A DNA stretch of 64,000 nucleotides. Origin: Martelella mediterranea. GTDB taxonomy: Bacteria > Pseudomonadota > Alphaproteobacteria > Rhizobiales > Rhizobiaceae. Location of the stretch: NCBI RefSeq assembly GCF_004342225.1, contig NZ_SMAR01000007.1:62001-126000 (forward strand), given 5' to 3'. Below, in pieces: positions 1 to 64,000 of this stretch (its first letter is position 1; every line of letters begins with the position of its first letter). The position numbers were made by a program, and so were the translations under genes. The notes beneath the pieces were generated by a model. It was not told the origin of the DNA. It saw only the letters and a list, made by a program, of their open reading frames with translations, and did not search any database.

Positions 1-534
1 CAGCGCCATAAAGACAGCACCCGCCGCAGTCGAATGGCCGGATGGAAAACTGGCATAATCATAGACCCAGCCGCCCGGCTGGAAGTTAAAAATGCCAGAA
101 ACATCAAACTGAGATGGTCGCCCCCGCCCCAGAAGGTTTTTAATGATGTTGGCGCTGGCCGAGGCAAGCGCAACGGCTGCGAAGAGATAGGCAGACTGAT
201 AGCCACAGACCAGTGCACGCCAGCGCTTGCGCACATCCGTGATATTCTCTGAAGCCGCAAAGCAGATGCAGGCCAGAACAAAGGTAACCGAGAGAATCCA
301 GGGGGCCGTTGTAATATCTGTCAGATGCTTCGAAATCGTCACCAGCCAGGCAGGACGCGCGGCTTTATCCAGAACGACCGCCTGGTCCAGCAACGCAAAG
401 GACAACAGAACCAGTGTCAGACCGGGAAACAGAAAAAACGGCCAGCGTGTTGCCGAAAACGAAAACGGCAGGCGCGAACGACGGTTCAAAATCTTAAAAC
501 TGAACTGTTTCTCTGTCTTTTGACCTGTCTTCAT
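1..534 (-). CDS. PAP2-family membrane phosphatase (3' part missing)
   Basis: The reading frame starts at ATG 534 and is still open at base 1, so 178 residues are visible and the C-terminus is outside the window. Hydrophobic stretches lie near residues 33-50, 77-94 and 111-128. The PAP2 phosphatase signature follows: KNLLGRGRP (about 132-140, the K-x6-RP motif) and PSGHS (about 164-168). The third, C-terminal His motif would be beyond the edge. The family dephosphorylates lipid phosphates such as phosphatidic acid, undecaprenyl diphosphate or lipid A phosphate at the inner membrane; the substrate cannot be told here. Confidence 0.85.
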   Translation of the reverse strand, partial: MKTGQKTEKQFSFKILNRRSRLPFSFSATRWPFFLFPGLTLVLLSFALLDQAVVLDKAARPAWLVTISKHLTDITTAPWILSVTFVLACICFAASENITDVRKRWRALVCGYQSAYLFAAVALASASANIIKNLLGRGRPSQFDVSGIFNFQPGGWVYDYASFPSGHSTAAGAVFMAL

Positions 535-595
535 TCCAGACGATATAGGGCCGGATCAGGCTGAATGAAAGACAAAGCTTGGCAGAGAACGTCGG

Positions 596-630
596 GCAAA
601 GGGCCGGTCTTGGAAAAACCGGCCCTTTGC
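596..630 (-). terminator. Hairpin downstream of leuB
   Basis: A perfect 13-bp inverted repeat (GCAAAGGGCCGGT / ACCGGCCCTTTGC) with a 9-base loop lies just after the leuB stop codon. There is no long T tract on the minus strand, so it may act as a weak terminator or as a 3' stabilising stem. Confidence 0.6.
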
Positions 631-635
631 TTCAA

Positions 636-1748
636 TCAACCAAGCTTTTCGGTAAAGGCAGCCAGCACCGCATCGCCCATTTCAGACGTACCAACCTTGC
701 GGCAGCCTTCCGCCATGATGTCGCCGGTTCGCAGCCCCTGCTCGAGAACACCGGAAATGGCAGCTTCCAGCGCCTCGGCTTCCGCGGTCATGTTGAAAGA
801 ATAACGAAGACACATCGCAAACGATGCGATCATTGCAAGCGGGTTGGCGATGCCCTGCCCTGCAATATCCGGAGCAGAGCCATGAACCGGCTCATACATG
901 GCCTTGCGCTTGCCTGTCGCCGGATCTTCTGCACCAAGCGAAGCTGACGGCAGCATCCCCAGAGACCCCGTCAGCATGGCTGCGACGTCAGACAGAATAT
1001 CACCGAAGAGGTTATCCGTAACAATCACATCAAACTGTTTGGGGGCGCGAACAAGCTGCATACCACCGGCATCTGCCAGCATGTGTGACAGCGTCACATC
1101 GGAGAATTTTTCTTCATGGACGCGGCTGACAACCTGATTCCAGAACAGGCCGGACTTCATGACGTTGCGTTTTTCCATTGAGCAGACGCGGTTATCACGC
1201 GTTCTGGCCAGTTCGAAAGCGACGGCAGCAATCCGTTCAATTTCGTAGGTATCATAGACCTGCGTATCAATTGCGCGCTGCTGGCCGTTTTCCAGATCGA
1301 TAATTTCCTTCGGCTCACCGAAGTAAACCCCGCCCGTCAGTTCGCGCACGATCAGAACATCAAGACCTTCGACCAGCTCCGGCTTCAGCGATGATGACGC
1401 AGCCAGCGCAGAATAGCAGATTGCCGGGCGCAGATTGGCAAACAGCTGCATATCTTTACGCAAACGCAGCAGACCGGCCTCCGGACGGACATCATAGGGA
1501 ACGCTGTCCCACTTCGGGCCGCCAACGGCAGCCAGAATGACAGCATCGGCTGCCAGCGCGCGCGCCATATCATCGTCGGAAATAGCAACGCCGTGCGCAT
1601 CATAAGCCGCGCCGCCAACAAGGCCTTCTTCAATTTCGAAGCCTGCATTTTTCCGGTCATTCAGACGTTTGATAATCTTGACCAGCTCGGCCGTAATTTC
1701 CGGACCAATCCCGTCACCGGGCAGAAGAAAAAGTTTACGTTGGCTCAA
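636..1748 (-). CDS. leuB: 3-isopropylmalate dehydrogenase LeuB
   Basis: Cytoplasmic NAD-dependent enzyme that oxidises and decarboxylates 3-isopropylmalate in leucine synthesis. The N-terminus [16 protein letters not shown] is typical, and the metal/substrate region [10 protein letters not shown] and the nucleotide-site region [18 protein letters not shown] are present. I chose a TTG start at 1748: AGGGAGG lies 5 bases upstream and it gives 370 residues, the usual rhizobial length. An ATG at 1820 would add 24 residues with no similarity to the family. leuD, coding the dehydratase small subunit, lies about 5.3 kb away on the same strand; leuC is not in the window. Confidence 0.96.
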
Positions 1749-1918
1749 CGAAGCCTCCCTGAGAAAAATCGTCCGCCTCCTTGCCTGCTGAGAGCAGGCA
1801 GGCCAGCGGATCTGGCGCATGCTTGTCCGGCACGGGCCACACCGGACCGCCGGGATGAACAGGTTCTAGAATGGCAATTGGGTTATTTCAAGCCGGATGC
1901 AGCCATCGCGGTACGGCT

Positions 1919-2929
1919 TCAGGCCTTGTCAGGGGCCTTGAAGGGGACCTTGTCGGGTGCTGTGCCTGATCCAAAACGAAGACGGTTCAGCAGCGTATCA
2001 GCATAAAGGGGCGCATCCGGCGCTTTACCATATTTAAGCTGAACCACCTTGTATCCCTCATCCTTCAGCCGGTTCAGCAAAGGTCCGATCGCTTTTGCAG
2101 TCCGTCGTTGCAGGTCGTGCATCAGGATGATGCCGCCGCCATGCTGCTCCAGCCCCAGCATAATGCGGGATACGAGGCGGTTTGTGTCGGCAGGCATATA
2201 GTCGAGCGAGTCGATATCAACGCCGACGGGGATATAGTCACGCTCAAAAAGCGCCTGATCGAGTTTTTCATTTTCGGAAAGATAGGGAAACCGGAAGAAG
2301 TGGGTCTTCGTGCCGGTCGCCTGATCGACCACGAAGGCTCCGTGATCAATATCTGCAAGCGCTTTCTCGAGAGGCAGCGTGACCAGGTTTGGGTGCGAAT
2401 AGGTATGCGAACCGATTGTGTGCCCCTCGGCCACCACGCGGGCGGCGACCTCCGGATGATAATGCGCCATTTCCCCGACCATGAAAAACAGCCCCTTTAC
2501 ACCGTGCGCCTTCATCGCATCCAGAACAGCTGGCGTATTATGCGGCACCGGCCCATCATCAAAACTCAACACCACTTCTTTGGGATAAAGCTGAATGTTC
2601 TGCGTCTGATCCAGATAAATCGTACGGCCAGCAAGCGGAGAGAGCGGCTTTCCCGATGCAGGATCAAAGGCAATTGTATGCACTTTTGCGGAAGAATCCA
2701 TTTGAGGGGCGATATGTGAATGGATGGATTCAAGCTGTGCTATATCTTCTCTCTCCGTCGAGCCCGTGATCATCGTGCTCACCGGATCTGCAACCTGCTG
2801 AATGGCCATCTGCCGCTTGTTATCGACAAGTGCCGTTTTATAGCTGGCGCCATCTCGCTCCCCGGTGGATGCACAAGCTGTCAAAGCCATCATCATAGTG
2901 GCCAGAAGCGCTGGAACGGGACGCAGCAT
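1919..2929 (-). CDS. Polysaccharide deacetylase (NodB domain) lipoprotein
   Basis: 336 residues. The N-terminus is a lipoprotein signal peptide with lipobox LTAC at about residues 16-19, so the protein is probably anchored in the envelope. The NodB homology domain (carbohydrate esterase family 4) follows: VVLSFDDGP (about 119-127, catalytic and metal Asp), SHTYSH (about 173-178, metal His pair), FFRFPY (about 211-216) and LMHD (about 271-274). The family removes N- or O-acetyl groups from polysaccharides such as peptidoglycan or chitin-like polymers; the substrate is unknown. It stands alone between leuB and the glycerate kinase, with no strong Shine-Dalgarno before ATG 2929. Confidence 0.85.
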   Translation of the reverse strand: MLRPVPALLATMMMALTACASTGERDGASYKTALVDNKRQMAIQQVADPVSTMITGSTEREDIAQLESIHSHIAPQMDSSAKVHTIAFDPASGKPLSPLAGRTIYLDQTQNIQLYPKEVVLSFDDGPVPHNTPAVLDAMKAHGVKGLFFMVGEMAHYHPEVAARVVAEGHTIGSHTYSHPNLVTLPLEKALADIDHGAFVVDQATGTKTHFFRFPYLSENEKLDQALFERDYIPVGVDIDSLDYMPADTNRLVSRIMLGLEQHGGGIILMHDLQRRTAKAIGPLLNRLKDEGYKVVQLKYGKAPDAPLYADTLLNRLRFGSGTAPDKVPFKAPDKA

Positions 2930-3074
2930 ATTTGATCCATTTCAGGTCAGAGCAAGCGACGAGCGGGCCTGGAACCGCCCGCCGGGATACTCACCGAAAA
3001 TGTGATAATATGGTTACCAACCAGTAAACACAGGCTGTTTCAGCACTTACTTTTTTCAATTTCTAAGTGCATCA

Positions 3075-4352
3075 TCAGTTTGCTGGAAGAACAAGTATCG
3101 CCCTGAAATCATTGACATTCGTCAATGTTGGACCGGTAATGACCTGATCGTCAAGGGCTTCAAAAAAACCATGCCCGTCATTATTGTCGAGTGAAGCCTG
3201 AGGGTTGATGCCAAGGACAACTGCGCGTTCCAGCGTATCCGGTGTGATGATCGCACCGGCAATCTCTTCAATCCCGTCGACACCATCGGTATCACCCGCA
3301 AGCGCATAAACTCCGGAAAGTCCGTGAAGCTGGACTGCAAGTGACAGCAAAAACTCCACATTGCGGCCGCCGCGGCCATTGCCCCTCAGCGTCACGCTGG
3401 TTTCGCCACCTGAAAGCACAAGAGCCGGTGCGGCAAGTGGCGCACCATGATGCACAACCGACCCGGCAATTCCTGCATGAACAATGCCAACCTCACGCGC
3501 TTCACCTTCAATTGTATCGCCCAGAACAAGGGTTGGAAGCCCCACCGCCTCGGCATAAGCAGAAGCGGCTGCAAGCGACTGATAAGGTGTTGCGATGATA
3601 TGATTTTCCGTTCGCGCCAGACGCGGATCTTCCGGAGATATGCATTCAGCGTCCGGCTTATCGAGATGCGCCGCAACATGTGGCGGCACGTCGATTTTAT
3701 AGCGCTTCAAAATGGCTTTGGCATCCGCACGCGTCGTCGTTTCCCCAACGGTCGGACCAGAGGCGATGACGGCGGGATCGTCACCGGGAACATCTGAAAT
3801 CAGAAGTGCGTGACAGCGCGCCGGGTGGATGGCTGCCGCCAGCCTGCCGCCTTTGACAGCGGAGAGATGCTTGCGCACACAGTTCATTTCATCGATGGAG
3901 GCGCCGCAGCGCAACAGGGCCTTGTTCAACGCGATCTTGTCATCCAGCGTCAAACCTTCTGGCGGAAGTGCCAGCAAGGCCGAACCGCCACCGGAGATCA
4001 GAACGATCACCAGATCATCTTCTGAAAGCCCCTCAACCATCTGCATGATACGCCGCGCAGCCATTTCACCTGCGGCATCGGGGACCGGATGCGAAGCCTC
4101 GACGATTTCGATGCGCGAGCATGGCGCCGAATGGCCGTAACGCGTGACCACCAGCCCTTCAAGCGGCCCGCTCCAGCTGGTTTCCAGCGCTTCCGCCATC
4201 CGTGCCGAGCCCTTGCCCGCGCCGATTACAATCGTTCGGCCTTTTGGCGGGGCCGGCAGGTATTTCGCGACCTGCTCCATCGGGTCGGCTGCCGCGACCG
4301 CAACATCAAATAGCTGCCGCAGAAAAGCTGTCGGTTCGTCTCTGAATTGCAT
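3075..4352 (-). CDS. Glycerate 2-kinase (DUF4147/MOFRL family)
   Basis: 425 residues, the normal length of the GckA/TtuD family, which phosphorylates D-glycerate to 2-phosphoglycerate with ATP in the serine-glyoxylate or tartronate route. The N-terminal DUF4147 domain contains VIGAGKGSARMAEALE (about 42-57) and the loop LISGGGSALL (about 118-127). The C-terminal MOFRL domain contains GNGRGGRNVEFLLSLA and AGDTDGVDG. The start ATG 4352 is preceded by GGGGAACGGAA. It is divergent from mfpsA with a 236-base shared promoter region. Mannosylfructose synthesis does not use glycerate, so I see no proven functional link. Confidence 0.9.
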   Translation of the reverse strand: MQFRDEPTAFLRQLFDVAVAAADPMEQVAKYLPAPPKGRTIVIGAGKGSARMAEALETSWSGPLEGLVVTRYGHSAPCSRIEIVEASHPVPDAAGEMAARRIMQMVEGLSEDDLVIVLISGGGSALLALPPEGLTLDDKIALNKALLRCGASIDEMNCVRKHLSAVKGGRLAAAIHPARCHALLISDVPGDDPAVIASGPTVGETTTRADAKAILKRYKIDVPPHVAAHLDKPDAECISPEDPRLARTENHIIATPYQSLAAASAYAEAVGLPTLVLGDTIEGEAREVGIVHAGIAGSVVHHGAPLAAPALVLSGGETSVTLRGNGRGGRNVEFLLSLAVQLHGLSGVYALAGDTDGVDGIEEIAGAIITPDTLERAVVLGINPQASLDNNDGHGFFEALDDQVITGPTLTNVNDFRAILVLPAN

Positions 4353-4588
4353 TTCCGTTCCCCGGCCGTATGATGATCAGTGCAAATCTTTCATAATCAT
4401 CCGGCCTACTCAAGCCGGATCGGAACCATTTTGCGCGAAAAGCGTTATTGGAACGCGGGACACGCGCCCGGCACTCCCTACGATCAGGAGTTGCTGCGAC
4501 CTTTAGAACAAAAAGATTTGTCGCTGCAGAGCGCAGTGCTGCCATGGCGCCTCGCCGTTCCGCGACTTGCAAGGAAGGAATGATCATA

Positions 4589-5926
4589 ATGGTTGAAACA
4601 AACGAGTCCGATAGGTTTCCCAGTATCGCTCTTGTTTCCACACACGGATATGTTGCGGCAGATCCGCCACTTGGCGCTGCAGATACTGGCGGCCAGGTCG
4701 TCTACATTCTCGAACTTTCCAAGAAACTCGCCCAACTCGGCTTTTCTGTCGATATTTACACGCGCCGATTTGAAGATCAGCCGGAAATCGATGAAGTCGA
4801 TGAGCGGGTGCGGGTCATCCGTATCCCCTGCGGCGGCAAGGACTTTATTCCCAAGGAATATCTCTACAAACATCTGCTCGAGTGGAGCGAAAATGCCCTG
4901 CGCTACATGCGCGACCATCATCTGAATTACAGCTTCATCAACTCGCATTACTGGGACGCCGGCTATGCCGGTCTCAGGCTGGCCGAGGCCCTCTCGATTC
5001 CGCACCTTCACACGCCGCACTCCCTCGGTCTCTGGAAAAAACGGACCATGGAGACCGATTATCCGGACCAGAAAGAGCAGTTTGAGAAGGATTTCAACTT
5101 CACGGAAAGGATCAAGCACGAAAACAAGATCTATCGTGCATGCGATTCCGTGATTGCAACCACGCCTATCCAGGTCGATATGCTGGTTGAAGATTATGGT
5201 ATTCGCGAAGATCGTGTTTACATGATTCCGCCTGGTTATGATGACAACCGTTTTTATCCGGTCTCAGGGGCCAGCCGGCAGATGCTTCGCGAGCACTTCG
5301 GTTTCAAGGGAAAAACGGTTCTCTCGCTTGGCCGCCTTGCGACCAACAAGGGCTATGACCTTCTGATCGATGCCTTTTCTGTCATGGTTGAACGTGTTCC
5401 CGACGCGGAACTGCATCTCGCCGTCGGTGGCGAAGACATGGACGAGCTTGAAACCCGGATCATGAACGAGCTGAAAGAGCAGGTCAAAGAGCTTGGTCTG
5501 GAGGAGAAGGTTCATTTCTCCGGCTATGTTTCCGACGAAGATCTTCCCGATATCTACCGGGCAGCCGATATGTTCGTACTTTCCAGCCGTTACGAACCCT
5601 TCGGCATGACCGCTATTGAGGCCATGGCATCGGGCACACCGACGGTCGTCACCACCAATGGTGGACTCTATCGTGCTATCAGTTTCGGGCGCCATGCTCT
5701 TTTTGCCGATACATTCGACAAGTATGATCTCGGTATCATCATGATGAAGCCGTTCAAGCATCAGCGGCTGTATAATCGTCTGGCACGCATGGGCGCACAC
5801 AAGGCGCGCAGCCTGTTTACATGGACCGGCATCGCCCAGCAGATGATCTCGCTCGTCGAAGGCCGGCCGATGCGTCAGTCACTACAGGACAGTGACTGGG
5901 CCGAGCCCTGGAATGACGGCGACTAA
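4589..5926 (+). CDS. mfpsA: Mannosylfructose-phosphate synthase
   Basis: GT4-family glycosyltransferase of 445 residues that transfers mannose from GDP-mannose to fructose 6-phosphate, the first step to the compatible solute mannosylfructose. From memory of the Agrobacterium MfpsA protein it is similar along its length: ADTGGQVVYILELSKKL near the N-terminus, TRRFEDQPE, INSHYWDAGYAG, LHTPHSLGLWKK, IPPGYDDNRFYPVS, the donor-site motif EPFGMTAIEAMASGTPTV and the C-terminus DWAEPWNDGD. The family is related to sucrose-phosphate synthase, the main alternative. ATG 4589 was chosen because AAGGAAGGAA lies 8 bases upstream. mfppB follows after 3 bases. Confidence 0.9.
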   Translation: MVETNESDRFPSIALVSTHGYVAADPPLGAADTGGQVVYILELSKKLAQLGFSVDIYTRRFEDQPEIDEVDERVRVIRIPCGGKDFIPKEYLYKHLLEWSENALRYMRDHHLNYSFINSHYWDAGYAGLRLAEALSIPHLHTPHSLGLWKKRTMETDYPDQKEQFEKDFNFTERIKHENKIYRACDSVIATTPIQVDMLVEDYGIREDRVYMIPPGYDDNRFYPVSGASRQMLREHFGFKGKTVLSLGRLATNKGYDLLIDAFSVMVERVPDAELHLAVGGEDMDELETRIMNELKEQVKELGLEEKVHFSGYVSDEDLPDIYRAADMFVLSSRYEPFGMTAIEAMASGTPTVVTTNGGLYRAISFGRHALFADTFDKYDLGIIMMKPFKHQRLYNRLARMGAHKARSLFTWTGIAQQMISLVEGRPMRQSLQDSDWAEPWNDGD

Positions 5927-5929
5927 GTC

Positions 5930-6676
5930 ATGACAATAAAGATGTTCTCTTCCGATCTCGACGGTACACTTGTCGGCGACAACGCAGCAACGGCCCGCTT
6001 CAAGCAGGCCTATGAAGCCATACCGGAACCCAATCGTCCGTTGCTTGTCTATAACAGCGGTCGGCTGGTCGACGATATACTGGAACTGATTCCTGCGGTT
6101 GGGCTGCCCGAACCGGACTTTCTGATCGGTGGCGTTGGGACCATGCTGCACGATCACAAAGGAAGCGGTCAGACGCACGGCTTTAGCGATTTTCTGGGCG
6201 CTTCTTTTAACCCGGCACGCGTGGCCCACATTCTGGAAGATGTGCCGGACATATCACGCCAGCCGGAGCGTTATCAGCACGGGTTCAAGTCGAGCTGGTA
6301 TCTGGAACACGCGACCGATGGACGTCTGCGGGATATCGAGCGGACGCTTGCCAATGAGGGGCTGGATATCAAGCTGGTCTATTCCTCAAACCGCGATCTG
6401 GATGTGCTGCCGCGCGTCGCGGACAAAGGCGCAGCATTGTCGTGGCTTTGCGGCAGGCTGGGGATCGCGCATAACGAGGTCGTCGTGGCTGGCGATACCG
6501 GCAATGACAGCGCGATGTTCATGGTTGAGGGAGTGAATGGCATCATTCCCGCCAACGGTTTTGATGAGCTTCGCCGGATCGCCCGCAGCAATGGCAATGG
6601 CAAAGTCTACGAGGCAAAGCGGGAAATCGCCGATGGCGTGATCGAAGGCTTGCGCCATTTCAACGTTCCGCTCTGA
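5930..6676 (+). CDS. mfppB: Mannosylfructose-phosphate phosphatase
   Basis: 248-residue HAD-superfamily phosphatase of the sucrose-phosphatase type, exactly the length expected for MfppB. It hydrolyses mannosylfructose 6-phosphate to free mannosylfructose. Motif I is SSDLDGTLVGD (nucleophile and acid/base Asp at about residues 9 and 11), motif II is YNSGR (about 42-46), and motif IV is VVVAGDTGNDSAMF (about 185-198). The start lies 3 bases after the mfpsA stop with no separate Shine-Dalgarno, which points to translational coupling. A strong hairpin follows the stop codon. Confidence 0.9.
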   Translation: MTIKMFSSDLDGTLVGDNAATARFKQAYEAIPEPNRPLLVYNSGRLVDDILELIPAVGLPEPDFLIGGVGTMLHDHKGSGQTHGFSDFLGASFNPARVAHILEDVPDISRQPERYQHGFKSSWYLEHATDGRLRDIERTLANEGLDIKLVYSSNRDLDVLPRVADKGAALSWLCGRLGIAHNEVVVAGDTGNDSAMFMVEGVNGIIPANGFDELRRIARSNGNGKVYEAKREIADGVIEGLRHFNVPL

Positions 6677-6682
6677 GAGACC

Positions 6683-6712
6683 ATGCCGGGCAGCGCTATC
6701 GCTGTCCGGCAT
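6683..6712 (+). terminator. Terminator of the mfpsA-mfppB operon
   Basis: A 13-bp stem (ATGCCGGGCAGCG / CGCTGTCCGGCAT, one G-U pair) with a CTAT loop starts 6 bases after the mfppB stop codon. Only a short ATTT follows, so termination may be incomplete. Confidence 0.7.
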
Positions 6713-6965
6713 ATTTGGACCGGTCCACCTCAATCCCTGATGGATGAAGGACAATCATCAAAACTATCGACTTTGATTTCCTTACACGAGCCAGAGCAAT
6801 CATAAATTCAGATCTTGTCGAAACCGTCGTCGTTCTCCCCACTGAACTCGCAGGTCCAAGCCAGCTTATCCTGCGCCCAGTCTTCAAGCGATGGTCTTTC
6901 AACCTGAGGCCCCGACGGTCCGGCTGGCGCAAATGACATCAGCGCAACCAGGAATGCCGACAATA
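6713..6965. other. Intergenic stretch between mfppB and leuD terminator
   Basis: No convincing gene. On the minus strand a 53-codon frame ends with TGA at 6808-6810. It would start at TTG 6969 and has a signal-peptide-like N-terminus (LLLSAFLVALMSFAPAGPSG) and an acidic C-terminal part with WTC and ENDDGFDK. It has no ATG near its start, no Shine-Dalgarno, and its 5' end runs into the leuD terminator. It may be a relic of a small secreted protein. Confidence 0.3.
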
Positions 6966-6996
6966 ACAAAAGAGCCAGTCGCTGGACGACTGGCCC
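6966..6996 (-). terminator. Rho-independent terminator of leuD
   Basis: On the minus strand an 8-bp perfect stem GCCAGTCG / CGACTGGC with a TCCAG loop is followed by CTCTTTTGTT. It lies about 35 bases past the leuD stop codon. Confidence 0.85.
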
Positions 6997-7030
6997 TTAT
7001 GAAGGAAAAACATATGCCGTCGCCTGGCAA

Positions 7031-7636
7031 TCAGGCCCAGGGACGCTCAGCCGCAAGCTTTTCTTCGTAGGAAGCGATATTGTCAGCCTTCTCAAGCGTC
7101 AGAGAAATATCGTCAAGACCATTCAGGAGGCAGTGGCGGCGGAAACCATCAACCTCAAACTTCACCGAACCGCCATCAGGCCCGGTGATCTCCTGATTTT
7201 CCAGATCGACTGTGACAACTGCGTTCGAGCCACGCTCGGCGTCATCCATCAGCTTTTCCAGCTCTTCCGGCGACACAATGATCGGCAGAATGCCGTTCTT
7301 GAAGCAGTTATTGTAGAAAATATCGGCGAAGCTCGTGGAAATAACACAGCGAATGCCGAAGTCAGCCAGTGCCCACGGTGCATGCTCACGCGAAGAGCCG
7401 CAGCCAAAGTTATCACCGGCGACAAGAATCTTAGCATCGCGGTAGGCAGACTTGTTCAGAACAAAATCCGGATTTTCGGAACCATCAACATTATAACGGG
7501 CTTCGGCGAAAAGCCCCTTGCCAAGACCTGTGCGCTTAATCGTCTTCAGATAATCCTTCGGGATAATCATGTCGGTGTCGACATTCACAACCGGCAGCGG
7601 CGCAGCAACGCCCGTCAACTTGACGAATTTTTCCAT
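7031..7636 (-). CDS. leuD: 3-isopropylmalate dehydratase small subunit LeuD
   Basis: 201 residues, the full length of the proteobacterial small subunit. It pairs with LeuC, which holds the iron-sulfur cluster, to isomerise 2-isopropylmalate to 3-isopropylmalate. Visible landmarks are [16 protein letters not shown] near the N-terminus, [16 protein letters not shown] (about 74-89, the substrate-binding aconitase-swivel motif) and [19 protein letters not shown] 7636 has GGGAC upstream. It appears to be monocistronic, with its own terminator. Confidence 0.97.
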
Positions 7637-7770
7637 GGTTTTGTCCCTTAGCGCATCAGTGCGATATTATGCGCACCGCTTTAGCCCGGTTGGGAAGTTT
7701 TTTCAACAAAAAACCGGTACCAAACGGTACGGCCAACCTGTTACAACGCACCGGGGCAGATACGCGACAC

Positions 7771-8010
7771 TCAGAGGTCGATGATCTTACCGCGCCCGTC
7801 GTCCCAGACACGCATGGCTTCACGCTTGCGCTGCTCGCGCGTTTTAACCGGCACGGTGGCGCGATCAAGCTTCATTGCGATCAGGCGTGCAATTGAAAGT
7901 ACAAACAGGACGCCCATCAGCGCCAGACCAACCGAAGCGGCAAAGACAGTCAGAACAGCGACAGCTGCGAGACCGACAACGGCCATGAGAACGGTGCGGA
8001 TATTTTCCAT
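7771..8010 (-). CDS. Small inner-membrane protein, unknown function
   Basis: 79 residues from ATG 8010, which has AAGGAA 7 bases upstream; the longer frame from 8133 has no such site. Residues 5-48 are almost entirely hydrophobic (TVLMAVVGLAAVAVLTVFAA and VGLALMGVLFVLSIARLIAM), enough for two closely spaced membrane segments. The C-terminal tail is charged and basic, then acidic (KTREQRKREAMRVWDDGRGK). I do not recognise a named family. It is divergent from the CitE-like gene and downstream of nothing obvious. Confidence 0.65.
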   Translation of the reverse strand: MENIRTVLMAVVGLAAVAVLTVFAASVGLALMGVLFVLSIARLIAMKLDRATVPVKTREQRKREAMRVWDDGRGKIIDL

Positions 8011-8168
8011 CGTCAAATTCCTTTCACATTTGACAATCTGGCGTCTGGATGCGGTTTTCGCAAGGGGCTCAGGCCATTTTGTCTCATTGAATGCGCAGGC
8101 GAAGTCTGAAAAAGTCCAAATTCGCTTCGGCATTTATCAGTAATGTAAAAATTGGTGGGAATAAGGCC

Positions 8169-9065
8169 ATGAATCAGATTCAGCTTGCACGCTCGGTTCT
8201 ATGTGTCCCGGCTGTCAATCGCAGGGCCCTCGAGAAATCAGCAACACTTCCGGCAGATGTGATTATTTACGACCTTGAGGATGCCGTTGCACGCGAGCGC
8301 AAAGGCGAAGCGCGTGAAAATCTGGAACGTCTTTTCAAAAACAATCGGCCGGCGGGCAAACAGACCGTCATCCGTATCAATCCGCTGGATACCGATTTTG
8401 GTCGGGAGGATATGCGCGTGGTTCTGGCATGCCAGCCGGATGCCGTGCTGCTGCCCAAGGTCGAAACCGTAGCGAACATGGCCGCGGCCAGCGCGATCCT
8501 CAACAGCAACGGCGCACCGCTGCGGGTGAAAATCTGGGGCATGCTGGAAACGCCGCGTGGCGTGGTCAACGCTGCTGCCATCGCCGGGGCTTATTCTGCA
8601 GCACTGGCGGGCGGGCGACTGGAGGCGCTGATCGTCGGCGTCAATGATCTTCGCTCGCAGACAGGCGTTCTGGCCGAAACCGATCGCACCTACCTTGTGC
8701 CGTGGCTAATGCAGGTTGTGCTTGCTGCCCGCGCTTATGGTTTGCGGGTCATCGATGGCGTTTATAACGACTTCTCCGATACAGACGGCTTTGTCGCCGA
8801 GTGCGAACAGTCTCGTGCCATGGGTTTTGATGGCAAGATGCTGATCCACCCGAGCCAGATAGAAGGTGCAAACCGTCACTTCAGCCCGTCAGACGACGCG
8901 CTTGCAGAAGCTCACGCCATCATCAACGCTTTTTCCGCCCCTGAAGCGACAGGACTCAACGTCATTGACCTCAATGGCCGTATGGTTGAGCGCCTGCATC
9001 TTGAACAGGCAGAAAAGCTCGTTGCTCTTGCCAGCGCGATCAACCAGACAGGAGATGCGCAATGA
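8169..9065 (+). CDS. HpcH/HpaI-family (CitE-like) acyl-CoA lyase
   Basis: 298 residues from ATG 8169 (GGTGGGAATAAGG upstream). TIM-barrel family that includes the citrate lyase beta subunit, malyl-CoA/methylmalyl-CoA lyases and related thioesterases. Visible landmarks are RSVLCVPAVNRRALEKSATL, YDLEDAVARERKGEAR, VIRINPLDT, LPKVET, WGMLETPRGV (metal Glu), GVNDL, GVYNDFSDTDGF (metal Asp) and GKMLIHPSQI near the C-terminus. There are no citrate lyase alpha/gamma partners nearby, so a malyl- or methylmalyl-type activity is more likely than true citrate lyase; the substrate is not settled. The DUF1737 gene overlaps its stop codon. Confidence 0.85.
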   Translation: MNQIQLARSVLCVPAVNRRALEKSATLPADVIIYDLEDAVARERKGEARENLERLFKNNRPAGKQTVIRINPLDTDFGREDMRVVLACQPDAVLLPKVETVANMAAASAILNSNGAPLRVKIWGMLETPRGVVNAAAIAGAYSAALAGGRLEALIVGVNDLRSQTGVLAETDRTYLVPWLMQVVLAARAYGLRVIDGVYNDFSDTDGFVAECEQSRAMGFDGKMLIHPSQIEGANRHFSPSDDALAEAHAIINAFSAPEATGLNVIDLNGRMVERLHLEQAEKLVALASAINQTGDAQ

Positions 9066-9268
9066 AACTTTATCGTTTCCTCACCGGCATTGATGAATCC
9101 AGCTTCTGTCACAAGGTCACAGAGGCCCTGAACAAAGGTTGGGAGCTCTATGGCTCCCCCTCGCTGACCTACGATCACCAGTCCGGCAAGACCTATTGCG
9201 GACAGGCTGTTGTCAAAGAGGTCGAGGGGAAAGAATATGATCCCTCGATGAAGCTGGGACAGCAATAG
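9062..9268 (+). CDS. DUF1737 small protein
   Basis: 68 residues; its ATG overlaps the stop of the CitE-like gene as ATGA, so the two are translationally coupled. The sequence KLYRFLTGIDESSFCHKVTEALNKGWELYGSPSL with later GKTYCGQAVVKE is the pattern I know as DUF1737. Its function is unknown. The tight coupling makes a role with the lyase or the following acyl-CoA hydrolase plausible but unproven. Confidence 0.8.
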   Translation: MKLYRFLTGIDESSFCHKVTEALNKGWELYGSPSLTYDHQSGKTYCGQAVVKEVEGKEYDPSMKLGQQ

Positions 9269-9282
9269 GTGATGGACCGATA

Positions 9283-10350
9283 ATGCCAGTGCCTGTAACG
9301 GAAAATACCGATATTGTGACGGAGCGCCGGGGCTGCATTGGCCATATCCGGTTAAACCGCCCCAAGGCGCTCAACGCGCTGTCACACGCCATGATCCACG
9401 CTCTGCATGCGGCGATCCGGGCTTTTGCCTGTGATGATGCCGTGCGCGCGATCCTCATCACAGGGACCGGAGCGCGGGGCCTATGTGCCGGTGGCGATAT
9501 TCGTGAAATCCGCACAAGCGTGCTTGAGAAAGATTTGAAAGCCGCGGAGTTCCTGCGTGACGAATACCGCATGAATGCGGAAATTGCTGCGCTGGAGAAG
9601 CCTTATATCGCGATCATGGACGGCATTGTCATGGGCGGTGGGGCAGGCGTTTCCGTGCACGGCTCTCATCGGATCGTAACGGAGAAAACGCGCTTTGCCA
9701 TGCCTGAAACCGGCATCGGCCTGTTACCGGATGTCGGAGCCACGTGGTTCCTGTCCCTGCCGGAAAATGAATTCGGTACCTATATGGGCCTGACGGGCAC
9801 AACCATCGGCGCAGCCGACGCTTTGCGCATGCAGCTTGCCGATTTCTTCGTGCCCTCGGAAAAACTTGAAAAGCTGACCACAGCATTATTTGAAGCCGAC
9901 GTTTCGTTGCAGACTGAAACGCTTGATGCGCAGATTGCGGATTTTGCCGAAACACCACCGGAATCTGCGCTTCGCGGAGAACACCGGACTATCGAACAGA
10001 CATTCCGGTTTGACACCGTCGAAGACATCCTTACCGCCCTTAAAGCCGACGGTTCCTCCTTTGCGCTTGCAACAGCGCAACTGATTGAAAGCCGTTCACC
10101 GACGTCGCTGAAGCTCACCTTGAAACTGTTGCGTCTTGGTGGCCGGGCCGAGCGGCTGGCGGATTGTCAGGAGCGTGAGTTTGCTTCAGGCAGCCGCATC
10201 ATCTTCACCCATGATTTTGCCGAAGGCGTGCGCGCGGCGGTTGTCGACAAGGACCGCAACCCGAAATGGGATCCGGAAAACCTTGCCGACGTCAGCGATG
10301 AGATGATTGAGGCCCTGATAGCGCCGGTGCGACAGCCTTTGTTCATCTAG
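9283..10350 (+). CDS. 3-hydroxyisobutyryl-CoA hydrolase (crotonase fold)
   Basis: 355 residues, the length of HIBYL-CoA hydrolases rather than enoyl-CoA hydratases (about 260). The crotonase core shows IGHIRLNRPKALNALS (about 20-35), the oxyanion-hole region GLCAGGDIREI (about 66-76), MDGIVMGGGAGVSVHGSHRI (about 112-131) and the catalytic stretch FAMPETGIGLLPDVGATWFLS (about 139-159). The C-terminal ASGSRIIFTHDFAEGVRAAVVDKDRNPKW is typical. The enzyme frees 3-hydroxyisobutyrate in valine breakdown. It starts 14 bases after the DUF1737 gene and is probably in one operon with it. Confidence 0.9.
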   Translation: MPVPVTENTDIVTERRGCIGHIRLNRPKALNALSHAMIHALHAAIRAFACDDAVRAILITGTGARGLCAGGDIREIRTSVLEKDLKAAEFLRDEYRMNAEIAALEKPYIAIMDGIVMGGGAGVSVHGSHRIVTEKTRFAMPETGIGLLPDVGATWFLSLPENEFGTYMGLTGTTIGAADALRMQLADFFVPSEKLEKLTTALFEADVSLQTETLDAQIADFAETPPESALRGEHRTIEQTFRFDTVEDILTALKADGSSFALATAQLIESRSPTSLKLTLKLLRLGGRAERLADCQEREFASGSRIIFTHDFAEGVRAAVVDKDRNPKWDPENLADVSDEMIEALIAPVRQPLFI

Positions 10351-10362
10351 GATGCCGTGGGG

Positions 10363-10791
10363 CTAATGATCTGAGACCGTTCCGGGCCGCGCACCTAACG
10401 ACCGTGTCAGCCGGAGCAAATAGCCATCCGGATCCCGAACGCAAAACTGACGATTGCCAACCTCCTCACTGCCGCGTCGATACCACTTTTCCTCAATCGG
10501 AAGAAAAAGGGGCCATTCAGCGTCAGCCAACACTCTGACAATGTGATCGGGATCGGTCACTTCGATCTGAAAATTGACACCACGCCCGCTCAAACCATCG
10601 GCGACACCATCAAATGTACGGCCCATTCCCACGGTATCAAGCATGAGCTGCGCAGCACCCAATTGCAAAAAGGCAAAGCCTTCTTCCGGGCGCTGATAGA
10701 CAATGGAAAACCCAATCAGGTTCACATAGAAATCGAGGCTGGTCCGCAAATCCGAAATCTCAAGCTCTGGGACCAGCGCATTTTCCATCAC
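10363..10791 (-). CDS. VOC-family protein (glyoxalase/bleomycin-resistance fold)
   Basis: 142 residues with a single vicinal-oxygen-chelate domain: VPELEISDLRTSLDFYVNLIGFSIVYQRPEEGFAFLQLG at the N-terminus and GNRQFCVRDPDGYLLRL near the C-terminus. The length and the pattern resemble bleomycin-binding proteins, but the fold is used for many small-molecule enzymes and binding proteins, so the substrate is open. Its start overlaps the stop of the upstream methyltransferase gene by 4 bases, so the two are co-translated. Confidence 0.8.
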   Translation of the reverse strand: MMENALVPELEISDLRTSLDFYVNLIGFSIVYQRPEEGFAFLQLGAAQLMLDTVGMGRTFDGVADGLSGRGVNFQIEVTDPDHIVRVLADAEWPLFLPIEEKWYRRGSEEVGNRQFCVRDPDGYLLRLTRSLGARPGTVSDH

Positions 10792-11804
10792 TTCACGGCC
10801 CAGAGAACTTTGAAGCGCGCGTTGCGATAGTCCTCACCGCTCTTCTTGCAATTTGCGGCCAGAACATCCTCGTAGGGCAGGCCGCGATTGGCCACCAGAA
10901 ACAGTTTACCACCAAGCTTCAATGTGTTGCAGGCTGCTTCCACGATCGCCTTGCCGAGAGAAGGTTCCGTCGCCTTGCCAGCGTGGAAGGGCGGGTTCAG
11001 GATAACGAGATCGTAGCGCGTTTTTACTTTTTCGTTGACCAGATCCTGCCAGAAATAGCGGATTGCGGTATTCTCTTCTGTCACAGCCAGATTGACTTTT
11101 GCCCGTTCCAGTGCGCGAAAATCCGCCTCATAAAGATCGATACCGACTGTGCGTGGCGATCTTTCCGCCAGCATCGCCGAGAGATAGCCCCATCCGGCGC
11201 CGAAATCGGCCGCCAGTCCCGAAAAATCTTCCGGCAGGTGCTCACCCAGAATGCGCGAACCTTCATCGATCCTGTCATGAGAAAAAAGGCCCGGAACAGT
11301 GGTAAAACGACCGTCAATCTCAACGGTCGGATGCGCAAGGGCTTCAACGGCTGGCGCGATGTCGTCCGGACGGTGAAACCAGACGGCCAGACCATGGTAT
11401 TTCGGCATGGATTCCAGATCGTCGAACAGGCCTTTCAGCCGCTTGCGCAAAGACTGCGCGCCTTCTTCCTTGGATCCGGCGATCATGATGAGCGCGCCGG
11501 GAACTGTTTTCTGCAGCGCTTCAACAATACGGTTCTCGTTTTCACCGCGATGCTTGGTCAGCAGGATCAGCGCCAGGTCATATGGCCCCTCGCCGGCTTC
11601 CGGCGTCACGGCAGAACCCGCCTTTTCCAACGCGTTGTAGTGAGGGCGAAGCGGCTGGACCGCATCAACTTCGGCTTCAAAGCCGTCCGGTAGGCGGTAG
11701 CCGGGCTCTGCACCCAGAAACAGGCATTTGCGCCCGCTTTCCGGCATGGCGATAACTTCACTTTCGAAGGGGTGAAACAGGGTTTTCAGGGTATCGCGTG
11801 ACAT
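10788..11804 (-). CDS. RsmC-like class I methyltransferase
   Basis: 338 residues from ATG 11804 (MSRDTLKTLFHPF), the usual start for this family; the longer frame begins 14 codons earlier. The N-terminal half is a degenerate methyltransferase-like domain. The C-terminal half has the SAM site LAADFGAGWGYLSAMLA and the catalytic NPPF of amino-methylating enzymes in DLVILNPPFHAGKATE. RsmC/RlmG enzymes methylate the N2 of a guanine in ribosomal RNA; which position is modified here cannot be read from the sequence. It lies downstream of the pnp terminator. Confidence 0.85.
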   Translation of the reverse strand: MSRDTLKTLFHPFESEVIAMPESGRKCLFLGAEPGYRLPDGFEAEVDAVQPLRPHYNALEKAGSAVTPEAGEGPYDLALILLTKHRGENENRIVEALQKTVPGALIMIAGSKEEGAQSLRKRLKGLFDDLESMPKYHGLAVWFHRPDDIAPAVEALAHPTVEIDGRFTTVPGLFSHDRIDEGSRILGEHLPEDFSGLAADFGAGWGYLSAMLAERSPRTVGIDLYEADFRALERAKVNLAVTEENTAIRYFWQDLVNEKVKTRYDLVILNPPFHAGKATEPSLGKAIVEAACNTLKLGGKLFLVANRGLPYEDVLAANCKKSGEDYRNARFKVLWAVK

Positions 11805-11823
11805 GATTTTTCCCAAACAGTAC

Positions 11824-11862
11824 GAAAAAAGCGCGGGCCGTTTCAAAACGCCCGCGCTCTTT
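11824..11862 (-). terminator. Rho-independent terminator of pnp
   Basis: On the minus strand a 9-bp stem AGCGCGGGC / GCCCGCGCT is followed by TTTTTTCG, about 25 bases past the pnp stop codon. Confidence 0.9.
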
Positions 11863-11885
11863 AATGATCTTTGAAAGAAACGGCC

Positions 11886-14033
<2,148 letters not shown>

Positions 14034-14039
14034 GTCTTG

Positions 14040-14240
14040 TCCTTCAATAACGCAATGCCCGCTTTCCGGCTGTGAAGCCGGAGCAGAACAGGCATAATCG
14101 TCTGTTTCGTTCGACAGGTCACGGGCAAGACAACGCGCTGCTTGTTACAAAAAGGCTCAAGCAGCCTGCAATCCTGCCCCATGACAGGTCCGTTTTGGCC
14201 TCATGATACCGGAAACCCTTCCGGGATCATCTGAATGATC
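14040..14240 (-). promoter_or_regulatory. pnp leader with several hairpins
   Basis: The rpsO-pnp spacer holds, on the minus strand, a CCGGAA/TTCCGG hairpin (about 14205-14228), an overlapping GATCAT/ATGATC stem (14225-14240) and a 7-bp TCCGGCT/AGCCGGA hairpin with a GTGA loop (14065-14082). In E. coli, RNase III cleaves the pnp leader and PNPase represses itself there. The arrangement here is compatible with such control, but this is inference. Confidence 0.4.
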
Positions 14241-14296
14241 CGGTCCCGTGCCACCGGGGCGGACCGGCGCGGCGAAAACGCGCGCCAACAAGAAAA

Positions 14297-14321
14297 CCGG
14301 CGGACGACAACCGTCCGCCGG
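14297..14321 (-). terminator. rpsO-proximal terminator
   Basis: A 10-bp perfect GC-rich stem (CCGGCGGACG / CGTCCGCCGG, 5-base loop) is followed on the minus strand by TTTTCTTG, 8 bases past the rpsO stop. It probably gives partial termination between rpsO and pnp. Confidence 0.85.
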
Positions 14322-14328
14322 AATAGCT

Positions 14329-14598
14329 TTAGCGGCGAAGGCCCAGGCGGCCGATGAGGGCCGTGTAGCGGCTTTCGTCAATGCGCTTGAGGTAATCAAG
14401 CAGAGAACGACGGCTGGAAACGAGCTTCAGCAGACCACGGCGGGAATGGTTATCCTTCTTGTGATCCTTGAAGTGTTCGGTCAGGTTGGTAATCCGCTCG
14501 GTGAGGATTGCGACCTGAACTTCCGGCGAGCCGGTGTCGTTTTCCTTCGTTGCGTATTCCTTGATGATTTCCGCTTTACGCTCAGCAGTAATCGACAT
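14329..14598 (-). CDS. rpsO: 30S ribosomal protein S15
   Basis: 89 residues, the universal length. The sequence [36 protein letters not shown] and the end [23 protein letters not shown] are unmistakable. S15 binds 16S rRNA early in small-subunit assembly. AAAGGATGAAG precedes ATG 14598. In most relatives truB and rbfA lie directly upstream; here the upstream neighbour is a decayed IS element, so the usual truB-rpsO linkage is broken. Confidence 0.98.
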
Positions 14599-14941
14599 CG
14601 CTTCATCCTTTCTAAAAAAGAGGTGATTTCATGCCGCCCGGGCCGGGATGTCGTCCAGCACGGGCCGTTCAAACGCATATGTCTCAATGCTGGCGTTCGT
14701 ATAGGGCAAAAGGGCACAATTGTCGAGTGTTCAGAAAAACCGGAACAATACAAATTCCAAGCCCCGTGCGCACCAGAGCGACAGCCGACATCGGACTGCT
14801 GACACGGCAGACAGGATCAGGCGTATAACCCAGAACCGCGCCGGCAAGCCGCAACCCATCGCGATCTCCCGCGCCGGAATACCCGATAAACGGTTCTTAA
14901 CGCAGATCGTAACGGCAAATGGGAGGACTATTAGACAGTCG
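14599..14941. other. rpsO upstream region, no gene seen
   Basis: About 340 bases that should contain the rpsO promoter on the minus strand. I see no coding frame with support. The right part may already belong to the decayed transposase that follows. Confidence 0.4.
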
Positions 14942-15322
14942 ATGCGCCTGGCCAAGCGCGACGCAGACCGGATGGGAAAGTATGACCTAGCGCTGCCGCT
15001 GAAGGACAGGGAGCGTACGCCCGAGGTGAAAGAGACCAAGGTGATACGCACCGATCCGGATGCCGGCGACATGGTGCGTGACGGCAAGACGGACTGGAGC
15101 GAGGCGACCTACAAACGACGAAAGGAGACAGTGGAGCATCCATTTGCCGATGCCAGGCAACTTCGCGGGCACTGCTATACACGCTTTCGAGGACTCCAAA
15201 ACCAGCACGGGAATGCAAAGACAAGAGCAGTTTCAGTTCAATCCGAAAAGCTTCGAAAAACAGCTGAGAATTGTCTTCAAACACAAAACCGGGAACCCGC
15301 CGAAACATCGACGGGTTTGTAG
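14942..15322 (+). pseudogene. Internally deleted IS1182-type transposase remnant
   Basis: In one frame, two conserved transposase blocks normally about 150 residues or more apart are fused: TDPDAGDMVRDGK, from the central DDE region (usual form TDPDAGYMVRDGK), runs directly into ATYKRRKETVEHPFADARQLRGH and RFRGL, the C-terminal block (usual form RRKETVERSFADAKQLHGHRYARxRGL). The catalytic stretch between them is missing, the N-terminal half is not recognisable, and after the RFRGL block the frame no longer looks like transposase. No intact terminal inverted repeats were seen. It is a dead fossil of an insertion that separates rpsO from its usual neighbour. Confidence 0.8.
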
Positions 15323-15379
15323 CAGTCTGAGGGCCGCAAATACGGCCCCCTTCACTTCTTTTCATCAAAGCGATCTCAA

Positions 15380-17824
15380 TCAGCCGATTACAGCCTCGAC
15401 CTTAACGGCTTTCGTGCCTTCTGCCGGCGGCGCAATCAGGTTGCCCTCAATCGCCTTGCCATCAACCGTCAGATGAACATCATTGCCCTTGCCCTTCCGG
15501 GTGATCGTGATGTCGTAGGTCACGCCGCGCCAGATACGCTTGACGGAAAAGCCGGTCCAGCGTTCCGGGATCACGGGTGCCAGACGCAGGCCTTCATATT
15601 CCGGGCGAATGCCAAGAATGAACTGCGTGATGGCATAGTAATTCCATGCCGCTGTGCCCGTCAGCCAGGAGTTCTTGGCTTCACCATGACGCGTGGCATC
15701 ACGACCCGCAATCATCTGCGCATAGACATAGGGCTCCAGCCGGTGCGTATCGGAAATACCTTCTCGTGCTGACGGGTTGATGCGGGTGTAATAATCAAAC
15801 GCTGCATCACCATTGCCGAGCACGGTTTCGCCGATGACCACCCACGGATTGTTATGGCAGAAGATACCGGCATTTTCCTTGTAGCCCGGAGGATAGGTCG
15901 AGATTTCGCCATACTCGATATAATATTTGGTATAGGCGGGCTGCAGCACGACAATCCCATGCGGGGTTGCCAGATGCTTGGCAACGGAATCAAGCGCTTT
16001 GCGGGCCTTGCCATCGTCCACACCGACACCGGCCAGAACACAGAAGCCCTGACTTTCGATGAAGATCTTGCCTTCTTCGTTCTCTTTCGAGCCAACCGGA
16101 CGACCGAAATCATCATAAGCCCGCAGGAACCAGTCACCATCCCAACCGTGTTCACGGATGGTCGCATCCATATCGGTGGCAACCTTGGCATAGGTCTCCG
16201 CATCCTGGCTGCGACCGCTTTCCTTCGCAATATCGGAAAGTTCACGGGCAGACAGAACCATCAAACCGGCAATGAACACGCTTTCAGCAACCTTGCCATC
16301 CTTGCTGGTTGTCGTCTGGAAGCTTTCGCCGGGCGTATCGGAAAAGCAATTGAGGTTGAGGCAGTCATTCCAGTCCGCGCGGCCGATCAGCGGCAGGCCA
16401 TGCGGTCCGAGTCTGTCCAGTGCATACTGCATGGAACGCTGAAGATGCACATAAAGCGGCTCTTCCGTGCCAGGCTGATTGTCGAAAACAACGGGCTCTT
16501 CAAGGATCGAGAAGTCGCCGGTTTCCTTCAGATACGCGGCAACGCCGATGATCAGCCAGTGCGGATCGTCGTTAAAGTCACCACCGATATCGTTGTTGCC
16601 CTTCTTCGTCAGCGGCTGATACTGGTGATATGCGCCGCCGGAGGAAAGCTGGGTCGCTGCGATATCGAGAATGCGCTCACGGGCACGCGATGGCACCATA
16701 TGGACGAAGCCGAGCAGATCCTGATTGGAATCGCGGAAGCCAAGTCCACGGCCAATACCGCTTTCAAACGACGAGGCCGAACGCGACATATTAAATGTCG
16801 CCATGCACTGATAAGCATTCCAGATGTTGATCATGCGGTTGGAATGCTCATCCGGCGTTTCGGCCTGATAAACACCCAGAAGATCATCCCAGTGTCTGTT
16901 CAGTGCCTCAAAAGCGGTTTCAACATTCTCTGCCGCCAGATATTTCGAAATCACGGGCAGAACTGTCTTCTTGTTGATGGTCTGCGAACCGGGCGGATCG
17001 AACTTCTCGTCCTTGTCATTCTCATGATAGCCAAGCACGAAGATCACCTGACGCGTTTCGCCCGGTGCCAGTGTCATTTTGACGTGATGAGAACCCATAG
17101 GCGACCAGCCATGCGCAACCGAGTTGCGCGACTTGCCCTCAGCGACGGCGGCAGGCTTATCCCAGCCGCGCCACGCACCGAGAAAGTCCTCACGCTGCGT
17201 ATCAAAACCAGCCAGTTCTTCCGAGCATGCAAAATAGGCGAAATGATTACGGCGCTCACGATATTCCGTCTTGTGATAGATCACCCCCTCTTCCACCTCG
17301 ACCTGACCGGTCGACAGGTTCCGCTGGAAGTTGCTCTGGTCATCCAGCGCATCCCACAGGCAGAATTCAACAGAAGAAAACAGCGAAAGATCTGCAGGCA
17401 CCAGACGTTCATTGGTCACGGTCAACTGCCAGATTTCCAGCGTTTCGCCCAGCGGAACGAAGTAGCGGTTCGATACGCGGATGCCGTTGCGCTTGGAGCC
17501 GATGGTGGAATAGCCCATGCCATGACGGCAGGAATAGTCTTCCACTTCAGACTGGGTCGGCATCCATGACGGCGACCAGAAATCACCATCTTCATTGTCG
17601 CGGACGTAAACATAACGGCCGCCATTATCCTGCGGAACGTTATTGTAGCGTCCACGCGTCAGACGGCGCAGCCGGGCGTCGCGGTAATAGGAGTAGCCGC
17701 CAGCCGTGGCGGAGAGAATGCCGAAATAGCCCTCACAACCGATATAGTTGATCCATGGATAAGGGGTATCAGGGCGCGTAATGACGTATTCGCGCGCGTT
17801 ATCGTCGAAAAAACCGTACTTCAT
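15380..17824 (-). CDS. Cellobiose phosphorylase (GH94)
   Basis: 814 residues from ATG 17824 (MKYGFFDDNAREYVITRPDT), matching the family length. Cytoplasmic enzyme that splits cellobiose with phosphate into glucose 1-phosphate and glucose. Family landmarks are TPYPWINYIG, AGGYSYYRDARLRRLTRGRY, RNGIRVSNRYFVPLGE, FNMSRSASSFESGIGRGLGF, RDSNQDLLGFVHM, YHQYQPLTKKGNNDIGGDF and GRADWNDCLNLNCFS, which carries the catalytic Asp near residue 490. The blocks fit cellobiose phosphorylase better than chitobiose phosphorylase. The longer frame to 17923 has no family similarity. It is divergent from a TRAP transporter and there is a LacI-type palindrome between them. Confidence 0.92.
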   Translation of the reverse strand: MKYGFFDDNAREYVITRPDTPYPWINYIGCEGYFGILSATAGGYSYYRDARLRRLTRGRYNNVPQDNGGRYVYVRDNEDGDFWSPSWMPTQSEVEDYSCRHGMGYSTIGSKRNGIRVSNRYFVPLGETLEIWQLTVTNERLVPADLSLFSSVEFCLWDALDDQSNFQRNLSTGQVEVEEGVIYHKTEYRERRNHFAYFACSEELAGFDTQREDFLGAWRGWDKPAAVAEGKSRNSVAHGWSPMGSHHVKMTLAPGETRQVIFVLGYHENDKDEKFDPPGSQTINKKTVLPVISKYLAAENVETAFEALNRHWDDLLGVYQAETPDEHSNRMINIWNAYQCMATFNMSRSASSFESGIGRGLGFRDSNQDLLGFVHMVPSRARERILDIAATQLSSGGAYHQYQPLTKKGNNDIGGDFNDDPHWLIIGVAAYLKETGDFSILEEPVVFDNQPGTEEPLYVHLQRSMQYALDRLGPHGLPLIGRADWNDCLNLNCFSDTPGESFQTTTSKDGKVAESVFIAGLMVLSARELSDIAKESGRSQDAETYAKVATDMDATIREHGWDGDWFLRAYDDFGRPVGSKENEEGKIFIESQGFCVLAGVGVDDGKARKALDSVAKHLATPHGIVVLQPAYTKYYIEYGEISTYPPGYKENAGIFCHNNPWVVIGETVLGNGDAAFDYYTRINPSAREGISDTHRLEPYVYAQMIAGRDATRHGEAKNSWLTGTAAWNYYAITQFILGIRPEYEGLRLAPVIPERWTGFSVKRIWRGVTYDITITRKGKGNDVHLTVDGKAIEGNLIAPPAEGTKAVKVEAVIG

Positions 17825-17978
17825 GATGAAATCCCGTTCGTTGCTGCTGACCGGCAAAGCTCGCAATCCGTATCGTTTCAGATTGCGCGGCCCAGCCTCC
17901 TCCTGCGGCAAATCTCGTACCACAATAATATGCCATTCAAAAGCAAAAGGTTAGAATTTTCGCTAAAAACGGCATCTC

Positions 17979-17988
17979 AAACCGCTTT
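17979..17988. promoter_or_regulatory. Possible degenerate LacI-type half operator
   Basis: AAACCGCTTT fits the AAAnCGnTTT core of LacI-family operators, 155 bases upstream of the cellobiose phosphorylase start. It is a short match and weak on its own. Confidence 0.3.
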
Positions 17989-18101
17989 TAAACCACGATA
18001 GGATAAATCCAAGTGCTGCACCGAACCTTCCATTCAAGGCTTTGGGAAACCCGGAAACCAGCACTGGATGCCTAACAGGTTACGCTTTTAATCCATTGAT
18101 C

Positions 18102-18115
18102 TGAAACGTTTCAGA
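18102..18115. promoter_or_regulatory. LacI-family-type operator palindrome
   Basis: CTGAAACGTTTCAG is a perfect 14-bp palindrome with the central CG typical of LacI-family operators; a partial second copy (ATGTTTCAAA) follows at 18119. It lies 278 bases upstream of the phosphorylase gene and 198 bases upstream of dctP, in their shared 488-base promoter region. No LacI-type gene is in the window. I see no coding frame in the rest of this region. Confidence 0.55.
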
Positions 18116-18312
18116 AAATGTTTCAAATCCCTTCAGGCAGGTGCCAGAACATTAGAGCGCCAGAGACACGTAACACGTAACAAGGCCGATAGTTGCGAAT
18201 AGCGGCTGCAGAGTCCGCCAATCTGATGCTTTCAGCGTTGACAAGCGCGCCCCGGCTGGTCCAGCTTTTGTGGATATCTCGAAAGATCCTACCAGAGCGG
18301 GACACTCAATAT

Positions 18313-19329
18313 ATGAAGACCATGTTGAAAGCGGCCATCATCGCGGGCGCAGCCCTTTTTGCCGGGCAGGCAGCCAATGCCGAAACCCTGACACTTGCCA
18401 ACTGGCTGCCGCCTTCACATCCACTGGTGGCTGATGTCATGGTGCCGTTCGCCGAAAACATCAAGGCAGCGACCGATGGGCGCGTGACGGTGAATATGCT
18501 GCCCGCGCCTCTCGGCCCGCCGCCTGCGCAATACGACCTCGCCGTCAACGGCGTTGCCGATATCACTTTCGGCGTGCAGGGTTATACGCCCGGCCGCTTC
18601 CGCACCACCAACCTTGCGGAAATCCCGTTCTGGGGTGACACTGCCGAAGTCACGTCCATCGCCTACTGGCGCACATGGGATGCGCTTTTGAAAGACGCCG
18701 GTGAATATGATGACGTTCATGTTCTGGGGGTCTTCACGCATGGTCCGGGCCAAGCCTTCATGAAGGGCAAGGATCTTTCCAGCCTCGATGCTCTGAACGG
18801 CGCAAAAATCCGTGTCGGTGGCGGCATTGTCCATGAAATTGCGACAGCCCTTGGCGCTGTGCCGGTTGAAGGCCCATCATCGCAAACCTATGAGCTTTTG
18901 TCTCAGGGCGTTGCTGATGGCATCATGTTTCCCTATGAGTCGGTGAACTTCTTTGGCCTGACCGATCTGGTCGATCAGGCGCTGGTTGTTCCCGGCGGGC
19001 TTTACAACACGTCGTTCTTTGTCGTGATGAATAAAGCCAAATGGGACAGCCTCTCTGACGAAGATCAGGCGGCGATCAATTCCGTTTCAGGTGAAGCGCT
19101 GGCGCAACTGGCGGGCAAGGCCTGGGATGCCGCAGATGCAGCGGGGCTGGAAGCCATGCGCGATACAGTGACCTTTAATATTGCGACACCTGGCCAGATC
19201 GACGCTATCCGGGAAATGGTCGAGCCTGTCGTGGAGGCCAAACTGGCCGAGATCGACGAAGCTGGTGTTTCATCTGAAAAGGCTTATCAGATAATGGAAA
19301 AAAACATCGAAGAAATGCAGGGTGAATGA
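18313..19329 (+). CDS. TRAP transporter substrate-binding protein (DctP family)
   Basis: 338 residues. A Sec signal peptide (MKTMLKAAIIAGAALFAGQAANA, cleavage near 23-24) sends it to the periplasm. The mature start ETLTLANWLPPSHPLV, the ligand region GAKIRVGGGIVHEIATALGA and the VEGPSSQTYELLSQGVADG block are those of DctP proteins; the Arg in KIRV normally salt-bridges a carboxylate ligand. Only a weak GAGCGGG site precedes ATG 18313. It is the first gene of a three-gene operon. The ligand is unknown; its position facing cellobiose phosphorylase does not make it a sugar carrier, since TRAP systems mostly move organic acids. Confidence 0.9.
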   Translation: MKTMLKAAIIAGAALFAGQAANAETLTLANWLPPSHPLVADVMVPFAENIKAATDGRVTVNMLPAPLGPPPAQYDLAVNGVADITFGVQGYTPGRFRTTNLAEIPFWGDTAEVTSIAYWRTWDALLKDAGEYDDVHVLGVFTHGPGQAFMKGKDLSSLDALNGAKIRVGGGIVHEIATALGAVPVEGPSSQTYELLSQGVADGIMFPYESVNFFGLTDLVDQALVVPGGLYNTSFFVVMNKAKWDSLSDEDQAAINSVSGEALAQLAGKAWDAADAAGLEAMRDTVTFNIATPGQIDAIREMVEPVVEAKLAEIDEAGVSSEKAYQIMEKNIEEMQGE

Positions 19330-19841
19330 GCGACGTTGACTATATCGCACAAGACAACAAGGCCGCGAGCGCAATTGCCCGCGGCCTTCGTCTTGTTCTG
19401 ACATTAACTGCAGGTCTGTTGTTGATGGCGCTGATGGGTCTGACGGTCTTTGATGTGATTGGCCGCTATCTGCTGAATGCCCCGGTCAAAGGCGCTTCGG
19501 AGCTTTCTGAGCTTCTACTGGTGGCGACCGTTTTTCTGGGATTGCCGGTTGTCTGCCTGGATGGCGGGCATGTAACCGTTGACCTTGTGACCAAGAACAT
19601 GCCGAAGGCGATCGAGCGGCCCCGCCTTTTCATAACCGGTGTCATATCTACGGCCGTTCTGGCCGTGATCAGCTGGCGGCTTTTTGCCTATGGTGATCAG
19701 GTCGCAAGCTATAATCTGGTGACCAACAGCCTCAGATTGCCGGTTGCCCCCGTGGTCTGGTTTTGTGCTGTTTTTACCGCTATAGCAGCGCTCATCACCC
19801 TTGCCATGGCTCTCGCCATGCTTTTCAAGAGACACGCATGA
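19326..19841 (+). CDS. TRAP transporter small permease (DctQ)
   Basis: 171 residues with four membrane segments (about 22-44, 58-75, 97-118 and 140-164). Landmarks are the typical VFDVIGRYLLNAPVKGASELSELLLVATVFLGLPV block and the RLPVAPVVWFCAVFTAIAAL end. It overlaps dctP by 4 bases (ATGA) and dctM by 4 bases, so all three subunits are co-translated. DctQ joins the large permease in the inner membrane. Confidence 0.9.
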   Translation: MSDVDYIAQDNKAASAIARGLRLVLTLTAGLLLMALMGLTVFDVIGRYLLNAPVKGASELSELLLVATVFLGLPVVCLDGGHVTVDLVTKNMPKAIERPRLFITGVISTAVLAVISWRLFAYGDQVASYNLVTNSLRLPVAPVVWFCAVFTAIAALITLAMALAMLFKRHA

Positions 19842-21127
19842 TTGACTGGCCTATCGGTATCGCGGCGCTGCTCGTTCTTCTTCTGGGCGGCATGCCGATT
19901 GCGTTTGCACTGACAATTGTCGGCCTTGTCGGCACAGCCTCGATCATCGGACTGAAGCCGTCCCTGTCGCTTCTCGGACCGACCTTTTTCGATAACGGAC
20001 GCTCCTATGCGCTCACCGTGATGCCGCTTTTCCTGCTGATGGGCAATTTCGTTGTCCAGTCCGGCATTGCCCGTGACCTTTACCAGTCAGCCCATGCCTG
20101 GCTGAGACATCGCCGCGGCGGACTGGCGCTTGCCACCGTGGTCGCATGTGGCGGCTTTTCTTCCGTCTGCGGCTCATCCATGGCAACGGCGGCCACCATG
20201 TCTAAGATTGCGCTGCCCTCCATGCGCCGCTTTGGCTATCCGGACAGTCTTGCAACAGCCTCCATTGCCGCCGGCGGCACGCTGGGCATTCTGATCCCGC
20301 CTTCGGTTATTCTGGTGTTTTACGGCATCATGACACAGCAGAATATCGGCAAGCTTTTCATGGCGGGTATCATACCGGGTCTGATCGGTATTTTCGGCTA
20401 TGCCATTGCGGTCATGATCTCCGTACGGCTGTCCGGTGACAATCTGCCATCGGAGGGAAAGCTGCCGCTGATCGAACGTTTCCGCGCGCTGAAAGGCACA
20501 GCGGGCGCCATTCTCCTGTTTATCTTCGTCATGGGCGGCATTTATCTGGGCGTCTTCACCCCGACGGAAAGTGCCGGAATGGGTGCATTTGGTGCTTTCC
20601 TATTGACCCTGTTTTCCGGAAAATTCAGTTGGTCGGATTTTGGCGATATTGTTTATTCGACGGTCAAGACAACAGCGATGATGTTCTTCATCCTGTTTGG
20701 CGCACTGACCTTTACCAACTATGTCAACCTGTCCGGCATGACGGCCGATATTCAGGCCGGCCTTTCCATCTTCGGCGACGGCCCCCTGCCCACGATTCTC
20801 GCCATTCTGGTGATCTATCTTCTGCTTGGCTGCGTGCTGGAAGGACTTTCGATGATCACGCTGACCGTGCCGATCTTCTACCCCATTGTCGCCGCACAAG
20901 GTTTCGATCTGATCTGGTTCGGCATTTTCGTCGTCGTCATCACCGAGGTCAGCTATATCACGCCGCCGGTCGGCATGAATGCCTTCGTGCTCAACACGGT
21001 CGTGCGCGATGTGAGCCTGCGTACCATCTTTGCCGGTTTGCTGCCGTTTGTGGCTATGGATATTGTGCGCATTGCGCTTTTGATCGCCATTCCGGGGATC
21101 GCACTTTTCATACCTTCCATGATGTGA
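19838..21127 (+). CDS. TRAP transporter large permease (DctM)
   Basis: 429 residues with about twelve hydrophobic segments; ATG 19838 overlaps the dctQ stop. Family signatures are VMPLFLLMGNFVVQSG, VVACGGFSSVCGSSMATAATMSKIALPSM, GTLGILIPPSVILVFYGI, TPTESAGMGAFGAF and the C-terminal TEVSYITPPVGMNAFVLN. This subunit catalyses sodium-coupled uptake of the ligand delivered by the periplasmic binding protein. No terminator with a clear T tract was seen before the convergent gene. Confidence 0.93.
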   Translation: MIDWPIGIAALLVLLLGGMPIAFALTIVGLVGTASIIGLKPSLSLLGPTFFDNGRSYALTVMPLFLLMGNFVVQSGIARDLYQSAHAWLRHRRGGLALATVVACGGFSSVCGSSMATAATMSKIALPSMRRFGYPDSLATASIAAGGTLGILIPPSVILVFYGIMTQQNIGKLFMAGIIPGLIGIFGYAIAVMISVRLSGDNLPSEGKLPLIERFRALKGTAGAILLFIFVMGGIYLGVFTPTESAGMGAFGAFLLTLFSGKFSWSDFGDIVYSTVKTTAMMFFILFGALTFTNYVNLSGMTADIQAGLSIFGDGPLPTILAILVIYLLLGCVLEGLSMITLTVPIFYPIVAAQGFDLIWFGIFVVVITEVSYITPPVGMNAFVLNTVVRDVSLRTIFAGLLPFVAMDIVRIALLIAIPGIALFIPSMM

Positions 21128-21166
21128 AGCAGCTGACCGATGCATAGGCACCGGTCAGGCTTTCTC

Positions 21167-22390
21167 TCAGGCCGCCTGTCGCCCCCACTGCGGGAACGGG
21201 TCCGGCAGGCCAGCATAGGCCCCGGCGTCGAATGGCGTTTCGGTATCGGCATCCACAAGGCAGGCATCCAGTGCCGCACGGATCAGCTTTTCATCCATAT
21301 TGGTTCCGATGAAGACGATTTCCTGACGGCGATCACCGAAAGCCTTGTCCCAGTTTGCCTCAATCAGAGCCTGTAGTTCCGGGTGATCCGGCCAGCGGCT
21401 TTGCGGTACAGCCGCCCACCAGCGCCCAAGCGGCACGGAACGGGCAATTGATCCGGCAAGCGAAAACTCTCCGGCAAAATCCGGTCGTGTTGCCAGCCAG
21501 AAATGACCTTTGGCGCGGATCAGGCCAGGCCATGTGGCGCGGGAAAACAGGGCGAATTTTTCCGGATGGAACGGCTTGCGTGCGCGATAGACGAAGCTCG
21601 AAATCCCGTATTCCTCGGTTTCCGGCACATGATCGGCAAAGCCATAAAGTTCTTTTGCCCAGAGCGGATGCTGACTGGCCTTATCCTCGGAAAACAGGCC
21701 GGTATCCAGCACCTGGTCCAGATCTACCTTGCTGAAATCGGTCTCGATCACCTTTGCATCCACATTCAGTGCGCGCACAACCTTGCGGACATTTTCGCGC
21801 TCTTCGGCTGCAACCGCGGAGATTTTATTGATGACTACAACGTCGGCAAATTCAATCTGTTCGACATGCAGGTCCACCAGCGTGCGGTCGTCGCCATCAC
21901 CGGCCACTTCGCCGCGATCACTCAAGAATTCGTGGCTTCCATATTCTCTCAAAAGGTTCACCGCATCGACAACCGTCACCATGGTGTCAAGACGCGCCAG
22001 ATCCGAAAGACTGAAGTCATTTTCATCGCGCCAGGAGAAGGTCGCAGCCACAGGCAGCGGCTCTGCTATGCCTGTACCTTCAATGAGGAGATATTCGAAC
22101 CGTCCATCCTCGCTCAACCTGCGCACTTCACTCAGAAGATCGTCGCGAAGGGTGCAACAGATGCAGCCATTGGTCATTTCGACGAGTTTCTCGTCTGTAC
22201 GCGAAAGGTCCGCACCGCCATCGCGCACGAGGTCGGCATCGATATTAACCTCACTCATGTCGTTGACGATGACGGCAACCTTGCGGCCCTCGCGGTTGTT
22301 CAGGATGTGGTTCAAAAGCGTGGTTTTGCCTGCACCGAGAAATCCGGACAGGACAGTGACGGGCAGACGGCGATCAGTTTCAGTTTGCAT
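21167..22390 (-). CDS. COG0523 (CobW/ZigA-type) zinc GTPase
   Basis: 407 residues. The N-terminal G3E GTPase domain has Walker [10 protein letters not shown] (about 16-24), the metal-binding CxCC motif [12 protein letters not shown] (about 75-86) and the NKIS base-recognition motif (about 154-157); the CobW C-terminal domain follows. COG0523 members insert or deliver metals. The Zur-type palindrome directly upstream points to zinc starvation, which suggests a ZigA/YciC-like zinc metallochaperone rather than cobalamin synthesis. GAGG precedes ATG 22390. It is convergent with dctM. Confidence 0.88.
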
Positions 22391-22410
22391 CTTGGCCTCT
22401 TTTTTGTAAT

Positions 22411-22423
22411 GTTATACTATAAC
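22411..22423. promoter_or_regulatory. Zur box upstream of the COG0523 gene
   Basis: GTTATACTATAAC, a perfect 13-bp palindrome around a central base within an AT-rich AATGTTATA...ACTAATT context, matches the known proteobacterial Zur operator core GTTATAnTATAAC. It sits 21 bases upstream of the start codon, where it would block transcription when zinc is plentiful. The rest of the 295-base gap to the GntR gene shows nothing else. Confidence 0.8.
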
Positions 22424-22685
22424 TAATTGAGGTTGCATTTTTCGTCAATGGTGAAGGCTTGTCCGTCACGCTCCTTGTATCTGACGTTCGTTCAGAGCAA
22501 GCGAAACACGGCGACGACCTTCAGATTCGGGTGACGAGCGCATCGGCCGGGAAATCGGAATGATTTACGGAAAGCACGATGCGTAGATTCAACAAGTCAG
22601 AGCGTCCTTTGTGCGCACGAACGAATGCACGGCGCTAGCGGCGAGAGGCGTTGAGGGGCAGGAAAGACGCCGGCAGTGCCGCGCT

Positions 22686-23366
22686 TCACCGCATCCGTGC
22701 AAGGCTCATCGAAATATGAGCACGGCGCATATGACCGACAGCATCAAGATTGTTCTGCTCCAGCGCCGTGACAATGTCCTCGGTCTCACGGCAGTAGACT
22801 TCGGCCTCTTTTTCCAGATCGATGGCGGATGCTGTGATCTTCTCCAGCCAGATGCGGGCTGTCCGGAAATAAAGCCGTTCGCTGATTTTGCGCAGTGGCT
22901 GATTTTTGGTGAGCGTTAAAAGAAGCAGGAACATATCGCGGTCGAGCGCAGCGAAATCCCGCGCTTCAGGATTTTCGCGCAGCGCTTCGGCCCTTTGATT
23001 CATGACGCGGAAAGCCTCAATCAACGGCCCGGTCACCGCCACCGGCTCGAGGCTTGTGACCAGCACCATCAGTTCCATACGCAGCTGATAGACCTGCATC
23101 AGTTCCTGAACATCCACATCGGTCACCATCGTTCCGACACCATGGACGGAAGAAACCAGCCCCTCATCTTCCAACTTGGCCAGCACCCGGCGCAAAGGCG
23201 TGCGCGACGTGCCGAACTCGGCTGCCAGCTCGGCTTCGGAAAGCCGCATACCTGGGGGATAATCCAGCATGCAGATGCGCTCACGAATGATATCGTGAAT
23301 CTGGGCGTAGCGGTTGCGCGCTGCCGGCGCATGCTCGTCGTCTGAGGCTTTGTCGGTTATATCCAT
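22686..23366 (-). CDS. GntR-family regulator with FCD domain
   Basis: 226 residues. The N-terminal winged helix shows YAQIHDIIRERICMLDYPPGMRLSEAELAAEFGTSRTPLRRVLAKLEDEGLV (about 20-70), followed by an all-helical FCD ligand domain with the metal-type Asp/His residues expected of FadR-like proteins (DRDMF, HMRRAH). It is the last gene of the M24-M20-gntR operon and overlaps the argE-like gene by 10 bases. Two TTGTnnACAA sites in the divergent promoter upstream of this operon are its likely targets. Confidence 0.88.
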   Translation of the reverse strand: MDITDKASDDEHAPAARNRYAQIHDIIRERICMLDYPPGMRLSEAELAAEFGTSRTPLRRVLAKLEDEGLVSSVHGVGTMVTDVDVQELMQVYQLRMELMVLVTSLEPVAVTGPLIEAFRVMNQRAEALRENPEARDFAALDRDMFLLLLTLTKNQPLRKISERLYFRTARIWLEKITASAIDLEKEAEVYCRETEDIVTALEQNNLDAVGHMRRAHISMSLARMR

Positions 23367-24514
23367 CGTTCCGCCAGCTTATCGAGCATGTTCAGACATT
23401 TCTCAAGCTCTGCGACAGCGATAAATTCATCCGGCGTATGCGCCTGATCGATCGAGCCCGGACCGCAGACAACAACGTCCATACCCACATCCTGAAAGAA
23501 CCCGGCCTCCGTGCCAAAGGGCACGAGGTGCGCGGCATTCTGGCCTGTGAGTGCAAACACAAGATCGCGGGCGGCATTGTAGGCTCTGGGTTCCAGCGCG
23601 GCAGCCTCACCTACGATCTCGGTTTCAATTGCCGCTTCAGGGGCAACAGAGCGCATCAGCGGCAGAAGTTCATGCTCGCAATAATCTGCTATCTGCCGTT
23701 TCACATAAGCCAGATCATTCGCCACGACAGGCCGCGTTTCCCATTTTAGCACAGCACGCGGCGCAATCACATTATGTGACATGCCGCCTTCCAGACCACC
23801 AATATTCAGCGTTGAATGCGGTGGCTGATACCCGGTTCCTTCCGGGGTGTGCTCCATCAGCCCGGTGCGCAGTTCAATCAGCCGGTTGATGTAGCGCGCG
23901 GCATATTCCACCGCGTTGATCCCCAGTTCAGGTGCAGATGAGTGGCCCGAGCGACCGGTAAACGTCACAGTATATTCGCAGCATCCTTTATGCCCCTCAA
24001 TCACCTTCATGCGCGTGGGCTCGCCGACAATGGCCATGGCAGGCACGATTTCACGTTCGCGCAGATGGGCAACAAGGGACTGAACCCCGACACACCCCAC
24101 CTCCTCATCATGCGTAAAGGCAAAATGGACAGGCCTGCGCTGCGCCGCGGCGGCCAGCACATCCAGTTTGGTAAGACAGCAGGCAATGAAGCCCTTCATA
24201 TCGCAGGTGCCGCGCCCGAACAGGTGGCCGTCGCGTTCTGCAAGTGTAAAGGGATAGCTGGTCCACAGCTGCTCATCGACCGGCACCACATCCGTGTGAC
24301 CGGAAAGCACGATACCCCCTGGCTTTTCCGGGCCAAGGGTTGCGAAAAGATTGGCCTTGGTGCCGGTTGCGTCCGTCACGAACTCAAGGCGGGCCCCGGC
24401 ATCGGAAAGCCGTTCTGCAATATAGGCAATGATCGGCAGATTGCTTTGCGAGGAAACCGACGGAAAGCCAACCAGATCTCTGAGAATATCCTTACAGGTT
24501 TCGATATCTTGCAT
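23357..24514 (-). CDS. M20 deacetylase, ArgE-like
   Basis: 385 residues, zinc-dependent M20A peptidase fold. Metal ligands are visible in LSGHTDVVPV (His, about 70), GRGTCDMKGF (Asp, about 100), the catalytic THDEEVGC (about 133-140) and GEPTRM. Overall it reads as acetylornithine deacetylase. Its start overlaps the stop of the DoeA-like gene (TGATG). In that setting the substrate may be N-acetyl-2,4-diaminobutyrate rather than acetylornithine, replacing the usual DoeB enzyme, which belongs to another fold. This reassignment is inference. Confidence 0.85.
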   Translation of the reverse strand: MQDIETCKDILRDLVGFPSVSSQSNLPIIAYIAERLSDAGARLEFVTDATGTKANLFATLGPEKPGGIVLSGHTDVVPVDEQLWTSYPFTLAERDGHLFGRGTCDMKGFIACCLTKLDVLAAAAQRRPVHFAFTHDEEVGCVGVQSLVAHLREREIVPAMAIVGEPTRMKVIEGHKGCCEYTVTFTGRSGHSSAPELGINAVEYAARYINRLIELRTGLMEHTPEGTGYQPPHSTLNIGGLEGGMSHNVIAPRAVLKWETRPVVANDLAYVKRQIADYCEHELLPLMRSVAPEAAIETEIVGEAAALEPRAYNAARDLVFALTGQNAAHLVPFGTEAGFFQDVGMDVVVCGPGSIDQAHTPDEFIAVAELEKCLNMLDKLAERWI

Positions 24515-25698
24515 CAGTCTTTGACATACAGCTTACGCGGCACAGTGCAGAGGGCTTCTGCCGGGCCGCTGTCTTTGATCAGAATGGTTTCGGTCATTTC
24601 AAGCCCCCAGTCATCCATCCAGATGCCGGGCATGAAGTGGATCGTCATACCAGGCTGCAACACCGTGTCGTCACTGAAACGGATGCTCACTGTATGCTCG
24701 CCCCAGTCCGGCGGATAAGCCAGCCCTGTGGCATAGCCGGCGCGGTTGGGCCTTGTGATCCCGACTTTCTTGAGTGCAGCTTCCAGCGCCTTGGCAATAT
24801 CGCTGGCGCGGCTGCCGGCTTTTGCTGCCTCGATACCTGCATTCAGCCCTTCCATCTGTGCCTCGGCTGCATCCCGCATAAACTGCGGCGGCCTGCCGAG
24901 AAAGATCGTACGCGACAGCGGCGCATGATAGCGGCGATAGCATCCCGCTTGTTCAATAAAGGTCGCCTCACCGGTTTTGAATGTGTCACCGCTCCATGTC
25001 AGATGTGGCGCAGATGCATCGGCTCCCGACGGCAGAAGCGGCATGATCGCAGGATAATCGCCCCAATCCTCTCCCACACCATCGATAGCGGCTTTCATCA
25101 CCTCGCCGACCAGATGGTTTTTCCGCATTCCCGGTTCGGCAAGTGCCAGCGCATGGGTCATCACCTTGTCCGAGATTCTGGCGGCCTTGCGCATGAAAGC
25201 GATTTCCGCCGCGGACTTGATGACACGTTGCCAGTCCAGGAGGCCCGAGGCATCAACCAGCTGCGCACTTGGCAAACCTGATTGCAAGGCGATATGGCCA
25301 GCTGCTGAATAATAATAGGCACGCATCTCGACGCCGATCCGGGCGCGCTCGAACCCGAGCATCTTCAGCTTTTCAGCCAGATCATCCATTGGATGACATT
25401 CATTGGCCTGAATGAAAAAATCTTCATAGTGAAGAATATAATCATCCGAAAGCGTCGTGGTGCGCCGCGCGCCGTTGGCGTCCATCAGCCGCCCCCACCA
25501 GTAAGCCTCGCCGTCCAGCGGCACGATCAGTCCCTGATCGACATAAAACGACCAGCCATCATAACCGGTCAGCCAGTTCATGCCTGCCGGTGTGGTGACG
25601 AACAGGACATCAAGTCCCTGCTTTCCCATTGCCTGCCGCGTTAGCGCCAGACGCCGCTGATATTCCTTTTTTTCAAAGGGCATCTGCTGTGCTGCCAT
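24514..25698 (-). CDS. doeA: M24-family hydrolase, probable ectoine hydrolase DoeA
   Basis: 394 residues. The N-terminal creatinase-like domain has MNWLTGYDGWSFYVDQGLIVP and the C-terminal pita-bread domain has LPSGADASAPHLTWSG, FIEQAGCYRRYHAPLSRTIFLG, YPPDWGEHTVS, MTIHFMPGIW and the C-terminus VPRKLYVKD. These blocks are those I associate with ectoine hydrolases (DoeA/EutD), which open the ectoine ring, rather than proline dipeptidases. ATG 25698 is chosen because GGGGA lies 6 bases upstream; ATG 25710 has no such site. It is the first gene of an operon with the ArgE-like and GntR genes. Confidence 0.75.
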   Translation of the reverse strand: MAAQQMPFEKKEYQRRLALTRQAMGKQGLDVLFVTTPAGMNWLTGYDGWSFYVDQGLIVPLDGEAYWWGRLMDANGARRTTTLSDDYILHYEDFFIQANECHPMDDLAEKLKMLGFERARIGVEMRAYYYSAAGHIALQSGLPSAQLVDASGLLDWQRVIKSAAEIAFMRKAARISDKVMTHALALAEPGMRKNHLVGEVMKAAIDGVGEDWGDYPAIMPLLPSGADASAPHLTWSGDTFKTGEATFIEQAGCYRRYHAPLSRTIFLGRPPQFMRDAAEAQMEGLNAGIEAAKAGSRASDIAKALEAALKKVGITRPNRAGYATGLAYPPDWGEHTVSIRFSDDTVLQPGMTIHFMPGIWMDDWGLEMTETILIKDSGPAEALCTVPRKLYVKD

Positions 25699-25716
25699 GC
25701 CATTCCCCATTTATAT

Positions 25717-25726
25717 TTGTGCACAA
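25717..25726. promoter_or_regulatory. GntR/FCD-type operator 1
   Basis: TTGTGCACAA, a perfect 10-bp palindrome in the style of FadR/VanR-subfamily sites. It lies 19 bases upstream of the chosen doeA-like start codon, so binding would block that operon. Confidence 0.55.
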
Positions 25727-25815
25727 CACAATTTTCACCTTCCAGAGAAGCCCTGAACGCGGCGTTTTTTATCGCTTTTTGGGATTATTTCGCTTGACTT
25801 TCGATGATTGCAACT

Positions 25816-25831
25816 CTGTTGTACACAACAG
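25816..25831. promoter_or_regulatory. GntR/FCD-type operator 2
   Basis: CTGTTGT and ACAACAG arms separated by AC; the core TTGTACACAA closely resembles operator 1. It lies 121 bases before the aminotransferase start and would let one regulator act on both divergent units. Confidence 0.55.
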
Positions 25832-25951
25832 TAATGCGCTTTTTGAAGCCGGTGCAATCGATTTCTTTCAACAGCGCAAAAACACTGTCCGGTATAAGGT
25901 TCCGACCGATGGCGGACTGACCTGATCTGACCTTGCCCCATGAGGAATGCC

Positions 25952-27322
25952 ATGCTCACCAACGACCAGCTTGACCGCTTCGACCGCGAAAACTTTTTCC
26001 ACCCTTCTACGCATCTTGCACAGCACGCCCGTGGCGAAAGCCCGAGCCGGATCGTCAAAACCGCAAAGGGTGTTTTTATTGAAGATCGCGATGGCAAAAA
26101 ACTTCTGGATGGCTTTGGTGGTCTTTACTGCGTCAATGTCGGCTATGGGCGTGAAAGCATTATTGAAGCCATTGCCGACCAGGCAAAGGAGTTGGCCTAC
26201 TACCACGCCTATGCCGGCCACGGCACGGAGGCCTCGATCAATCTGGCAAAGATGGTCATGGACCGCGCGCCGGACCATATGTCCAAGGTCTATTTCGGCT
26301 TGTCTGGCTCGGACGCGAATGAGACGAACATCAAGCTGGTCTGGTACTACAACAACATTCTTGGCCGTCCGGAAAAGAAGAAGATCATTTCGCGGCGTCG
26401 CGGTTATCATGGCTCCGGCCTGATGACCGGTTCACTGACCGGACTTCCCGGCTTTCAGAAAAAGTTCGACCTGCCGCTCGATCGCATTCTCCACACCGAG
26501 GCCCCATATTACTTCCGCCGCGACGACCTTTCGATGAGCGAGGCCGATTTCGTTTCGCATTGCGTGGATGAACTGGAAGTGATGATTGCACGCGAAGGTG
26601 CCGACACGATTGCGGCCTTTATTGGCGAACCCGTGCTGGGTACCGGTGGCATTGTGCCCCCGCCTGCCGGCTACTGGGAAGCGATTTCAGCCGTGCTTGA
26701 AAAGCATGATATCATGCTGATCGCCGACGAAGTCGTCACCGGTTTCGGCCGTCTTGGCACCATGTTCGGGTCTGAGCATTACGGCCTCAAGCCGGACCTG
26801 ATTACCATCGCCAAGGGCCTGACGTCGGCTTATGCGCCACTGTCCGGCTCAATCGTTTCGGAGAAAATGTGGAAAGTGCTGGAGCAGGGAACCGATGAAA
26901 ACGGCCCGATCGGTCACGGGTGGACCTATTCTGCCCATCCGATTGGAGCTGCTGCAGGTATCGCCAACCTGAAACTTATCGATGAACTGAACCTGGTTCA
27001 AAATGCCGGAGAAACCGGCGCCTATCTGCGCCATACCATGAAAGAAGCCATTGGCGACCATCCTCACGTCGGCGATATCCGCGGCGAAGGCATGCTGATG
27101 GCCGTGGAATTCGTTAAGGACAAGGCCGACCGGACATTCTTTGAGGCGTCGGACAAGATGGGCTACAAACTGGCCGCAGCGCTGCTTTCAGAAGGGGTGA
27201 TCGCCCGTGCTATGCCGGAAGGCGATATTCTGGGCTATGCGCCACCGCTATGCCTGACACGCGAAGAGGCCGATCAGATCGTCAATGCGACCCATAAGGC
27301 CGTTACAACTGTTCTTGGCTGA
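25952..27322 (+). CDS. Class III aminotransferase, DoeD-like
   Basis: 456 residues, PLP-dependent. Landmarks are KGVFIEDRDGKKLLDGFGGLYCVNVGYG, the cofactor region YFGLSGSDANETNIKLVWYYNN, RRRGYHGSGLMTGSLTG, PVLGTGGIVPPPAGYW, the PLP-binding ADEVVTGFGRLGTMFG and the Schiff-base Lys in DLITIAKGLTSAYAPL. GAGGA lies 5 bases before ATG 25952. In ectoine breakdown DoeD converts diaminobutyrate to aspartate semialdehyde; the divergent DoeA-like operon makes that role likely. Other omega-amino acid substrates (taurine, beta-alanine, putrescine-type) cannot be excluded from sequence alone. Confidence 0.85.
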   Translation: MLTNDQLDRFDRENFFHPSTHLAQHARGESPSRIVKTAKGVFIEDRDGKKLLDGFGGLYCVNVGYGRESIIEAIADQAKELAYYHAYAGHGTEASINLAKMVMDRAPDHMSKVYFGLSGSDANETNIKLVWYYNNILGRPEKKKIISRRRGYHGSGLMTGSLTGLPGFQKKFDLPLDRILHTEAPYYFRRDDLSMSEADFVSHCVDELEVMIAREGADTIAAFIGEPVLGTGGIVPPPAGYWEAISAVLEKHDIMLIADEVVTGFGRLGTMFGSEHYGLKPDLITIAKGLTSAYAPLSGSIVSEKMWKVLEQGTDENGPIGHGWTYSAHPIGAAAGIANLKLIDELNLVQNAGETGAYLRHTMKEAIGDHPHVGDIRGEGMLMAVEFVKDKADRTFFEASDKMGYKLAAALLSEGVIARAMPEGDILGYAPPLCLTREEADQIVNATHKAVTTVLG

Positions 27323-27358
27323 AATCGGTGGCCCTGAACGGATAATATTGCTGAAATC

Positions 27359-27385
27359 AGGCCGGGCTGTAATGCCCGGCCTTTA
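27359..27385. terminator. Bidirectional terminator
   Basis: A 9-bp stem AGGCCGGGC / GCCCGGCCT with a 6-base loop is followed by TTTAA. It ends the aminotransferase transcript and touches the stop of the convergent small membrane gene. Confidence 0.8.
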
Positions 27386-27598
27386 ACGTTCGTCGCAATG
27401 ACGAAACACCCGCAAAAGCGCGTGATAAACAACGTGCAACAACAAAAGCACCAGCCCGCTGACGACAGCCAGACGGCTTAATGGAAACAACAGACTTTCC
27501 TGCAGCATTCCGCTTGCGCTCGTGTGTGCATAAAAACAGGCATTAAAGGTCCAGGCGGCCACGCCGACAACGACCATTATGAGCCCGGCAATTTTCAT
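27383..27598 (-). CDS. Small two-helix membrane protein
   Basis: 71 residues with two hydrophobic segments (about 2-22 and 38-60), a short linker and a His/Arg-rich end. GGAGATCGGAG lies directly upstream of ATG 27598. I do not recognise a family. It is convergent with the aminotransferase and has its own promoter region to the right. No function can be proposed. Confidence 0.55.
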   Translation of the reverse strand: MKIAGLIMVVVGVAAWTFNACFYAHTSASGMLQESLLFPLSRLAVVSGLVLLLLHVVYHALLRVFRHCDER

Positions 27599-28084
27599 CT
27601 CCGATCTCCGTCACATTGGAATGCTGGATTTTCGACACCGGCCCTGGCATGAGCACTTTAAGTCCTGTACGCGTTCATGTCGTTTTGGCCGAAGGTGCGA
27701 GGTAACATATACAAAGTGATCGCCGTGCAGCTATGTTGATCTGAGTATTATCTGTTTATGGCTTTTTAAAGCCGCTTCGTGCAGACATTCTAATCTGCAT
27801 ACCAACATGGCAAGCAAGGCAGAAATGACAAAAAAAAGCCGGAATCAAGTACAAGAAAAACGCGCATTGATTGCACTATCATTGAGGAAATACAACCAAA
27901 ACGTCAAAATCATTTGACAACATTATAACACCTAGGCTTCAACCTGATTTCGCAACAGGGTTCTCTGCGAATTGTCGTGATTGTTTCACAATCGCTTCAT
28001 CAAAAAAGAGCAGGAGCCGGGTCAGTTCACTAACGATTTCGCCTGACGCACTGACGCCAAGCGAGAGAACGCGGAGAAACACCA
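27599..28084. promoter_or_regulatory. AT-rich region upstream of the sugar porter
   Basis: 486 bases, noticeably AT-richer than its surroundings. It holds a TGCAGA/TCTGCA hairpin (27782-27801) and a GATTGT-TTC-ACAATC inverted repeat (27979-27993), about 92 bases before the porter start, that could be an operator. A 36-codon lysine-rich frame at 27807 lacks a ribosome binding site and is not called. No promoter could be fixed with confidence. Confidence 0.4.
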
Positions 28085-29416
28085 ATGCTAATCGCTATTG
28101 TCATTGTGGCAGCATTGTTCGGATTGCTCTTTGGTTTCGACCAGGGTGTCATTTCGGGCGCATTGCCCTTCATCAAGCAGGACTTCGTCGTCACCCCGTT
28201 CATGGAGGGCGTGATCACATCCGCCGTCCCGCTCGGCGCGGTTGCCGGTACCATCGTCGCGATGGTCACCACGGACAAATATGGGCGAAAGCCGATGCTT
28301 GTCCTCGGCGCCATCATCTTCTTCGTCGGCTCGCTCGCCTCTGCTCTGGCGTTTGACCAGTATATTCTGACGCTCTCACGTCTTCTGATTGGTGTGGGTA
28401 TCGGCGCCTCGGCAATGACCGCACCGATGTTTCTGGCGGAAGTGGCCCCGGCACGGATCCGCGGTACGATCGTTTCGGCTTTTCAGCTGATGATCACCAT
28501 CGGTATTATGGTGTCATACATGTCGAACGCTGCCTTTGGAGCGTCGGGAGACTGGCGCTGGATGATTGGTGTCGGCGTGTTCCCGGCCATCATCGCTTTT
28601 GTTGGTATCCTCCTCTCACCGGAAACACCACGCTGGCTGACGCTGAACAAGAACGCAGACAAGGCACGCGATATCATCGCCCACCTTCAGCCAGAAGCGA
28701 CAGATGCCGATCTTGACCGCATCATCCATGAGATCAAGGAAAGTGCACATGAGGAAGACGCAAAGCCCGCATGGAGCACCTTCCTGAAGAAGGGGATCCT
28801 GCCGGTCACAAGCTTTGCCATGATCGTCTTCGTGCTTCAGCAGCTTTCCGGTATCAACGCGATCATCTATTACGCCCCGGAAATTTTCAAACAGGCTGGC
28901 TTTTCCGGCCAGATGACACAGCTTCTTGCAACGGTCGGCGTGGGTGTCGTCAATGTCGCCCTGACAATCGTTGCGATGTATCTCGTAGAGTCGATCGGTC
29001 GCCGCAAGCTTCTCATTCTCGGCTTTGTTGGCACATCGATCAGCATGGCCGTTGTGACCGGCGCAACCATGGCTGCCATACCGGCAAGTCCCTATATCGC
29101 GCTGTTCGGCATCTTTGCCTTTATCGCCTTCTTCGCGGTCAGTCTCGGTCCGTTGCCCTGGCTTTACATGTCCGAGCTGTTTCCGCTTCGTCTTCGCCCG
29201 CGCGGTATGGCGCTGGCTTCGGTCGCAAACTGGTTCTTCAACTTCATCGTTGCCTTGTTGTTCCCGGTTCTTCTCAGCGGCATCGGCATTGTCGGCACCT
29301 TCGGTATTTTCACGATCTGCTGTGTCGCTGGCATTATCTATGCCATCGCCGTAGCACCGGAAACCAAAGGCGTTTCGCTGGAAGAAATCGAACAACGCAT
29401 GGTTATGGAAAGCTGA
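28085..29416 (+). CDS. Sugar porter of the major facilitator superfamily
   Basis: 443 residues, twelve membrane segments. Sugar-porter signatures are GFDQGVISGALPFI (helix 1), TTDKYGRKPMLV (loop 2-3), PETPRWLTLN, FVLQQLSGINAIIYYAPEIF (helix 7), SIGRRKLLI and the end PETKGVSLEEIEQ. The family brings in hexoses or pentoses, usually with a proton; the sugar is not predictable. GGAG lies 9 bases before ATG 28085. The N-terminus begins almost directly in helix 1, shorter than in many members; an in-frame TGA just upstream rules out an extension. A terminator follows. Confidence 0.92.
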   Translation: MLIAIVIVAALFGLLFGFDQGVISGALPFIKQDFVVTPFMEGVITSAVPLGAVAGTIVAMVTTDKYGRKPMLVLGAIIFFVGSLASALAFDQYILTLSRLLIGVGIGASAMTAPMFLAEVAPARIRGTIVSAFQLMITIGIMVSYMSNAAFGASGDWRWMIGVGVFPAIIAFVGILLSPETPRWLTLNKNADKARDIIAHLQPEATDADLDRIIHEIKESAHEEDAKPAWSTFLKKGILPVTSFAMIVFVLQQLSGINAIIYYAPEIFKQAGFSGQMTQLLATVGVGVVNVALTIVAMYLVESIGRRKLLILGFVGTSISMAVVTGATMAAIPASPYIALFGIFAFIAFFAVSLGPLPWLYMSELFPLRLRPRGMALASVANWFFNFIVALLFPVLLSGIGIVGTFGIFTICCVAGIIYAIAVAPETKGVSLEEIEQRMVMES

Positions 29417-29447
29417 TCATAAAGCTTTTCAGCCTGCCAATTCTCAA

Positions 29448-29478
29448 AAAAGCCCGCGGCGCTGCTCTGCGGGCTTTT
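29448..29478 (+). terminator. Terminator of the sugar-porter gene
   Basis: AAAAGCCCGC / GCGGGCTTTT stem with an 11-base loop ending in TTTTG, about 30 bases past the stop codon; symmetrical enough to act on both strands. Confidence 0.9.
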
Positions 29479-29620
29479 GTCGTTTGCACGCCTTAACCAT
29501 GCCCCAAAGGACTACGACTAATGGCTGCATTGCTGTGGCCAGTACAAATGGGCGAATAATGCAGCGGGAGACACAGACTGCCGTTTCCATGAGACGGTCA
29601 GTCAGGCGGGAGGAGCACTG

Positions 29621-31132
29621 ATGAAGACCCATATGGTCCGGACCTACACGTCATCCGAAGGTCTTGCACGACACGATCAGCTAGCCTGGAAGATCGCGGC
29701 TGTGGCCGCAGATGATGTACCGCTGGATGATGATGTGGTGGAGATGATCGGCAACCGCATCATCGATAATGCCTCGGTGGCAGCCGCTTCGCTGGCGCGG
29801 CGCCCGATTGTGAGCGCACGCGCGCAGGCCATGTCTCACCCGTTTTCTCGCGGGGCATGCCTGTTCGGTCTGCCGGATGCAGAACGTTTTTCACCGGAGT
29901 GGGCCGCCTGGGCCAATGGCGTGGCCGTGCGCGAGCTCGACTATCACGACACGTTTCTGGCCGCCGATTATTCCCACCCCGGTGATAATATACCGCCGGT
30001 TCTGTCCGTGGCCCAGCATTGCGGTCTGTCTGGCGAAGCGTTGGCCAGAGGCATTGCCACGGGATATGAAATTCAGGTCAATCTGGTCAAAGGTATCTGC
30101 CTGCATGAGCACAAGATCGATCATATTGCCCATCTCGGCCCTTCGGCAGCGGCTGGTATCGGCACGGCCCTCAAACTGGATCACGAGACGATTTATCAGG
30201 CAGTGCAGCAGGCTTTGCACCTGACGACAACAACCCGGCAATCGCGCAAGGGCGAGATTTCCAGCTGGAAGGCCTATGCCCCCGCATTTGCCGGCAAGGT
30301 CGCGGTTGAAGCTGTTGACCGGGCTATGCGCGGTGAAGGTGCACCATCGCCGGCATGGGAAGGCGAAGACGGATTCATCGCCTGGCTGCTTTCCGGCCCG
30401 AAAGCGCTCTATGAAGTTCCCCTGCCCGGCCCCGGCGAGGCCAAACGTGCGATCATGGATACCTACACCAAGGAACACTCAGCCGAATATCAAAGCCAGG
30501 CCCTGATTGATCTGGCCCGACGCATGGGACCAAAGATCGGCGATCTTTCCGAAGTCCGGTCGATCCTGATCGAAACAAGTCACCACACGCATTATGTGAT
30601 CGGTACCGGCGCCAATGATCCGCAAAAGATGGATCCCAATGCCAGCCGGGAGACCCTCGACCACTCGATCATGTATATCTTCGCCGTAGCGCTGGAAGAC
30701 GGCGGCTGGCATCATGAGCGCTCATATGCACCGGAACGCGCCCGCAGGCCGGAGACAGTCGCTCTTTGGCACAAGATTGAAACCACGGAGCATCCGGAAT
30801 GGACGAAACGCTATCACAGCCACGATCCGGCTGAAAAAGCCTTTGGCGGACATGTGACGGTGGCCATGAACGATGGCCGTGTGATTGAGGACGAACTGAC
30901 CGTGGCCGATGCGCACCCTCTTGGGGCCCGGCCCTTCAGCCGCCCGGACTATGTGCGCAAATTCCGTATGCTGGCTGACGGCATCGTTGATGCCGATGAA
31001 CAGGACCGGTTTCTGGATATGGTGGACCAGCTGATCACCCTTACACCGGCAGAGGTGCTTGAGCTGAATTTTACCGCCCTGCCGGACAAGCTGGGTCCGC
31101 CCGCCAGAACCGGTATTTTTGACTGGTCCTGA
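29621..31132 (+). CDS. prpD: 2-methylcitrate dehydratase PrpD
   Basis: 503 residues, MmgE/PrpD family, the normal length for PrpD. It dehydrates 2-methylcitrate to 2-methyl-cis-aconitate in propionate catabolism. Landmarks are [80 protein letters not shown] and [28 protein letters not shown] precedes ATG 29621. It opens a prpDCB operon. No PrpR regulator or PrpE ligase is visible beside it. Confidence 0.95.
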
Positions 31133-31194
31133 ACCACCTGCGGCATGCTTTGAGGAGGGCATGGCGGAGCGTATTGCTTTTGAGGAGGAGCATC

Positions 31195-32337
31195 ATGTCC
31201 GAACTGAAAAAGCCGAAGAAATCGGTGGCGCTTTCCGGCGTCGTTGCTGGCAATACAGCGCTTTGCTCGGTCGGGCAGAGCGGCAACGATCTGCATTATC
31301 GCGGCTACGACATTCTCGATATTGCAGAAACCTGCGATTTTGAAGAGATCGCCTACCTTCTGGTACACGGCGAACTGCCAAACAGGGCCGCCCTTGCCGC
31401 TTACAAAGCCAAGCTCAGAGCGCTACGCGGCCTGCCGACACAGGTGAAACAGGCGCTGGAACTGCTGCCCGCCGCGGCACACCCGATGGATGTGATGCGT
31501 ACCGGCGTTTCGGTTCTTGGCTGCGTTTTGCCGGAAACGGCCGACCACAACATACCCGGCACCCGTGATATTGCCGACAAGCTTCTGGCCTCGCTCAGCT
31601 CGATGCTGATCTACTGGTATCACTTTTCACACAATGGCCGCCGCATTGATGTCGAGACCACGGACGATTCCATCGGCGGACATTTTCTGCACCTTCTGCA
31701 CGGCGAACGACCGCCCGAAAGCCATGTGCGGGCAATGCACACATCACTGATCCTTTATGCCGAACACGAATTCAACGCCTCAACATTTACCGCACGTTCA
31801 ATCACCGGCACGGGCACTGATTTCTATTCCGCCATTTGCGGGGCAATCGGGGCTTTGCGCGGCCCGAAACATGGCGGCGCCAACGAAGTGGCATTCGAGA
31901 TTCAGAAACGTTACACGACCGCCGATGAAGCCGAGGCCGATATCCGCGCGCGCGTGGCGGACAAGGAAGTCATCATCGGCTTCGGCCATCCGGTTTATAC
32001 CATTGCCGACCCACGCAACCGGGTGATCAAGGAGGTGGCCCGCACACTCTCTAAGGAAGCCGGTACGATGAAGATGTTCGAGATCGCAGACCGCATCGAA
32101 GTAACGATGGCCGATGCCCGCAACATGTTCGCAAATCTCGATTGGTTCTCGGCCGTTTCCTATCACATGATGGGTGTGCCGACCGCGATGTTTACACCGC
32201 TTTTTGTGATCGCGCGAACGGCTGGCTGGGCGGCTCATATCATCGAGCAGCGCGAGGACAAAAAGATCATCCGTCCCTCTGCAAACTATATCGGGCCGGA
32301 AAACCGGCCTTTCGTATCCATTGATCAACGCCCGTAA
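31195..32337 (+). CDS. prpC: 2-methylcitrate synthase PrpC
   Basis: 380 residues from ATG 31195, with GAGGAGGAG just upstream; the frame is open further left but only this start fits the family. Citrate-synthase fold. Visible are [22 protein letters not shown] near the N-terminus, [19 protein letters not shown] (substrate His), [16 protein letters not shown] (second catalytic His) and [14 protein letters not shown] (third catalytic His region); the catalytic Asp lies in [13 protein letters not shown]. It condenses propionyl-CoA with oxaloacetate. It follows prpD by 62 bases. Confidence 0.95.
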
Positions 32338-32349
32338 AGGAGACGGCTT

Positions 32350-33264
32350 ATGCCTTACCTGATGTCAGCCGATCTGCCGGATGAACCGGCCGGCATTCGC
32401 TTTCGCCGCGCCGTGGAGAGGCGTGAAATCGTCACCATGCCGGGCGTCCATAATGGCATGGCAGCGCTTCAGGCTAAAAAGACCGGATTTGAAGCGCTTT
32501 ATCTTTCCGGCGCAGCAATGACTGCCTCAATGGGCATTCCCGATCTTGGTATGATCACCGTTGACGAGGTCGCATTTTTTATTCGCCAGATCACACGGGC
32601 CAGTGGGCTGCCGCTTCTCGTTGATGGCGACACAGGCTATGGCGAGGCACTGAATGTCATGCACATGGTCCGCACATTCGAGGATGCGGGCGCAGCGGCT
32701 GTTCATATCGAAGATCAGCTACTGCCGAAGAAATGCGGCCACCTGAATGACAAGAAACTGGCCAACCCGCACGACATGGCCGCAAAAATTGCTGCGGCAG
32801 CAAAAGCACGACGGCATCTTTATATCATTGCCCGCACGGATGCGGCCGCCAGCGAAGGCATGGATGGAGCCGTGGCACGCGCTAAGATGTTCATGGATGC
32901 TGGCGCAGATGCAATCTTCCCGGAAGCTCTGACCACTGCCGATATGTTCCGCGAATTCGCCGAACGTATGGACGGTGTCCCACTTCTTGCCAATATGACT
33001 GAATTTGGCCGCACACCTTATATGACGGCGAGCGAATTCGAGGCTTTGGGCTACAAAATGGTGATCTTCCCGGTGTCATCGCTCCGGGTGGCCAACAAAG
33101 CGCAGGAACGGCTGTTTCACACCCTGAAACAGACAGGTTCAACGAAGAATGAACTTGAGAATATGCAGACACGGGCGGAGCTTTACGACACGATCGGCCT
33201 TGCGGAGTATGAAGCGCTTGATGCCACCATTGTCAGTACCGTTCTGCCCACGCCGGAGAAATAG
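32350..33264 (+). CDS. prpB: 2-methylisocitrate lyase PrpB
   Basis: 304 residues of the isocitrate-lyase/PEP-mutase superfamily. It splits 2-methylisocitrate into pyruvate and succinate, the last step of the cycle. Diagnostic features are LYLSGAAMTASMGIPDLG, LLVDGDTGYGEALNV (metal Asp), HIEDQLLPKKCGH (catalytic Cys) and YIIARTDAAASEGMDGA. AAAGGAGA lies 8 bases before ATG 32350 and 12 bases separate it from prpC. Confidence 0.96.
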   Translation: MPYLMSADLPDEPAGIRFRRAVERREIVTMPGVHNGMAALQAKKTGFEALYLSGAAMTASMGIPDLGMITVDEVAFFIRQITRASGLPLLVDGDTGYGEALNVMHMVRTFEDAGAAAVHIEDQLLPKKCGHLNDKKLANPHDMAAKIAAAAKARRHLYIIARTDAAASEGMDGAVARAKMFMDAGADAIFPEALTTADMFREFAERMDGVPLLANMTEFGRTPYMTASEFEALGYKMVIFPVSSLRVANKAQERLFHTLKQTGSTKNELENMQTRAELYDTIGLAEYEALDATIVSTVLPTPEK

Positions 33265-33452
33265 GAAACGCCGGGCCCGCGGGGCTGTCGGTTGCGTCAT
33301 TCAAGACAGAATGATGAAACATGCATGAGTGAAAGACCTTTTTCACTCATGGTCCTTGCCTTGGCTTTGAGGACGCGATAGCGGACGACCTGACTTGCCG
33401 CAGACGGCATTTTTCACGAAATCCATGCTCCTCCCTTTCAGGCAATCCGGCC

Positions 33453-34580
33453 ATGCCTCATTTCCTGCCCCCTGCCCTGCTGTTTCTGGGCAATGCAACG
33501 CTGTTTATCTCACTTTTCGTGCGCATGCCGGAAATCTCGGCAGACATGGGCGTGGGGAAGTCCGCGCTCGGCATTGCGATTTTCGGGGCCTCAATCGGCA
33601 CATTTCTCGCTCTGCCGGTAGCAGGGCGCATTACAAACCGACTGACGCCCCGCATTGCTGCGACGCTGGCGCTCGGCCTGATGGCACCGCTGATCCCGCT
33701 GATGAGTATCATGCCCTATTGGGCCTTCATGCTGGGCTTTGTCAGCTTCGGGTTTATCCGTACTGTTCTGGATGTGGCGGCCAATATGGTCGCGATGGAA
33801 GTGGAAAAGACCACCGGTGTGAAAGTGCTTTCCCGGTCGCACGGTTTCTGGTCGGTTGGTCTTCTGATCGGCTCGCTCTATGGCGGGTTCATGGCCGGGC
33901 AGGATATCACACCGTTTCCCCACCTGATCACGGTTGCCGTTGCCATTATGGCGCTGGCACTGATCGAATTGCGGCTTCTGCCCAAAGGCGGCGTTTCAAC
34001 GACATCCGGCAGTGGCGGCAAGATTTTTGTTGTGCCGGACAAGGCCGTGCTTCTGGTCTGCGCCATTGTCTTCGGCCTCGCGATTGCAGAAGGCACGATT
34101 TATGACTGGGGGATTTTTTACTTTCGCAATGTGCTGGGCGCCTCACCCGCCAATGCAGGTCTGCTGTTTGCCTGCTTCACCGCCAGCATGGGCCTGATGC
34201 GCATGTTTGGCGACCAGTTGCGTGGCCGCTTCACACCCGTTCACCTGCTCAGATTTTCGGTTGTCTGCGTTTTCAGCGGCATCACCGTTCTTGTCGCATT
34301 CCCGAATATCGTCGTCGGCGCATTCGCGCTCATCGTCGTCGGCGCTGGTGTGGCGCTCAACATGCCGGTCGCAGTCGCCGCTGTGACACAGCTTCCCGGC
34401 CGGTCGGCAGCGGATAATCTGGCCGCAATGACACTGGCACTGATGCTTTCAACGCTCGGCGTTCCGCCATTGATGGGAACCGTGGCCGAACATTTCGGCC
34501 TGCAGGTCACCTTCCTTCTGCTGCTGCCAATGCTGGTTGTCAGCTTCTGGCTGGCACCGCGTGCCTATCGCGACATGTGA
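33453..34580 (+). CDS. MFS transporter, unknown substrate
   Basis: 375 residues with about eleven to twelve membrane segments (LPPALLFLGNATLFISLFV at the N-terminus, AFALIVVGAGVALNMPVAVA late). The overall style, with SRSHGFWSVGLLIGSLYGG and EGTIYDWGIFYF, resembles the YbjJ/FucP-like branch of the superfamily. No substrate can be assigned. The Shine-Dalgarno is weak. It lies 188 bases after prpB with no clear terminator between, so read-through from the prp operon is possible. Confidence 0.8.
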   Translation: MPHFLPPALLFLGNATLFISLFVRMPEISADMGVGKSALGIAIFGASIGTFLALPVAGRITNRLTPRIAATLALGLMAPLIPLMSIMPYWAFMLGFVSFGFIRTVLDVAANMVAMEVEKTTGVKVLSRSHGFWSVGLLIGSLYGGFMAGQDITPFPHLITVAVAIMALALIELRLLPKGGVSTTSGSGGKIFVVPDKAVLLVCAIVFGLAIAEGTIYDWGIFYFRNVLGASPANAGLLFACFTASMGLMRMFGDQLRGRFTPVHLLRFSVVCVFSGITVLVAFPNIVVGAFALIVVGAGVALNMPVAVAAVTQLPGRSAADNLAAMTLALMLSTLGVPPLMGTVAEHFGLQVTFLLLLPMLVVSFWLAPRAYRDM

Positions 34581-34586
34581 TCAGGA

Positions 34587-34829
34587 TCAGCTGAAGGCCT
34601 TGAAAGTCACCAGCGTGAACGTGTCCTTCACGCCTTTGATGGTCTGCAGCTGGCTGGTGACGAAATGCCCGATATCGGCCTCGTCCGGCAGATAGAACTT
34701 GGCCAGCAGATCATAGTGGCCGGAAGTGGAATAAATCTCCGAGGTCTCTTCCAGCGTGCGCACGACGATATCGGCAACCTCATAAGCTTCACCGGGATCG
34801 CATTTGAACTGAACGAATATCGCCTTCAT
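34587..34829 (-). CDS. Stand-alone Lrp/AsnC ligand-binding (RAM) domain
   Basis: 80 residues from ATG 34829 (GAGGCAG upstream). It consists only of the alpha-beta ligand-binding domain of Lrp/AsnC regulators: MKAIFVQFKCDPGEAYEVADIV, EIYSTSGHYDLLAKFYLP, IGHFVTSQLQTIKGVKDTFTLVTFKAF. The DNA-binding helix-turn-helix is absent, and I see none in the frame upstream. Such single-domain proteins may bind amino acids or modulate full-length Lrp proteins. It is divergent from gabD. Confidence 0.85.
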   Translation of the reverse strand: MKAIFVQFKCDPGEAYEVADIVVRTLEETSEIYSTSGHYDLLAKFYLPDEADIGHFVTSQLQTIKGVKDTFTLVTFKAFS

Positions 34830-34972
34830 AGTCTGCCTCGTATCATATTGCCGGATCGAAAATTCCGTTGTCACCGGAACTCTATAACAGATGATTATGT
34901 TTCTGAAAGGTGCGGTAGCCTTGCAAGCCGTGCCGCGCTAGCATGAGTTTCAAAATGGCAAGGGAGATTACA

Positions 34973-36457
34973 ATGGCGATTACACCGGAACTGGAATCAA
35001 AGTTGAACGACCCGGCGCTTGCCGGTGGCGGCGCCTTCGTCGCCGGCAACTGGCGAAATGAAGCGAAGAGCGGAGAAACTTTCGAAGTCACAAACCCTTC
35101 GACCGGAGCGGTGATCGCCACTCTGCCGGATTGTGGCCCGGAGGACGTGGAAGAAGCCATTGCCGCGGCACATCGTGCGCAGAAAGAATGGGCCGCCAAA
35201 ACCGGTAAGGAACGTGCCGCCATTCTGCGCAAGCTTTATGATCTTATGGTTGAAAACGCCGACGACCTGGCAACCATCCTCACCATCGAAATGGGCAAGC
35301 CCTGGAAAGAGGCACGCGGCGAAATTCTTTATGGCGGCAGTTATGTCGAATGGTTTGGCGAAGAAGCCAAACGTGCCTATGGCGACATGATCCCCGGCCA
35401 CCAGGCCGATAAACGTATTATGGTGATCCGCCAGCCCATCGGCGTTGTTGGCGCGATTACGCCGTGGAATTTCCCGAACGCCATGCTGGCGCGCAAAATG
35501 GCACCGGCTCTGGCCGCCGGGTGTGCCATGGTTGCCAAGCCTGCGACCCAGACCCCTCTTTCCGCGCTTGCGCTGGCGGTTCTGGCCGAGCGCGCCGGTG
35601 TGCCGTCCGGTGTGCTCTCTGTTCTGACAGCATCCGATGCATCAATGGTCGGCAAGGCTTTCAGTGACGATGACCGCGTGCGCAAGATCACATTCACCGG
35701 CTCCACCAATGTCGGGCGAATTTTGATGCGTCAGGGTGCCGATCAGATCAAGAAGATGGGGCTCGAGCTCGGAGGTAATGCACCATTTATCGTCTTTGAC
35801 GACGCTGATATTGACGCTGCAGTCGATGGCGCCATCGCTTCCAAATACCGCAATGCCGGGCAGACCTGCGTATGCTCAAACCGCCTTTATGTGCAGGCCA
35901 ATGTCTATGATGCCTTTGCCGAAAAACTGGCAAAGCGCGTTTCGGAGCTTTCCGTCGGCGACGGTATGGAAGAAGGCGTCGATATCGGCCCGCTGATCGA
36001 TGAGAATGCGATCAAGAAGGTCAAATCCCATGTTGAGGATGCGGTTGAAAAGGGCGCGCAGATCCAGCTCGGTGGTCGCCCTCACGCACGCGGCGGCCTC
36101 TTCTTCGAGCCGACCGTGCTGACTGATGTGACCACAGACATGAAATGCGCCCGCGAGGAAACGTTCGGTCCCGTCGCACCGCTATTCAGGTTCGAGACGG
36201 AAAAAGACGTGATCGCCATGGCCAATGATACCGAATTCGGCCTCGCCTCTTATTTCTTCTCCCGCGATGTTGCGAAAATCTTCCGCGTCGCAGAGGCGCT
36301 GGAATATGGCATTGTCGGTGTCAATACGGGGCTGATATCAACGGAAGTGGCGCCCTTTGGCGGGATCAAACAGTCCGGCATCGGCCGCGAAGGCTCAAAA
36401 TACGGTCTCGATGACTATATGGAGCTGAAATATATCTGCCTCGGCGGCATCGAATAA
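34973..36457 (+). CDS. gabD: Succinate-semialdehyde dehydrogenase
   Basis: 494 residues, aldehyde-dehydrogenase fold. Landmarks are GAITPWNFPNAMLARKMAPALAAG (cofactor), FTGSTNVGRILM, the catalytic Glu in LELGGNAPFIVFDDADID and the catalytic Cys in YRNAGQTCVCSNRLYVQ; the second Cys two positions later is typical of GabD. It oxidises succinate semialdehyde to succinate with NAD(P). ATG 34973 is chosen because AGGGAG lies 7 bases upstream. Given the DoeA/DoeD-like genes 8-10 kb away, an aspartate-semialdehyde (DoeC) role is an alternative. Confidence 0.9.
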   Translation: MAITPELESKLNDPALAGGGAFVAGNWRNEAKSGETFEVTNPSTGAVIATLPDCGPEDVEEAIAAAHRAQKEWAAKTGKERAAILRKLYDLMVENADDLATILTIEMGKPWKEARGEILYGGSYVEWFGEEAKRAYGDMIPGHQADKRIMVIRQPIGVVGAITPWNFPNAMLARKMAPALAAGCAMVAKPATQTPLSALALAVLAERAGVPSGVLSVLTASDASMVGKAFSDDDRVRKITFTGSTNVGRILMRQGADQIKKMGLELGGNAPFIVFDDADIDAAVDGAIASKYRNAGQTCVCSNRLYVQANVYDAFAEKLAKRVSELSVGDGMEEGVDIGPLIDENAIKKVKSHVEDAVEKGAQIQLGGRPHARGGLFFEPTVLTDVTTDMKCAREETFGPVAPLFRFETEKDVIAMANDTEFGLASYFFSRDVAKIFRVAEALEYGIVGVNTGLISTEVAPFGGIKQSGIGREGSKYGLDDYMELKYICLGGIE

Positions 36458-36491
36458 CGCGATCAACCACGAAAAAGAGCGGTCAAAAACG

Positions 36492-36522
36492 ATAAAAGGC
36501 GGGCACCGGGCCCGCCTTTTAT
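36492..36522. terminator. Bidirectional terminator between gabD and efp
   Basis: A 13-bp stem ATAAAAGGCGGGC / GCCCGCCTTTTAT with a 5-base loop provides T tracts on both strands for the two convergent genes. Confidence 0.92.
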
Positions 36523-36549
36523 CAATCAGTCTTCATGCGGGAGACCTGA

Positions 36550-37119
36550 TTAGTCCTTCGCACGCTCAACGTATGAGCCGTCTTCTGTCAGAATGACAAC
36601 GCGTGTTCCGGCATCAATGTGCGGGGGAACCATGGTGCGAACGCCATTCGAAAGCATGGCTGGTTTGTATGACGACGATGCTGTCTGCCCCTTAACGACC
36701 GGCTCGGTTTCGGTCACTTCCAGCGTTACCTGACGCGGAAGTTCCAGCGCAATTGCAATGCCCTCATGAATCGACAGAATGACGTTCATGCCTTCTGACA
36801 GGTAATTGGCAGAATCGCCAACATCGTCAGCGCTCATGGTCAGCTGGTCATATGTTTCCGGGTTCATGAAGTGGAACCCTTCGGCATCATTATAAAGGAA
36901 AGTGTGGTTCGTATCCTCAACGAAAGCACGCTCAACCTGCTCCGTCGTCTTCCAGCGCTCCGAGACCTTCACACCGTCAGCAATCCGGCGCATGTCAATC
37001 TGGGTGACGGGCGTGCCCTTTCCGGGATGGAAATTCTGGGCGGTGAGAACGACATAAAGCTTGCCGCCGACATCGACGACATTGCCCTTGCGCAGCGACG
37101 AGGCGATGACTTTAACCAT
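36550..37119 (-). CDS. efp: Elongation factor P
   Basis: 189 residues from ATG 37119 (AAGGAAG upstream); longer frames to the right have no similarity. The three-domain EF-P shows [36 protein letters not shown], with the Lys in PGKGTP (about residue 34) the site of beta-lysylation by EpmA, and the C-terminal [29 protein letters not shown] rescues ribosomes stalled at proline runs. It is divergent from epmA. Confidence 0.97.
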
Positions 37120-37351
37120 AAGACTTCCTTTGAACGACGGTTGAGCATCAAAAAAGCACGCATCAACCTTTGAAAATTCTTGAAAGCGGACTAACCCAAA
37201 TTTGATCGGAATTCTAGGCCGATTCGGAATTCCAGGCTTTACATCCACCTGCCCGGACGCGCTTTTGTCTTCGCCTGAACGCGAATCCGCAGGACCAGGG
37301 TTTGAAATCCTCCATTTCGAGCGAAAACAGGCACGGGATAAGACAAAAGCC

Positions 37352-38428
37352 ATGAGCAAGACGGAACATATCAGCAGCGCCTGGTGGCACCCGCACCGCC
37401 ATGCAGACCGGCGTGCGGCACTTCTGGCGCGAAATCGGACAAAAAGCCGGATTCTCAACTGGTTTGCCGAGCAGGATTTTATCGAAATCGATGTGCCTGC
37501 ACTGCAGTTTTCGCCGGGTAACGAGACCCATCTCCATGCCTTTCATACCAGTATGATCGGCAATGACGGGGCAGCTGAAACGATGTATCTTCACACATCA
37601 CCGGAATTCACCGCCAAGAAGCTGCTGGCCGCCGGGGAAGAAAAAATCGTCAGCTTCGGGCATGTCTATCGCAACCGCGAACGTGGTCCGCTGCACCATC
37701 CCGAGTTTACAATGGTGGAATGGTACCGCGCCGGTGCGCCTTTCGAGAAGCTGTACGAAGACTGCGCCGCGCTGATGATCATCGCGGCCGAAGCCGCAGG
37801 CACAGATCAGCTCCGCTGGAGAGACAGCGTCTGTGATCCGTTTGCGACGCCGGAACGCCTTTCGGTTGCCGATGCCTTTGAACAATTCGCAGGGATCAAT
37901 CTCATTGCAACGATCGGAACGGACGGCACCACCCACCAGCAAGAACTGGCGGCGCAGATGCAAGACGCCGGAATTCGCTTTGCCGAGGATGATACATGGT
38001 CTGACCTTTTCTCCCGTATTCTCGTGGAAAAGGTAGAGCCGAGGCTCGGTCACCATCGTGCAACCATTCTGGAAAAATACCCGGCACCGGAGGCAGCACT
38101 GGCACGAAAAAGCCCCGATGACAATCGCATCAGCGAGCGGTTTGAGCTTTATGCCTGCGGTGTGGAACTTGCAAACGGCTTCGGCGAATTAACCGACCCA
38201 ACGGAGCAACGCAGCCGGTTCGAGGTAGAGATGAGAGATAAGCTGTCGCTTTATGGCGAAGAATATCCGATCGATGAAGACTTTCTGTCGGCACTTTCGA
38301 TCATGCCGGACGCAAGCGGCATTGCTCTTGGCTTCGACCGGTTGGTGATGCTGGCGGTCGGTGCCCGACGCATCGAAGACGTGCTGTGGGCACCGGTTTA
38401 CGGCAAGTCAGGAAAACGTAGTCTCTGA
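37352..38428 (+). CDS. epmA: EF-P--(R)-beta-lysine ligase EpmA
   Basis: 358 residues, a class II lysyl-tRNA synthetase core without the anticodon-binding domain. Motif 2 is [24 protein letters not shown] and motif 3 is [55 protein letters not shown] is the usual EpmA N-terminus. It activates beta-lysine and attaches it to EF-P. The start ATG 37352 has no strong Shine-Dalgarno. The aminomutase EpmB, often adjacent in rhizobia, is not found beside it. Confidence 0.95.
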
Positions 38429-38430
38429 CC

Positions 38431-39525
38431 TCAGCTCCGGCAGGTCTTGGCGGGAATACCAAGAGCAGGTTCCAGTGTGCGCAGTATCTGGCTGCCGCCG
38501 TCGCGCAGGTTCGGATGAATAATCATCGGTGCGTTCTTCGGCCACCAGTCACCACTCGCCCAGTAGGCCCAGCCGACCCAGCGATCAGGATTGTTATCGA
38601 CAACGTCAATCATCTGCTTCAGCCCCACCAGACAATTGAGGCTGTCTACCGTTCCGAACTCGCCGAGAAAGCCCTTGGCGTCATTCGCCTGCAGCCAGTT
38701 ATCAAAGTCCTTCAACGCCGAAACGGCATCATTGATATGGCTGCAATTATCGGCCTTTCCGGAAAAATCAGAGTCAGCGTACTGATGCACTTCGAAAGCA
38801 AAATTATTGCTGGGGTCGACGACACCGGTCATGACAGACGCATTTGAAGGACCGTAAAAGCTCTGCGTCCAGCTATGGGCGCCGGTCCAGGCTGTTCCCG
38901 GTACAAGAACGAGATTTCCGGCACCGATATCGCGGATGGAGCGTATAGCCGCATTGGCAGCCGTCAGCCAGTCAGTTGCAGCAATATCATGCGGCTCATT
39001 CATGATGCCGAAGAGAATATCGCGGTCATTTGCAAAAACCGCACTGAGACGCTTCCAGAAATCGGCAAAGGCGGAAACCGGCACCGCCGCACTGCCGATC
39101 AGTTCGCCGTTATACCGGGCATAGTTATGCACATCGAGGATCACGACGAGTTTATTCGCCCGTGCGGTTTTGACAACATCCTGAATACGACCGAGTTCAG
39201 TGGGGTCCAGCGGCTGGTTCAGTGTCGGCTGCAGTCGCTCCCAAAGAAACGGCAGCCGTATACTGTTGAACCTGTCCGTTCCCATCGCCTCGATGGTTTC
39301 TTTCGAAGGGTAGATGTAGCCCTGACCATAGGGCTGTCCGACTGAGCCAAATTCAGCACCGGCAAGATTAATGCCTCTCAAGTTCATGCTGCAGGCCTTC
39401 GCGTTTGCTGGTGACGACAGGGCTGAAATGGCGGAAAACAGAAGGGCAAATGCTCCAGCAAATCCGGACCATCTGGTACCGGCTTTCTGACGAAATGAAG
39501 GTTCAGGAAGAGGCTGGCGCTGCAT
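38431..39525 (-). CDS. Secreted GH5 endoglucanase (cellulase)
   Basis: 364 residues from ATG 39525, with GGAG 9 bases upstream; a TTG further out at 39564 is less likely. A signal peptide spans about residues 1-42, with hydrophobic core [21 protein letters not shown]. The GH5 barrel shows [40 protein letters not shown], the acid/base Glu in [10 protein letters not shown] and the nucleophile Glu in [11 protein letters not shown]. It would cut internal beta-1,4-glucan bonds outside the cytoplasm. It stops 2 bases from the convergent epmA stop codon. Confidence 0.9.
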
Positions 39526-39785
39526 TCTCAGAGGCTCCAAAGGCAGAATAAGGCATTCATCCAAACCTATCGAAAAGGCATTAACAAAATACGGCGACCG
39601 TCGATTACAGGTAAAACGCTACTGAAATCCCCGGCACCGGTCAAATCCATCTTTCGGGAGAACAACCGGAATGGCGGCATTTTGCAGTTTTTCGTCGTCA
39701 ATGGCCAATCGCACATTTCTTATGCGTAGTCTGATGCCGGACATAAGCAAGGCAAGTGTTGAAACGCTTTTGTCAAACCTCTAAA

Positions 39786-39823
39786 GACCGACAGGCCCCA
39801 GAACAAATAACTGGCGCCTGGTC
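39786..39823 (+). promoter_or_regulatory. Hairpin in the purU leader
   Basis: GACC...GGTC arms enclose an AGGCCCCAG / CTGGCGCCT stem with one mismatch, 26 bases before the purU start codon. I could not match it to a known riboswitch. The 324-base gap between the cellulase and purU shows no gene. Confidence 0.35.
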
Positions 39824-39849
39824 CGGTGCTTTCAAGACAGGAAAAGATC

Positions 39850-40734
39850 ATGAACAACTACGTCCTCACAGTGACTTGTTCTTCCCAGCGCGGCATTGTC
39901 GCTGCAATTTCGGGCTATCTTGCCGCTGAAGGCTGCAACATCATCGACAGTTCGCAGTTCGATGATCTGGAAACCGGGCGCTTTTTCATTCGCACTGTCT
40001 TCATTTCGGAAACCGGCGCCAATCTCGAACAGCTTCGTGAAGGCTTCAAAGATGTGGCCAAAGATTTCGATATGGACTTCAAGCTGCATGACGGAAACTA
40101 TCGCCCCAAAACCCTGATCATGGTTTCGCGTTTCGGCCACTGCCTCAACGATCTGCTCTATCGCTGGCGCATTGGCGCCCTGCCGGTCGATATCGTCGGC
40201 GTCGTCTCCAATCATCTTGATTACCAGAAGCTGGTGGTCAATCACGACATTCCCTTCTACCACATCCCGGTGAAGAAGGAGACGAAGCCACAGGCGGAAG
40301 ACAAGCTGATCGAACTGATTGAGCAAACCGAAACCGAGCTTGTTGTCCTGGCCCGCTATATGCAGGTGCTTTCAGACAGGCTTTGCAAGAAGATGGCCGG
40401 TCAGGTGATCAATATCCACCACTCATTCCTGCCAAGCTTCAAAGGCGCCAACCCTTACAAACAGGCATATCAGCGCGGTGTGAAGCTGATCGGCGCGACA
40501 GCACACTACGTGACGCCGGAACTGGACGAAGGCCCGATCATCGAGCAGGAGACCGTGCGCATTACCCACGCTCAAAGCCCGGAAGATTATGTGGCACTCG
40601 GGAGGGATGTGGAGGCACTGGTGTTGGCGCGGGCGATCCATGCCCATATTCACCATCGGGTTTTCGTAAACGGCAACCGAACCGTTGTGTTCCCGCCTTC
40701 AGCCGGATCTTATGCGTCTGAGCGGATGGGCTGA
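39850..40734 (+). CDS. purU: Formyltetrahydrofolate deformylase
   Basis: 294 residues. An N-terminal ACT domain (NNYVLTVTCSSQRGIVAAISGYLAAEGCNIIDSSQFDD) is followed by a formyltransferase fold with VVLARYMQVLSD, the catalytic region INIHHSFLPSFKGANPYKQAY and GVKLIGATAHYVTPELDEGPIIEQ. It releases formate from 10-formyl-THF, balancing one-carbon pools. ATG 39850 has AGGAAAAG upstream. A terminator follows. Some alphaproteobacteria carry several PurU copies tied to methylamine or choline catabolism, but nothing nearby shows that here. Confidence 0.95.
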   Translation: MNNYVLTVTCSSQRGIVAAISGYLAAEGCNIIDSSQFDDLETGRFFIRTVFISETGANLEQLREGFKDVAKDFDMDFKLHDGNYRPKTLIMVSRFGHCLNDLLYRWRIGALPVDIVGVVSNHLDYQKLVVNHDIPFYHIPVKKETKPQAEDKLIELIEQTETELVVLARYMQVLSDRLCKKMAGQVINIHHSFLPSFKGANPYKQAYQRGVKLIGATAHYVTPELDEGPIIEQETVRITHAQSPEDYVALGRDVEALVLARAIHAHIHHRVFVNGNRTVVFPPSAGSYASERMG

Positions 40735-40787
40735 CCTTGATACCTGACGCCGGACAATATACACTTTAAGTTGTATACGAAATATAC

Positions 40788-40820
40788 GGGCATGTCTTTT
40801 CCGCGCATGCCTCTTGTTTT
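40788..40820 (+). terminator. Terminator of purU
   Basis: GGCATG / CATGCC stem with an 11-base loop followed by TCTTGTTTT, about 55 bases past the stop codon. Confidence 0.65.
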
Positions 40821-40915
40821 GCGATGACACTATCCTATCTAGCGCTCAGTAGGACAGGGCAGTGCGTTGAAGTGTCCGCATGAGGCGGAACAACTTTTTC
40901 TTTCTGCCCATTTTT

Positions 40916-40944
40916 TTGACACGTTTCAGAAAAAATCCTACACA
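40916..40944 (+). promoter_or_regulatory. Sigma70-like promoter
   Basis: TTGACA, a 17-base spacer and TACACA. It would start a transcript near 40951 that carries a 25-codon ORF and then the 68-residue gene. The -35 box is perfect; the -10 box is a moderate match. Confidence 0.5.
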
Positions 40945-41034
40945 AACAGGAATTATAGTCTGGTTCGTAAGTCGTCGTTCGGCTAAAACCAGTCTCGAAC
41001 GATTTAGGTCGTAGAGAAAGACAGGGAGGGTGCA

Positions 41035-41112
41035 ATGCCCTTTGGAATGTGCAAATCGCAAATTCACCACCACCCCCGCCTCGTGCGTGGGATGCATCGA
41101 TGCTGTCGCTAG
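41035..41112 (+). CDS. 25-residue His/Arg/Cys-containing peptide ORF
   Basis: ATG to TAG with a strong ribosome binding site (GGGAGGG, 4 bases upstream). The peptide includes three consecutive His (QIHHHPR) and ends in HRCCR. It is far too short for homology judgement. It lies on the predicted transcript from the promoter near 40916 and 79 bases before the next gene, so it could be a leader peptide, a small secreted or metal-binding peptide, or the coding part of a dual-function RNA. The 457-base gap after purU holds nothing else I can support. Confidence 0.4.
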   Translation: MPFGMCKSQIHHHPRLVRGMHRCCR

Positions 41113-41191
41113 GCATATAACGTCATTTGTGTGCATTTTCAGGTTGAAACAATAGGATCGGAAGTCTTTAAACACTTCTGAAGCTGGTTCC

Positions 41192-41398
41192 ATGAAAAAA
41201 GAGATGGTTGAATTCGGCGGTCAGCCGGTGGGTATCGTCGTGCCGGAGAACGGGCGACTAAAGTTTGTCGCTGTTAAATTCCATGTCCATGACCTCGATG
41301 GCCGCATTTATGAAACAATGGACGAGCTGCGCCGCGCATTGCGCGCTCATGTCGCTGCGTTGACATCAACGCCGGAGAAGGCCGCAGCCGCCAGTTAA
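41192..41398 (+). CDS. Small conserved-looking protein, unknown
   Basis: 68 residues: a beta-rich N-terminal half (EFGGQPVGIVVPENGRLKFVAVKFHVHDLDGRIYETMDE) and a short helical, Ala-rich end. The Shine-Dalgarno is weak (GAAGC). I do not recognise a family name. Codon use looks like that of its neighbours. It stands between the small peptide ORF and the DUF883 gene, on the same strand. Confidence 0.6.
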   Translation: MKKEMVEFGGQPVGIVVPENGRLKFVAVKFHVHDLDGRIYETMDELRRALRAHVAALTSTPEKAAAAS

Positions 41399-41553
41399 GT
41401 CTGTCTGCAATTTTCGGCGTCACGGCGGTTGTCAGCCGGGCCGATTAGGCGCACCTTCTTTTTCGTCAGTGCAGGTAAGTCAGCTGATTGCGGAACAATT
41501 GGCGTCTCTATGCATTTGGTCAACGGAAGAAAGTTTAAAACGGGAGTCCAGAT

Positions 41554-41922
41554 ATGGCAGAAGCGAAAAGCACCGGTTCAAGATCAACCGGATCAAATGC
41601 CTCGCAAGCCGATGTTCAGGCACAGATTGATCAGCTTCGTGATGACATCTCCAAGCTGACCAAAACAATTTCGGACCTCGGAAGCCAGAAGGCAGAAGAA
41701 GCCCGTGGTCGTGCTGAGGAGCGTTTTGGCGAAGCGCGCGCCCGTGCGGAGAAATTCCGTGACGACGCGACGAAAGCGGGCCATGACGCCTATGACCGTG
41801 CGCGGGAAGAAGCGCTTTCTCTTGAGGAGGATCTGGAAGACCGTATTCGAGAGCGCCCGGTTCAATCGCTGATGCTGGCAGCTGGCGTTGGTTTTCTGGC
41901 AGCACTTCTGACACGTCGCTGA
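41554..41922 (+). CDS. DUF883 (ElaB/YqjD-type) membrane-anchored protein
   Basis: 122 residues. After a Ser/Thr-rich start comes a long charged coiled-coil region (DVQAQIDQLRDDISKLTKTI and an EARGRAEERFGEARARAEKF stretch), ending in one hydrophobic anchor SLMLAAGVGFLAALLTRR. This is the layout of ElaB/YqjD proteins, C-tail-anchored inner-membrane proteins that bind ribosomes in E. coli stationary phase. GGGAG precedes ATG 41554. It is coupled to the next membrane protein, 3 bases away. Confidence 0.85.
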   Translation: MAEAKSTGSRSTGSNASQADVQAQIDQLRDDISKLTKTISDLGSQKAEEARGRAEERFGEARARAEKFRDDATKAGHDAYDRAREEALSLEEDLEDRIRERPVQSLMLAAGVGFLAALLTRR

Positions 41923-41925
41923 GCC

Positions 41926-42345
41926 ATGGACAGATTGATTTCACTGGCGGCGACCGTACTCAGCGTCGATAGCCGCCTGCTGGCGCGTTCTGCCAAACGG
42001 AACATGATTATCGCCGTGGTGCTGATATTCCTGTTCTTTTCTGCTTATGCAGGCGGCGTGGCTGCCCTTGCCATTTATCTGGCCTCCGTTCTCGGCCCCT
42101 TGGGTGCCGCACTGACTGTTGCAATCGCCTCACTGGCGCTTGCGATCTTTGTGCTGGCCTACGCCCTGATCATGAACAGAATGGAACAGCGGCGTATGAA
42201 AGCAGCCCGGCTGGCGACAGAAGAAATGCTTCAGGGTGTCGCTGGCATCGTTCCTGCCATGATGCGGGAAAAACCGATTTCCGGCCTCGCTGCAGCCGCC
42301 GGCCTTGCCTATGTGCTGGCACGCACCATGGCTAAAAAGAAGTAA
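41926..42345 (+). CDS. YqjE/holin-superfamily-III-like membrane protein
   Basis: 139 residues with two adjacent membrane segments (about 28-52 and 56-81) and a weaker third near the C-terminus, the layout of the YqjE/holin-X group. The start lies 3 bases after the DUF883 stop, mirroring the yqjD-yqjE order of enterobacteria. Despite the holin label it is a chromosomal stress-type gene, not a phage gene. A CACGCC/GGCGTG hairpin at 42378-42394 may end the transcript. Confidence 0.75.
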   Translation: MDRLISLAATVLSVDSRLLARSAKRNMIIAVVLIFLFFSAYAGGVAALAIYLASVLGPLGAALTVAIASLALAIFVLAYALIMNRMEQRRMKAARLATEEMLQGVAGIVPAMMREKPISGLAAAAGLAYVLARTMAKKK

Positions 42346-42377
42346 TTATTCCATTCTGGTCGGTATTATTCATTTAC

Positions 42378-42394
42378 CACGCCACTCAGGCGTG
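42378..42394 (+). terminator. Short hairpin after the yqjDE-like pair
   Basis: CACGCC / GGCGTG with a 5-base loop and no T tract; a weak terminator candidate. Confidence 0.4.
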
Positions 42395-42466
42395 TGCCAT
42401 ATTGACTGATAGCAGCGCTCTGTCCGCAACGGACTGTCCCGGCGAACCGGGCGCGGGAGAGAGAAT

Positions 42467-43492
42467 TTGACCATTCATCCGAAAACAACGCACCAACTAC
42501 CGCTTCGCCGACTTGGCAAAACAGATATGGCGATCACCCGCACAGGTTTTGGAGCCTGGGCGATTGGCGGTGGAGACTGGGCTGCCGGGTGGGGCTCGCA
42601 GGATGATGATGATTCCATTTCCGCGATTCACCGGGCCATATCTCTGGGCGTGAACTGGATCGACACTGCTTCCGTCTATGGACTTGGCCATTCGGAAGAA
42701 GTCGTTGGACGCGCGATCAGAGATATTCCACAGGCAGAGCGCCCCTTCATTTTCACGAAATGCGGACTGGAATGGGACGAGCAGAACCGTCATGAAAAGC
42801 CACGCCGCATCGGCCATCCAGACCGTATCCGCGTCCAGACGGAGGAATCGCTGCAACGCCTTGGCGTGGAACGCATTGACCTGATGCAGGTGCACTGGCC
42901 TTCCGAAGACGTGCCGTTGGCTGAATACTGGGGCGCGCTTTCAAAACTGAAGGCAGAGGGAAAGGTTCGTGCCATCGGACTTTCCAATCACAATGCCACG
43001 CAGCTGCAGGAGGCCGAAGCGGTCGCCCATGTGGACACATTGCAGCCTCCGTTTTCCGCGATCCGTCGCGATACGGCCGAACAGCTTCTGCCGTGGGCGC
43101 GCGGTCACGATACCGCAGTCATTTGCTACAGCCCAATGCAGGCGGGCCTTTTGACCGGACGCTTCAGCGAAGACCGCGCCGCAAACCTGCCCGATGACGA
43201 CTGGCGCAAGAACGCAGAACAGTTCAACGGCGACAAGCTGAGGGCCAATCTCGCACTGGCTGAAGCGCTGAAACCGGTGGCCAAACGCCATGGCGTCAGC
43301 CAGGCAGCAATTGCAATTGCCTGGGTTCTGGCGTGGCCGGGGCTGACGGGTGCAATTGTCGGCGCGCGCAACCCGGACCAGATTGATGGCTGGATTGCAG
43401 CTGCCAGCCTTGACCTGGATGATGACGACATGAACGAAATTGCCGAAGCGATCAAACGCACAGGCGCTGGAAGCGGACCAATGCGCCCCTGA
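42467..43492 (+). CDS. Aldo/keto reductase (AKR)
   Basis: 341 residues. Landmarks are LGKTDMAITRTGFGAWAIGG, the catalytic Asp/Tyr in NWIDTASVYGLGHSEEVVG, Lys in FIFTKCG, His in DLMQVHWP and the cofactor end VGARNPDQIDGWIAAASLDL. This fits the non-specific YajO/IolS-type branch of NADPH-dependent reductases. The start is TTG 42467 with GGGAGAGAG just upstream; the first in-frame ATG would cut off 20 residues. A second, different AKR gene follows after 34 bases. Confidence 0.88.
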   Translation: MTIHPKTTHQLPLRRLGKTDMAITRTGFGAWAIGGGDWAAGWGSQDDDDSISAIHRAISLGVNWIDTASVYGLGHSEEVVGRAIRDIPQAERPFIFTKCGLEWDEQNRHEKPRRIGHPDRIRVQTEESLQRLGVERIDLMQVHWPSEDVPLAEYWGALSKLKAEGKVRAIGLSNHNATQLQEAEAVAHVDTLQPPFSAIRRDTAEQLLPWARGHDTAVICYSPMQAGLLTGRFSEDRAANLPDDDWRKNAEQFNGDKLRANLALAEALKPVAKRHGVSQAAIAIAWVLAWPGLTGAIVGARNPDQIDGWIAAASLDLDDDDMNEIAEAIKRTGAGSGPMRP

Positions 43493-43526
43493 TCCAACGC
43501 TGACACACAATTCACGGAGTGACATC

Positions 43527-44348
43527 ATGGCAGAGTTGAGGACGATCAACGGTATCCCGCAGATGGGTTTCGGCACATGGAAACGCAAAGGCGACGAAGG
43601 CTACCGCACGGTTCTCGCAGCGCTTGAAGCGGGCTATCGTCACATCGACACCGCCCAGGCTTATGAAAATGAATCCGAGGTGGGGGGCGCGCTTAAGGAT
43701 TCAGGTCTGCCGACATCCGACATCTTTGTGACGACAAAGGTCTGGATCGATAACTACGATGCCGGACGTTTTCGCCCAAGCGTCGAAAACAGCCTTGAAA
43801 AGCTTGGTCGAGATAAGCTCGACCTTCTTCTGCTTCACTGGCCGGCGCGCGATGCCTCCATACCATTCGAAGACTATATCGGTCGCCTTGCCGAGATGTA
43901 TGACGACGGACTGACAGAACGGATCGGCGTATCGAATTTCAATCGCGACCTGATCTCGAAAGCTGAAGACCTGCTTGGTGACCGGCCGATTTCCGCCAAT
44001 CAGGTGGAATGCCATGTTTTCTTCCAGAACCGTGTGATTGCCGATTTCTGCGAAGCCCGTGGCATTGCTCTGACTGCCTATTCACCGCTTGCCCAGGGCA
44101 AGGTCGCTGGCGACCCGGTGCTCTCAGGCATCGCTGATGTTCACGGTGTTTCCGAGGCGGAAATTGCGCTGGCATTCCTGATTGCCGAAGGTCATGTCGT
44201 CATTCCGACTTCAAGCAACGCCGCAAGAATACGGTCCAATCTCGAAGCTGCAAATATCACACTCGAAACCACGGAACTGGCCGATCTGCGCGCGCTCGAC
44301 CGGGGTGAGCGGTTGATCAATCCTTCATGGGCTCCTGAGTGGGACTGA
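43527..44348 (+). CDS. Aldo/keto reductase, 2,5-diketogluconate reductase type
   Basis: 273 residues from ATG 43527 (ACGGAG upstream). The tetrad is visible: Asp/Tyr in YRHIDTAQAYENE, Lys in FVTTKVWIDNY, His in DLLLLHWPARD; GVSNFNRDLI and IPTSSNAARIRSNLEA close the NADPH site. The pattern and length fit DkgA/DkgB-like AKR5 enzymes that reduce 2,5-diketogluconate or methylglyoxal. It is likely co-transcribed with the upstream AKR but only distantly related to it. Confidence 0.88.
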   Translation: MAELRTINGIPQMGFGTWKRKGDEGYRTVLAALEAGYRHIDTAQAYENESEVGGALKDSGLPTSDIFVTTKVWIDNYDAGRFRPSVENSLEKLGRDKLDLLLLHWPARDASIPFEDYIGRLAEMYDDGLTERIGVSNFNRDLISKAEDLLGDRPISANQVECHVFFQNRVIADFCEARGIALTAYSPLAQGKVAGDPVLSGIADVHGVSEAEIALAFLIAEGHVVIPTSSNAARIRSNLEAANITLETTELADLRALDRGERLINPSWAPEWD

Positions 44349-44485
44349 TGCAAAATGCGTTGGCAGCACTCGCCGCATAGCGCTGACAACATATTGTTTC
44401 TACTGATTATTTTTACTTTCAGATTGCAACCGGCGCAAAACTGGATCAGCCTCTCATATTGTCAACAAACAATATGAGGTGGAAC

Positions 44486-44758
44486 ATGCGCTTTGCGTCC
44501 GAGTTTGAAATGCAACTGGCTGGTTATGGCCTGACGACGGCTCAGATTCTATACCGTATGCCCGATTACGACAGCCTTCTGCAGACCTACATCTGGCAGG
44601 ATTACGATCTTGCGCCGGATTTTCCCGAAATGCAGAAGTTTCTCGATTTCTGGAAAGACAATCTCGACGGGCCGCTGCATTCTGTGCGCTACGCGCATAA
44701 ACGTCTGATTGGGCCAAACGAATGGCGGCAGATCGCAGGCGAAATCACGCTTCACTGA
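44486..44758 (+). CDS. usg: Usg family protein
   Basis: 90 residues from ATG 44486, preceded by GAGGTGG; ATG 44474 and TTG 44459 are in frame but fit the family less well. MRFASEFEMQLAGYGLTTAQILYRMPDYDSLLQTYIWQDYDLAPDFPEM and LHSVRYAHKRLI are the Usg pattern found in many alphaproteobacteria. Its role is unknown; the name comes from its position upstream of tryptophan or other biosynthetic genes in other species. Its end overlaps the end of deoA by 7 bases, convergently. Confidence 0.85.
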   Translation: MRFASEFEMQLAGYGLTTAQILYRMPDYDSLLQTYIWQDYDLAPDFPEMQKFLDFWKDNLDGPLHSVRYAHKRLIGPNEWRQIAGEITLH

Positions 44759-46071
44759 TCGCCGGTCAAACGCGCGACGATCAGGGACGGCACTGTGCGT
44801 TGTGCTTCGTCGATCCGATAGGCAGATTGAAGCGCATCGGTGGCAATGTCTGCCGATGCTTCGTCGCGGGCATGTACAAAACCGATCGGCTCGCCAACCT
44901 CAATCGGACTGCCAAGCGGTCTCAGACCGGAAAAACCAACGCTGTGATCAATCTGGTCGTCCGGATGCTTTCGGCCTCCGCCCAGCGTCAGTGCGCTAAG
45001 CCCGATTGCCCGCGCGTCACAGGCAGACAGAAATCCACTTTGCCCCGAAGGAACAGGCCGGACAACCGGTGCGACCGGTAAATAGCGCTCCGTCTTTTCG
45101 ACAAAATCTGACGGCCCACCAAGACCTGCAACCATTCTCGCAAAACACGACAGCGCGGCACCACTTGTCAGCGCTGCTTCAGCCTTGATCTGCGCCTCTT
45201 CCGGTGACTGCGCGATATCCGAACCCATGAGCATTTCACCAGCAAGAGCCAAAACCACGGCCTGAAGCCTGGTGCCGGACTTTTCGCCTTTCAGAAACGC
45301 CAGTGCATTTTCGATCTCAACGGCATTGCCGACGGCATCGGCAAGCGGCTCATTCATATCCGTCACCAGCGCGGTGGCTGGAAGACCGGCTCCATTGGCA
45401 ACGGAAACAAGCTTTTTCGCCAGTGCAATGGCGTCATCTGTGTTCGCCATAAAGGCACCGCCACCGGCTTTGACATCCAGAACCAGTGTTTGAAGGCCGG
45501 CGGCCAGCTTCTTGGACAGTATCGACGAAACGATCAGCGGCATGGATTCAACGGTCGCTGTCACATCACGAATGGCATAAAGCCTCTTGTCAGCAGGCGC
45601 CAGATCGCCCGTCTGACCAACAATTGCGCAACCAGTCTCACGCACAATGGCTTTCAAGGCTGACTGCGACGGGCTGACATTATAACCCGGGATCGACTCA
45701 AGCTTATCCAGTGTGCCGCCCGTTGGCCCAAGGCCGCGACCGGAGATCATCGGAACAGTGAGACCGCAGGCTGCTGCGATCGGCGCCAGCATCAGCGAGA
45801 CATTATCGCCAATGCCCCCGGTTGAATGCTTGTCCGCAATCGGCTTGCCCGTATCTTCCCAGCTCAGGACACTTCCGGAGTCACGCATGGCAAGCGTGAG
45901 TGCGACCGTTTCATCATCACTCATGCCACGCAAATAGACCGCCATGGCAAAAGCAGCAGCCTGCGAATCAGCGAGACTGCCATCCGAAAGCGCTTTAACC
46001 AGCCCTGAAATATCGGTGTCGGTCAGCACCTTCCCATCGCGCTTCTTTGCGATGATCTCCTGCGCCAGCAT
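44752..46071 (-). CDS. deoA: Thymidine phosphorylase
   Basis: 439 residues, full length. It converts thymidine and phosphate to thymine and deoxyribose 1-phosphate. Signature regions are KHSTGGIGDNVSLMLAPIAAACG, ISGRGLGPTGGTLDKLESIPG and VLDVKAGGGAFM. The start overlaps the deoC stop (TGATG). It is the last gene of the nucleoside uptake and salvage operon that begins at 52734. Confidence 0.96.
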   Translation of the reverse strand: MLAQEIIAKKRDGKVLTDTDISGLVKALSDGSLADSQAAAFAMAVYLRGMSDDETVALTLAMRDSGSVLSWEDTGKPIADKHSTGGIGDNVSLMLAPIAAACGLTVPMISGRGLGPTGGTLDKLESIPGYNVSPSQSALKAIVRETGCAIVGQTGDLAPADKRLYAIRDVTATVESMPLIVSSILSKKLAAGLQTLVLDVKAGGGAFMANTDDAIALAKKLVSVANGAGLPATALVTDMNEPLADAVGNAVEIENALAFLKGEKSGTRLQAVVLALAGEMLMGSDIAQSPEEAQIKAEAALTSGAALSCFARMVAGLGGPSDFVEKTERYLPVAPVVRPVPSGQSGFLSACDARAIGLSALTLGGGRKHPDDQIDHSVGFSGLRPLGSPIEVGEPIGFVHARDEASADIATDALQSAYRIDEAQRTVPSLIVARLTGDQ

Positions 46072-46844
46072 CAGTAACTATCGCCGGAAACCGCAGATTG
46101 CTTGCCAGCCAGAACACCTTCGATATCATTCAGCAGGCCGGATGCACCAAAGCGGAAGGTGGCGGGGGTTACCCATCCCTCCCCCATGACCGTTTCAGCC
46201 AGGCTCAGATAAAGCTGGGCATCCTGAACCGAAGAGACACCACCTGCCGGTTTGAACCCAACCGGGCGCTCAGCTTCGCGGATCACACCGAGCATAATAT
46301 CGGCGGCCTCTAATGTGGCATTCACGCTGACCTTTCCGGTCGACGTCTTGATGAAATCAGCTCCCTCATCAATCGCCAGCCTGGCCGCCTTGCGGATAAG
46401 CCCGGCATCGGCCAGTTCGCCGGTCTCGAGTATAACCTTGAGGGTCACCGGCTCGCGGCACAAAAAGCGAATGGCACGGATCATCTCGCTGACGGCCCAT
46501 TCATTTCCGGCCTTCAGCTTCTTATAGGGAATGACAAGGTCGATCTCGTCGGCGCCATCGCGAATAGCTTGTTCCGTTTCTTCCTCGACCGTGCTCAGCG
46601 ACAGGTCGCCAGACGGGAAATTGACGACCGTGGCAATCCGGATCAGATGGTCATCGCCAAGGATCTGCCTTGCCAGAGACACGAAACGCGGCCAGATACA
46701 GATGGCAGCGGGCGTTCCATAAGGCGTATGGGCACGCGCCAGCAGATCTTCGACATCACGCTCGTTACAATCGTCTTTCAGGTTTGTCAGGTCGAGCAGG
46801 GAGAGCGAAACCGAAGCGGCCTCCTGGAGACTGTGATGTTTCAT
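46071..46844 (-). CDS. deoC: Deoxyribose-phosphate aldolase
   Basis: 257 residues. Cleaves deoxyribose 5-phosphate into acetaldehyde and glyceraldehyde 3-phosphate. Class I aldolase signatures are VVNFPSGD, the Schiff-base Lys in EGADFIKTSTGK and VGFKPAGGVSSVQDA. It starts 7 bases after the punA stop. Confidence 0.96.
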   Translation of the reverse strand: MKHHSLQEAASVSLSLLDLTNLKDDCNERDVEDLLARAHTPYGTPAAICIWPRFVSLARQILGDDHLIRIATVVNFPSGDLSLSTVEEETEQAIRDGADEIDLVIPYKKLKAGNEWAVSEMIRAIRFLCREPVTLKVILETGELADAGLIRKAARLAIDEGADFIKTSTGKVSVNATLEAADIMLGVIREAERPVGFKPAGGVSSVQDAQLYLSLAETVMGEGWVTPATFRFGASGLLNDIEGVLAGKQSAVSGDSY

Positions 46845-46850
46845 GGCTTA

Positions 46851-47645
46851 TCACCCCTCACCAATCATGTGTTTCAAGATCGCGGCCAGCTTCCGGCCAC
46901 CCACCGGCGCCATTTCCTTGGTCTCATCATGCCCGAGTTCACCATTGGCCATACCAGCCCCGAAATTCGTGATGACCGAAAGCGCTGCAACCTCAAGGCC
47001 GAAAAAGCGCGCCAGTATCACCTCAGGAACCGTGGACATGCCAACCGCGTCTGCCCCCAGAATACGGGCCATGCGGATTTCTGCCGGTGTTTCGAAGCTT
47101 GGCCCTGAAAACCACATATAAACGCCGTGGGCAAGCGGAATATCCAGGTCAGATGCCGCATAGCGAAGCCCGATCGACAGTGTCTCGCTATAGGCATGGC
47201 TCATGCCAACGAAACGGCGATCCGAAGGTTCACCAATCAGAGGGTTCATTCCAGAATAGTTTATGTGATCGGTGATCAGCATAACCGAACCCGGAGGCAT
47301 GTCATTTCGCAGCGACCCGGCCGCATTGGTCAGTATAACGCTTTCCACGCCAAGTGTTGCCAGCGTTTCCAGCGGCACGCGCATGGCCGCAGCATCTCCA
47401 GCCTCGTAATAATGGACGCGACCGGACAGCAAAATCACAGGAACACCGGAAAGCGTTCCGGCAATTAGACGTCCGTCATGACCGCTGACACGGCTTTGTG
47501 GGAAGCCGGGGAGCTCAGAAAAGGCAAAGCCCGTTGCATCCTCAAGATCCGCCGCCAGCCCGCCAAGACCCGAACCGAGAACCAGACCGAAGCGTGGCTG
47601 AAAATCCCCCAGAGCACGCCTGATAAACTGCGCCGCTTCCGTCAT
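46851..47645 (-). CDS. punA: Purine nucleoside phosphorylase
   Basis: 264 residues, the trimeric PNP/MTAP type rather than the hexameric DeoD type. Landmarks are GLVLGSGLGGLAADLE (phosphate site), LSGRVHYYEAGD, ILTNAAGSLRNDMPPGSVMLITDHINYSG, YMWFSGPSFETPAEIRM and GADAVGMSTVPEVILA, followed by VITNFGAGM near the base site. It splits purine (deoxy)nucleosides with phosphate. It overlaps cdd by 4 bases. Confidence 0.95.
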   Translation of the reverse strand: MTEAAQFIRRALGDFQPRFGLVLGSGLGGLAADLEDATGFAFSELPGFPQSRVSGHDGRLIAGTLSGVPVILLSGRVHYYEAGDAAAMRVPLETLATLGVESVILTNAAGSLRNDMPPGSVMLITDHINYSGMNPLIGEPSDRRFVGMSHAYSETLSIGLRYAASDLDIPLAHGVYMWFSGPSFETPAEIRMARILGADAVGMSTVPEVILARFFGLEVAALSVITNFGAGMANGELGHDETKEMAPVGGRKLAAILKHMIGEG

Positions 47646-48046
47646 CCGATATTCTCGGTTTCGAAAGCATGCGGCAAAAGCTCTGCAATCGTCACGCTTT
47701 TCTGAACGCCTGCATCATCACACAGGAGAATACTGGCACCGGCTTCGGCAAACTCAGCAATCTTCTGCCTGCAGCCTCCGCATGGTGAGCATAATGCCAG
47801 ACGCGGAGCATAAACCGCGACCGTTTCGATTTTCCGGCCGCCGCCCATGATCATGCGACCAATGGCAACGCCTTCAGCGCAAATCCCTTCCGGATAGGCG
47901 AGGTTTTCGATATTCGCGCCTGAATAGACCTTGCCATCATCAGAAAGGATAGCCGCGCCCACCGGAAATTTCGAATAGGGCGCATAGGCTTTCTCACTGG
48001 CAGCCTTGGCTGTTTCAAACAGTGCATCAAGAGATGTTTCAGCCAT
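47642..48046 (-). CDS. cdd: Cytidine deaminase
   Basis: 134 residues, the small tetrameric type. Zinc ligands are in EGICAEGVAIG (Cys with the catalytic Glu) and LCSPCGGCRQKIAEF (two Cys). SEKAYAPYSKFPVGAAIL is the conserved N-terminal block. It deaminates cytidine and deoxycytidine, feeding the pyrimidine branch of this salvage operon. It lies 1 base after the permease gene stop. Confidence 0.95.
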   Translation of the reverse strand: MAETSLDALFETAKAASEKAYAPYSKFPVGAAILSDDGKVYSGANIENLAYPEGICAEGVAIGRMIMGGGRKIETVAVYAPRLALCSPCGGCRQKIAEFAEAGASILLCDDAGVQKSVTIAELLPHAFETENIG

Positions 48047-48047
48047 C

Positions 48048-49019
48048 TTAACGTTCCTTCACGTACGGCACGCCACCGGCTTTCGGCGGCCGCGCCGAAC
48101 CGATAAAGCCAGCGAGCAGCACACAGGTCAGGACGTATGGCATCGCCTGAAAGACCTGAACCGGCACCTCACCGATAAGCGGAATGGCTTTACCCTGCAT
48201 GAAGTTCGACAAGGCCTCGAGGAAGCCAAACAACAAACAGGCGAACATGACAGGCACGGGCTTCCACTTGGCGAAGATCAGCGCCGCCAGCGCAATATAG
48301 CCTTTGCCGGCAGACATGTTGTTGATGAATGATGCCGACTGGGCAATCGACAGATAGGTGCCTGCGAAGCCACACAGGAAACCGGCAAGCAGAACCGAGC
48401 GGTACCGCAGCCAGGCGACAGAAATACCGGCGGTATCAACGGCTCCGGGGTTTTCGCCAACGGCGCGCATACGAAGGCCAAAACGGGTTTTGTAAACCAC
48501 CCACCAGACCAGCGGCACCGTGATGAAGGCCAGATAGACCAGAATGTTGTTACCGGAGATCACGTCTGAATAGAGTTTTCCGAAAAAGCCCATCTGACTG
48601 GCAGCATCAGCCCCCGGCAGCGTGATATCGGTAAACCGGGCACTGTTTTCCAGTTGCGGCGTGCGCCCGCCCTGCCGGAACCAGGCATTCCCCAGCACCA
48701 CTGTGAGACCGGCTGCCACGAAATTCAGCGCCACCCCCGATACGATCTGATTGCCTCTGGCGGTAATCGAGGCATAGCTGTGCACGACACTGAACGCCAT
48801 CGATACCACAATGCCACCGAGAAGCCCCATCCAGGGTGAACCCGTATAATAGGCGACCACGGCGGCTGCAAAGGCAGAGGCCAGCATTTTGCCTTCCAGC
48901 CCGATATCGACAATCCCCGAGCGCTCCGAAAACAGCCCTGCCAGTGCAGTAAACAGCAAGGGAACGGACAATCTGACCGTCGAACCAAGCATGCCGATGA
49001 TGATATCAACTGTTTGCAT
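48048..49019 (-). CDS. Nucleoside ABC transporter permease 2
   Basis: 323 residues, about eight to ten membrane segments, branched-chain/BMP-type permease. Family blocks are FSERSGIVDIGLEGKMLASAFAAA (near residue 31) and GLRMRAVGENPGAVDTAGI (the cytoplasmic coupling loop to the ATPase), with ALIFAKWKPVPVMFACLLFG later. It pairs with the permease gene just upstream, 3 bases away. Confidence 0.92.
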   Translation of the reverse strand: MQTVDIIIGMLGSTVRLSVPLLFTALAGLFSERSGIVDIGLEGKMLASAFAAAVVAYYTGSPWMGLLGGIVVSMAFSVVHSYASITARGNQIVSGVALNFVAAGLTVVLGNAWFRQGGRTPQLENSARFTDITLPGADAASQMGFFGKLYSDVISGNNILVYLAFITVPLVWWVVYKTRFGLRMRAVGENPGAVDTAGISVAWLRYRSVLLAGFLCGFAGTYLSIAQSASFINNMSAGKGYIALAALIFAKWKPVPVMFACLLFGFLEALSNFMQGKAIPLIGEVPVQVFQAMPYVLTCVLLAGFIGSARPPKAGGVPYVKER

Positions 49020-49022
49020 CGA

Positions 49023-50132
49023 TCACGCCCCCACAGTCTGTTTTTGGCCAAAAAGTTTAGCCAGAGCAGGCCGGTACAGGAACTCAAGCGCACCGGCGAA
49101 GAGGATCACCAGCCCCTGAATCATCACGATCATATCGCGGGTGATTTCCGGCATCATGAAGGAAAGCTGCGCCCCCCCCTGATACAGAATTCCAAACAGG
49201 ATCGCAGCAAGCACAATGCCGAGCGGATGGCTTCGGCCCATCAGTGAAACGGCAATACCGACAAAACCGGCCCCCCCGACAAATTCAACCTGAAGCCTGT
49301 CCGCCGATCCCATCACCACATTCAACGCCATCATGCCGGCAAGACCACCGGAAATCAGCATGGCAAGGATGACAGTGCGGGCATAGGGGATGCCGGCATA
49401 AGACGCGGCCGAAGCGCTCATTCCAAGCGCGCGGACTGAATAGCCGAATTTGGTACGCCAGATCAGAAACCAAACCACAACGCACATGCCGAGTGCGAGA
49501 ATGAACGAAACGTTCAGCGGCGCAGGACCAAGCCTGGAACCGAAAATCGCCATCAGCCAGTCCAGCCCCGGCAATTGCCCGCCGGGTGCGAAACCACGCG
49601 TTTCCGGTGACATGTTCCCCGGCGGCTTGAGCACATGCACGAGAAGGTAGACCATCAGTGCCGCGCCGATAAAGTTGAACATGATCGTGGTGATCACGAT
49701 ATGGCTTCCGCGCTTTGCCTGGAGCCAGGCCGGAATGAAAGCCCATGCCGCCCCGAAAAGAGCAGCGCCCAGAACGGCAAAGGGCATCGTGACATACCAC
49801 GGAACATAGTCGCCGAGCGTTAGCGCAACCAGCGCACAGCCGAGCCCGCCGACATAGGCCTGCCCCTCTGAGCCGATATTGAAAAGGCCTGCGTGGTAAG
49901 CGACGGCGACCGAGAGTCCGGTAAAAATAAAATTGGTGGCATAAAACAAGGTAAAGCCGATGCCCATGCCATTGCCCAGCGCGCCCTGAAGCAGGATCAG
50001 TAACGCATCGAAAGGATTCTGGCCGATCATCCAGATCACAAATCCGGAGATAACCAGTGCAGTGACCAGATTGAGAACCGGCATAAGGAGGAATGTGACC
50101 CAGCCTGGAAGCGGTGTGTTTGCTGCGCTCAT
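49023..50132 (-). CDS. Nucleoside ABC transporter permease 1
   Basis: 369 residues, first permease of the pair. Landmarks are LFNIGSEGQAYVGGLGCALVA and the ATPase-coupling loop FGYSVRALGMSASAASYAGI. The long periplasmic loop (KPPGNMSPETRGFAPGGQLPG) is usual for this subunit. It follows the ATPase gene by 7 bases. Confidence 0.92.
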   Translation of the reverse strand: MSAANTPLPGWVTFLLMPVLNLVTALVISGFVIWMIGQNPFDALLILLQGALGNGMGIGFTLFYATNFIFTGLSVAVAYHAGLFNIGSEGQAYVGGLGCALVALTLGDYVPWYVTMPFAVLGAALFGAAWAFIPAWLQAKRGSHIVITTIMFNFIGAALMVYLLVHVLKPPGNMSPETRGFAPGGQLPGLDWLMAIFGSRLGPAPLNVSFILALGMCVVVWFLIWRTKFGYSVRALGMSASAASYAGIPYARTVILAMLISGGLAGMMALNVVMGSADRLQVEFVGGAGFVGIAVSLMGRSHPLGIVLAAILFGILYQGGAQLSFMMPEITRDMIVMIQGLVILFAGALEFLYRPALAKLFGQKQTVGA

Positions 50133-50139
50133 TTCAGCC

Positions 50140-51651
50140 TCAAGATGCTATGCCGGCCATCATCAGGCCAAGCTGCTGTTCATCGGCATCAGGCGATGCC
50201 TCGCCCACATTCTCACCAGCGAACATCACAAGTATGCGATCCGAAAGAGCCCGGATTTCATCCAGCTCCACTGAAACCAGCAGGACAGCCTTGCCGGAAT
50301 CACGCATATCAATGATCCGTTTGTGAATAAATTCGATTGCACCGATATCAACGCCGCGGGTCGGTTGCCCGACCAGAAGAATATCAGGATCCCGCTCGAT
50401 CTCGCGCGCGACAACGATTTTCTGCTGGTTACCGCCGGAAAAATTCGCGGTCTTGAGCGTCGGATTGGGCGGCCGGATATCGTATTTCTCGATTTTCTCT
50501 TTCGCATCTTCCAGCACAGCCTGCCGGTCAATAACCCCGGCGCGGCCATATTTTGGAAGATTATGATAGCCGAGAATATTGTTCTCACGCTCTTCAAGCG
50601 GCAAAATCAGGCCCATATGGTGGCGATCTTCGGGAATATGGGCAACACCGATATTCCGCATCTTCGCGGGATCTGTATGCTCAACCTTCTTGCCGTTGAT
50701 CCAGATTTCGCCGGAGCGTGGCTTACGCATGCCTGACAGCGTTTCCAGAAGCTCGGACTGACCATTCCCGGCCACACCGGCGATACCGACAATCTCGCCT
50801 TTGCGCACATCAAACGAGACATTCTTGACCATCGGCACACCGCGGCTGTCATGAACCGTTAAGTTCCGGACCGAAAGCGCTACGTCATCAGGATTGGACG
50901 GCCCCTTTTCGACCCTGAGCAGAACCCGGCGGCCAACCATAAGCTCCGCAAGTTCCTCAACTGTCGTATCAGAGGTTTTGCGGGTTGCTACCATCTCGCC
51001 GCGTCGCATCACCGACACATCGTCGGTAATTGCCATAATCTCACGCAGCTTGTGGGTGATGAAGATTACGGTATGGCCCTGATCGCGCAGCATGCCGAGA
51101 ATCCGAAACAGGTGATCAGCCTCAGCTGGCGTCAGCGCACCGGTGGGCTCATCCAAGATCAGAATTTCCGCGCCACGAAACATGGCCTTGAGAATTTCCA
51201 CACGCTGCTGAAGGCCAACCGGCAACTGGTCGATGATCGCATCGGGATCAACATCCAGACCGTACTCGCTCTCAAGCCGTTTCAGCTCCTTGCGCGATAC
51301 GTTTTCGCCCTGGGCCAGAAGCGCGCCCCCCTCGGCGCCCAGCATGACATTTTCAAGGACGGTGAAGTTCTCAACAAGCATAAAGTGCTGGTGAACCATG
51401 CCAATGCCAGCGGCAATAGCAACATCACTGTCTGTGATTTGCAACGCTTTGCCGTTGACCCTGATTTCACCCCGGTCAGCCTGGTAAAAACCATAAAGAA
51501 TCGACATCAGGGTCGACTTTCCGGCACCGTTTTCACCGATAATGCCGTGAATCGTGCCTTTTTCGACCTTCAGGTTGATATTCTTATTGGCGTGAACCGG
51601 CCCAAAACTCTTATCAATGCCGATGAGTTCAATGGCGGGCGGTGTGCTCAA
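50140..51651 (-). CDS. Nucleoside ABC transporter ATP-binding protein
   Basis: 503 residues, two fused ATPase domains as in sugar and BMP-type importers. The first has Walker [10 protein letters not shown] (about 38-46), signature [11 protein letters not shown] and Walker [14 protein letters not shown]. The second has a degenerate P-loop GVAGNGQSE (about 291-299), signature [14 protein letters not shown] and [12 protein letters not shown], where the usual Asp-Glu is replaced (VGQP), as is common in the second domain. It powers the two permeases. Confidence 0.94.
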
Positions 51652-51690
51652 AAGTCCTAAACTCCGGAACAGACGATGTTCATAAAACGG

Positions 51691-51723
51691 GATGCGCCCG
51701 GACCGCCAAGGCCCTGGCGCATC
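51691..51723 (-). terminator. Intercistronic hairpin after the binding-protein gene
   Basis: GATGCGCC / GGCGCATC stem with a 17-base loop between the BMP gene stop and the ATPase gene. Such stems often stabilise the upstream mRNA or partly terminate, so the binding protein is made in excess over the transporter. Confidence 0.6.
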
Positions 51724-51741
51724 TCATGAAACGCAGAAAAA

Positions 51742-52734
51742 TCAGTAAGGGCAGGTATTATCAACCGCGTAATCATGCACCTTGATTTCCCCGGAAATGA
51801 TGCCTTCCTTGGCCTTATCAACGGCGGCAAGCATCTCTTCCGTGATCAGCGACTTATTGTACTCGTCATAAGCCCAACTGACACCGTCTTCAGCGATTCC
51901 GAGGCTGTTTACGCCCGGCTCGAAACTGCCGTCCATGCTGGTTTCAAAGGCATCATAGACGGCGTTGTCAACGCGCTTGACCATTGAAGTCAGCACCGAA
52001 CCGGGATGAACATAGTTCTGGTTGGAATCGACGCCGATGGAGTATTTTTCGCCATCAGCGGCGGCCTGAAGCACGCCGAGACCGGAAGCCCCGGCAGCGG
52101 CGTAGATCACATCAGCGCTCTGATCCATCTGGTTCTTGGTCAGCTCGCCGGCCTTCACCGGGTCATTCCATGCAGCACCGGTTGTACCAACGAAATTGCG
52201 GAGAATCTTGACATTTTCGTCAGCCGCTTTGGCACCCTGCGCATAGCCACAACCAAATTTGTGAATGAGCGGAATATCCATACCGCCGATGAAACCAACC
52301 GTGCCGGTTTCGGATTTCATTGCGCCAAGAAGGCCGACAAGATAAGAGCCCTGCTCTTCCTTGAAGACAATCGACTGAACGTTCGGTCCCTCGACCACAT
52401 CATCGACGATGTAGAATTCAGTGTCAGGAAACTGCGGTGCAATTTTCTGAACAGCAGATTTCCAGGCGAATGAAAGCGCAACAACCGGACTAAAACCCAT
52501 GGAGGCGAAGTTCAGGATCGCCTGCTCACCCTGCGTATCACCGGTCGGCTCAAAATCGCGATAAGCAACACCGGTATCCTTCTTGAAGCGTTCTGCACCA
52601 TTATAGGCAGATTCATTGAAGGATTTATCGAACTTCCCGCCAGTTCCGTAAACCAGCGCCGGCTTGAAATCGGCAGCAAGTGCGGATGTCGACATGGCGG
52701 CGACGGCAAGAAGGCTCAAAACAGTTTTTTTCAT
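51742..52734 (-). CDS. BMP-family (PnrA-like) nucleoside-binding lipoprotein-type protein
   Basis: 330 residues from ATG 52734. The Sec signal peptide is MKKTVLSLLAVAAMSTSALA; no lipobox Cys is seen, so it is a soluble periplasmic protein despite the family name. PALVYGTGGKFDKSFNESAYNGAERF and VGFIGGMDIPLIHKFGCGYAQGA are BMP/PnrA blocks. PnrA-type proteins bind purine nucleosides; the downstream cdd, punA, deoC and deoA genes support nucleosides as ligands. First gene of the eight-gene operon. Confidence 0.92.
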   Translation of the reverse strand: MKKTVLSLLAVAAMSTSALAADFKPALVYGTGGKFDKSFNESAYNGAERFKKDTGVAYRDFEPTGDTQGEQAILNFASMGFSPVVALSFAWKSAVQKIAPQFPDTEFYIVDDVVEGPNVQSIVFKEEQGSYLVGLLGAMKSETGTVGFIGGMDIPLIHKFGCGYAQGAKAADENVKILRNFVGTTGAAWNDPVKAGELTKNQMDQSADVIYAAAGASGLGVLQAAADGEKYSIGVDSNQNYVHPGSVLTSMVKRVDNAVYDAFETSMDGSFEPGVNSLGIAEDGVSWAYDEYNKSLITEEMLAAVDKAKEGIISGEIKVHDYAVDNTCPY

Positions 52735-52907
52735 AATAGCAGCTCTGTTCCCTTTGATGAACGTGGACCCCTGCACATCTTTTCCTCTTGAAAGGGAAAT
52801 GATGTCACATCCTGACACTAGACGTCAGGTTGCAGGCATCGTTACACGGCTTCAACAAAATTTCACCACAAAATTTTCCATTTGAGCAAAATTCGGATGA
52901 ACCGCCC

Positions 52908-52940
52908 AAAAGAAAAGGGAAGCGCAACCGCACTTCCCTT
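52908..52940 (-). terminator. Terminator of msrA
   Basis: AAGGGAAG / CTTCCCTT stem with a 10-base loop, followed on the minus strand by TTCTTTTGG; 33 bases past the msrA stop codon. Confidence 0.85.
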
Positions 52941-52972
52941 CGTCATTTCGCTATGAACGGCCTGACCTGACC

Positions 52973-53623
52973 TTAACCAACGGGGCAGGAAACGCCTGTT
53001 CCGCGAAGGCCGCAATATCCACCCGGGTTCTTGGCAAGATACTGCTGATGATAATCCTCAGCCGGATAGAACGCTCCGGCAGACGTAATCTCCGTCGTGA
53101 TCGGTTCGGCGTGCCCCGTCCCATTGAGCGCGGTCTGAAACCTGTCCCGGATCGCTTTTGCCAAATCCAGTTCTGCCGGATCAGCAAGATAGATCGCGGA
53201 ACGGTAAGTTGTGCCAATATCGTTGCCCTGTCGCATACCCTGTGTCGGGTCATGCGCTTCGAAAAAGATCTGCAAAAGCTTTTCAAGGCTCACAATTTCA
53301 GGATCATAGATCACACGCACGACCTCGGTATGACCGGTCAACCCCGTACAGGTTTCCTCATAGGTGGGGTTCGGCGTGATGCCTCCGGAATATCCGGCAA
53401 CCGTGACATAGACACCCGGTGTATTCCACAAAAGCCGCTCCGCGCCCCAGAAGCACCCCATGCCGAGCATGACTTCTTTCATGCCCTCAGGATAAGGCGG
53501 GGCCAGCGGATGCCCGTTGACAAAATGATGGGACGCAGTGGGAATGGGCTGAGACCGTCCCGGCAAAGCGGTTTCAGGTGTTGGCAGTTCCACCTTGTCT
53601 TTCTTCAGCGCTGAAAACAGCAT
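52973..53623 (-). CDS. msrA: Peptide methionine-S-sulfoxide reductase
   Basis: 216 residues from ATG 53623 with GGAG 8 bases upstream. It repairs oxidised methionine (S-sulfoxide). The active-site Cys is in [15 protein letters not shown], and [27 protein letters not shown] and the C-terminal [30 protein letters not shown] carry the conserved acid/Tyr residues and the resolving Cys region. ATG 53635 is also in frame. Confidence 0.95.
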
Positions 53624-53946
53624 GATCGACTCCATGATCTTCGAAATGACCGGCCCGTTCGGGCGGAATGTCTTTTGGCCTGTTGCGTCTGGATATCGTT
53701 TTCCATTTACGACGCCATTGCGGGAGCAAAACGCGATAGAGTGTTGAACTTTACCGGCTCCAGCGGACGATACTACCAGATAGATAGAAACGGCAGCAGC
53801 TTTCGGCAAGATGACAACTTATCCGGACGCATCGCAACCAGTTCAAAATCGAAGCGCTTGAAGGAGCCGAATGTATGAAAACACCATCATTTTATGCCAA
53901 TCAGGCCCGAAAGGCGCAAACGCTTTAAAAAACTGTCAGAATTGGG
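53624..53946. other. Gap between msrA and the tRNA promoter
   Basis: About 320 bases without a supported gene. It should contain the msrA promoter on the minus strand, but no clear boxes stand out. Confidence 0.4.
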
Positions 53947-53974
53947 TTGATCATTCACGGATCATCGGTATATA
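53947..53974 (+). promoter_or_regulatory. Promoter of tRNA-Ser
   Basis: TTGATC, 16 bases, then TATATA, ending 46 bases before the tRNA. A plausible housekeeping promoter for the stable RNA. Confidence 0.55.
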
Positions 53975-54019
53975 TCGCGCCGGTCCCGATTGATGGCTTC
54001 GGCCTCTTACGCGGACTTT

Positions 54020-54109
54020 GGACAGGTGGCCGAGCGGTCGAAGGCGCACGCCTGGAACGCGTGTATACGGGAAACCGTATCGAGGGTTCGAATCCCTCTC
54101 TGTCCGCCA
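54020..54109 (+). tRNA. tRNA-Ser (anticodon GGA), CCA encoded
   Basis: 90 bases including CCA. The acceptor stem GGACAGG pairs with TCTGTCC (one G-U). The anticodon stem CACGC/GCGTG encloses the loop CTGGAAC, giving anticodon GGA (codons UCC/UCU). The long variable arm (TATACGG/CCGTATC) identifies a serine tRNA, and the T arm GAGGGTTCGAATCCCTC is perfect. Prophage genes begin just downstream, so its 3' part is the likely attachment site. Confidence 0.95.
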
Positions 54110-54180
54110 TTACCTCGTCCCAAGATCATGTTTTTATTCATGGTTTTATTTCCAGGGTTGGTTGAGGTACATTTCAAGGT

Positions 54181-54249
54181 ATGTAGCGTGACGCGCGGTT
54201 CCGGAATTTTGACAGCACGATCCGGAATTTTGTTTTTTGAAATGTAGCG
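54181..54249. repeat. Clustered direct repeats beside the tRNA
   Basis: TCCGGAATTTTG occurs at 54200-54211 and 54221-54232, and ATGTAGCG at 54181-54188 and 54242-54249, within 70 bases. Nested terminal repeats of this style are known from IS21-type element ends, so this may be an IS end relic; it could also be part of the prophage end. Confidence 0.45.
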
Positions 54250-54256
54250 CGCAACG

Positions 54257-54454
54257 TCACTTGGCGGGCCGCTCCTGCAGACTTTCCTTCCAGTCTCCAT
54301 CATAGCCAAAGATCGGGGCGTCGGTCATATCGGCGTACCAGAAGGTCGTGAATGCGGCGGCCCTGGGTTTGCAATACCAGTGCGCCTTGCCGTCGGCGTC
54401 CATGGCCCACCACCGCGCTTCCCTTGGTGCCTGTTTCCAGTCAACTTTAAACAT
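54257..54454 (-). CDS. Prophage small Trp-rich protein
   Basis: 65 residues with GGGAG 8 bases before ATG 54454. Rich in aromatic residues: [27 protein letters not shown], then [21 protein letters not shown]. Short phage proteins with W..AP..A.WWA.D..G..HWY patterns are common in siphovirus and myovirus genomes, but none has an assigned role that I know of. Last gene before the tRNA. Confidence 0.65.
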
Positions 54455-54526
54455 GCATGGCTCCCTTCCGTGTCCGGAGCGTTATCTGTTTGCGACTTTG
54501 AGTACACGGGGCCTCAAGGTCAATCA

Positions 54527-54658
54527 TCAGTCTCGTTTGGGCGGCTTCTTACCTGATCCACCAGGGCTGGTCGTTGGCGTGTAATTTCGTGGTTTGGTAT
54601 CGCTGCTGTCCAAGCTTACGAGAATGATGGCCAACAACAGCATGCCTAAAATCATCAT
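54527..54658 (-). CDS. Prophage small membrane peptide (43 residues)
   Basis: ATG 54658 to TGA with AAAGGG about 8 bases upstream. One N-terminal membrane helix (MMILGMLLLAIILVSL) and a polar tail rich in Pro, Thr, Ser and Lys that ends KKPPKRD. The layout suits a small inner-membrane or spanin-like prophage protein; the function is unknown. Confidence 0.5.
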   Translation of the reverse strand: MMILGMLLLAIILVSLDSSDTKPRNYTPTTSPGGSGKKPPKRD

Positions 54659-54719
54659 GTTCTTTGCCCTTTAGTTAAGAAGAAGCCCGCCCCATTCTCA
54701 TGAGGCGGGGCTGCTGTTT

Positions 54720-54938
54720 CTAACGCTCAGTTCGCATGCGGTTGATGGAGCGGGTTGCCGAGAGCATGGCGGCGATCTCCTCCAGATGTTCATCCAACCG
54801 GCATAAGCCGCCGACCGCGCAGTTCGGGCCGTTTTCCTCAATATCCTTTGACGCCAGATCGGTGATGTTCATGATCTCCTCGGCCGAGACCTGCATGGTC
54901 TTGATCAGCTGCTTCATGGTTTCGCGTTTATCGATCAT
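54720..54938 (-). CDS. Prophage small helical protein
   Basis: 72 residues; GGAGATAAAG directly precedes ATG 54938. Predicted mostly alpha-helical (TMKQLIKTMQVSAEEIMNITDLASKDIEE, EHLEEIAAMLSATRSINRM) with two Cys in a NCAVGGLCR loop. No family recognised. Its ribosome binding site overlaps the end of the 37-residue ORF upstream. Confidence 0.6.
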   Translation of the reverse strand: MIDKRETMKQLIKTMQVSAEEIMNITDLASKDIEENGPNCAVGGLCRLDEHLEEIAAMLSATRSINRMRTER

Positions 54939-54940
54939 CT

Positions 54941-55054
54941 TTATCTCCTATGATGGTTGATGACCGGACCATCGCTCTCGTGGCCGTCGAAGACGAGCAA
55001 TCCACGTGCTTCCGTCGGCCGGACGTGAATCAATTTTGCTGCTCTTCGCTTCAT
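54941..55054 (-). CDS. 37-residue ORF coupled to the methylase gene
   Basis: The ATG overlaps the methylase stop codon (ATGA) and its TAA lies inside the Shine-Dalgarno of the next gene, so both ends are coupled. The peptide is basic at the start (MKRRAAKLIHVRP) and ends DGPVINHHRR. Its position is the best evidence that it is translated. Confidence 0.45.
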   Translation of the reverse strand: MKRRAAKLIHVRPTEARGLLVFDGHESDGPVINHHRR

Positions 55055-55872
55055 TCTGCCGCCATGCGCAGGGTCTTTGCTGGCGTTATGATCACCTCCT
55101 TCACGCCCTTCCCGTTGCCGTCCGATATCGAATAGGTGCAGTCGACCTCCTCGATGTCGAAACGGGCGAAGGTTTCAAAGACGCCTTGAACCGCGTTCAA
55201 AGACAGAATGAAGGTGCCTTGAAGTCCTTCGAGAACATCTGCCATCTGTTCGAAATCATCCCGGCCGAAGACGCCGGTTCCGTAGTCGGTCTCATTGCCC
55301 CAATATGGCGGGTCGAGATAAAACAGCATGCCCGGCCGATCATAGCGGCGAATGAACTCCTGCCACGGCAGGCACTCGATCACGACACCGGCAAGACGCT
55401 CGTGGATATCCTCCAGCGTTGAGGCAAGCTTGGTCAGATTGAACCGGGCGCTGGTGGTTTTGCTGACGCCGAAATTCCGGCCAGCCACCTTGCCGCCGAA
55501 GGCCAGACGCTGAAGATAAAGAAAGCGGGCCGATCGCTCCAGATCGGTGAGCGTCGTTGGGTCCGTCTTCATCAGCCGTTCGAATTCGCGGCGGCCGGAG
55601 ATCTGGAAGCGAAGCGTATCCATGAACTGCGGAAAGTGGCGCTGCAGGATGCGGAAGAAGTTGGCAACATCACCACTGATATCGTTGATCACTTCTGTTT
55701 TCGGCTGATGGTCCCGGCGCAGAAACACCCCGCCCATGCCCACAAACGGTTCTGCGTAGCCATCATGATCGATCGCGTTGATCTTGGCGATGACGGTTTT
55801 CGAGAGGATGCGCTTGCCACCGATATAACCGGCCGCAGGCGTGACCGGCGTAACCGGCTGCTGATTTACCAT
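55051..55872 (-). CDS. Phage DNA adenine methylase (Dam/D12 class)
   Basis: 273 residues. N-terminal SAM motif AGYIGGKRIL (a variant of KWAGGK), YAEPFVGMGGVFLRR, VINDISGDVANFFRILQRH, and the catalytic DPPY in MLFYLDPPYWGNETDYG. It methylates adenine N6, probably in GATC-like sites, and may protect phage DNA from restriction or set phage timing. It occupies the place of ogr in P2. The start ATG 55872 has only a weak GAGA site. 143 bases separate it from gene D. Confidence 0.92.
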   Translation of the reverse strand: MVNQQPVTPVTPAAGYIGGKRILSKTVIAKINAIDHDGYAEPFVGMGGVFLRRDHQPKTEVINDISGDVANFFRILQRHFPQFMDTLRFQISGRREFERLMKTDPTTLTDLERSARFLYLQRLAFGGKVAGRNFGVSKTTSARFNLTKLASTLEDIHERLAGVVIECLPWQEFIRRYDRPGMLFYLDPPYWGNETDYGTGVFGRDDFEQMADVLEGLQGTFILSLNAVQGVFETFARFDIEEVDCTYSISDGNGKGVKEVIITPAKTLRMAAE

Positions 55873-55986
55873 TTCAAATATCTCACGACTCAGTCACAAA
55901 GCCGCTGCCCGCTTTTCGCGGGTACGGGTGCGACGGTTATCGTGTGTTGCTGTCGGGCGGGTTCGGACCCCCATCCAGTCCCCGCC

Positions 55987-56004
55987 GCCAGGGCTTGCCC
56001 TGGC
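55987..56004 (-). terminator. Hairpin between gene D and the methylase
   Basis: GCCAGGGC-TT-GCCCTGGC, a perfect 8-bp inverted repeat 12 bases past the D stop, without a T tract. It may end the tail operon in part. Confidence 0.45.
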
Positions 56005-56015
56005 CACCTGTCACA

Positions 56016-56987
56016 TCATGCTTTCTTGCCCTCCTTTGTTGCCTCCAGACTGATCTGGACTGAGTAGCCATTGGAGAACTGGTGACGCACCGATTTGACG
56101 TACCAGAGGCCAGCAGCTTCCTGGCGGAAACCGGTGGCATTGATCGTGGTGCCTGCCAGAATATCGGTGCGGCCTGCCATGGTGATCGAGCCGGAGCCGG
56201 TTTTGGCCGCCTGCCGGTTGGCCTCGGATCGCGCGGCGGCTTCGGCTTCCTCTTTTGTGGCATAGGTGGTTCGAAGCGTCTTCGAAGGGCCTTCAAGGCC
56301 GGTTTCAGCGGTCGTTGTCTGAACCGTGTTGGTTTCCCGATCGTACCAGCCCGCCTTCGCATTGCCGTAGGTCGGGCGCGGCTCGATGGAAAATGACCAG
56401 CTTGCGCATTCCGCTTTGTCGATCGTGATCGGGGCGAGAATGCCGGGTTCTAAAAATAAGAACTTTCCATCCTTGATGGAAAATTGCGCGCCGGTGCGCC
56501 GGGCCAGACGGCTTAAAAAATCGGCCGTGCTTTGATTGGTCCGCGCGATATAGGGAATGACAAGCTGGTCGAAGTTTTCCGAGACCTTGGCATCATAACC
56601 GTGCCGATCGGCAAGCTGGCGGACGATATCGCCTGCGCTCATATCGTCGAAATGCTCGTCGGCCGGTTCCTTCACCGCCTTGCGCATATCGGTCGAGCGG
56701 CCGGACAGCGTGATAAACTCGCCACCGCTGCCGCCCCTGATCTTCGGCTTTTCGATTTCAAACAGGCCCATCCTGGCCGCACCGCCCGGCCGGTAGCCGA
56801 AATCGAGCTGAAGCTTCGCACCGGCCGGTGGAATGGCAACGGCATTGTCGGCATCGTCAAAGGTCAGTTCGCAGGTGTCGGCGGTGTCTTGCGTATTATC
56901 GACAATGGAAGCCGAGACCAGGCGATTGTAAAAACCATCCCGGACGGCTGAACCGTTGACCTTCGCTTCGATAAAGGGCGTGGCCAT
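56016..56987 (-). CDS. D: Phage late control protein D (tail)
   Basis: 323 residues of the P2 gpD/T4 gp27-like family, which forms the tail hub beneath the tube. TPFIEAKVNGSAVRDGFYNRLVSASIVDN, IRGGSGGEFITLSGRSTDMRKAVKEP, RTNQSTADFLSRLARRTGAQFSIKDGKFLFLEPG and the Ala/Glu-rich AKTGSGSITMAGRTDILAGTTI blocks fit. Its start overlaps the X stop (TGATG). Confidence 0.92.
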   Translation of the reverse strand: MATPFIEAKVNGSAVRDGFYNRLVSASIVDNTQDTADTCELTFDDADNAVAIPPAGAKLQLDFGYRPGGAARMGLFEIEKPKIRGGSGGEFITLSGRSTDMRKAVKEPADEHFDDMSAGDIVRQLADRHGYDAKVSENFDQLVIPYIARTNQSTADFLSRLARRTGAQFSIKDGKFLFLEPGILAPITIDKAECASWSFSIEPRPTYGNAKAGWYDRETNTVQTTTAETGLEGPSKTLRTTYATKEEAEAAARSEANRQAAKTGSGSITMAGRTDILAGTTINATGFRQEAAGLWYVKSVRHQFSNGYSVQISLEATKEGKKA

Positions 56988-57250
56988 CAGTCCCAGAGCC
57001 TCACGGTTTCAGCGGGCTTTGCCGCAGTCTCGAACTCCGGCAGGTGAACAACCGTGCCGATCGGCAAAACCGAACCGAGCGCGGCAAGGCCGGGATTGAT
57101 GGCGAGCGTTGCCTCGACATAGCCGTAAAGCAGCCCGGCCTGTTTGCGGTCGCCAAGGCGAGCATAGGCGAATTCAAAGCAGACCAGATCAAGGCTGGCA
57201 TCTTCCTTGTTCACTTTGATGGTGGTTGCTGGCAGCTTCGTCATGATCAC
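56987..57250 (-). CDS. X: Phage tail protein X
   Basis: 87 residues. P2 gpX-like protein with a LysM-type look: DLVCFEFAYARLGDRKQAGLLYGYVEATLAINPGLAALGSVLPIGTVVHLP. It is needed for tail baseplate assembly. It overlaps gene U by 4 bases and gene D by 1 base. In P2 itself X lies among the earlier tail/lysis genes; the U-X-D order is that of many other P2-like phages. Confidence 0.88.
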   Translation of the reverse strand: MIMTKLPATTIKVNKEDASLDLVCFEFAYARLGDRKQAGLLYGYVEATLAINPGLAALGSVLPIGTVVHLPEFETAAKPAETVRLWD

Positions 57251-57687
57251 ATCCCGAACAGGCCGACCGGTTTTCCACCGGCCTCATGGCTTGGTGCAAG
57301 CTCGATTGCATACTGGATGCGGCGGCCTTTGCCGTCCGGCCCGATATAGGTTTGCGTGTCCTCAATAGCCTTGATCATCACAAGCCCGAAGACTTCCGCT
57401 GCCGTGCCGGTACCAACGGCCCAGCCGGTAAACGAAAGCGGGCGACCGGCCATCTGGCTGGCGCGCAGCTTCTCGTATTCCGCGCGGTCATCGAACTCTT
57501 CGGGAAACAGCAGGCCGGATATGGTGATGGTGCCGCGCTTGTGGCCGGTAAACTGTGTGCCAGCGCGCCCGCCGAAACGGGCGATTTCGGCCAGCTCGGT
57601 TTCGGTGCGCCTACGGATCGACTGGAAATTCAGACTGGTGACCTCAAACGTGTGCGGCCCAAGGCCCAGAAGCGGCATGCCCATCAA
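57247..57687 (-). CDS. U: Phage tail protein U
   Basis: 146 residues of the P2 gpU family. MGMPLLGLGPHTFEVTSLNFQSIRRRTETELAEIARFGGRAGTQFTGHKRGTITISGLLFPEEF is the conserved N-terminal part. Baseplate/tail terminator role. It overlaps the tape-measure stop by 4 bases. Confidence 0.9.
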   Translation of the reverse strand: MMGMPLLGLGPHTFEVTSLNFQSIRRRTETELAEIARFGGRAGTQFTGHKRGTITISGLLFPEEFDDRAEYEKLRASQMAGRPLSFTGWAVGTGTAAEVFGLVMIKAIEDTQTYIGPDGKGRRIQYAIELAPSHEAGGKPVGLFGM

Positions 57688-60005
57688 TCATCTCCATCGT
57701 AAAACGTACCGGATTGCGCGGAAGACAGCCCGCCTCCGGAGGCGCGTGCATTGGCGGTTGCCGTGCGCAGTTCACCGGCGGCGGCAGTGATGGCGCTCGC
57801 CGCATCCTGCATGGCATTGCCTGCGGCCTTGCCGCCGTCTTCAACGGCCTTGCCGGAGCGCGATGCGCTTTGTTCCAGCTCATCGCCAGCGCCGGTCATC
57901 CAGTCCCATGATTTGCCAAGCCAGCTTTTTTCATCTGCCGTTGACGGCTGGCCGATCGGCGGACCGATATCGGCATAGGCTGAAGATGCACCGTTATCAT
58001 TGGCCGGTTCTGCAGGCGGTTCGTCATCGTCACCGCCGCCGCCAAGCAACCGGTCGAGCCATGCCGGTTTTTTGAAGACGCCGGAAAGATCGATTGTACC
58101 GATCTTCTCGCGGATCAAGGCGGGCCAGTTCGTGAGCCATTCCCAGATGAAGGCGGCTCCGGCCTTGATGCCGTTGGCGATCTTTTCGCCGATCTCGCGA
58201 CCGGCATTCTCATAGTTGGCCTTTTCTTCATCGGTGAGCTTTTCCTGTTTGAAAAGCCCTTTGAGCCAGGCAAACGCCCCGTCGAGCAGTTCCTTCGCGC
58301 CATCAATGATGCCGGAGAAGTCGAAGAAATCGCGGACGGCCTGTTTTGCGCCGGATGTATCAATGCCGGTGATGGCGGAGAACTTGTCCAGCAGCCAGTC
58401 GATCTTGCCGCCGACAAAATCGAGCGCGCCGCCGAGCAGGTCTTTCAGCGGCCCGAAAAAGCCCGAGAGAAACGAACTAACGTGATCCCAGTATTTCCAC
58501 ACCAACAGGGCGGCAGCCGCGATGGCCGCGCCGACGGCCCAGACTGGCGCTGAAATCCCCGCCAGAACTGTGACCAGCCCGCTGCCAAGTGTACCAAGCA
58601 GGCCAAAGGAACCGGCCAGCATGCGGCCAGCACCGGCAATCAACCGCCAGCCGGAGGCAACATTCTTGCCCGACTTATCGAATTTCAGGAAGGCACCTGT
58701 CAGTCCCAGCAGCGGCATGCGCAAGCCTGCAACGGCAAAGCTGGCCAGTCGTGTGGCAATATTGAAGGCCAGAAGCCCGGCAACGGCCATGACAATTGTG
58801 CGGGTTAATTCCGGATTGGCCTGCGTCCAGGCTAAAACCTGATCGATAAGCGGGCGAACCTCCTGCACGATCTCCAGAACCACCGGAAGCAGAACGTTGC
58901 CGATCGTGATCGCCATGGCCGAAAGCTGGTTCTTCAGCATTGCGAACTGCGCGGTGAATTCTTCCGATTGCTTGCGGTAGGCTTCGTCGACCGCATTCGC
59001 GCCGTTGCGCATGTCATCAAGCGTGGACGTGAACACCTCGTTTTGCGAGCCGGTCAGCCCAATAACGGCGTTATAGGCCTCTTGTGAACCTAACAGCTTC
59101 TGAAGCGCCGCATCATTTCCACCGAGGGCATCACGAATGCGGCTAAACGCCTGCACCATGCCACCGGATTGATCGACCAGGTCTTTGAAATTCTTGGCTC
59201 CAAGTTCCTTGAAAACGGAACGGGTCTCTTTGGTATCCTTGGTCAAGCCGCTGATAGCTGCACGGATTTGTGTATGAACCTGAGCAGCTTTCATGCCAGT
59301 TGTCGTCATCGCTGCGACAGAAGCCAGATATTCGTCGACACCGATGCCTGCGTTAGCAACCGTTCCAGCAACATCACCGAAGCCCTGAGCAAGACCGTCA
59401 ATCGTGGTCTTGCCGTTTTTGACGGTCTTGAAGATCACATCATAGATGCGGTTCTGCTCTTCACCTTCGAGGTTGAACGCGTTGATCGACGAGGTCACCA
59501 GATCGACCGCTGATTTCGTTGAACCGAGACCGGCAACACCCAGCCTTGCTGAGCCTTCCAGAACCCTGAATTGGTCAGCGGCGGATATTCCGGCCGAACG
59601 CACATCATAAAGCGCGCCGGTCAGGTCATTCAGCTTCACCGGCGTGCGGGCAGCGATTTCGAGCACCTTGCTCTTCATCGCGTCCATGCTTTCCACGGAC
59701 GTATCAATCAGGGTTGAGACATTGGCCATCTGGGCAGAGAAGTCAGCCGCCATCATGATTGGCGAAACGATGATAGCGCCCATGGCGGCAGCGCCGAGAA
59801 GGCGCTGCCGCGCCTTCTGCAGATTGGCCTCGGCCTTCTGGGTGGCCGCTTCCAGATTGTCGACGGAAAAGCGCGTGGCAATGGCCCCGCCGACATTTTT
59901 CTTCATCCGCGACGCGCCGTCTGCAACACGCTTAAAGCCCTCGCGCAGACGCTGCGCGGGGCCGTTGAACTTATCCACCAGGCGAATGACAAGTGACGCA
60001 TCCAT
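57684..60005 (-). CDS. T: Phage tail tape measure protein T
   Basis: 773 residues; sets tail length and is injected or released at infection. N-terminal helical part with DLTGALYDVRSAGISAADQFRVLEGSARLGVAGLGSTKSAVDLV (TP901-type core domain), coiled-coil stretches, hydrophobic helices around 430-520 (MAVAGLLAFNIATRLASFAV, VLAGISAPVWAVGAAIAAAALLVW) and a Gly/Ser/Ala-rich end. The start ATG 60005 comes 1 base after the E' stop codon. Confidence 0.92.
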   Translation of the reverse strand: MDASLVIRLVDKFNGPAQRLREGFKRVADGASRMKKNVGGAIATRFSVDNLEAATQKAEANLQKARQRLLGAAAMGAIIVSPIMMAADFSAQMANVSTLIDTSVESMDAMKSKVLEIAARTPVKLNDLTGALYDVRSAGISAADQFRVLEGSARLGVAGLGSTKSAVDLVTSSINAFNLEGEEQNRIYDVIFKTVKNGKTTIDGLAQGFGDVAGTVANAGIGVDEYLASVAAMTTTGMKAAQVHTQIRAAISGLTKDTKETRSVFKELGAKNFKDLVDQSGGMVQAFSRIRDALGGNDAALQKLLGSQEAYNAVIGLTGSQNEVFTSTLDDMRNGANAVDEAYRKQSEEFTAQFAMLKNQLSAMAITIGNVLLPVVLEIVQEVRPLIDQVLAWTQANPELTRTIVMAVAGLLAFNIATRLASFAVAGLRMPLLGLTGAFLKFDKSGKNVASGWRLIAGAGRMLAGSFGLLGTLGSGLVTVLAGISAPVWAVGAAIAAAALLVWKYWDHVSSFLSGFFGPLKDLLGGALDFVGGKIDWLLDKFSAITGIDTSGAKQAVRDFFDFSGIIDGAKELLDGAFAWLKGLFKQEKLTDEEKANYENAGREIGEKIANGIKAGAAFIWEWLTNWPALIREKIGTIDLSGVFKKPAWLDRLLGGGGDDDEPPAEPANDNGASSAYADIGPPIGQPSTADEKSWLGKSWDWMTGAGDELEQSASRSGKAVEDGGKAAGNAMQDAASAITAAAGELRTATANARASGGGLSSAQSGTFYDGDD

Positions 60006-60006
60006 G

Positions 60007-60171
60007 TCAGTTCTCCTGTTGTCTCAGGCTAGCAAGGCGTTGGATTTCGGCGCGGTAGCGAACCGCCTCATCGAAAGGCAGTTCGTCGATGTCTTCCGGC
60101 GACCAGCGGAAGAAAAAGGCCAGGTCAGCGGCTATTTCGAAGGCGCGGCTGACAGGAGCGCCGGAAAAAAA
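60007..60171 (-). CDS. E': Tail chaperone E' frame, reached by -1 frameshift from E
   Basis: In the -1 frame relative to E, a run without its own start codon encodes the GpE pattern DLAFFFRWSPEDIDELPFDEAVRYRAEIQRL and stops at TGA 60007-60009. The slip site is a run of seven T on the minus strand at 60171-60165, read GAT TTT TTT in frame E. After a one-base backward slip the ribosome adds 52 residues, giving a fusion of about 172 residues. P2 makes its E+E' chaperone this way. Confidence 0.85.
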   Translation of the reverse strand, partial: FFSGAPVSRAFEIAADLAFFFRWSPEDIDELPFDEAVRYRAEIQRLASLRQQEN

Positions 60172-60524
60172 TCGACAAACGCCTCAAACAGTTTCGGCAA
60201 ATCGTTCCAGTCGAGGCCGTCGATGAAATCGGCGGTTTCGCCGCACATATCGGCAAGAACGGCTGTTGCCTCGTCCAGGACGTCAGCCTTCATCATCGCT
60301 CCGGAAATTTCGGTGGCGAGCTTTGCCTTGTCGATTTCGGTCTCGCCATTGGCCATCAGCGCCTTGACCAGCTCCGGGCCGACCAGCACGGCCAGACGCT
60401 TGGCATGGCGCAGCTTCGGCCGCTTGATGGTGATGCTGTCACGCGTGGCGGGTTTATCGTCTTCGGTGGTAAACTCGACCGGGACAGAAAGCGGAATGGT
60501 GACTTTGGACTTCAGCGGGGTCAT
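60132..60524 (-). CDS. E: Phage tail assembly chaperone E
   Basis: 130 residues of the P2 gpE/tail-assembly-chaperone family: PLSVPVEFTTEDDKPATRDSITIKRPKLRHAKRLAVL and the acidic helical C-terminal half AVLADMCGETADFIDGLDWNDLPKLFEAFVDFFPALL. GGAAATG lies before ATG 60524. Its last ten codons overlap the E' frame, and a T7 run near codon 120 is the frameshift site. It helps load tail tube protein on the tape measure. Confidence 0.9.
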   Translation of the reverse strand: MTPLKSKVTIPLSVPVEFTTEDDKPATRDSITIKRPKLRHAKRLAVLVGPELVKALMANGETEIDKAKLATEISGAMMKADVLDEATAVLADMCGETADFIDGLDWNDLPKLFEAFVDFFPALLSAAPSK

Positions 60525-60561
60525 TGCGACATTTCCTTTGTTTACGTTAGCGTTGTTGTCT

Positions 60562-60746
60562 TGTCCTCACGCTGCCATGGCTTCGCCATTTCGCTCCGGA
60601 CGGGGCCTCGCATTGGCTCGGACGCCCGCTTGGGCTTGCGGCTTCGCCGGTTCTTTTCCCTCGCACCGTCTTGCCGTATGGCACCCCGAAGCCTGCAAGG
60701 TTTCGCAAGCGCGACCGCGCGTCGGCCACGGTTGGCCGTGAGGACA
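60562..60746. repeat. Inverted-repeat-bounded element between FII and E
   Basis: TGTCCTCACG at 60562-60571 and CGTGAGGACA at 60737-60746 are perfect 10-bp inverted ends of a roughly 185-bp insert. Inside are further small palindromes: TGGCTTCGCCA (60578-60588), CGGCTTCGCCG (60639-60649), GGCCA/TGGCC (60724-60737). In P2 the FII-E gap is short, so this looks inserted: a non-autonomous palindromic element or a structured RNA. No convincing coding frame; a 71-codon Arg/Lys-rich frame is not supported. Confidence 0.55.
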
Positions 60747-60753
60747 GAGCTAA

Positions 60754-61281
60754 TCAACTAAACAAAAACGAACGGCGATGGCTGTTCATCTGGTCGAAAT
60801 TCTGAATGTCCCAGCCACCGGTTTTGAGCGAGAAACGGTGCAGCACCTGACCGTTCCAGTATTCGGTGTAGGTCCAGATCGACTTGACCTCGTAGTCATA
60901 GCCGTTGACCTTGCCGCCCTGCATCGCGGCCGGACCGATCTTGGTCAGGCGGCCGAGAACGTCTATGGCGTGTTCATGTTCTTCGCCGGTCTCTTCATCG
61001 ACCACCAGTGTCTTGCCGGTCCAGGTGCGCCGCGTGCCGGGTTCACCGGCGAACATGGCATTAATGCCGGGCGCAACGCCTTTTACCTTAGCGCCAAGGG
61101 TCAGCGCCTTGGTGCCAAGGCCAGCAATCTCGACTTCGCCATCGGCCCCGCCTGGCTGGAAGGTCTCGACCGTCTCTTCAAGCGTGGGCAGCGCCAGCTC
61201 TTCGATCGACAGCGCCAGATTGGCGTCGTCATCGGCGACCAGCGTGAAGCCGCGCATAATCCGTGGTGCTATGACAGCCAT
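60754..61281 (-). CDS. FII: Phage major tail tube protein FII
   Basis: 175 residues of the P2 FII family: MAVIAPRIMRGFTLVADDDANLALSIEELALPTLEETVETFQPGGADGEVEIAGLG, then ALTLGAKVKGVAP and VNGYDYEVKSIWTYTEYWNGQVLHRFSLKTGGWDIQNFD. It polymerises into the inner tube of the contractile tail. 72 bases after the sheath gene. Confidence 0.92.
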   Translation of the reverse strand: MAVIAPRIMRGFTLVADDDANLALSIEELALPTLEETVETFQPGGADGEVEIAGLGTKALTLGAKVKGVAPGINAMFAGEPGTRRTWTGKTLVVDEETGEEHEHAIDVLGRLTKIGPAAMQGGKVNGYDYEVKSIWTYTEYWNGQVLHRFSLKTGGWDIQNFDQMNSHRRSFLFS

Positions 61282-61353
61282 GAAAATTCTCCTTTAGTGA
61301 CGCAATTCCTTCACGCAAAACCGGCATCCACTTTTGCTGGAATTGCTTGTCTC

Positions 61354-62622
61354 CTAATTCGTGAGGTCGGAAATCGGGGTTTCGAACGAGACGCTCATCA
61401 TCCGCTGCACGTCGGCGGCCAGATTGTCGAAATAGGCCTCGTTGCGGCGCGATCCGAAAATCAGGTCTTCCAGCGGCGGGGTTTCCTCCGCATCGAATTC
61501 GACGCGCAGCTTGCCAAGCCGCAGGTTCGCATTCGGATTGGCGTCGCGGTCCCAGAAGACATTGCCGCCGAGAATGGCCGTGGCGTTTTTCAGCTCATCA
61601 AGGAAGGCCTGAACCGAACGCATGACGGCCAGAATATGCTGGGCGGTCAGGTTTTCGTCATTGGCCCAGCGGAAGCCATCAATCAGCGTTTTCTCGATTG
61701 CCGCGCGGGTGCGCACGACATTAACGAAACCCCAGAGATTATCCTCGGAGGTGGTGCGGTTGCCCCAGAGAATGCGGCCATTGGCGGAAAAGTTTCCGCC
61801 CACGCCCTGGACGAGCCGGGACGGAATGAAAGTGGCAATGCCCGCCGCGTTGAGCTTGTTGGCCTCGTGGTCGATCTCACCGGAAAAATATGTGATCGGC
61901 CGGGCCGTGCCGAGAATGCCCAGGACATCCTGATTGGAGGGCGACCAGTAAGGCCCGCCCTTCTGCTTGTCGCGCTTGACGAACATGGACGCGACAAAGC
62001 CGGACGCCGGTTTGGCAATGATATCGGTGCCCGAAAGCACCCGCACGAAGGGATCGACCAGATACATGTAGCGGGATGAAAAATCGGCGCGGTAGGCAAG
62101 CGACGCATCGGCATCCGGCCCACCGGTATCGGCAATGCCGATGGCTTTCAGCTTGTTGGCGATCTGCTCGATGGCATCGGCGACCGGGTTCTTGGCATCT
62201 TCAATGCGGCCTGCCGTATAGCCCGGCGCGATGATCAGATCCGGCTCGACGCCGACATGACCACGCGCATAGGAAAGCGCATGAAGCCCGGTCATGGCCG
62301 CAGCCGAGCCGACCATATTCGCCATGGTCGCATCGGCATCGACGCCTTCTTCAACGCGGGAAAAGACAAGCTGGGCTTCAATGCCCTGAGATTTGACGGC
62401 ATTGACGATATCGAGCGCGGTTCCGCTTGCGCCAAGGGCTGCAACCTTTTCCGTCTCGTGGGTGTAGAAAGCAACCGGCTCGTCGGGCGGAAAGATATCC
62501 GTATCGGCTTCAGGCGCGGTCACGCATGCGCCAATGGATGAAGTATCGGCGACCTCAAGCGAGCGGGCTTCGGATGAAGCATCGACAACGCGGGTGCCGT
62601 GATTGAATGCGGCTGTCGCCAT
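61354..62622 (-). CDS. FI: Phage tail sheath protein FI
   Basis: 422 residues, contractile sheath subunit. AAFNHGTRVVDASS, VADTSSIGACVTAPEAD, PDLIIAPGYTAGRI, AYRADFSSRYMYLVDPFV, IGILGTARPITYFSGEIDHEAN and ILWGNRTTSEDNLWGFVNVVRTRAAIEKTLIDGFRW are family blocks. It is the first gene after a strong terminator, so it probably starts its own transcription unit, as the F operon does in P2. Confidence 0.94.
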   Translation of the reverse strand: MATAAFNHGTRVVDASSEARSLEVADTSSIGACVTAPEADTDIFPPDEPVAFYTHETEKVAALGASGTALDIVNAVKSQGIEAQLVFSRVEEGVDADATMANMVGSAAAMTGLHALSYARGHVGVEPDLIIAPGYTAGRIEDAKNPVADAIEQIANKLKAIGIADTGGPDADASLAYRADFSSRYMYLVDPFVRVLSGTDIIAKPASGFVASMFVKRDKQKGGPYWSPSNQDVLGILGTARPITYFSGEIDHEANKLNAAGIATFIPSRLVQGVGGNFSANGRILWGNRTTSEDNLWGFVNVVRTRAAIEKTLIDGFRWANDENLTAQHILAVMRSVQAFLDELKNATAILGGNVFWDRDANPNANLRLGKLRVEFDAEETPPLEDLIFGSRRNEAYFDNLAADVQRMMSVSFETPISDLTN

Positions 62623-62684
62623 GAACCTGATCTCCAGCGCGGTTTGAATGAGCGTTGAAGACAGGTTATGCGGGGCTTGAAACG

Positions 62685-62711
62685 CAAAAGAGCCTGACAG
62701 TGTCAGGCTCT
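62685..62711 (-). terminator. Terminator between the G-like gene and FI
   Basis: AGAGCCTGA / TCAGGCTCT stem with a 5-base loop followed on the minus strand by TTTTGCG; it separates the fibre genes from the sheath operon. Confidence 0.9.
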
Positions 62712-62779
62712 ACGGGTCGGGGTGTTCGGCTGGCATTAGAGGTAGCAGAGGTTCGGCCGGTCTGCAATCTGGTTGGGCG

Positions 62780-63436
62780 TTAACCGCCCGAAGGCACAGG
62801 CCAGTAACTGTCGTTTTCATAATCGGCAGGAATGGGGTCCATATCCTTGATCAGTCGGGCCGCCAGAATATGCCCCTGTTCATGCGCCAGAACGGCCTCA
62901 CCCAGCGCGGCCATGGTCGGTGCATCCAGCCTGTGAGACCCATTGTCCGCCGCGATCCACACAAAGTCGTAATCCTGACCGTGCCAGCGATAGTCACCAG
63001 ATGTCGCCCCGGCGTCCATTGCGTTTCGGGCCGATGCCGCCCAGCGGGATATCTTGTCGATATCACCGGGACGAGACTGGTAGGCAACGCCGTCGAACAG
63101 AAAACCGTCTGCAATGCGCCGGTCGCGCGCCGCATCCACGGCTTTGCGCATCATGCGGCTATCGCGGGCTGCGACAAACGCCTCGACGGCATCCCGGTGT
63201 CGATCCAGCATAGCATGAAGATCATTCGGTGATGGGAAATCCGCATCAACATGCCATTTGAGGATCACAGCCGAGCCGAGACGCTGGTCGGTGCTATCGT
63301 CAATCAGGTGTCCCGTCTTAAAGTCCTGACCGGCAGATGCGTCCGGATATGCCAGCGACAACAGGTGACCGAGCGCTTCACGATCCAGATCAGGGTTCAG
63401 GGCATTTGCGCTGTCAGGAGAAATCGTCGTGGGCAT
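62780..63436 (-). CDS. DUF4376 protein, tail-fibre assembly position (gpG-like)
   Basis: 218 residues from ATG 63436 (GAGGA 7 bases upstream); a longer frame starts 13 codons earlier. The C-terminal half is a DUF4376 domain: RDRRIADGFLFDGVAYQSRPGDIDKISRWAASARNAMDAG and FVWIAADNGSHRLDAPTMAALGEAVLAHEQGHILAARLI. Such domains are found in tail-fibre assembly or tip proteins of phages. It lies in the position of P2 G, directly after the fibre gene, whose stop overlaps its start. Confidence 0.85.
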   Translation of the reverse strand: MPTTISPDSANALNPDLDREALGHLLSLAYPDASAGQDFKTGHLIDDSTDQRLGSAVILKWHVDADFPSPNDLHAMLDRHRDAVEAFVAARDSRMMRKAVDAARDRRIADGFLFDGVAYQSRPGDIDKISRWAASARNAMDAGATSGDYRWHGQDYDFVWIAADNGSHRLDAPTMAALGEAVLAHEQGHILAARLIKDMDPIPADYENDSYWPVPSGG

Positions 63437-64000
63437 CAGTAGTTCCTCAAATACTTGGCGCGGACGTGCACCCAATTCGAAAAATCGTTCGTGCGGAGGC
63501 CGGTCAATGCCATTTCATCCGAACAATCCACTGTGAGGTTTACCGACGACACATCGACATGGCCGACCTCATAGGTGCCGGAGTCATGCTTTATTCGCGC
63601 TCCTGCGGGAGCCCTTGCGTTGGCATACGCTGCCGCTCGGCTCTCGATCCGATTTCCGATGGCGGCAAAAGCGCTGGTGCTACCCCATTGTGCCCAGATG
63701 GAACCATCAGCATTTCCGTTGGTGGCAAACGCTGCGCCGCCAACGGAAATGTTTCGATCAGATCCGAAACCATCCTTGAACGTCACCCAGCCGTTGATCG
63801 TATCGCCGGCCTTGTTGACTGGCGCATAACCGAGACTGGCCTGCGCGCCGATGTTTTCTCGGGCCGCGTCCACGTCATCAAGGTCGGACAGGTTCGCGCT
63901 CTTGGCGACCCTCGATGCAATGGCTGCCGCCTGAGGCTCGCTGACCGGCATTTCGGCCGGCGTCAGGTTCTGGACTTTGGACAGCCCAAGCTGCGCCTTG
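63436..64000 (-). CDS. Phage tail fibre protein, C-terminal part (H-like)
   Basis: The frame is open from 64000 to the TGA at 63436-63438, so 187 residues of the C-terminus are seen and the start is outside. LGLSKVQNLTPAEMPVSEPQAAAIASRVAKSANLSDLDDVDAARENIGAQASLGYAPVNKAGDTINGWVTFKDG is typical of fibre repeats before the tip. The tail of the protein presumably binds the host receptor. The reading frame that begins at ATG 63951 is not the true start, because the frame continues upstream. Confidence 0.85.
   Translation of the reverse strand, partial: KAQLGLSKVQNLTPAEMPVSEPQAAAIASRVAKSANLSDLDDVDAARENIGAQASLGYAPVNKAGDTINGWVTFKDGFGSDRNISVGGAAFATNGNADGSIWAQWGSTSAFAAIGNRIESRAAAYANARAPAGARIKHDSGTYEVGHVDVSSVNLTVDCSDEMALTGLRTNDFSNWVHVRAKYLRNY

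Follow-up and report, generated by a model that had tools for sequence, protein, structure and literature searches.

A predicted P2-type -1 frameshift in the tail assembly chaperone gene of a Martelella mediterranea prophage

Background

The -1 frameshift of phage P2 takes place at a rate of approximately 10%, and the slip site of phage lambda is G_GGA_AAG. The P2 record (NC_001895) annotates E+E' as a -1 frameshift product together with its site, the heptamer T_TTT_TTG, and the E/E' frameshift is conserved and established in P2-like phages (PMC3931495, PMC3091744; papers given by PMC number are cited for the parts available to us). Smp131 and xanthomonad P2-like prophages, likened here by description, carry a T7 at the E/E' place in the forms T7G and T7C (PMC3931495). 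Phage lambda, likened in the same way, makes a short and a long tail chaperone, G and GT, through a low-level -1 shift, and it is the analogue for the coating of the tape measure by the short chaperone and the recruitment of tube protein by the long one (PMC5009743). In E. coli dnaX a slip heptamer is combined with an upstream Shine-Dalgarno-like stimulator (PMC3711429).

The nearest named relative of the locus described here is gp24 of the Ochrobactrum phage POA1180 (NC_070931), a phage that forms particles (PMC5492332). Its E is 44% identical to the one in the window and carries the same TTTTTTTCCGGC, its E' is 52% identical, and a term search of the main text of PMC5492332 found neither "frameshift" nor "slippery".

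We report that a prophage in a window of 64,000 nucleotides from Martelella mediterranea (NZ_SMAR01000007.1, positions 62,001 to 126,000; "the window" refers to this whole stretch of analysed DNA) very probably produces a small helper protein for tail assembly in two forms from one gene, as judged from its sequence. The mechanism is already known from P2, and the window holds a diverged representative of the P2 E/E+E' type. The two are alike in the place within the tail operon, the -1 direction, the T-run heptamer and the homology of E' as seen by profile; they differ in the length of E (130 aa in the window, 91 in P2), in the end of the heptamer (TTT and TTG, respectively) and in the number of E' codons past the slip (52 and 57, respectively).

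Results and discussion

Gene E, the slip site and the E' frame

The elements of the locus are the following.

60132..60524, minus strand: gene E, tail assembly chaperone (zero-frame product), 130 aa; PF10109, phrog_9738, phrog_166
60165..60171, minus strand: slippery heptamer T_TTT_TTT, followed by CCG; identical in five of the six E relatives used
60007..60165, minus strand: E', extending E in the -1 frame by 52 codons and a stop; PF06528 below cut-off, phrogs, profile match

In the zero frame of E the T7 is read as GA(T) TTT TTT CCG (60171-60165, minus strand), and the E stop, TAG, follows ten zero-frame codons past the T7. An in-phase X_XXY_YYZ heptamer thereby lies near the 3' end of E together with an open -1 frame, which extends between a TGA at 60186-60184 and a TGA at 60009-60007 (minus strand). 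Joining 120 residues of E to the 52 of E' gives a fusion of 172 residues. The first-pass annotation, made from the letters of the sequence, had placed the E frame of 130 codons (60524-60132, minus strand) exactly and the T7, as GAT TTT TTT in the phase for a -1 shift, correctly to the base; the fusion of about 172 residues and the E' frame without a start codon that it described are also what we find.

None of ATG, GTG and TTG occurs anywhere in the open -1 frame of E' (60186-60007), where ATA, CTG and ATC are the only weak start candidates. If E' were started independently from such a non-standard codon, with no frameshift, the ATA at 60135 and the CTG at 60123 would lie early enough, and a possible GUG has been noted for P2 (PMC3931495). 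We nevertheless consider this reading extremely improbable: the three usual start codons are missing not only here but also from the first 12 E' codons of 58 of the 68 T_TTT loci of the wider family described below, and a start of its own for E' would leave the conserved heptamer purposeless.

T7 runs as such are not over-represented in the window (8 found vs 11.8 expected). From these eight runs and approximately 16 permitted in-phase positions, our own arithmetic puts the chance of a T7 with this phase and place at about 1 in 1000 (0.001). The excess over chance is in the phase, place and conservation of the T7, not in the frequency of such runs.

Identity of E and E' and order of the tail genes

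The neighbouring tail genes are listed here.

61354..62622, minus strand: FI-type tail sheath protein; PF04984 (E 7.5e-10), PF17482 (E 3.9e-8)
60754..61281, minus strand: FII-type tail tube protein, upstream of E; PF04985 (E 8e-15)
57684..60005, minus strand: tape measure protein (T); PF10145 (E 1.5e-32), phrog_28 (E 4.7e-69)

The order sheath, tube, E/E' and tape measure is that of P2, with E between the tube and tape measure genes. The tape measure gene starts 1 base past the E' stop, and both in the window and in POA1180 E' ends directly before it.

E barely passes the Phage_TAC_7 family PF10109 (25.1 bits, cut-off 25, E 1.9e-5), and it also matches phrog_9738 (function unknown; E 5.9e-35) and phrog_166 (tail protein; E 6.3e-4). 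E' alone scored 17.7 bits against PF06528 (Phage_P2_GpE), which is under the curated cut-off of 23, and it matched phrog_1756 and phrog_6416 (tail) as well as phrog_10636 and phrog_11318 (unknown). A profile of five E' sequences, two relatives being left out, matched one built from seven P2-type E' sequences, the probability being 95.5% (E 1.6e-8, 35 columns). This comparison identifies E' as a distant homologue of its P2 counterpart (GpE), and it is the profile match, PF06528 alone being below its cut-off, that bears out the GpE-type assignment made in the first pass. For three of the five E' relatives scanned (G379 was outside the scan) there was no Pfam match at E values up to 1.

Conservation among the nearest relatives and in a second copy

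The six E relatives used were POA1180 and the loci of five genomes (G060, G086, G118, G379 and G793). They came from 397 genomes of the order (five matching, the window's own included), from 151 relatives (three matching, again with its own) and from a phage collection, in which one phage matched in two records. Comparing slip sites in homologues, a check proposed with the original observation, gave T_TTT_TTT at the same place in five of the six (POA1180, G793, G060, G086 and G118) and G_TTT_TTT in the sixth (G379), which has a -1 extension of 60 codons. All six carry a -1 extension; its length is 49-60 codons overall and 49-56 codons in the five with T_TTT_TTT.

At the protein level the E' frame is conserved. 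Across its first 40 codons, in five sequences (G118 and G379, with gaps in their E' alignments, were omitted), the -1 frame had a mean BLOSUM62 score of 1.69 and no stops, compared with 0.14 and five stops in frame 0 and 0.34 and seven stops in frame +1. Between the window and POA1180 the differences in E' at the three codon positions (19/16/30 over 53 codons) have the pattern of coding sequence read in the -1 frame. The tail of E past the slip is 25 codons in POA1180 and 10 in the window. The expectation that standard annotation would miss E' altogether holds for POA1180, the nearest named relative, whose record omits E'; it is for this record that the claim stands. Reading E' in POA1180 as we do here restores a probably essential tail protein that its annotation overlooked.

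A second copy of the tail region is present in the same assembly (contig C71, locus L016), where positions 2000-7242 are 92% identical to 54956-60195 of the window. The T7 is unchanged in it and E' is intact, with 2 differences in the last 189 bases (the end of E plus E'; 99%). An intact E' and T7 in a diverged copy argue against a sequencing error. An error of sequencing or assembly, or a decayed gene, might come to mind for a homopolymer in a draft assembly of 105 contigs, but the T7 is found not only in the C71 copy but also in the particle-forming POA1180 and in four further relatives, and such an origin of the two frames has next to no probability in our estimate. As to the copy itself, its sequence would fit either recombination or another, related prophage.

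Part of the tape measure gene is approximately 70-81% identical between the C71 copy and the window. Adjoining the copy, at 158-1525 of L016 (minus strand), is a 455-aa ORF that by eye resembles a reverse transcriptase whose C-terminal part is trypsin-like. Three loci were kept outside all counts: L006, which is the same prophage; L007, a viral contig with 35% over part of E and surroundings that by eye resemble a protein of ParB or methyltransferase type; and L008, a stretch resembling E' from a Deltaproteobacteria MAG, which was the sole confirmed match of the genome-contig scan.

The wider Phage_TAC_7 chaperone family

PF10109 was searched in 385 genomes of the class, 31 of which matched at E values up to 0.01; 41 of the 44 matches were used, leaving out a second domain match in the L036 frame, one in the L043 frame, and G607. 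In the phylum, 47 of 398 genomes matched at E values up to 1e-5, and 54 of the 60 matches were new and were used. Adding the six relatives and P2 to both sets made 102 rows, one of which is the window. They hold three pairs with the same place or identical sequence around the E stop; other rows are close relatives, and four rows of the class search score under the Phage_TAC_7 cut-off. T_TTT_TTN was preferred where several heptamers were possible, and otherwise the last one within 35 codons was taken.

In 90 of the 102 rows a -1 extension goes on for 20 codons or more beyond the stop of E. T_TTT_TTN was found in 68 rows (TTG 34, TTA 13, TTT 12 and TTC 9) and another X_XXY_YYZ heptamer in 14 (G_GGA_AAN 6, G_GGT_TTT 4, C_CCT_TTN 3 and C_CCG_GGA 1; G_GGA_AAG accounts for four of the G_GGA_AAN rows), the minor classes being less sure because a chance heptamer can be picked. 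Eight rows, G379 included, have an extension with no heptamer by this rule, and in 12 rows the -1 extension is missing; the slip arrangement is not universal among the 102 rows. In three of the 12 (L039, L041 and L046) it is the +1 frame that stays open, for 34-63 codons beyond the stop of E; these are candidates for another shift direction.

The heptamers also bear on how the frames would be joined. RNA polymerase could slip on the T7 and insert one U, so that the fusion would be read in frame from an altered transcript. The T7 is a homopolymer of seven, transcriptional slippage has been named as a possible reason for the avoidance of U7 (PMC4066793), and T runs longer than 8 have been cited for it (PMC3711429), a length of which the run in the window is two short. 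The same frame relation is, however, kept with T6G in P2, with G_GGA_AAG in four rows and with G_GGT_TTT in four, and heptamers without a long homopolymer favour ribosomal slippage by tandem tRNAs and oppose the transcriptional kind, which we hold to be very unlikely.

Candidate stimulatory signals

A downstream hairpin was tried as a stimulator and rejected: it starts 11 nt past the heptamer, and the energy over 60 nt was at the level of shuffled sequences (z -0.44, folding without pseudoknots). Among 32 loci folded downstream of the heptamer, four had z at or below -2. This null result agrees with PMC3091744, in which P2 and its Burkholderia relatives are reported to lack a hairpin; P2 and the window are alike in this respect, whereas dnaX has a downstream hairpin.

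On the upstream side the window has a Shine-Dalgarno-like word.

60182..60185, minus strand: GAGG, Shine-Dalgarno-like, possible stimulator 10 nt upstream of the heptamer; the signal is one of the group

It is a candidate counterpart of the dnaX stimulator, and its spacing of 10 nt compares with 9-14 nt for -1 shifts (PMC5009743). Taken alone the GAGG is not significant, since 54.5% of 200 synonymous resamplings were equal or better. The group was represented by 48 diverse members of the 68 T_TTT loci, L080 and L115 being kept among them although their -1 extension is not GpE-like by eye. Their mean best energy was -7.7 vs -5.9 under synonymous resampling, and 0/200 resamplings reached the real value. 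Complementarity to the 16S tail peaked in windows of 9 nt whose first base lies 12-19 nt ahead of the heptamer, and the excess sits approximately 10-16 bases upstream of the slip site; in 32 loci the anti-Shine-Dalgarno energy dipped in windows starting at -20 to -14, with pairing weaker than the null at -34 to -30. The excess was present at shifts of 0 and 2 codons (0/300 each) and had vanished at every one of the eight larger shifts (4 to 21 codons).

When the loci are grouped by origin, the excess is kept both in the class set of 18 loci, to which the window belongs, and in the phylum set of 24 (0/300 each), and the five nearest relatives together with P2 have no significant excess (55/300), which means that the window's own branch alone gives no support for a stimulator. 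Some excess was also seen with the reversed tail and with six scrambled ones (z -1.4 to -3.1), and plain base composition thus accounts for part of the signal. With 160 scrambled tails, 0/160 matched the excess of the real tail over its null and 17/160 matched its raw energy. Word counts were weak: 5-mers occurred in 16 of the 48 loci vs 11.6 expected (10/200 resamplings reach the count and 40/500 scrambles the z), 4-mers in 36 vs 30.0 and 6-mers in 7 vs 4.4.

We regard the upstream Shine-Dalgarno-like signal across the 48 loci as suggestive. Whether P2-family chaperone genes in phages across the Pseudomonadota would carry a selected stimulator 10-16 nt upstream that replaces the hairpin and sets the E:E+E' ratio is, in our judgement, an evenly balanced proposition; were the signal genuine, it would account for the function of these slip sites in the absence of a downstream structure. 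Shine-Dalgarno stimulators are known from dnaX and an estimated 56% of insertion sequences (PMC5009743), and a conserved one was reported in 3 of 13 clusters of insertion sequences and prophages (PMC4066793), and the general idea is therefore not new. In the parts available to us of PMC3711429, PMC4066793, PMC5009743 and PMC10885494 we found no statement of such a stimulator in the P2 family.

Proposed mechanism

We are confident, though short of certain, that the locus is an E/E+E' pair of tail assembly chaperones of P2 type, belonging to a contractile-tail prophage, with a -1 slip on T_TTT_TTT. The P2 slip between E and E+E', on which the first-pass annotation had modelled the locus, is annotated in the P2 record as a -1 site, and T_TTT_TTG lies at the corresponding place. 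We infer that most ribosomes would read E to its stop and yield the 130-aa protein. In a minority, tRNA-Phe in both the P and A sites on TTT TTT would move one base back on T_TTT_TTT with full pairing kept, continue with TCC GGC through the 52 codons of E' and yield the 172-aa protein, the first 120 residues being common to both products. By analogy with P2 and lambda, E would coat the tape measure and E+E' would recruit the tube protein. By causing a ribosomal pause, the GAGG that lies 10 nt upstream may increase the frequency of shifting, a possibility that only the family-wide signal suggests.

U_UUU_UUU falls within H_HHU_UUY, a class that ranks with the most efficient ones listed for E. 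coli (PMC4066793); A_AAA_AAG is far more shift-prone than U_UUU_UUU in the same organism, which is less favourable to the heptamer of the window (PMC5009743). On this mechanism the slip would have been retained, with a longer E, in a diverged prophage branch of the bacterial order.

Other features of the prophage region

Between the tube gene and E lies a G+C-rich stretch of 229 nt (60525-60753, minus strand). POA1180 is without this insert before E, and its gap there is 12 nt. No match was found to an Rfam family within the stretch, nor to the stretch in the phage collection; it was matched in 16 of 100 related genomes. Related pieces are present on contig C7 at 126418-126521, 132800-132960 and 138474-138523, directly before three other ORFs in that part of the contig, and within the stretch TGTCCTCACG near one end complements CGTGAGGACA near the other. 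Possibly the stretch is a short mobile repeat providing ribosome binding sites. Finally, a tRNA gene (54020-54106, plus strand) lies near the downstream end of the tail genes and is possibly the attachment site of the prophage.
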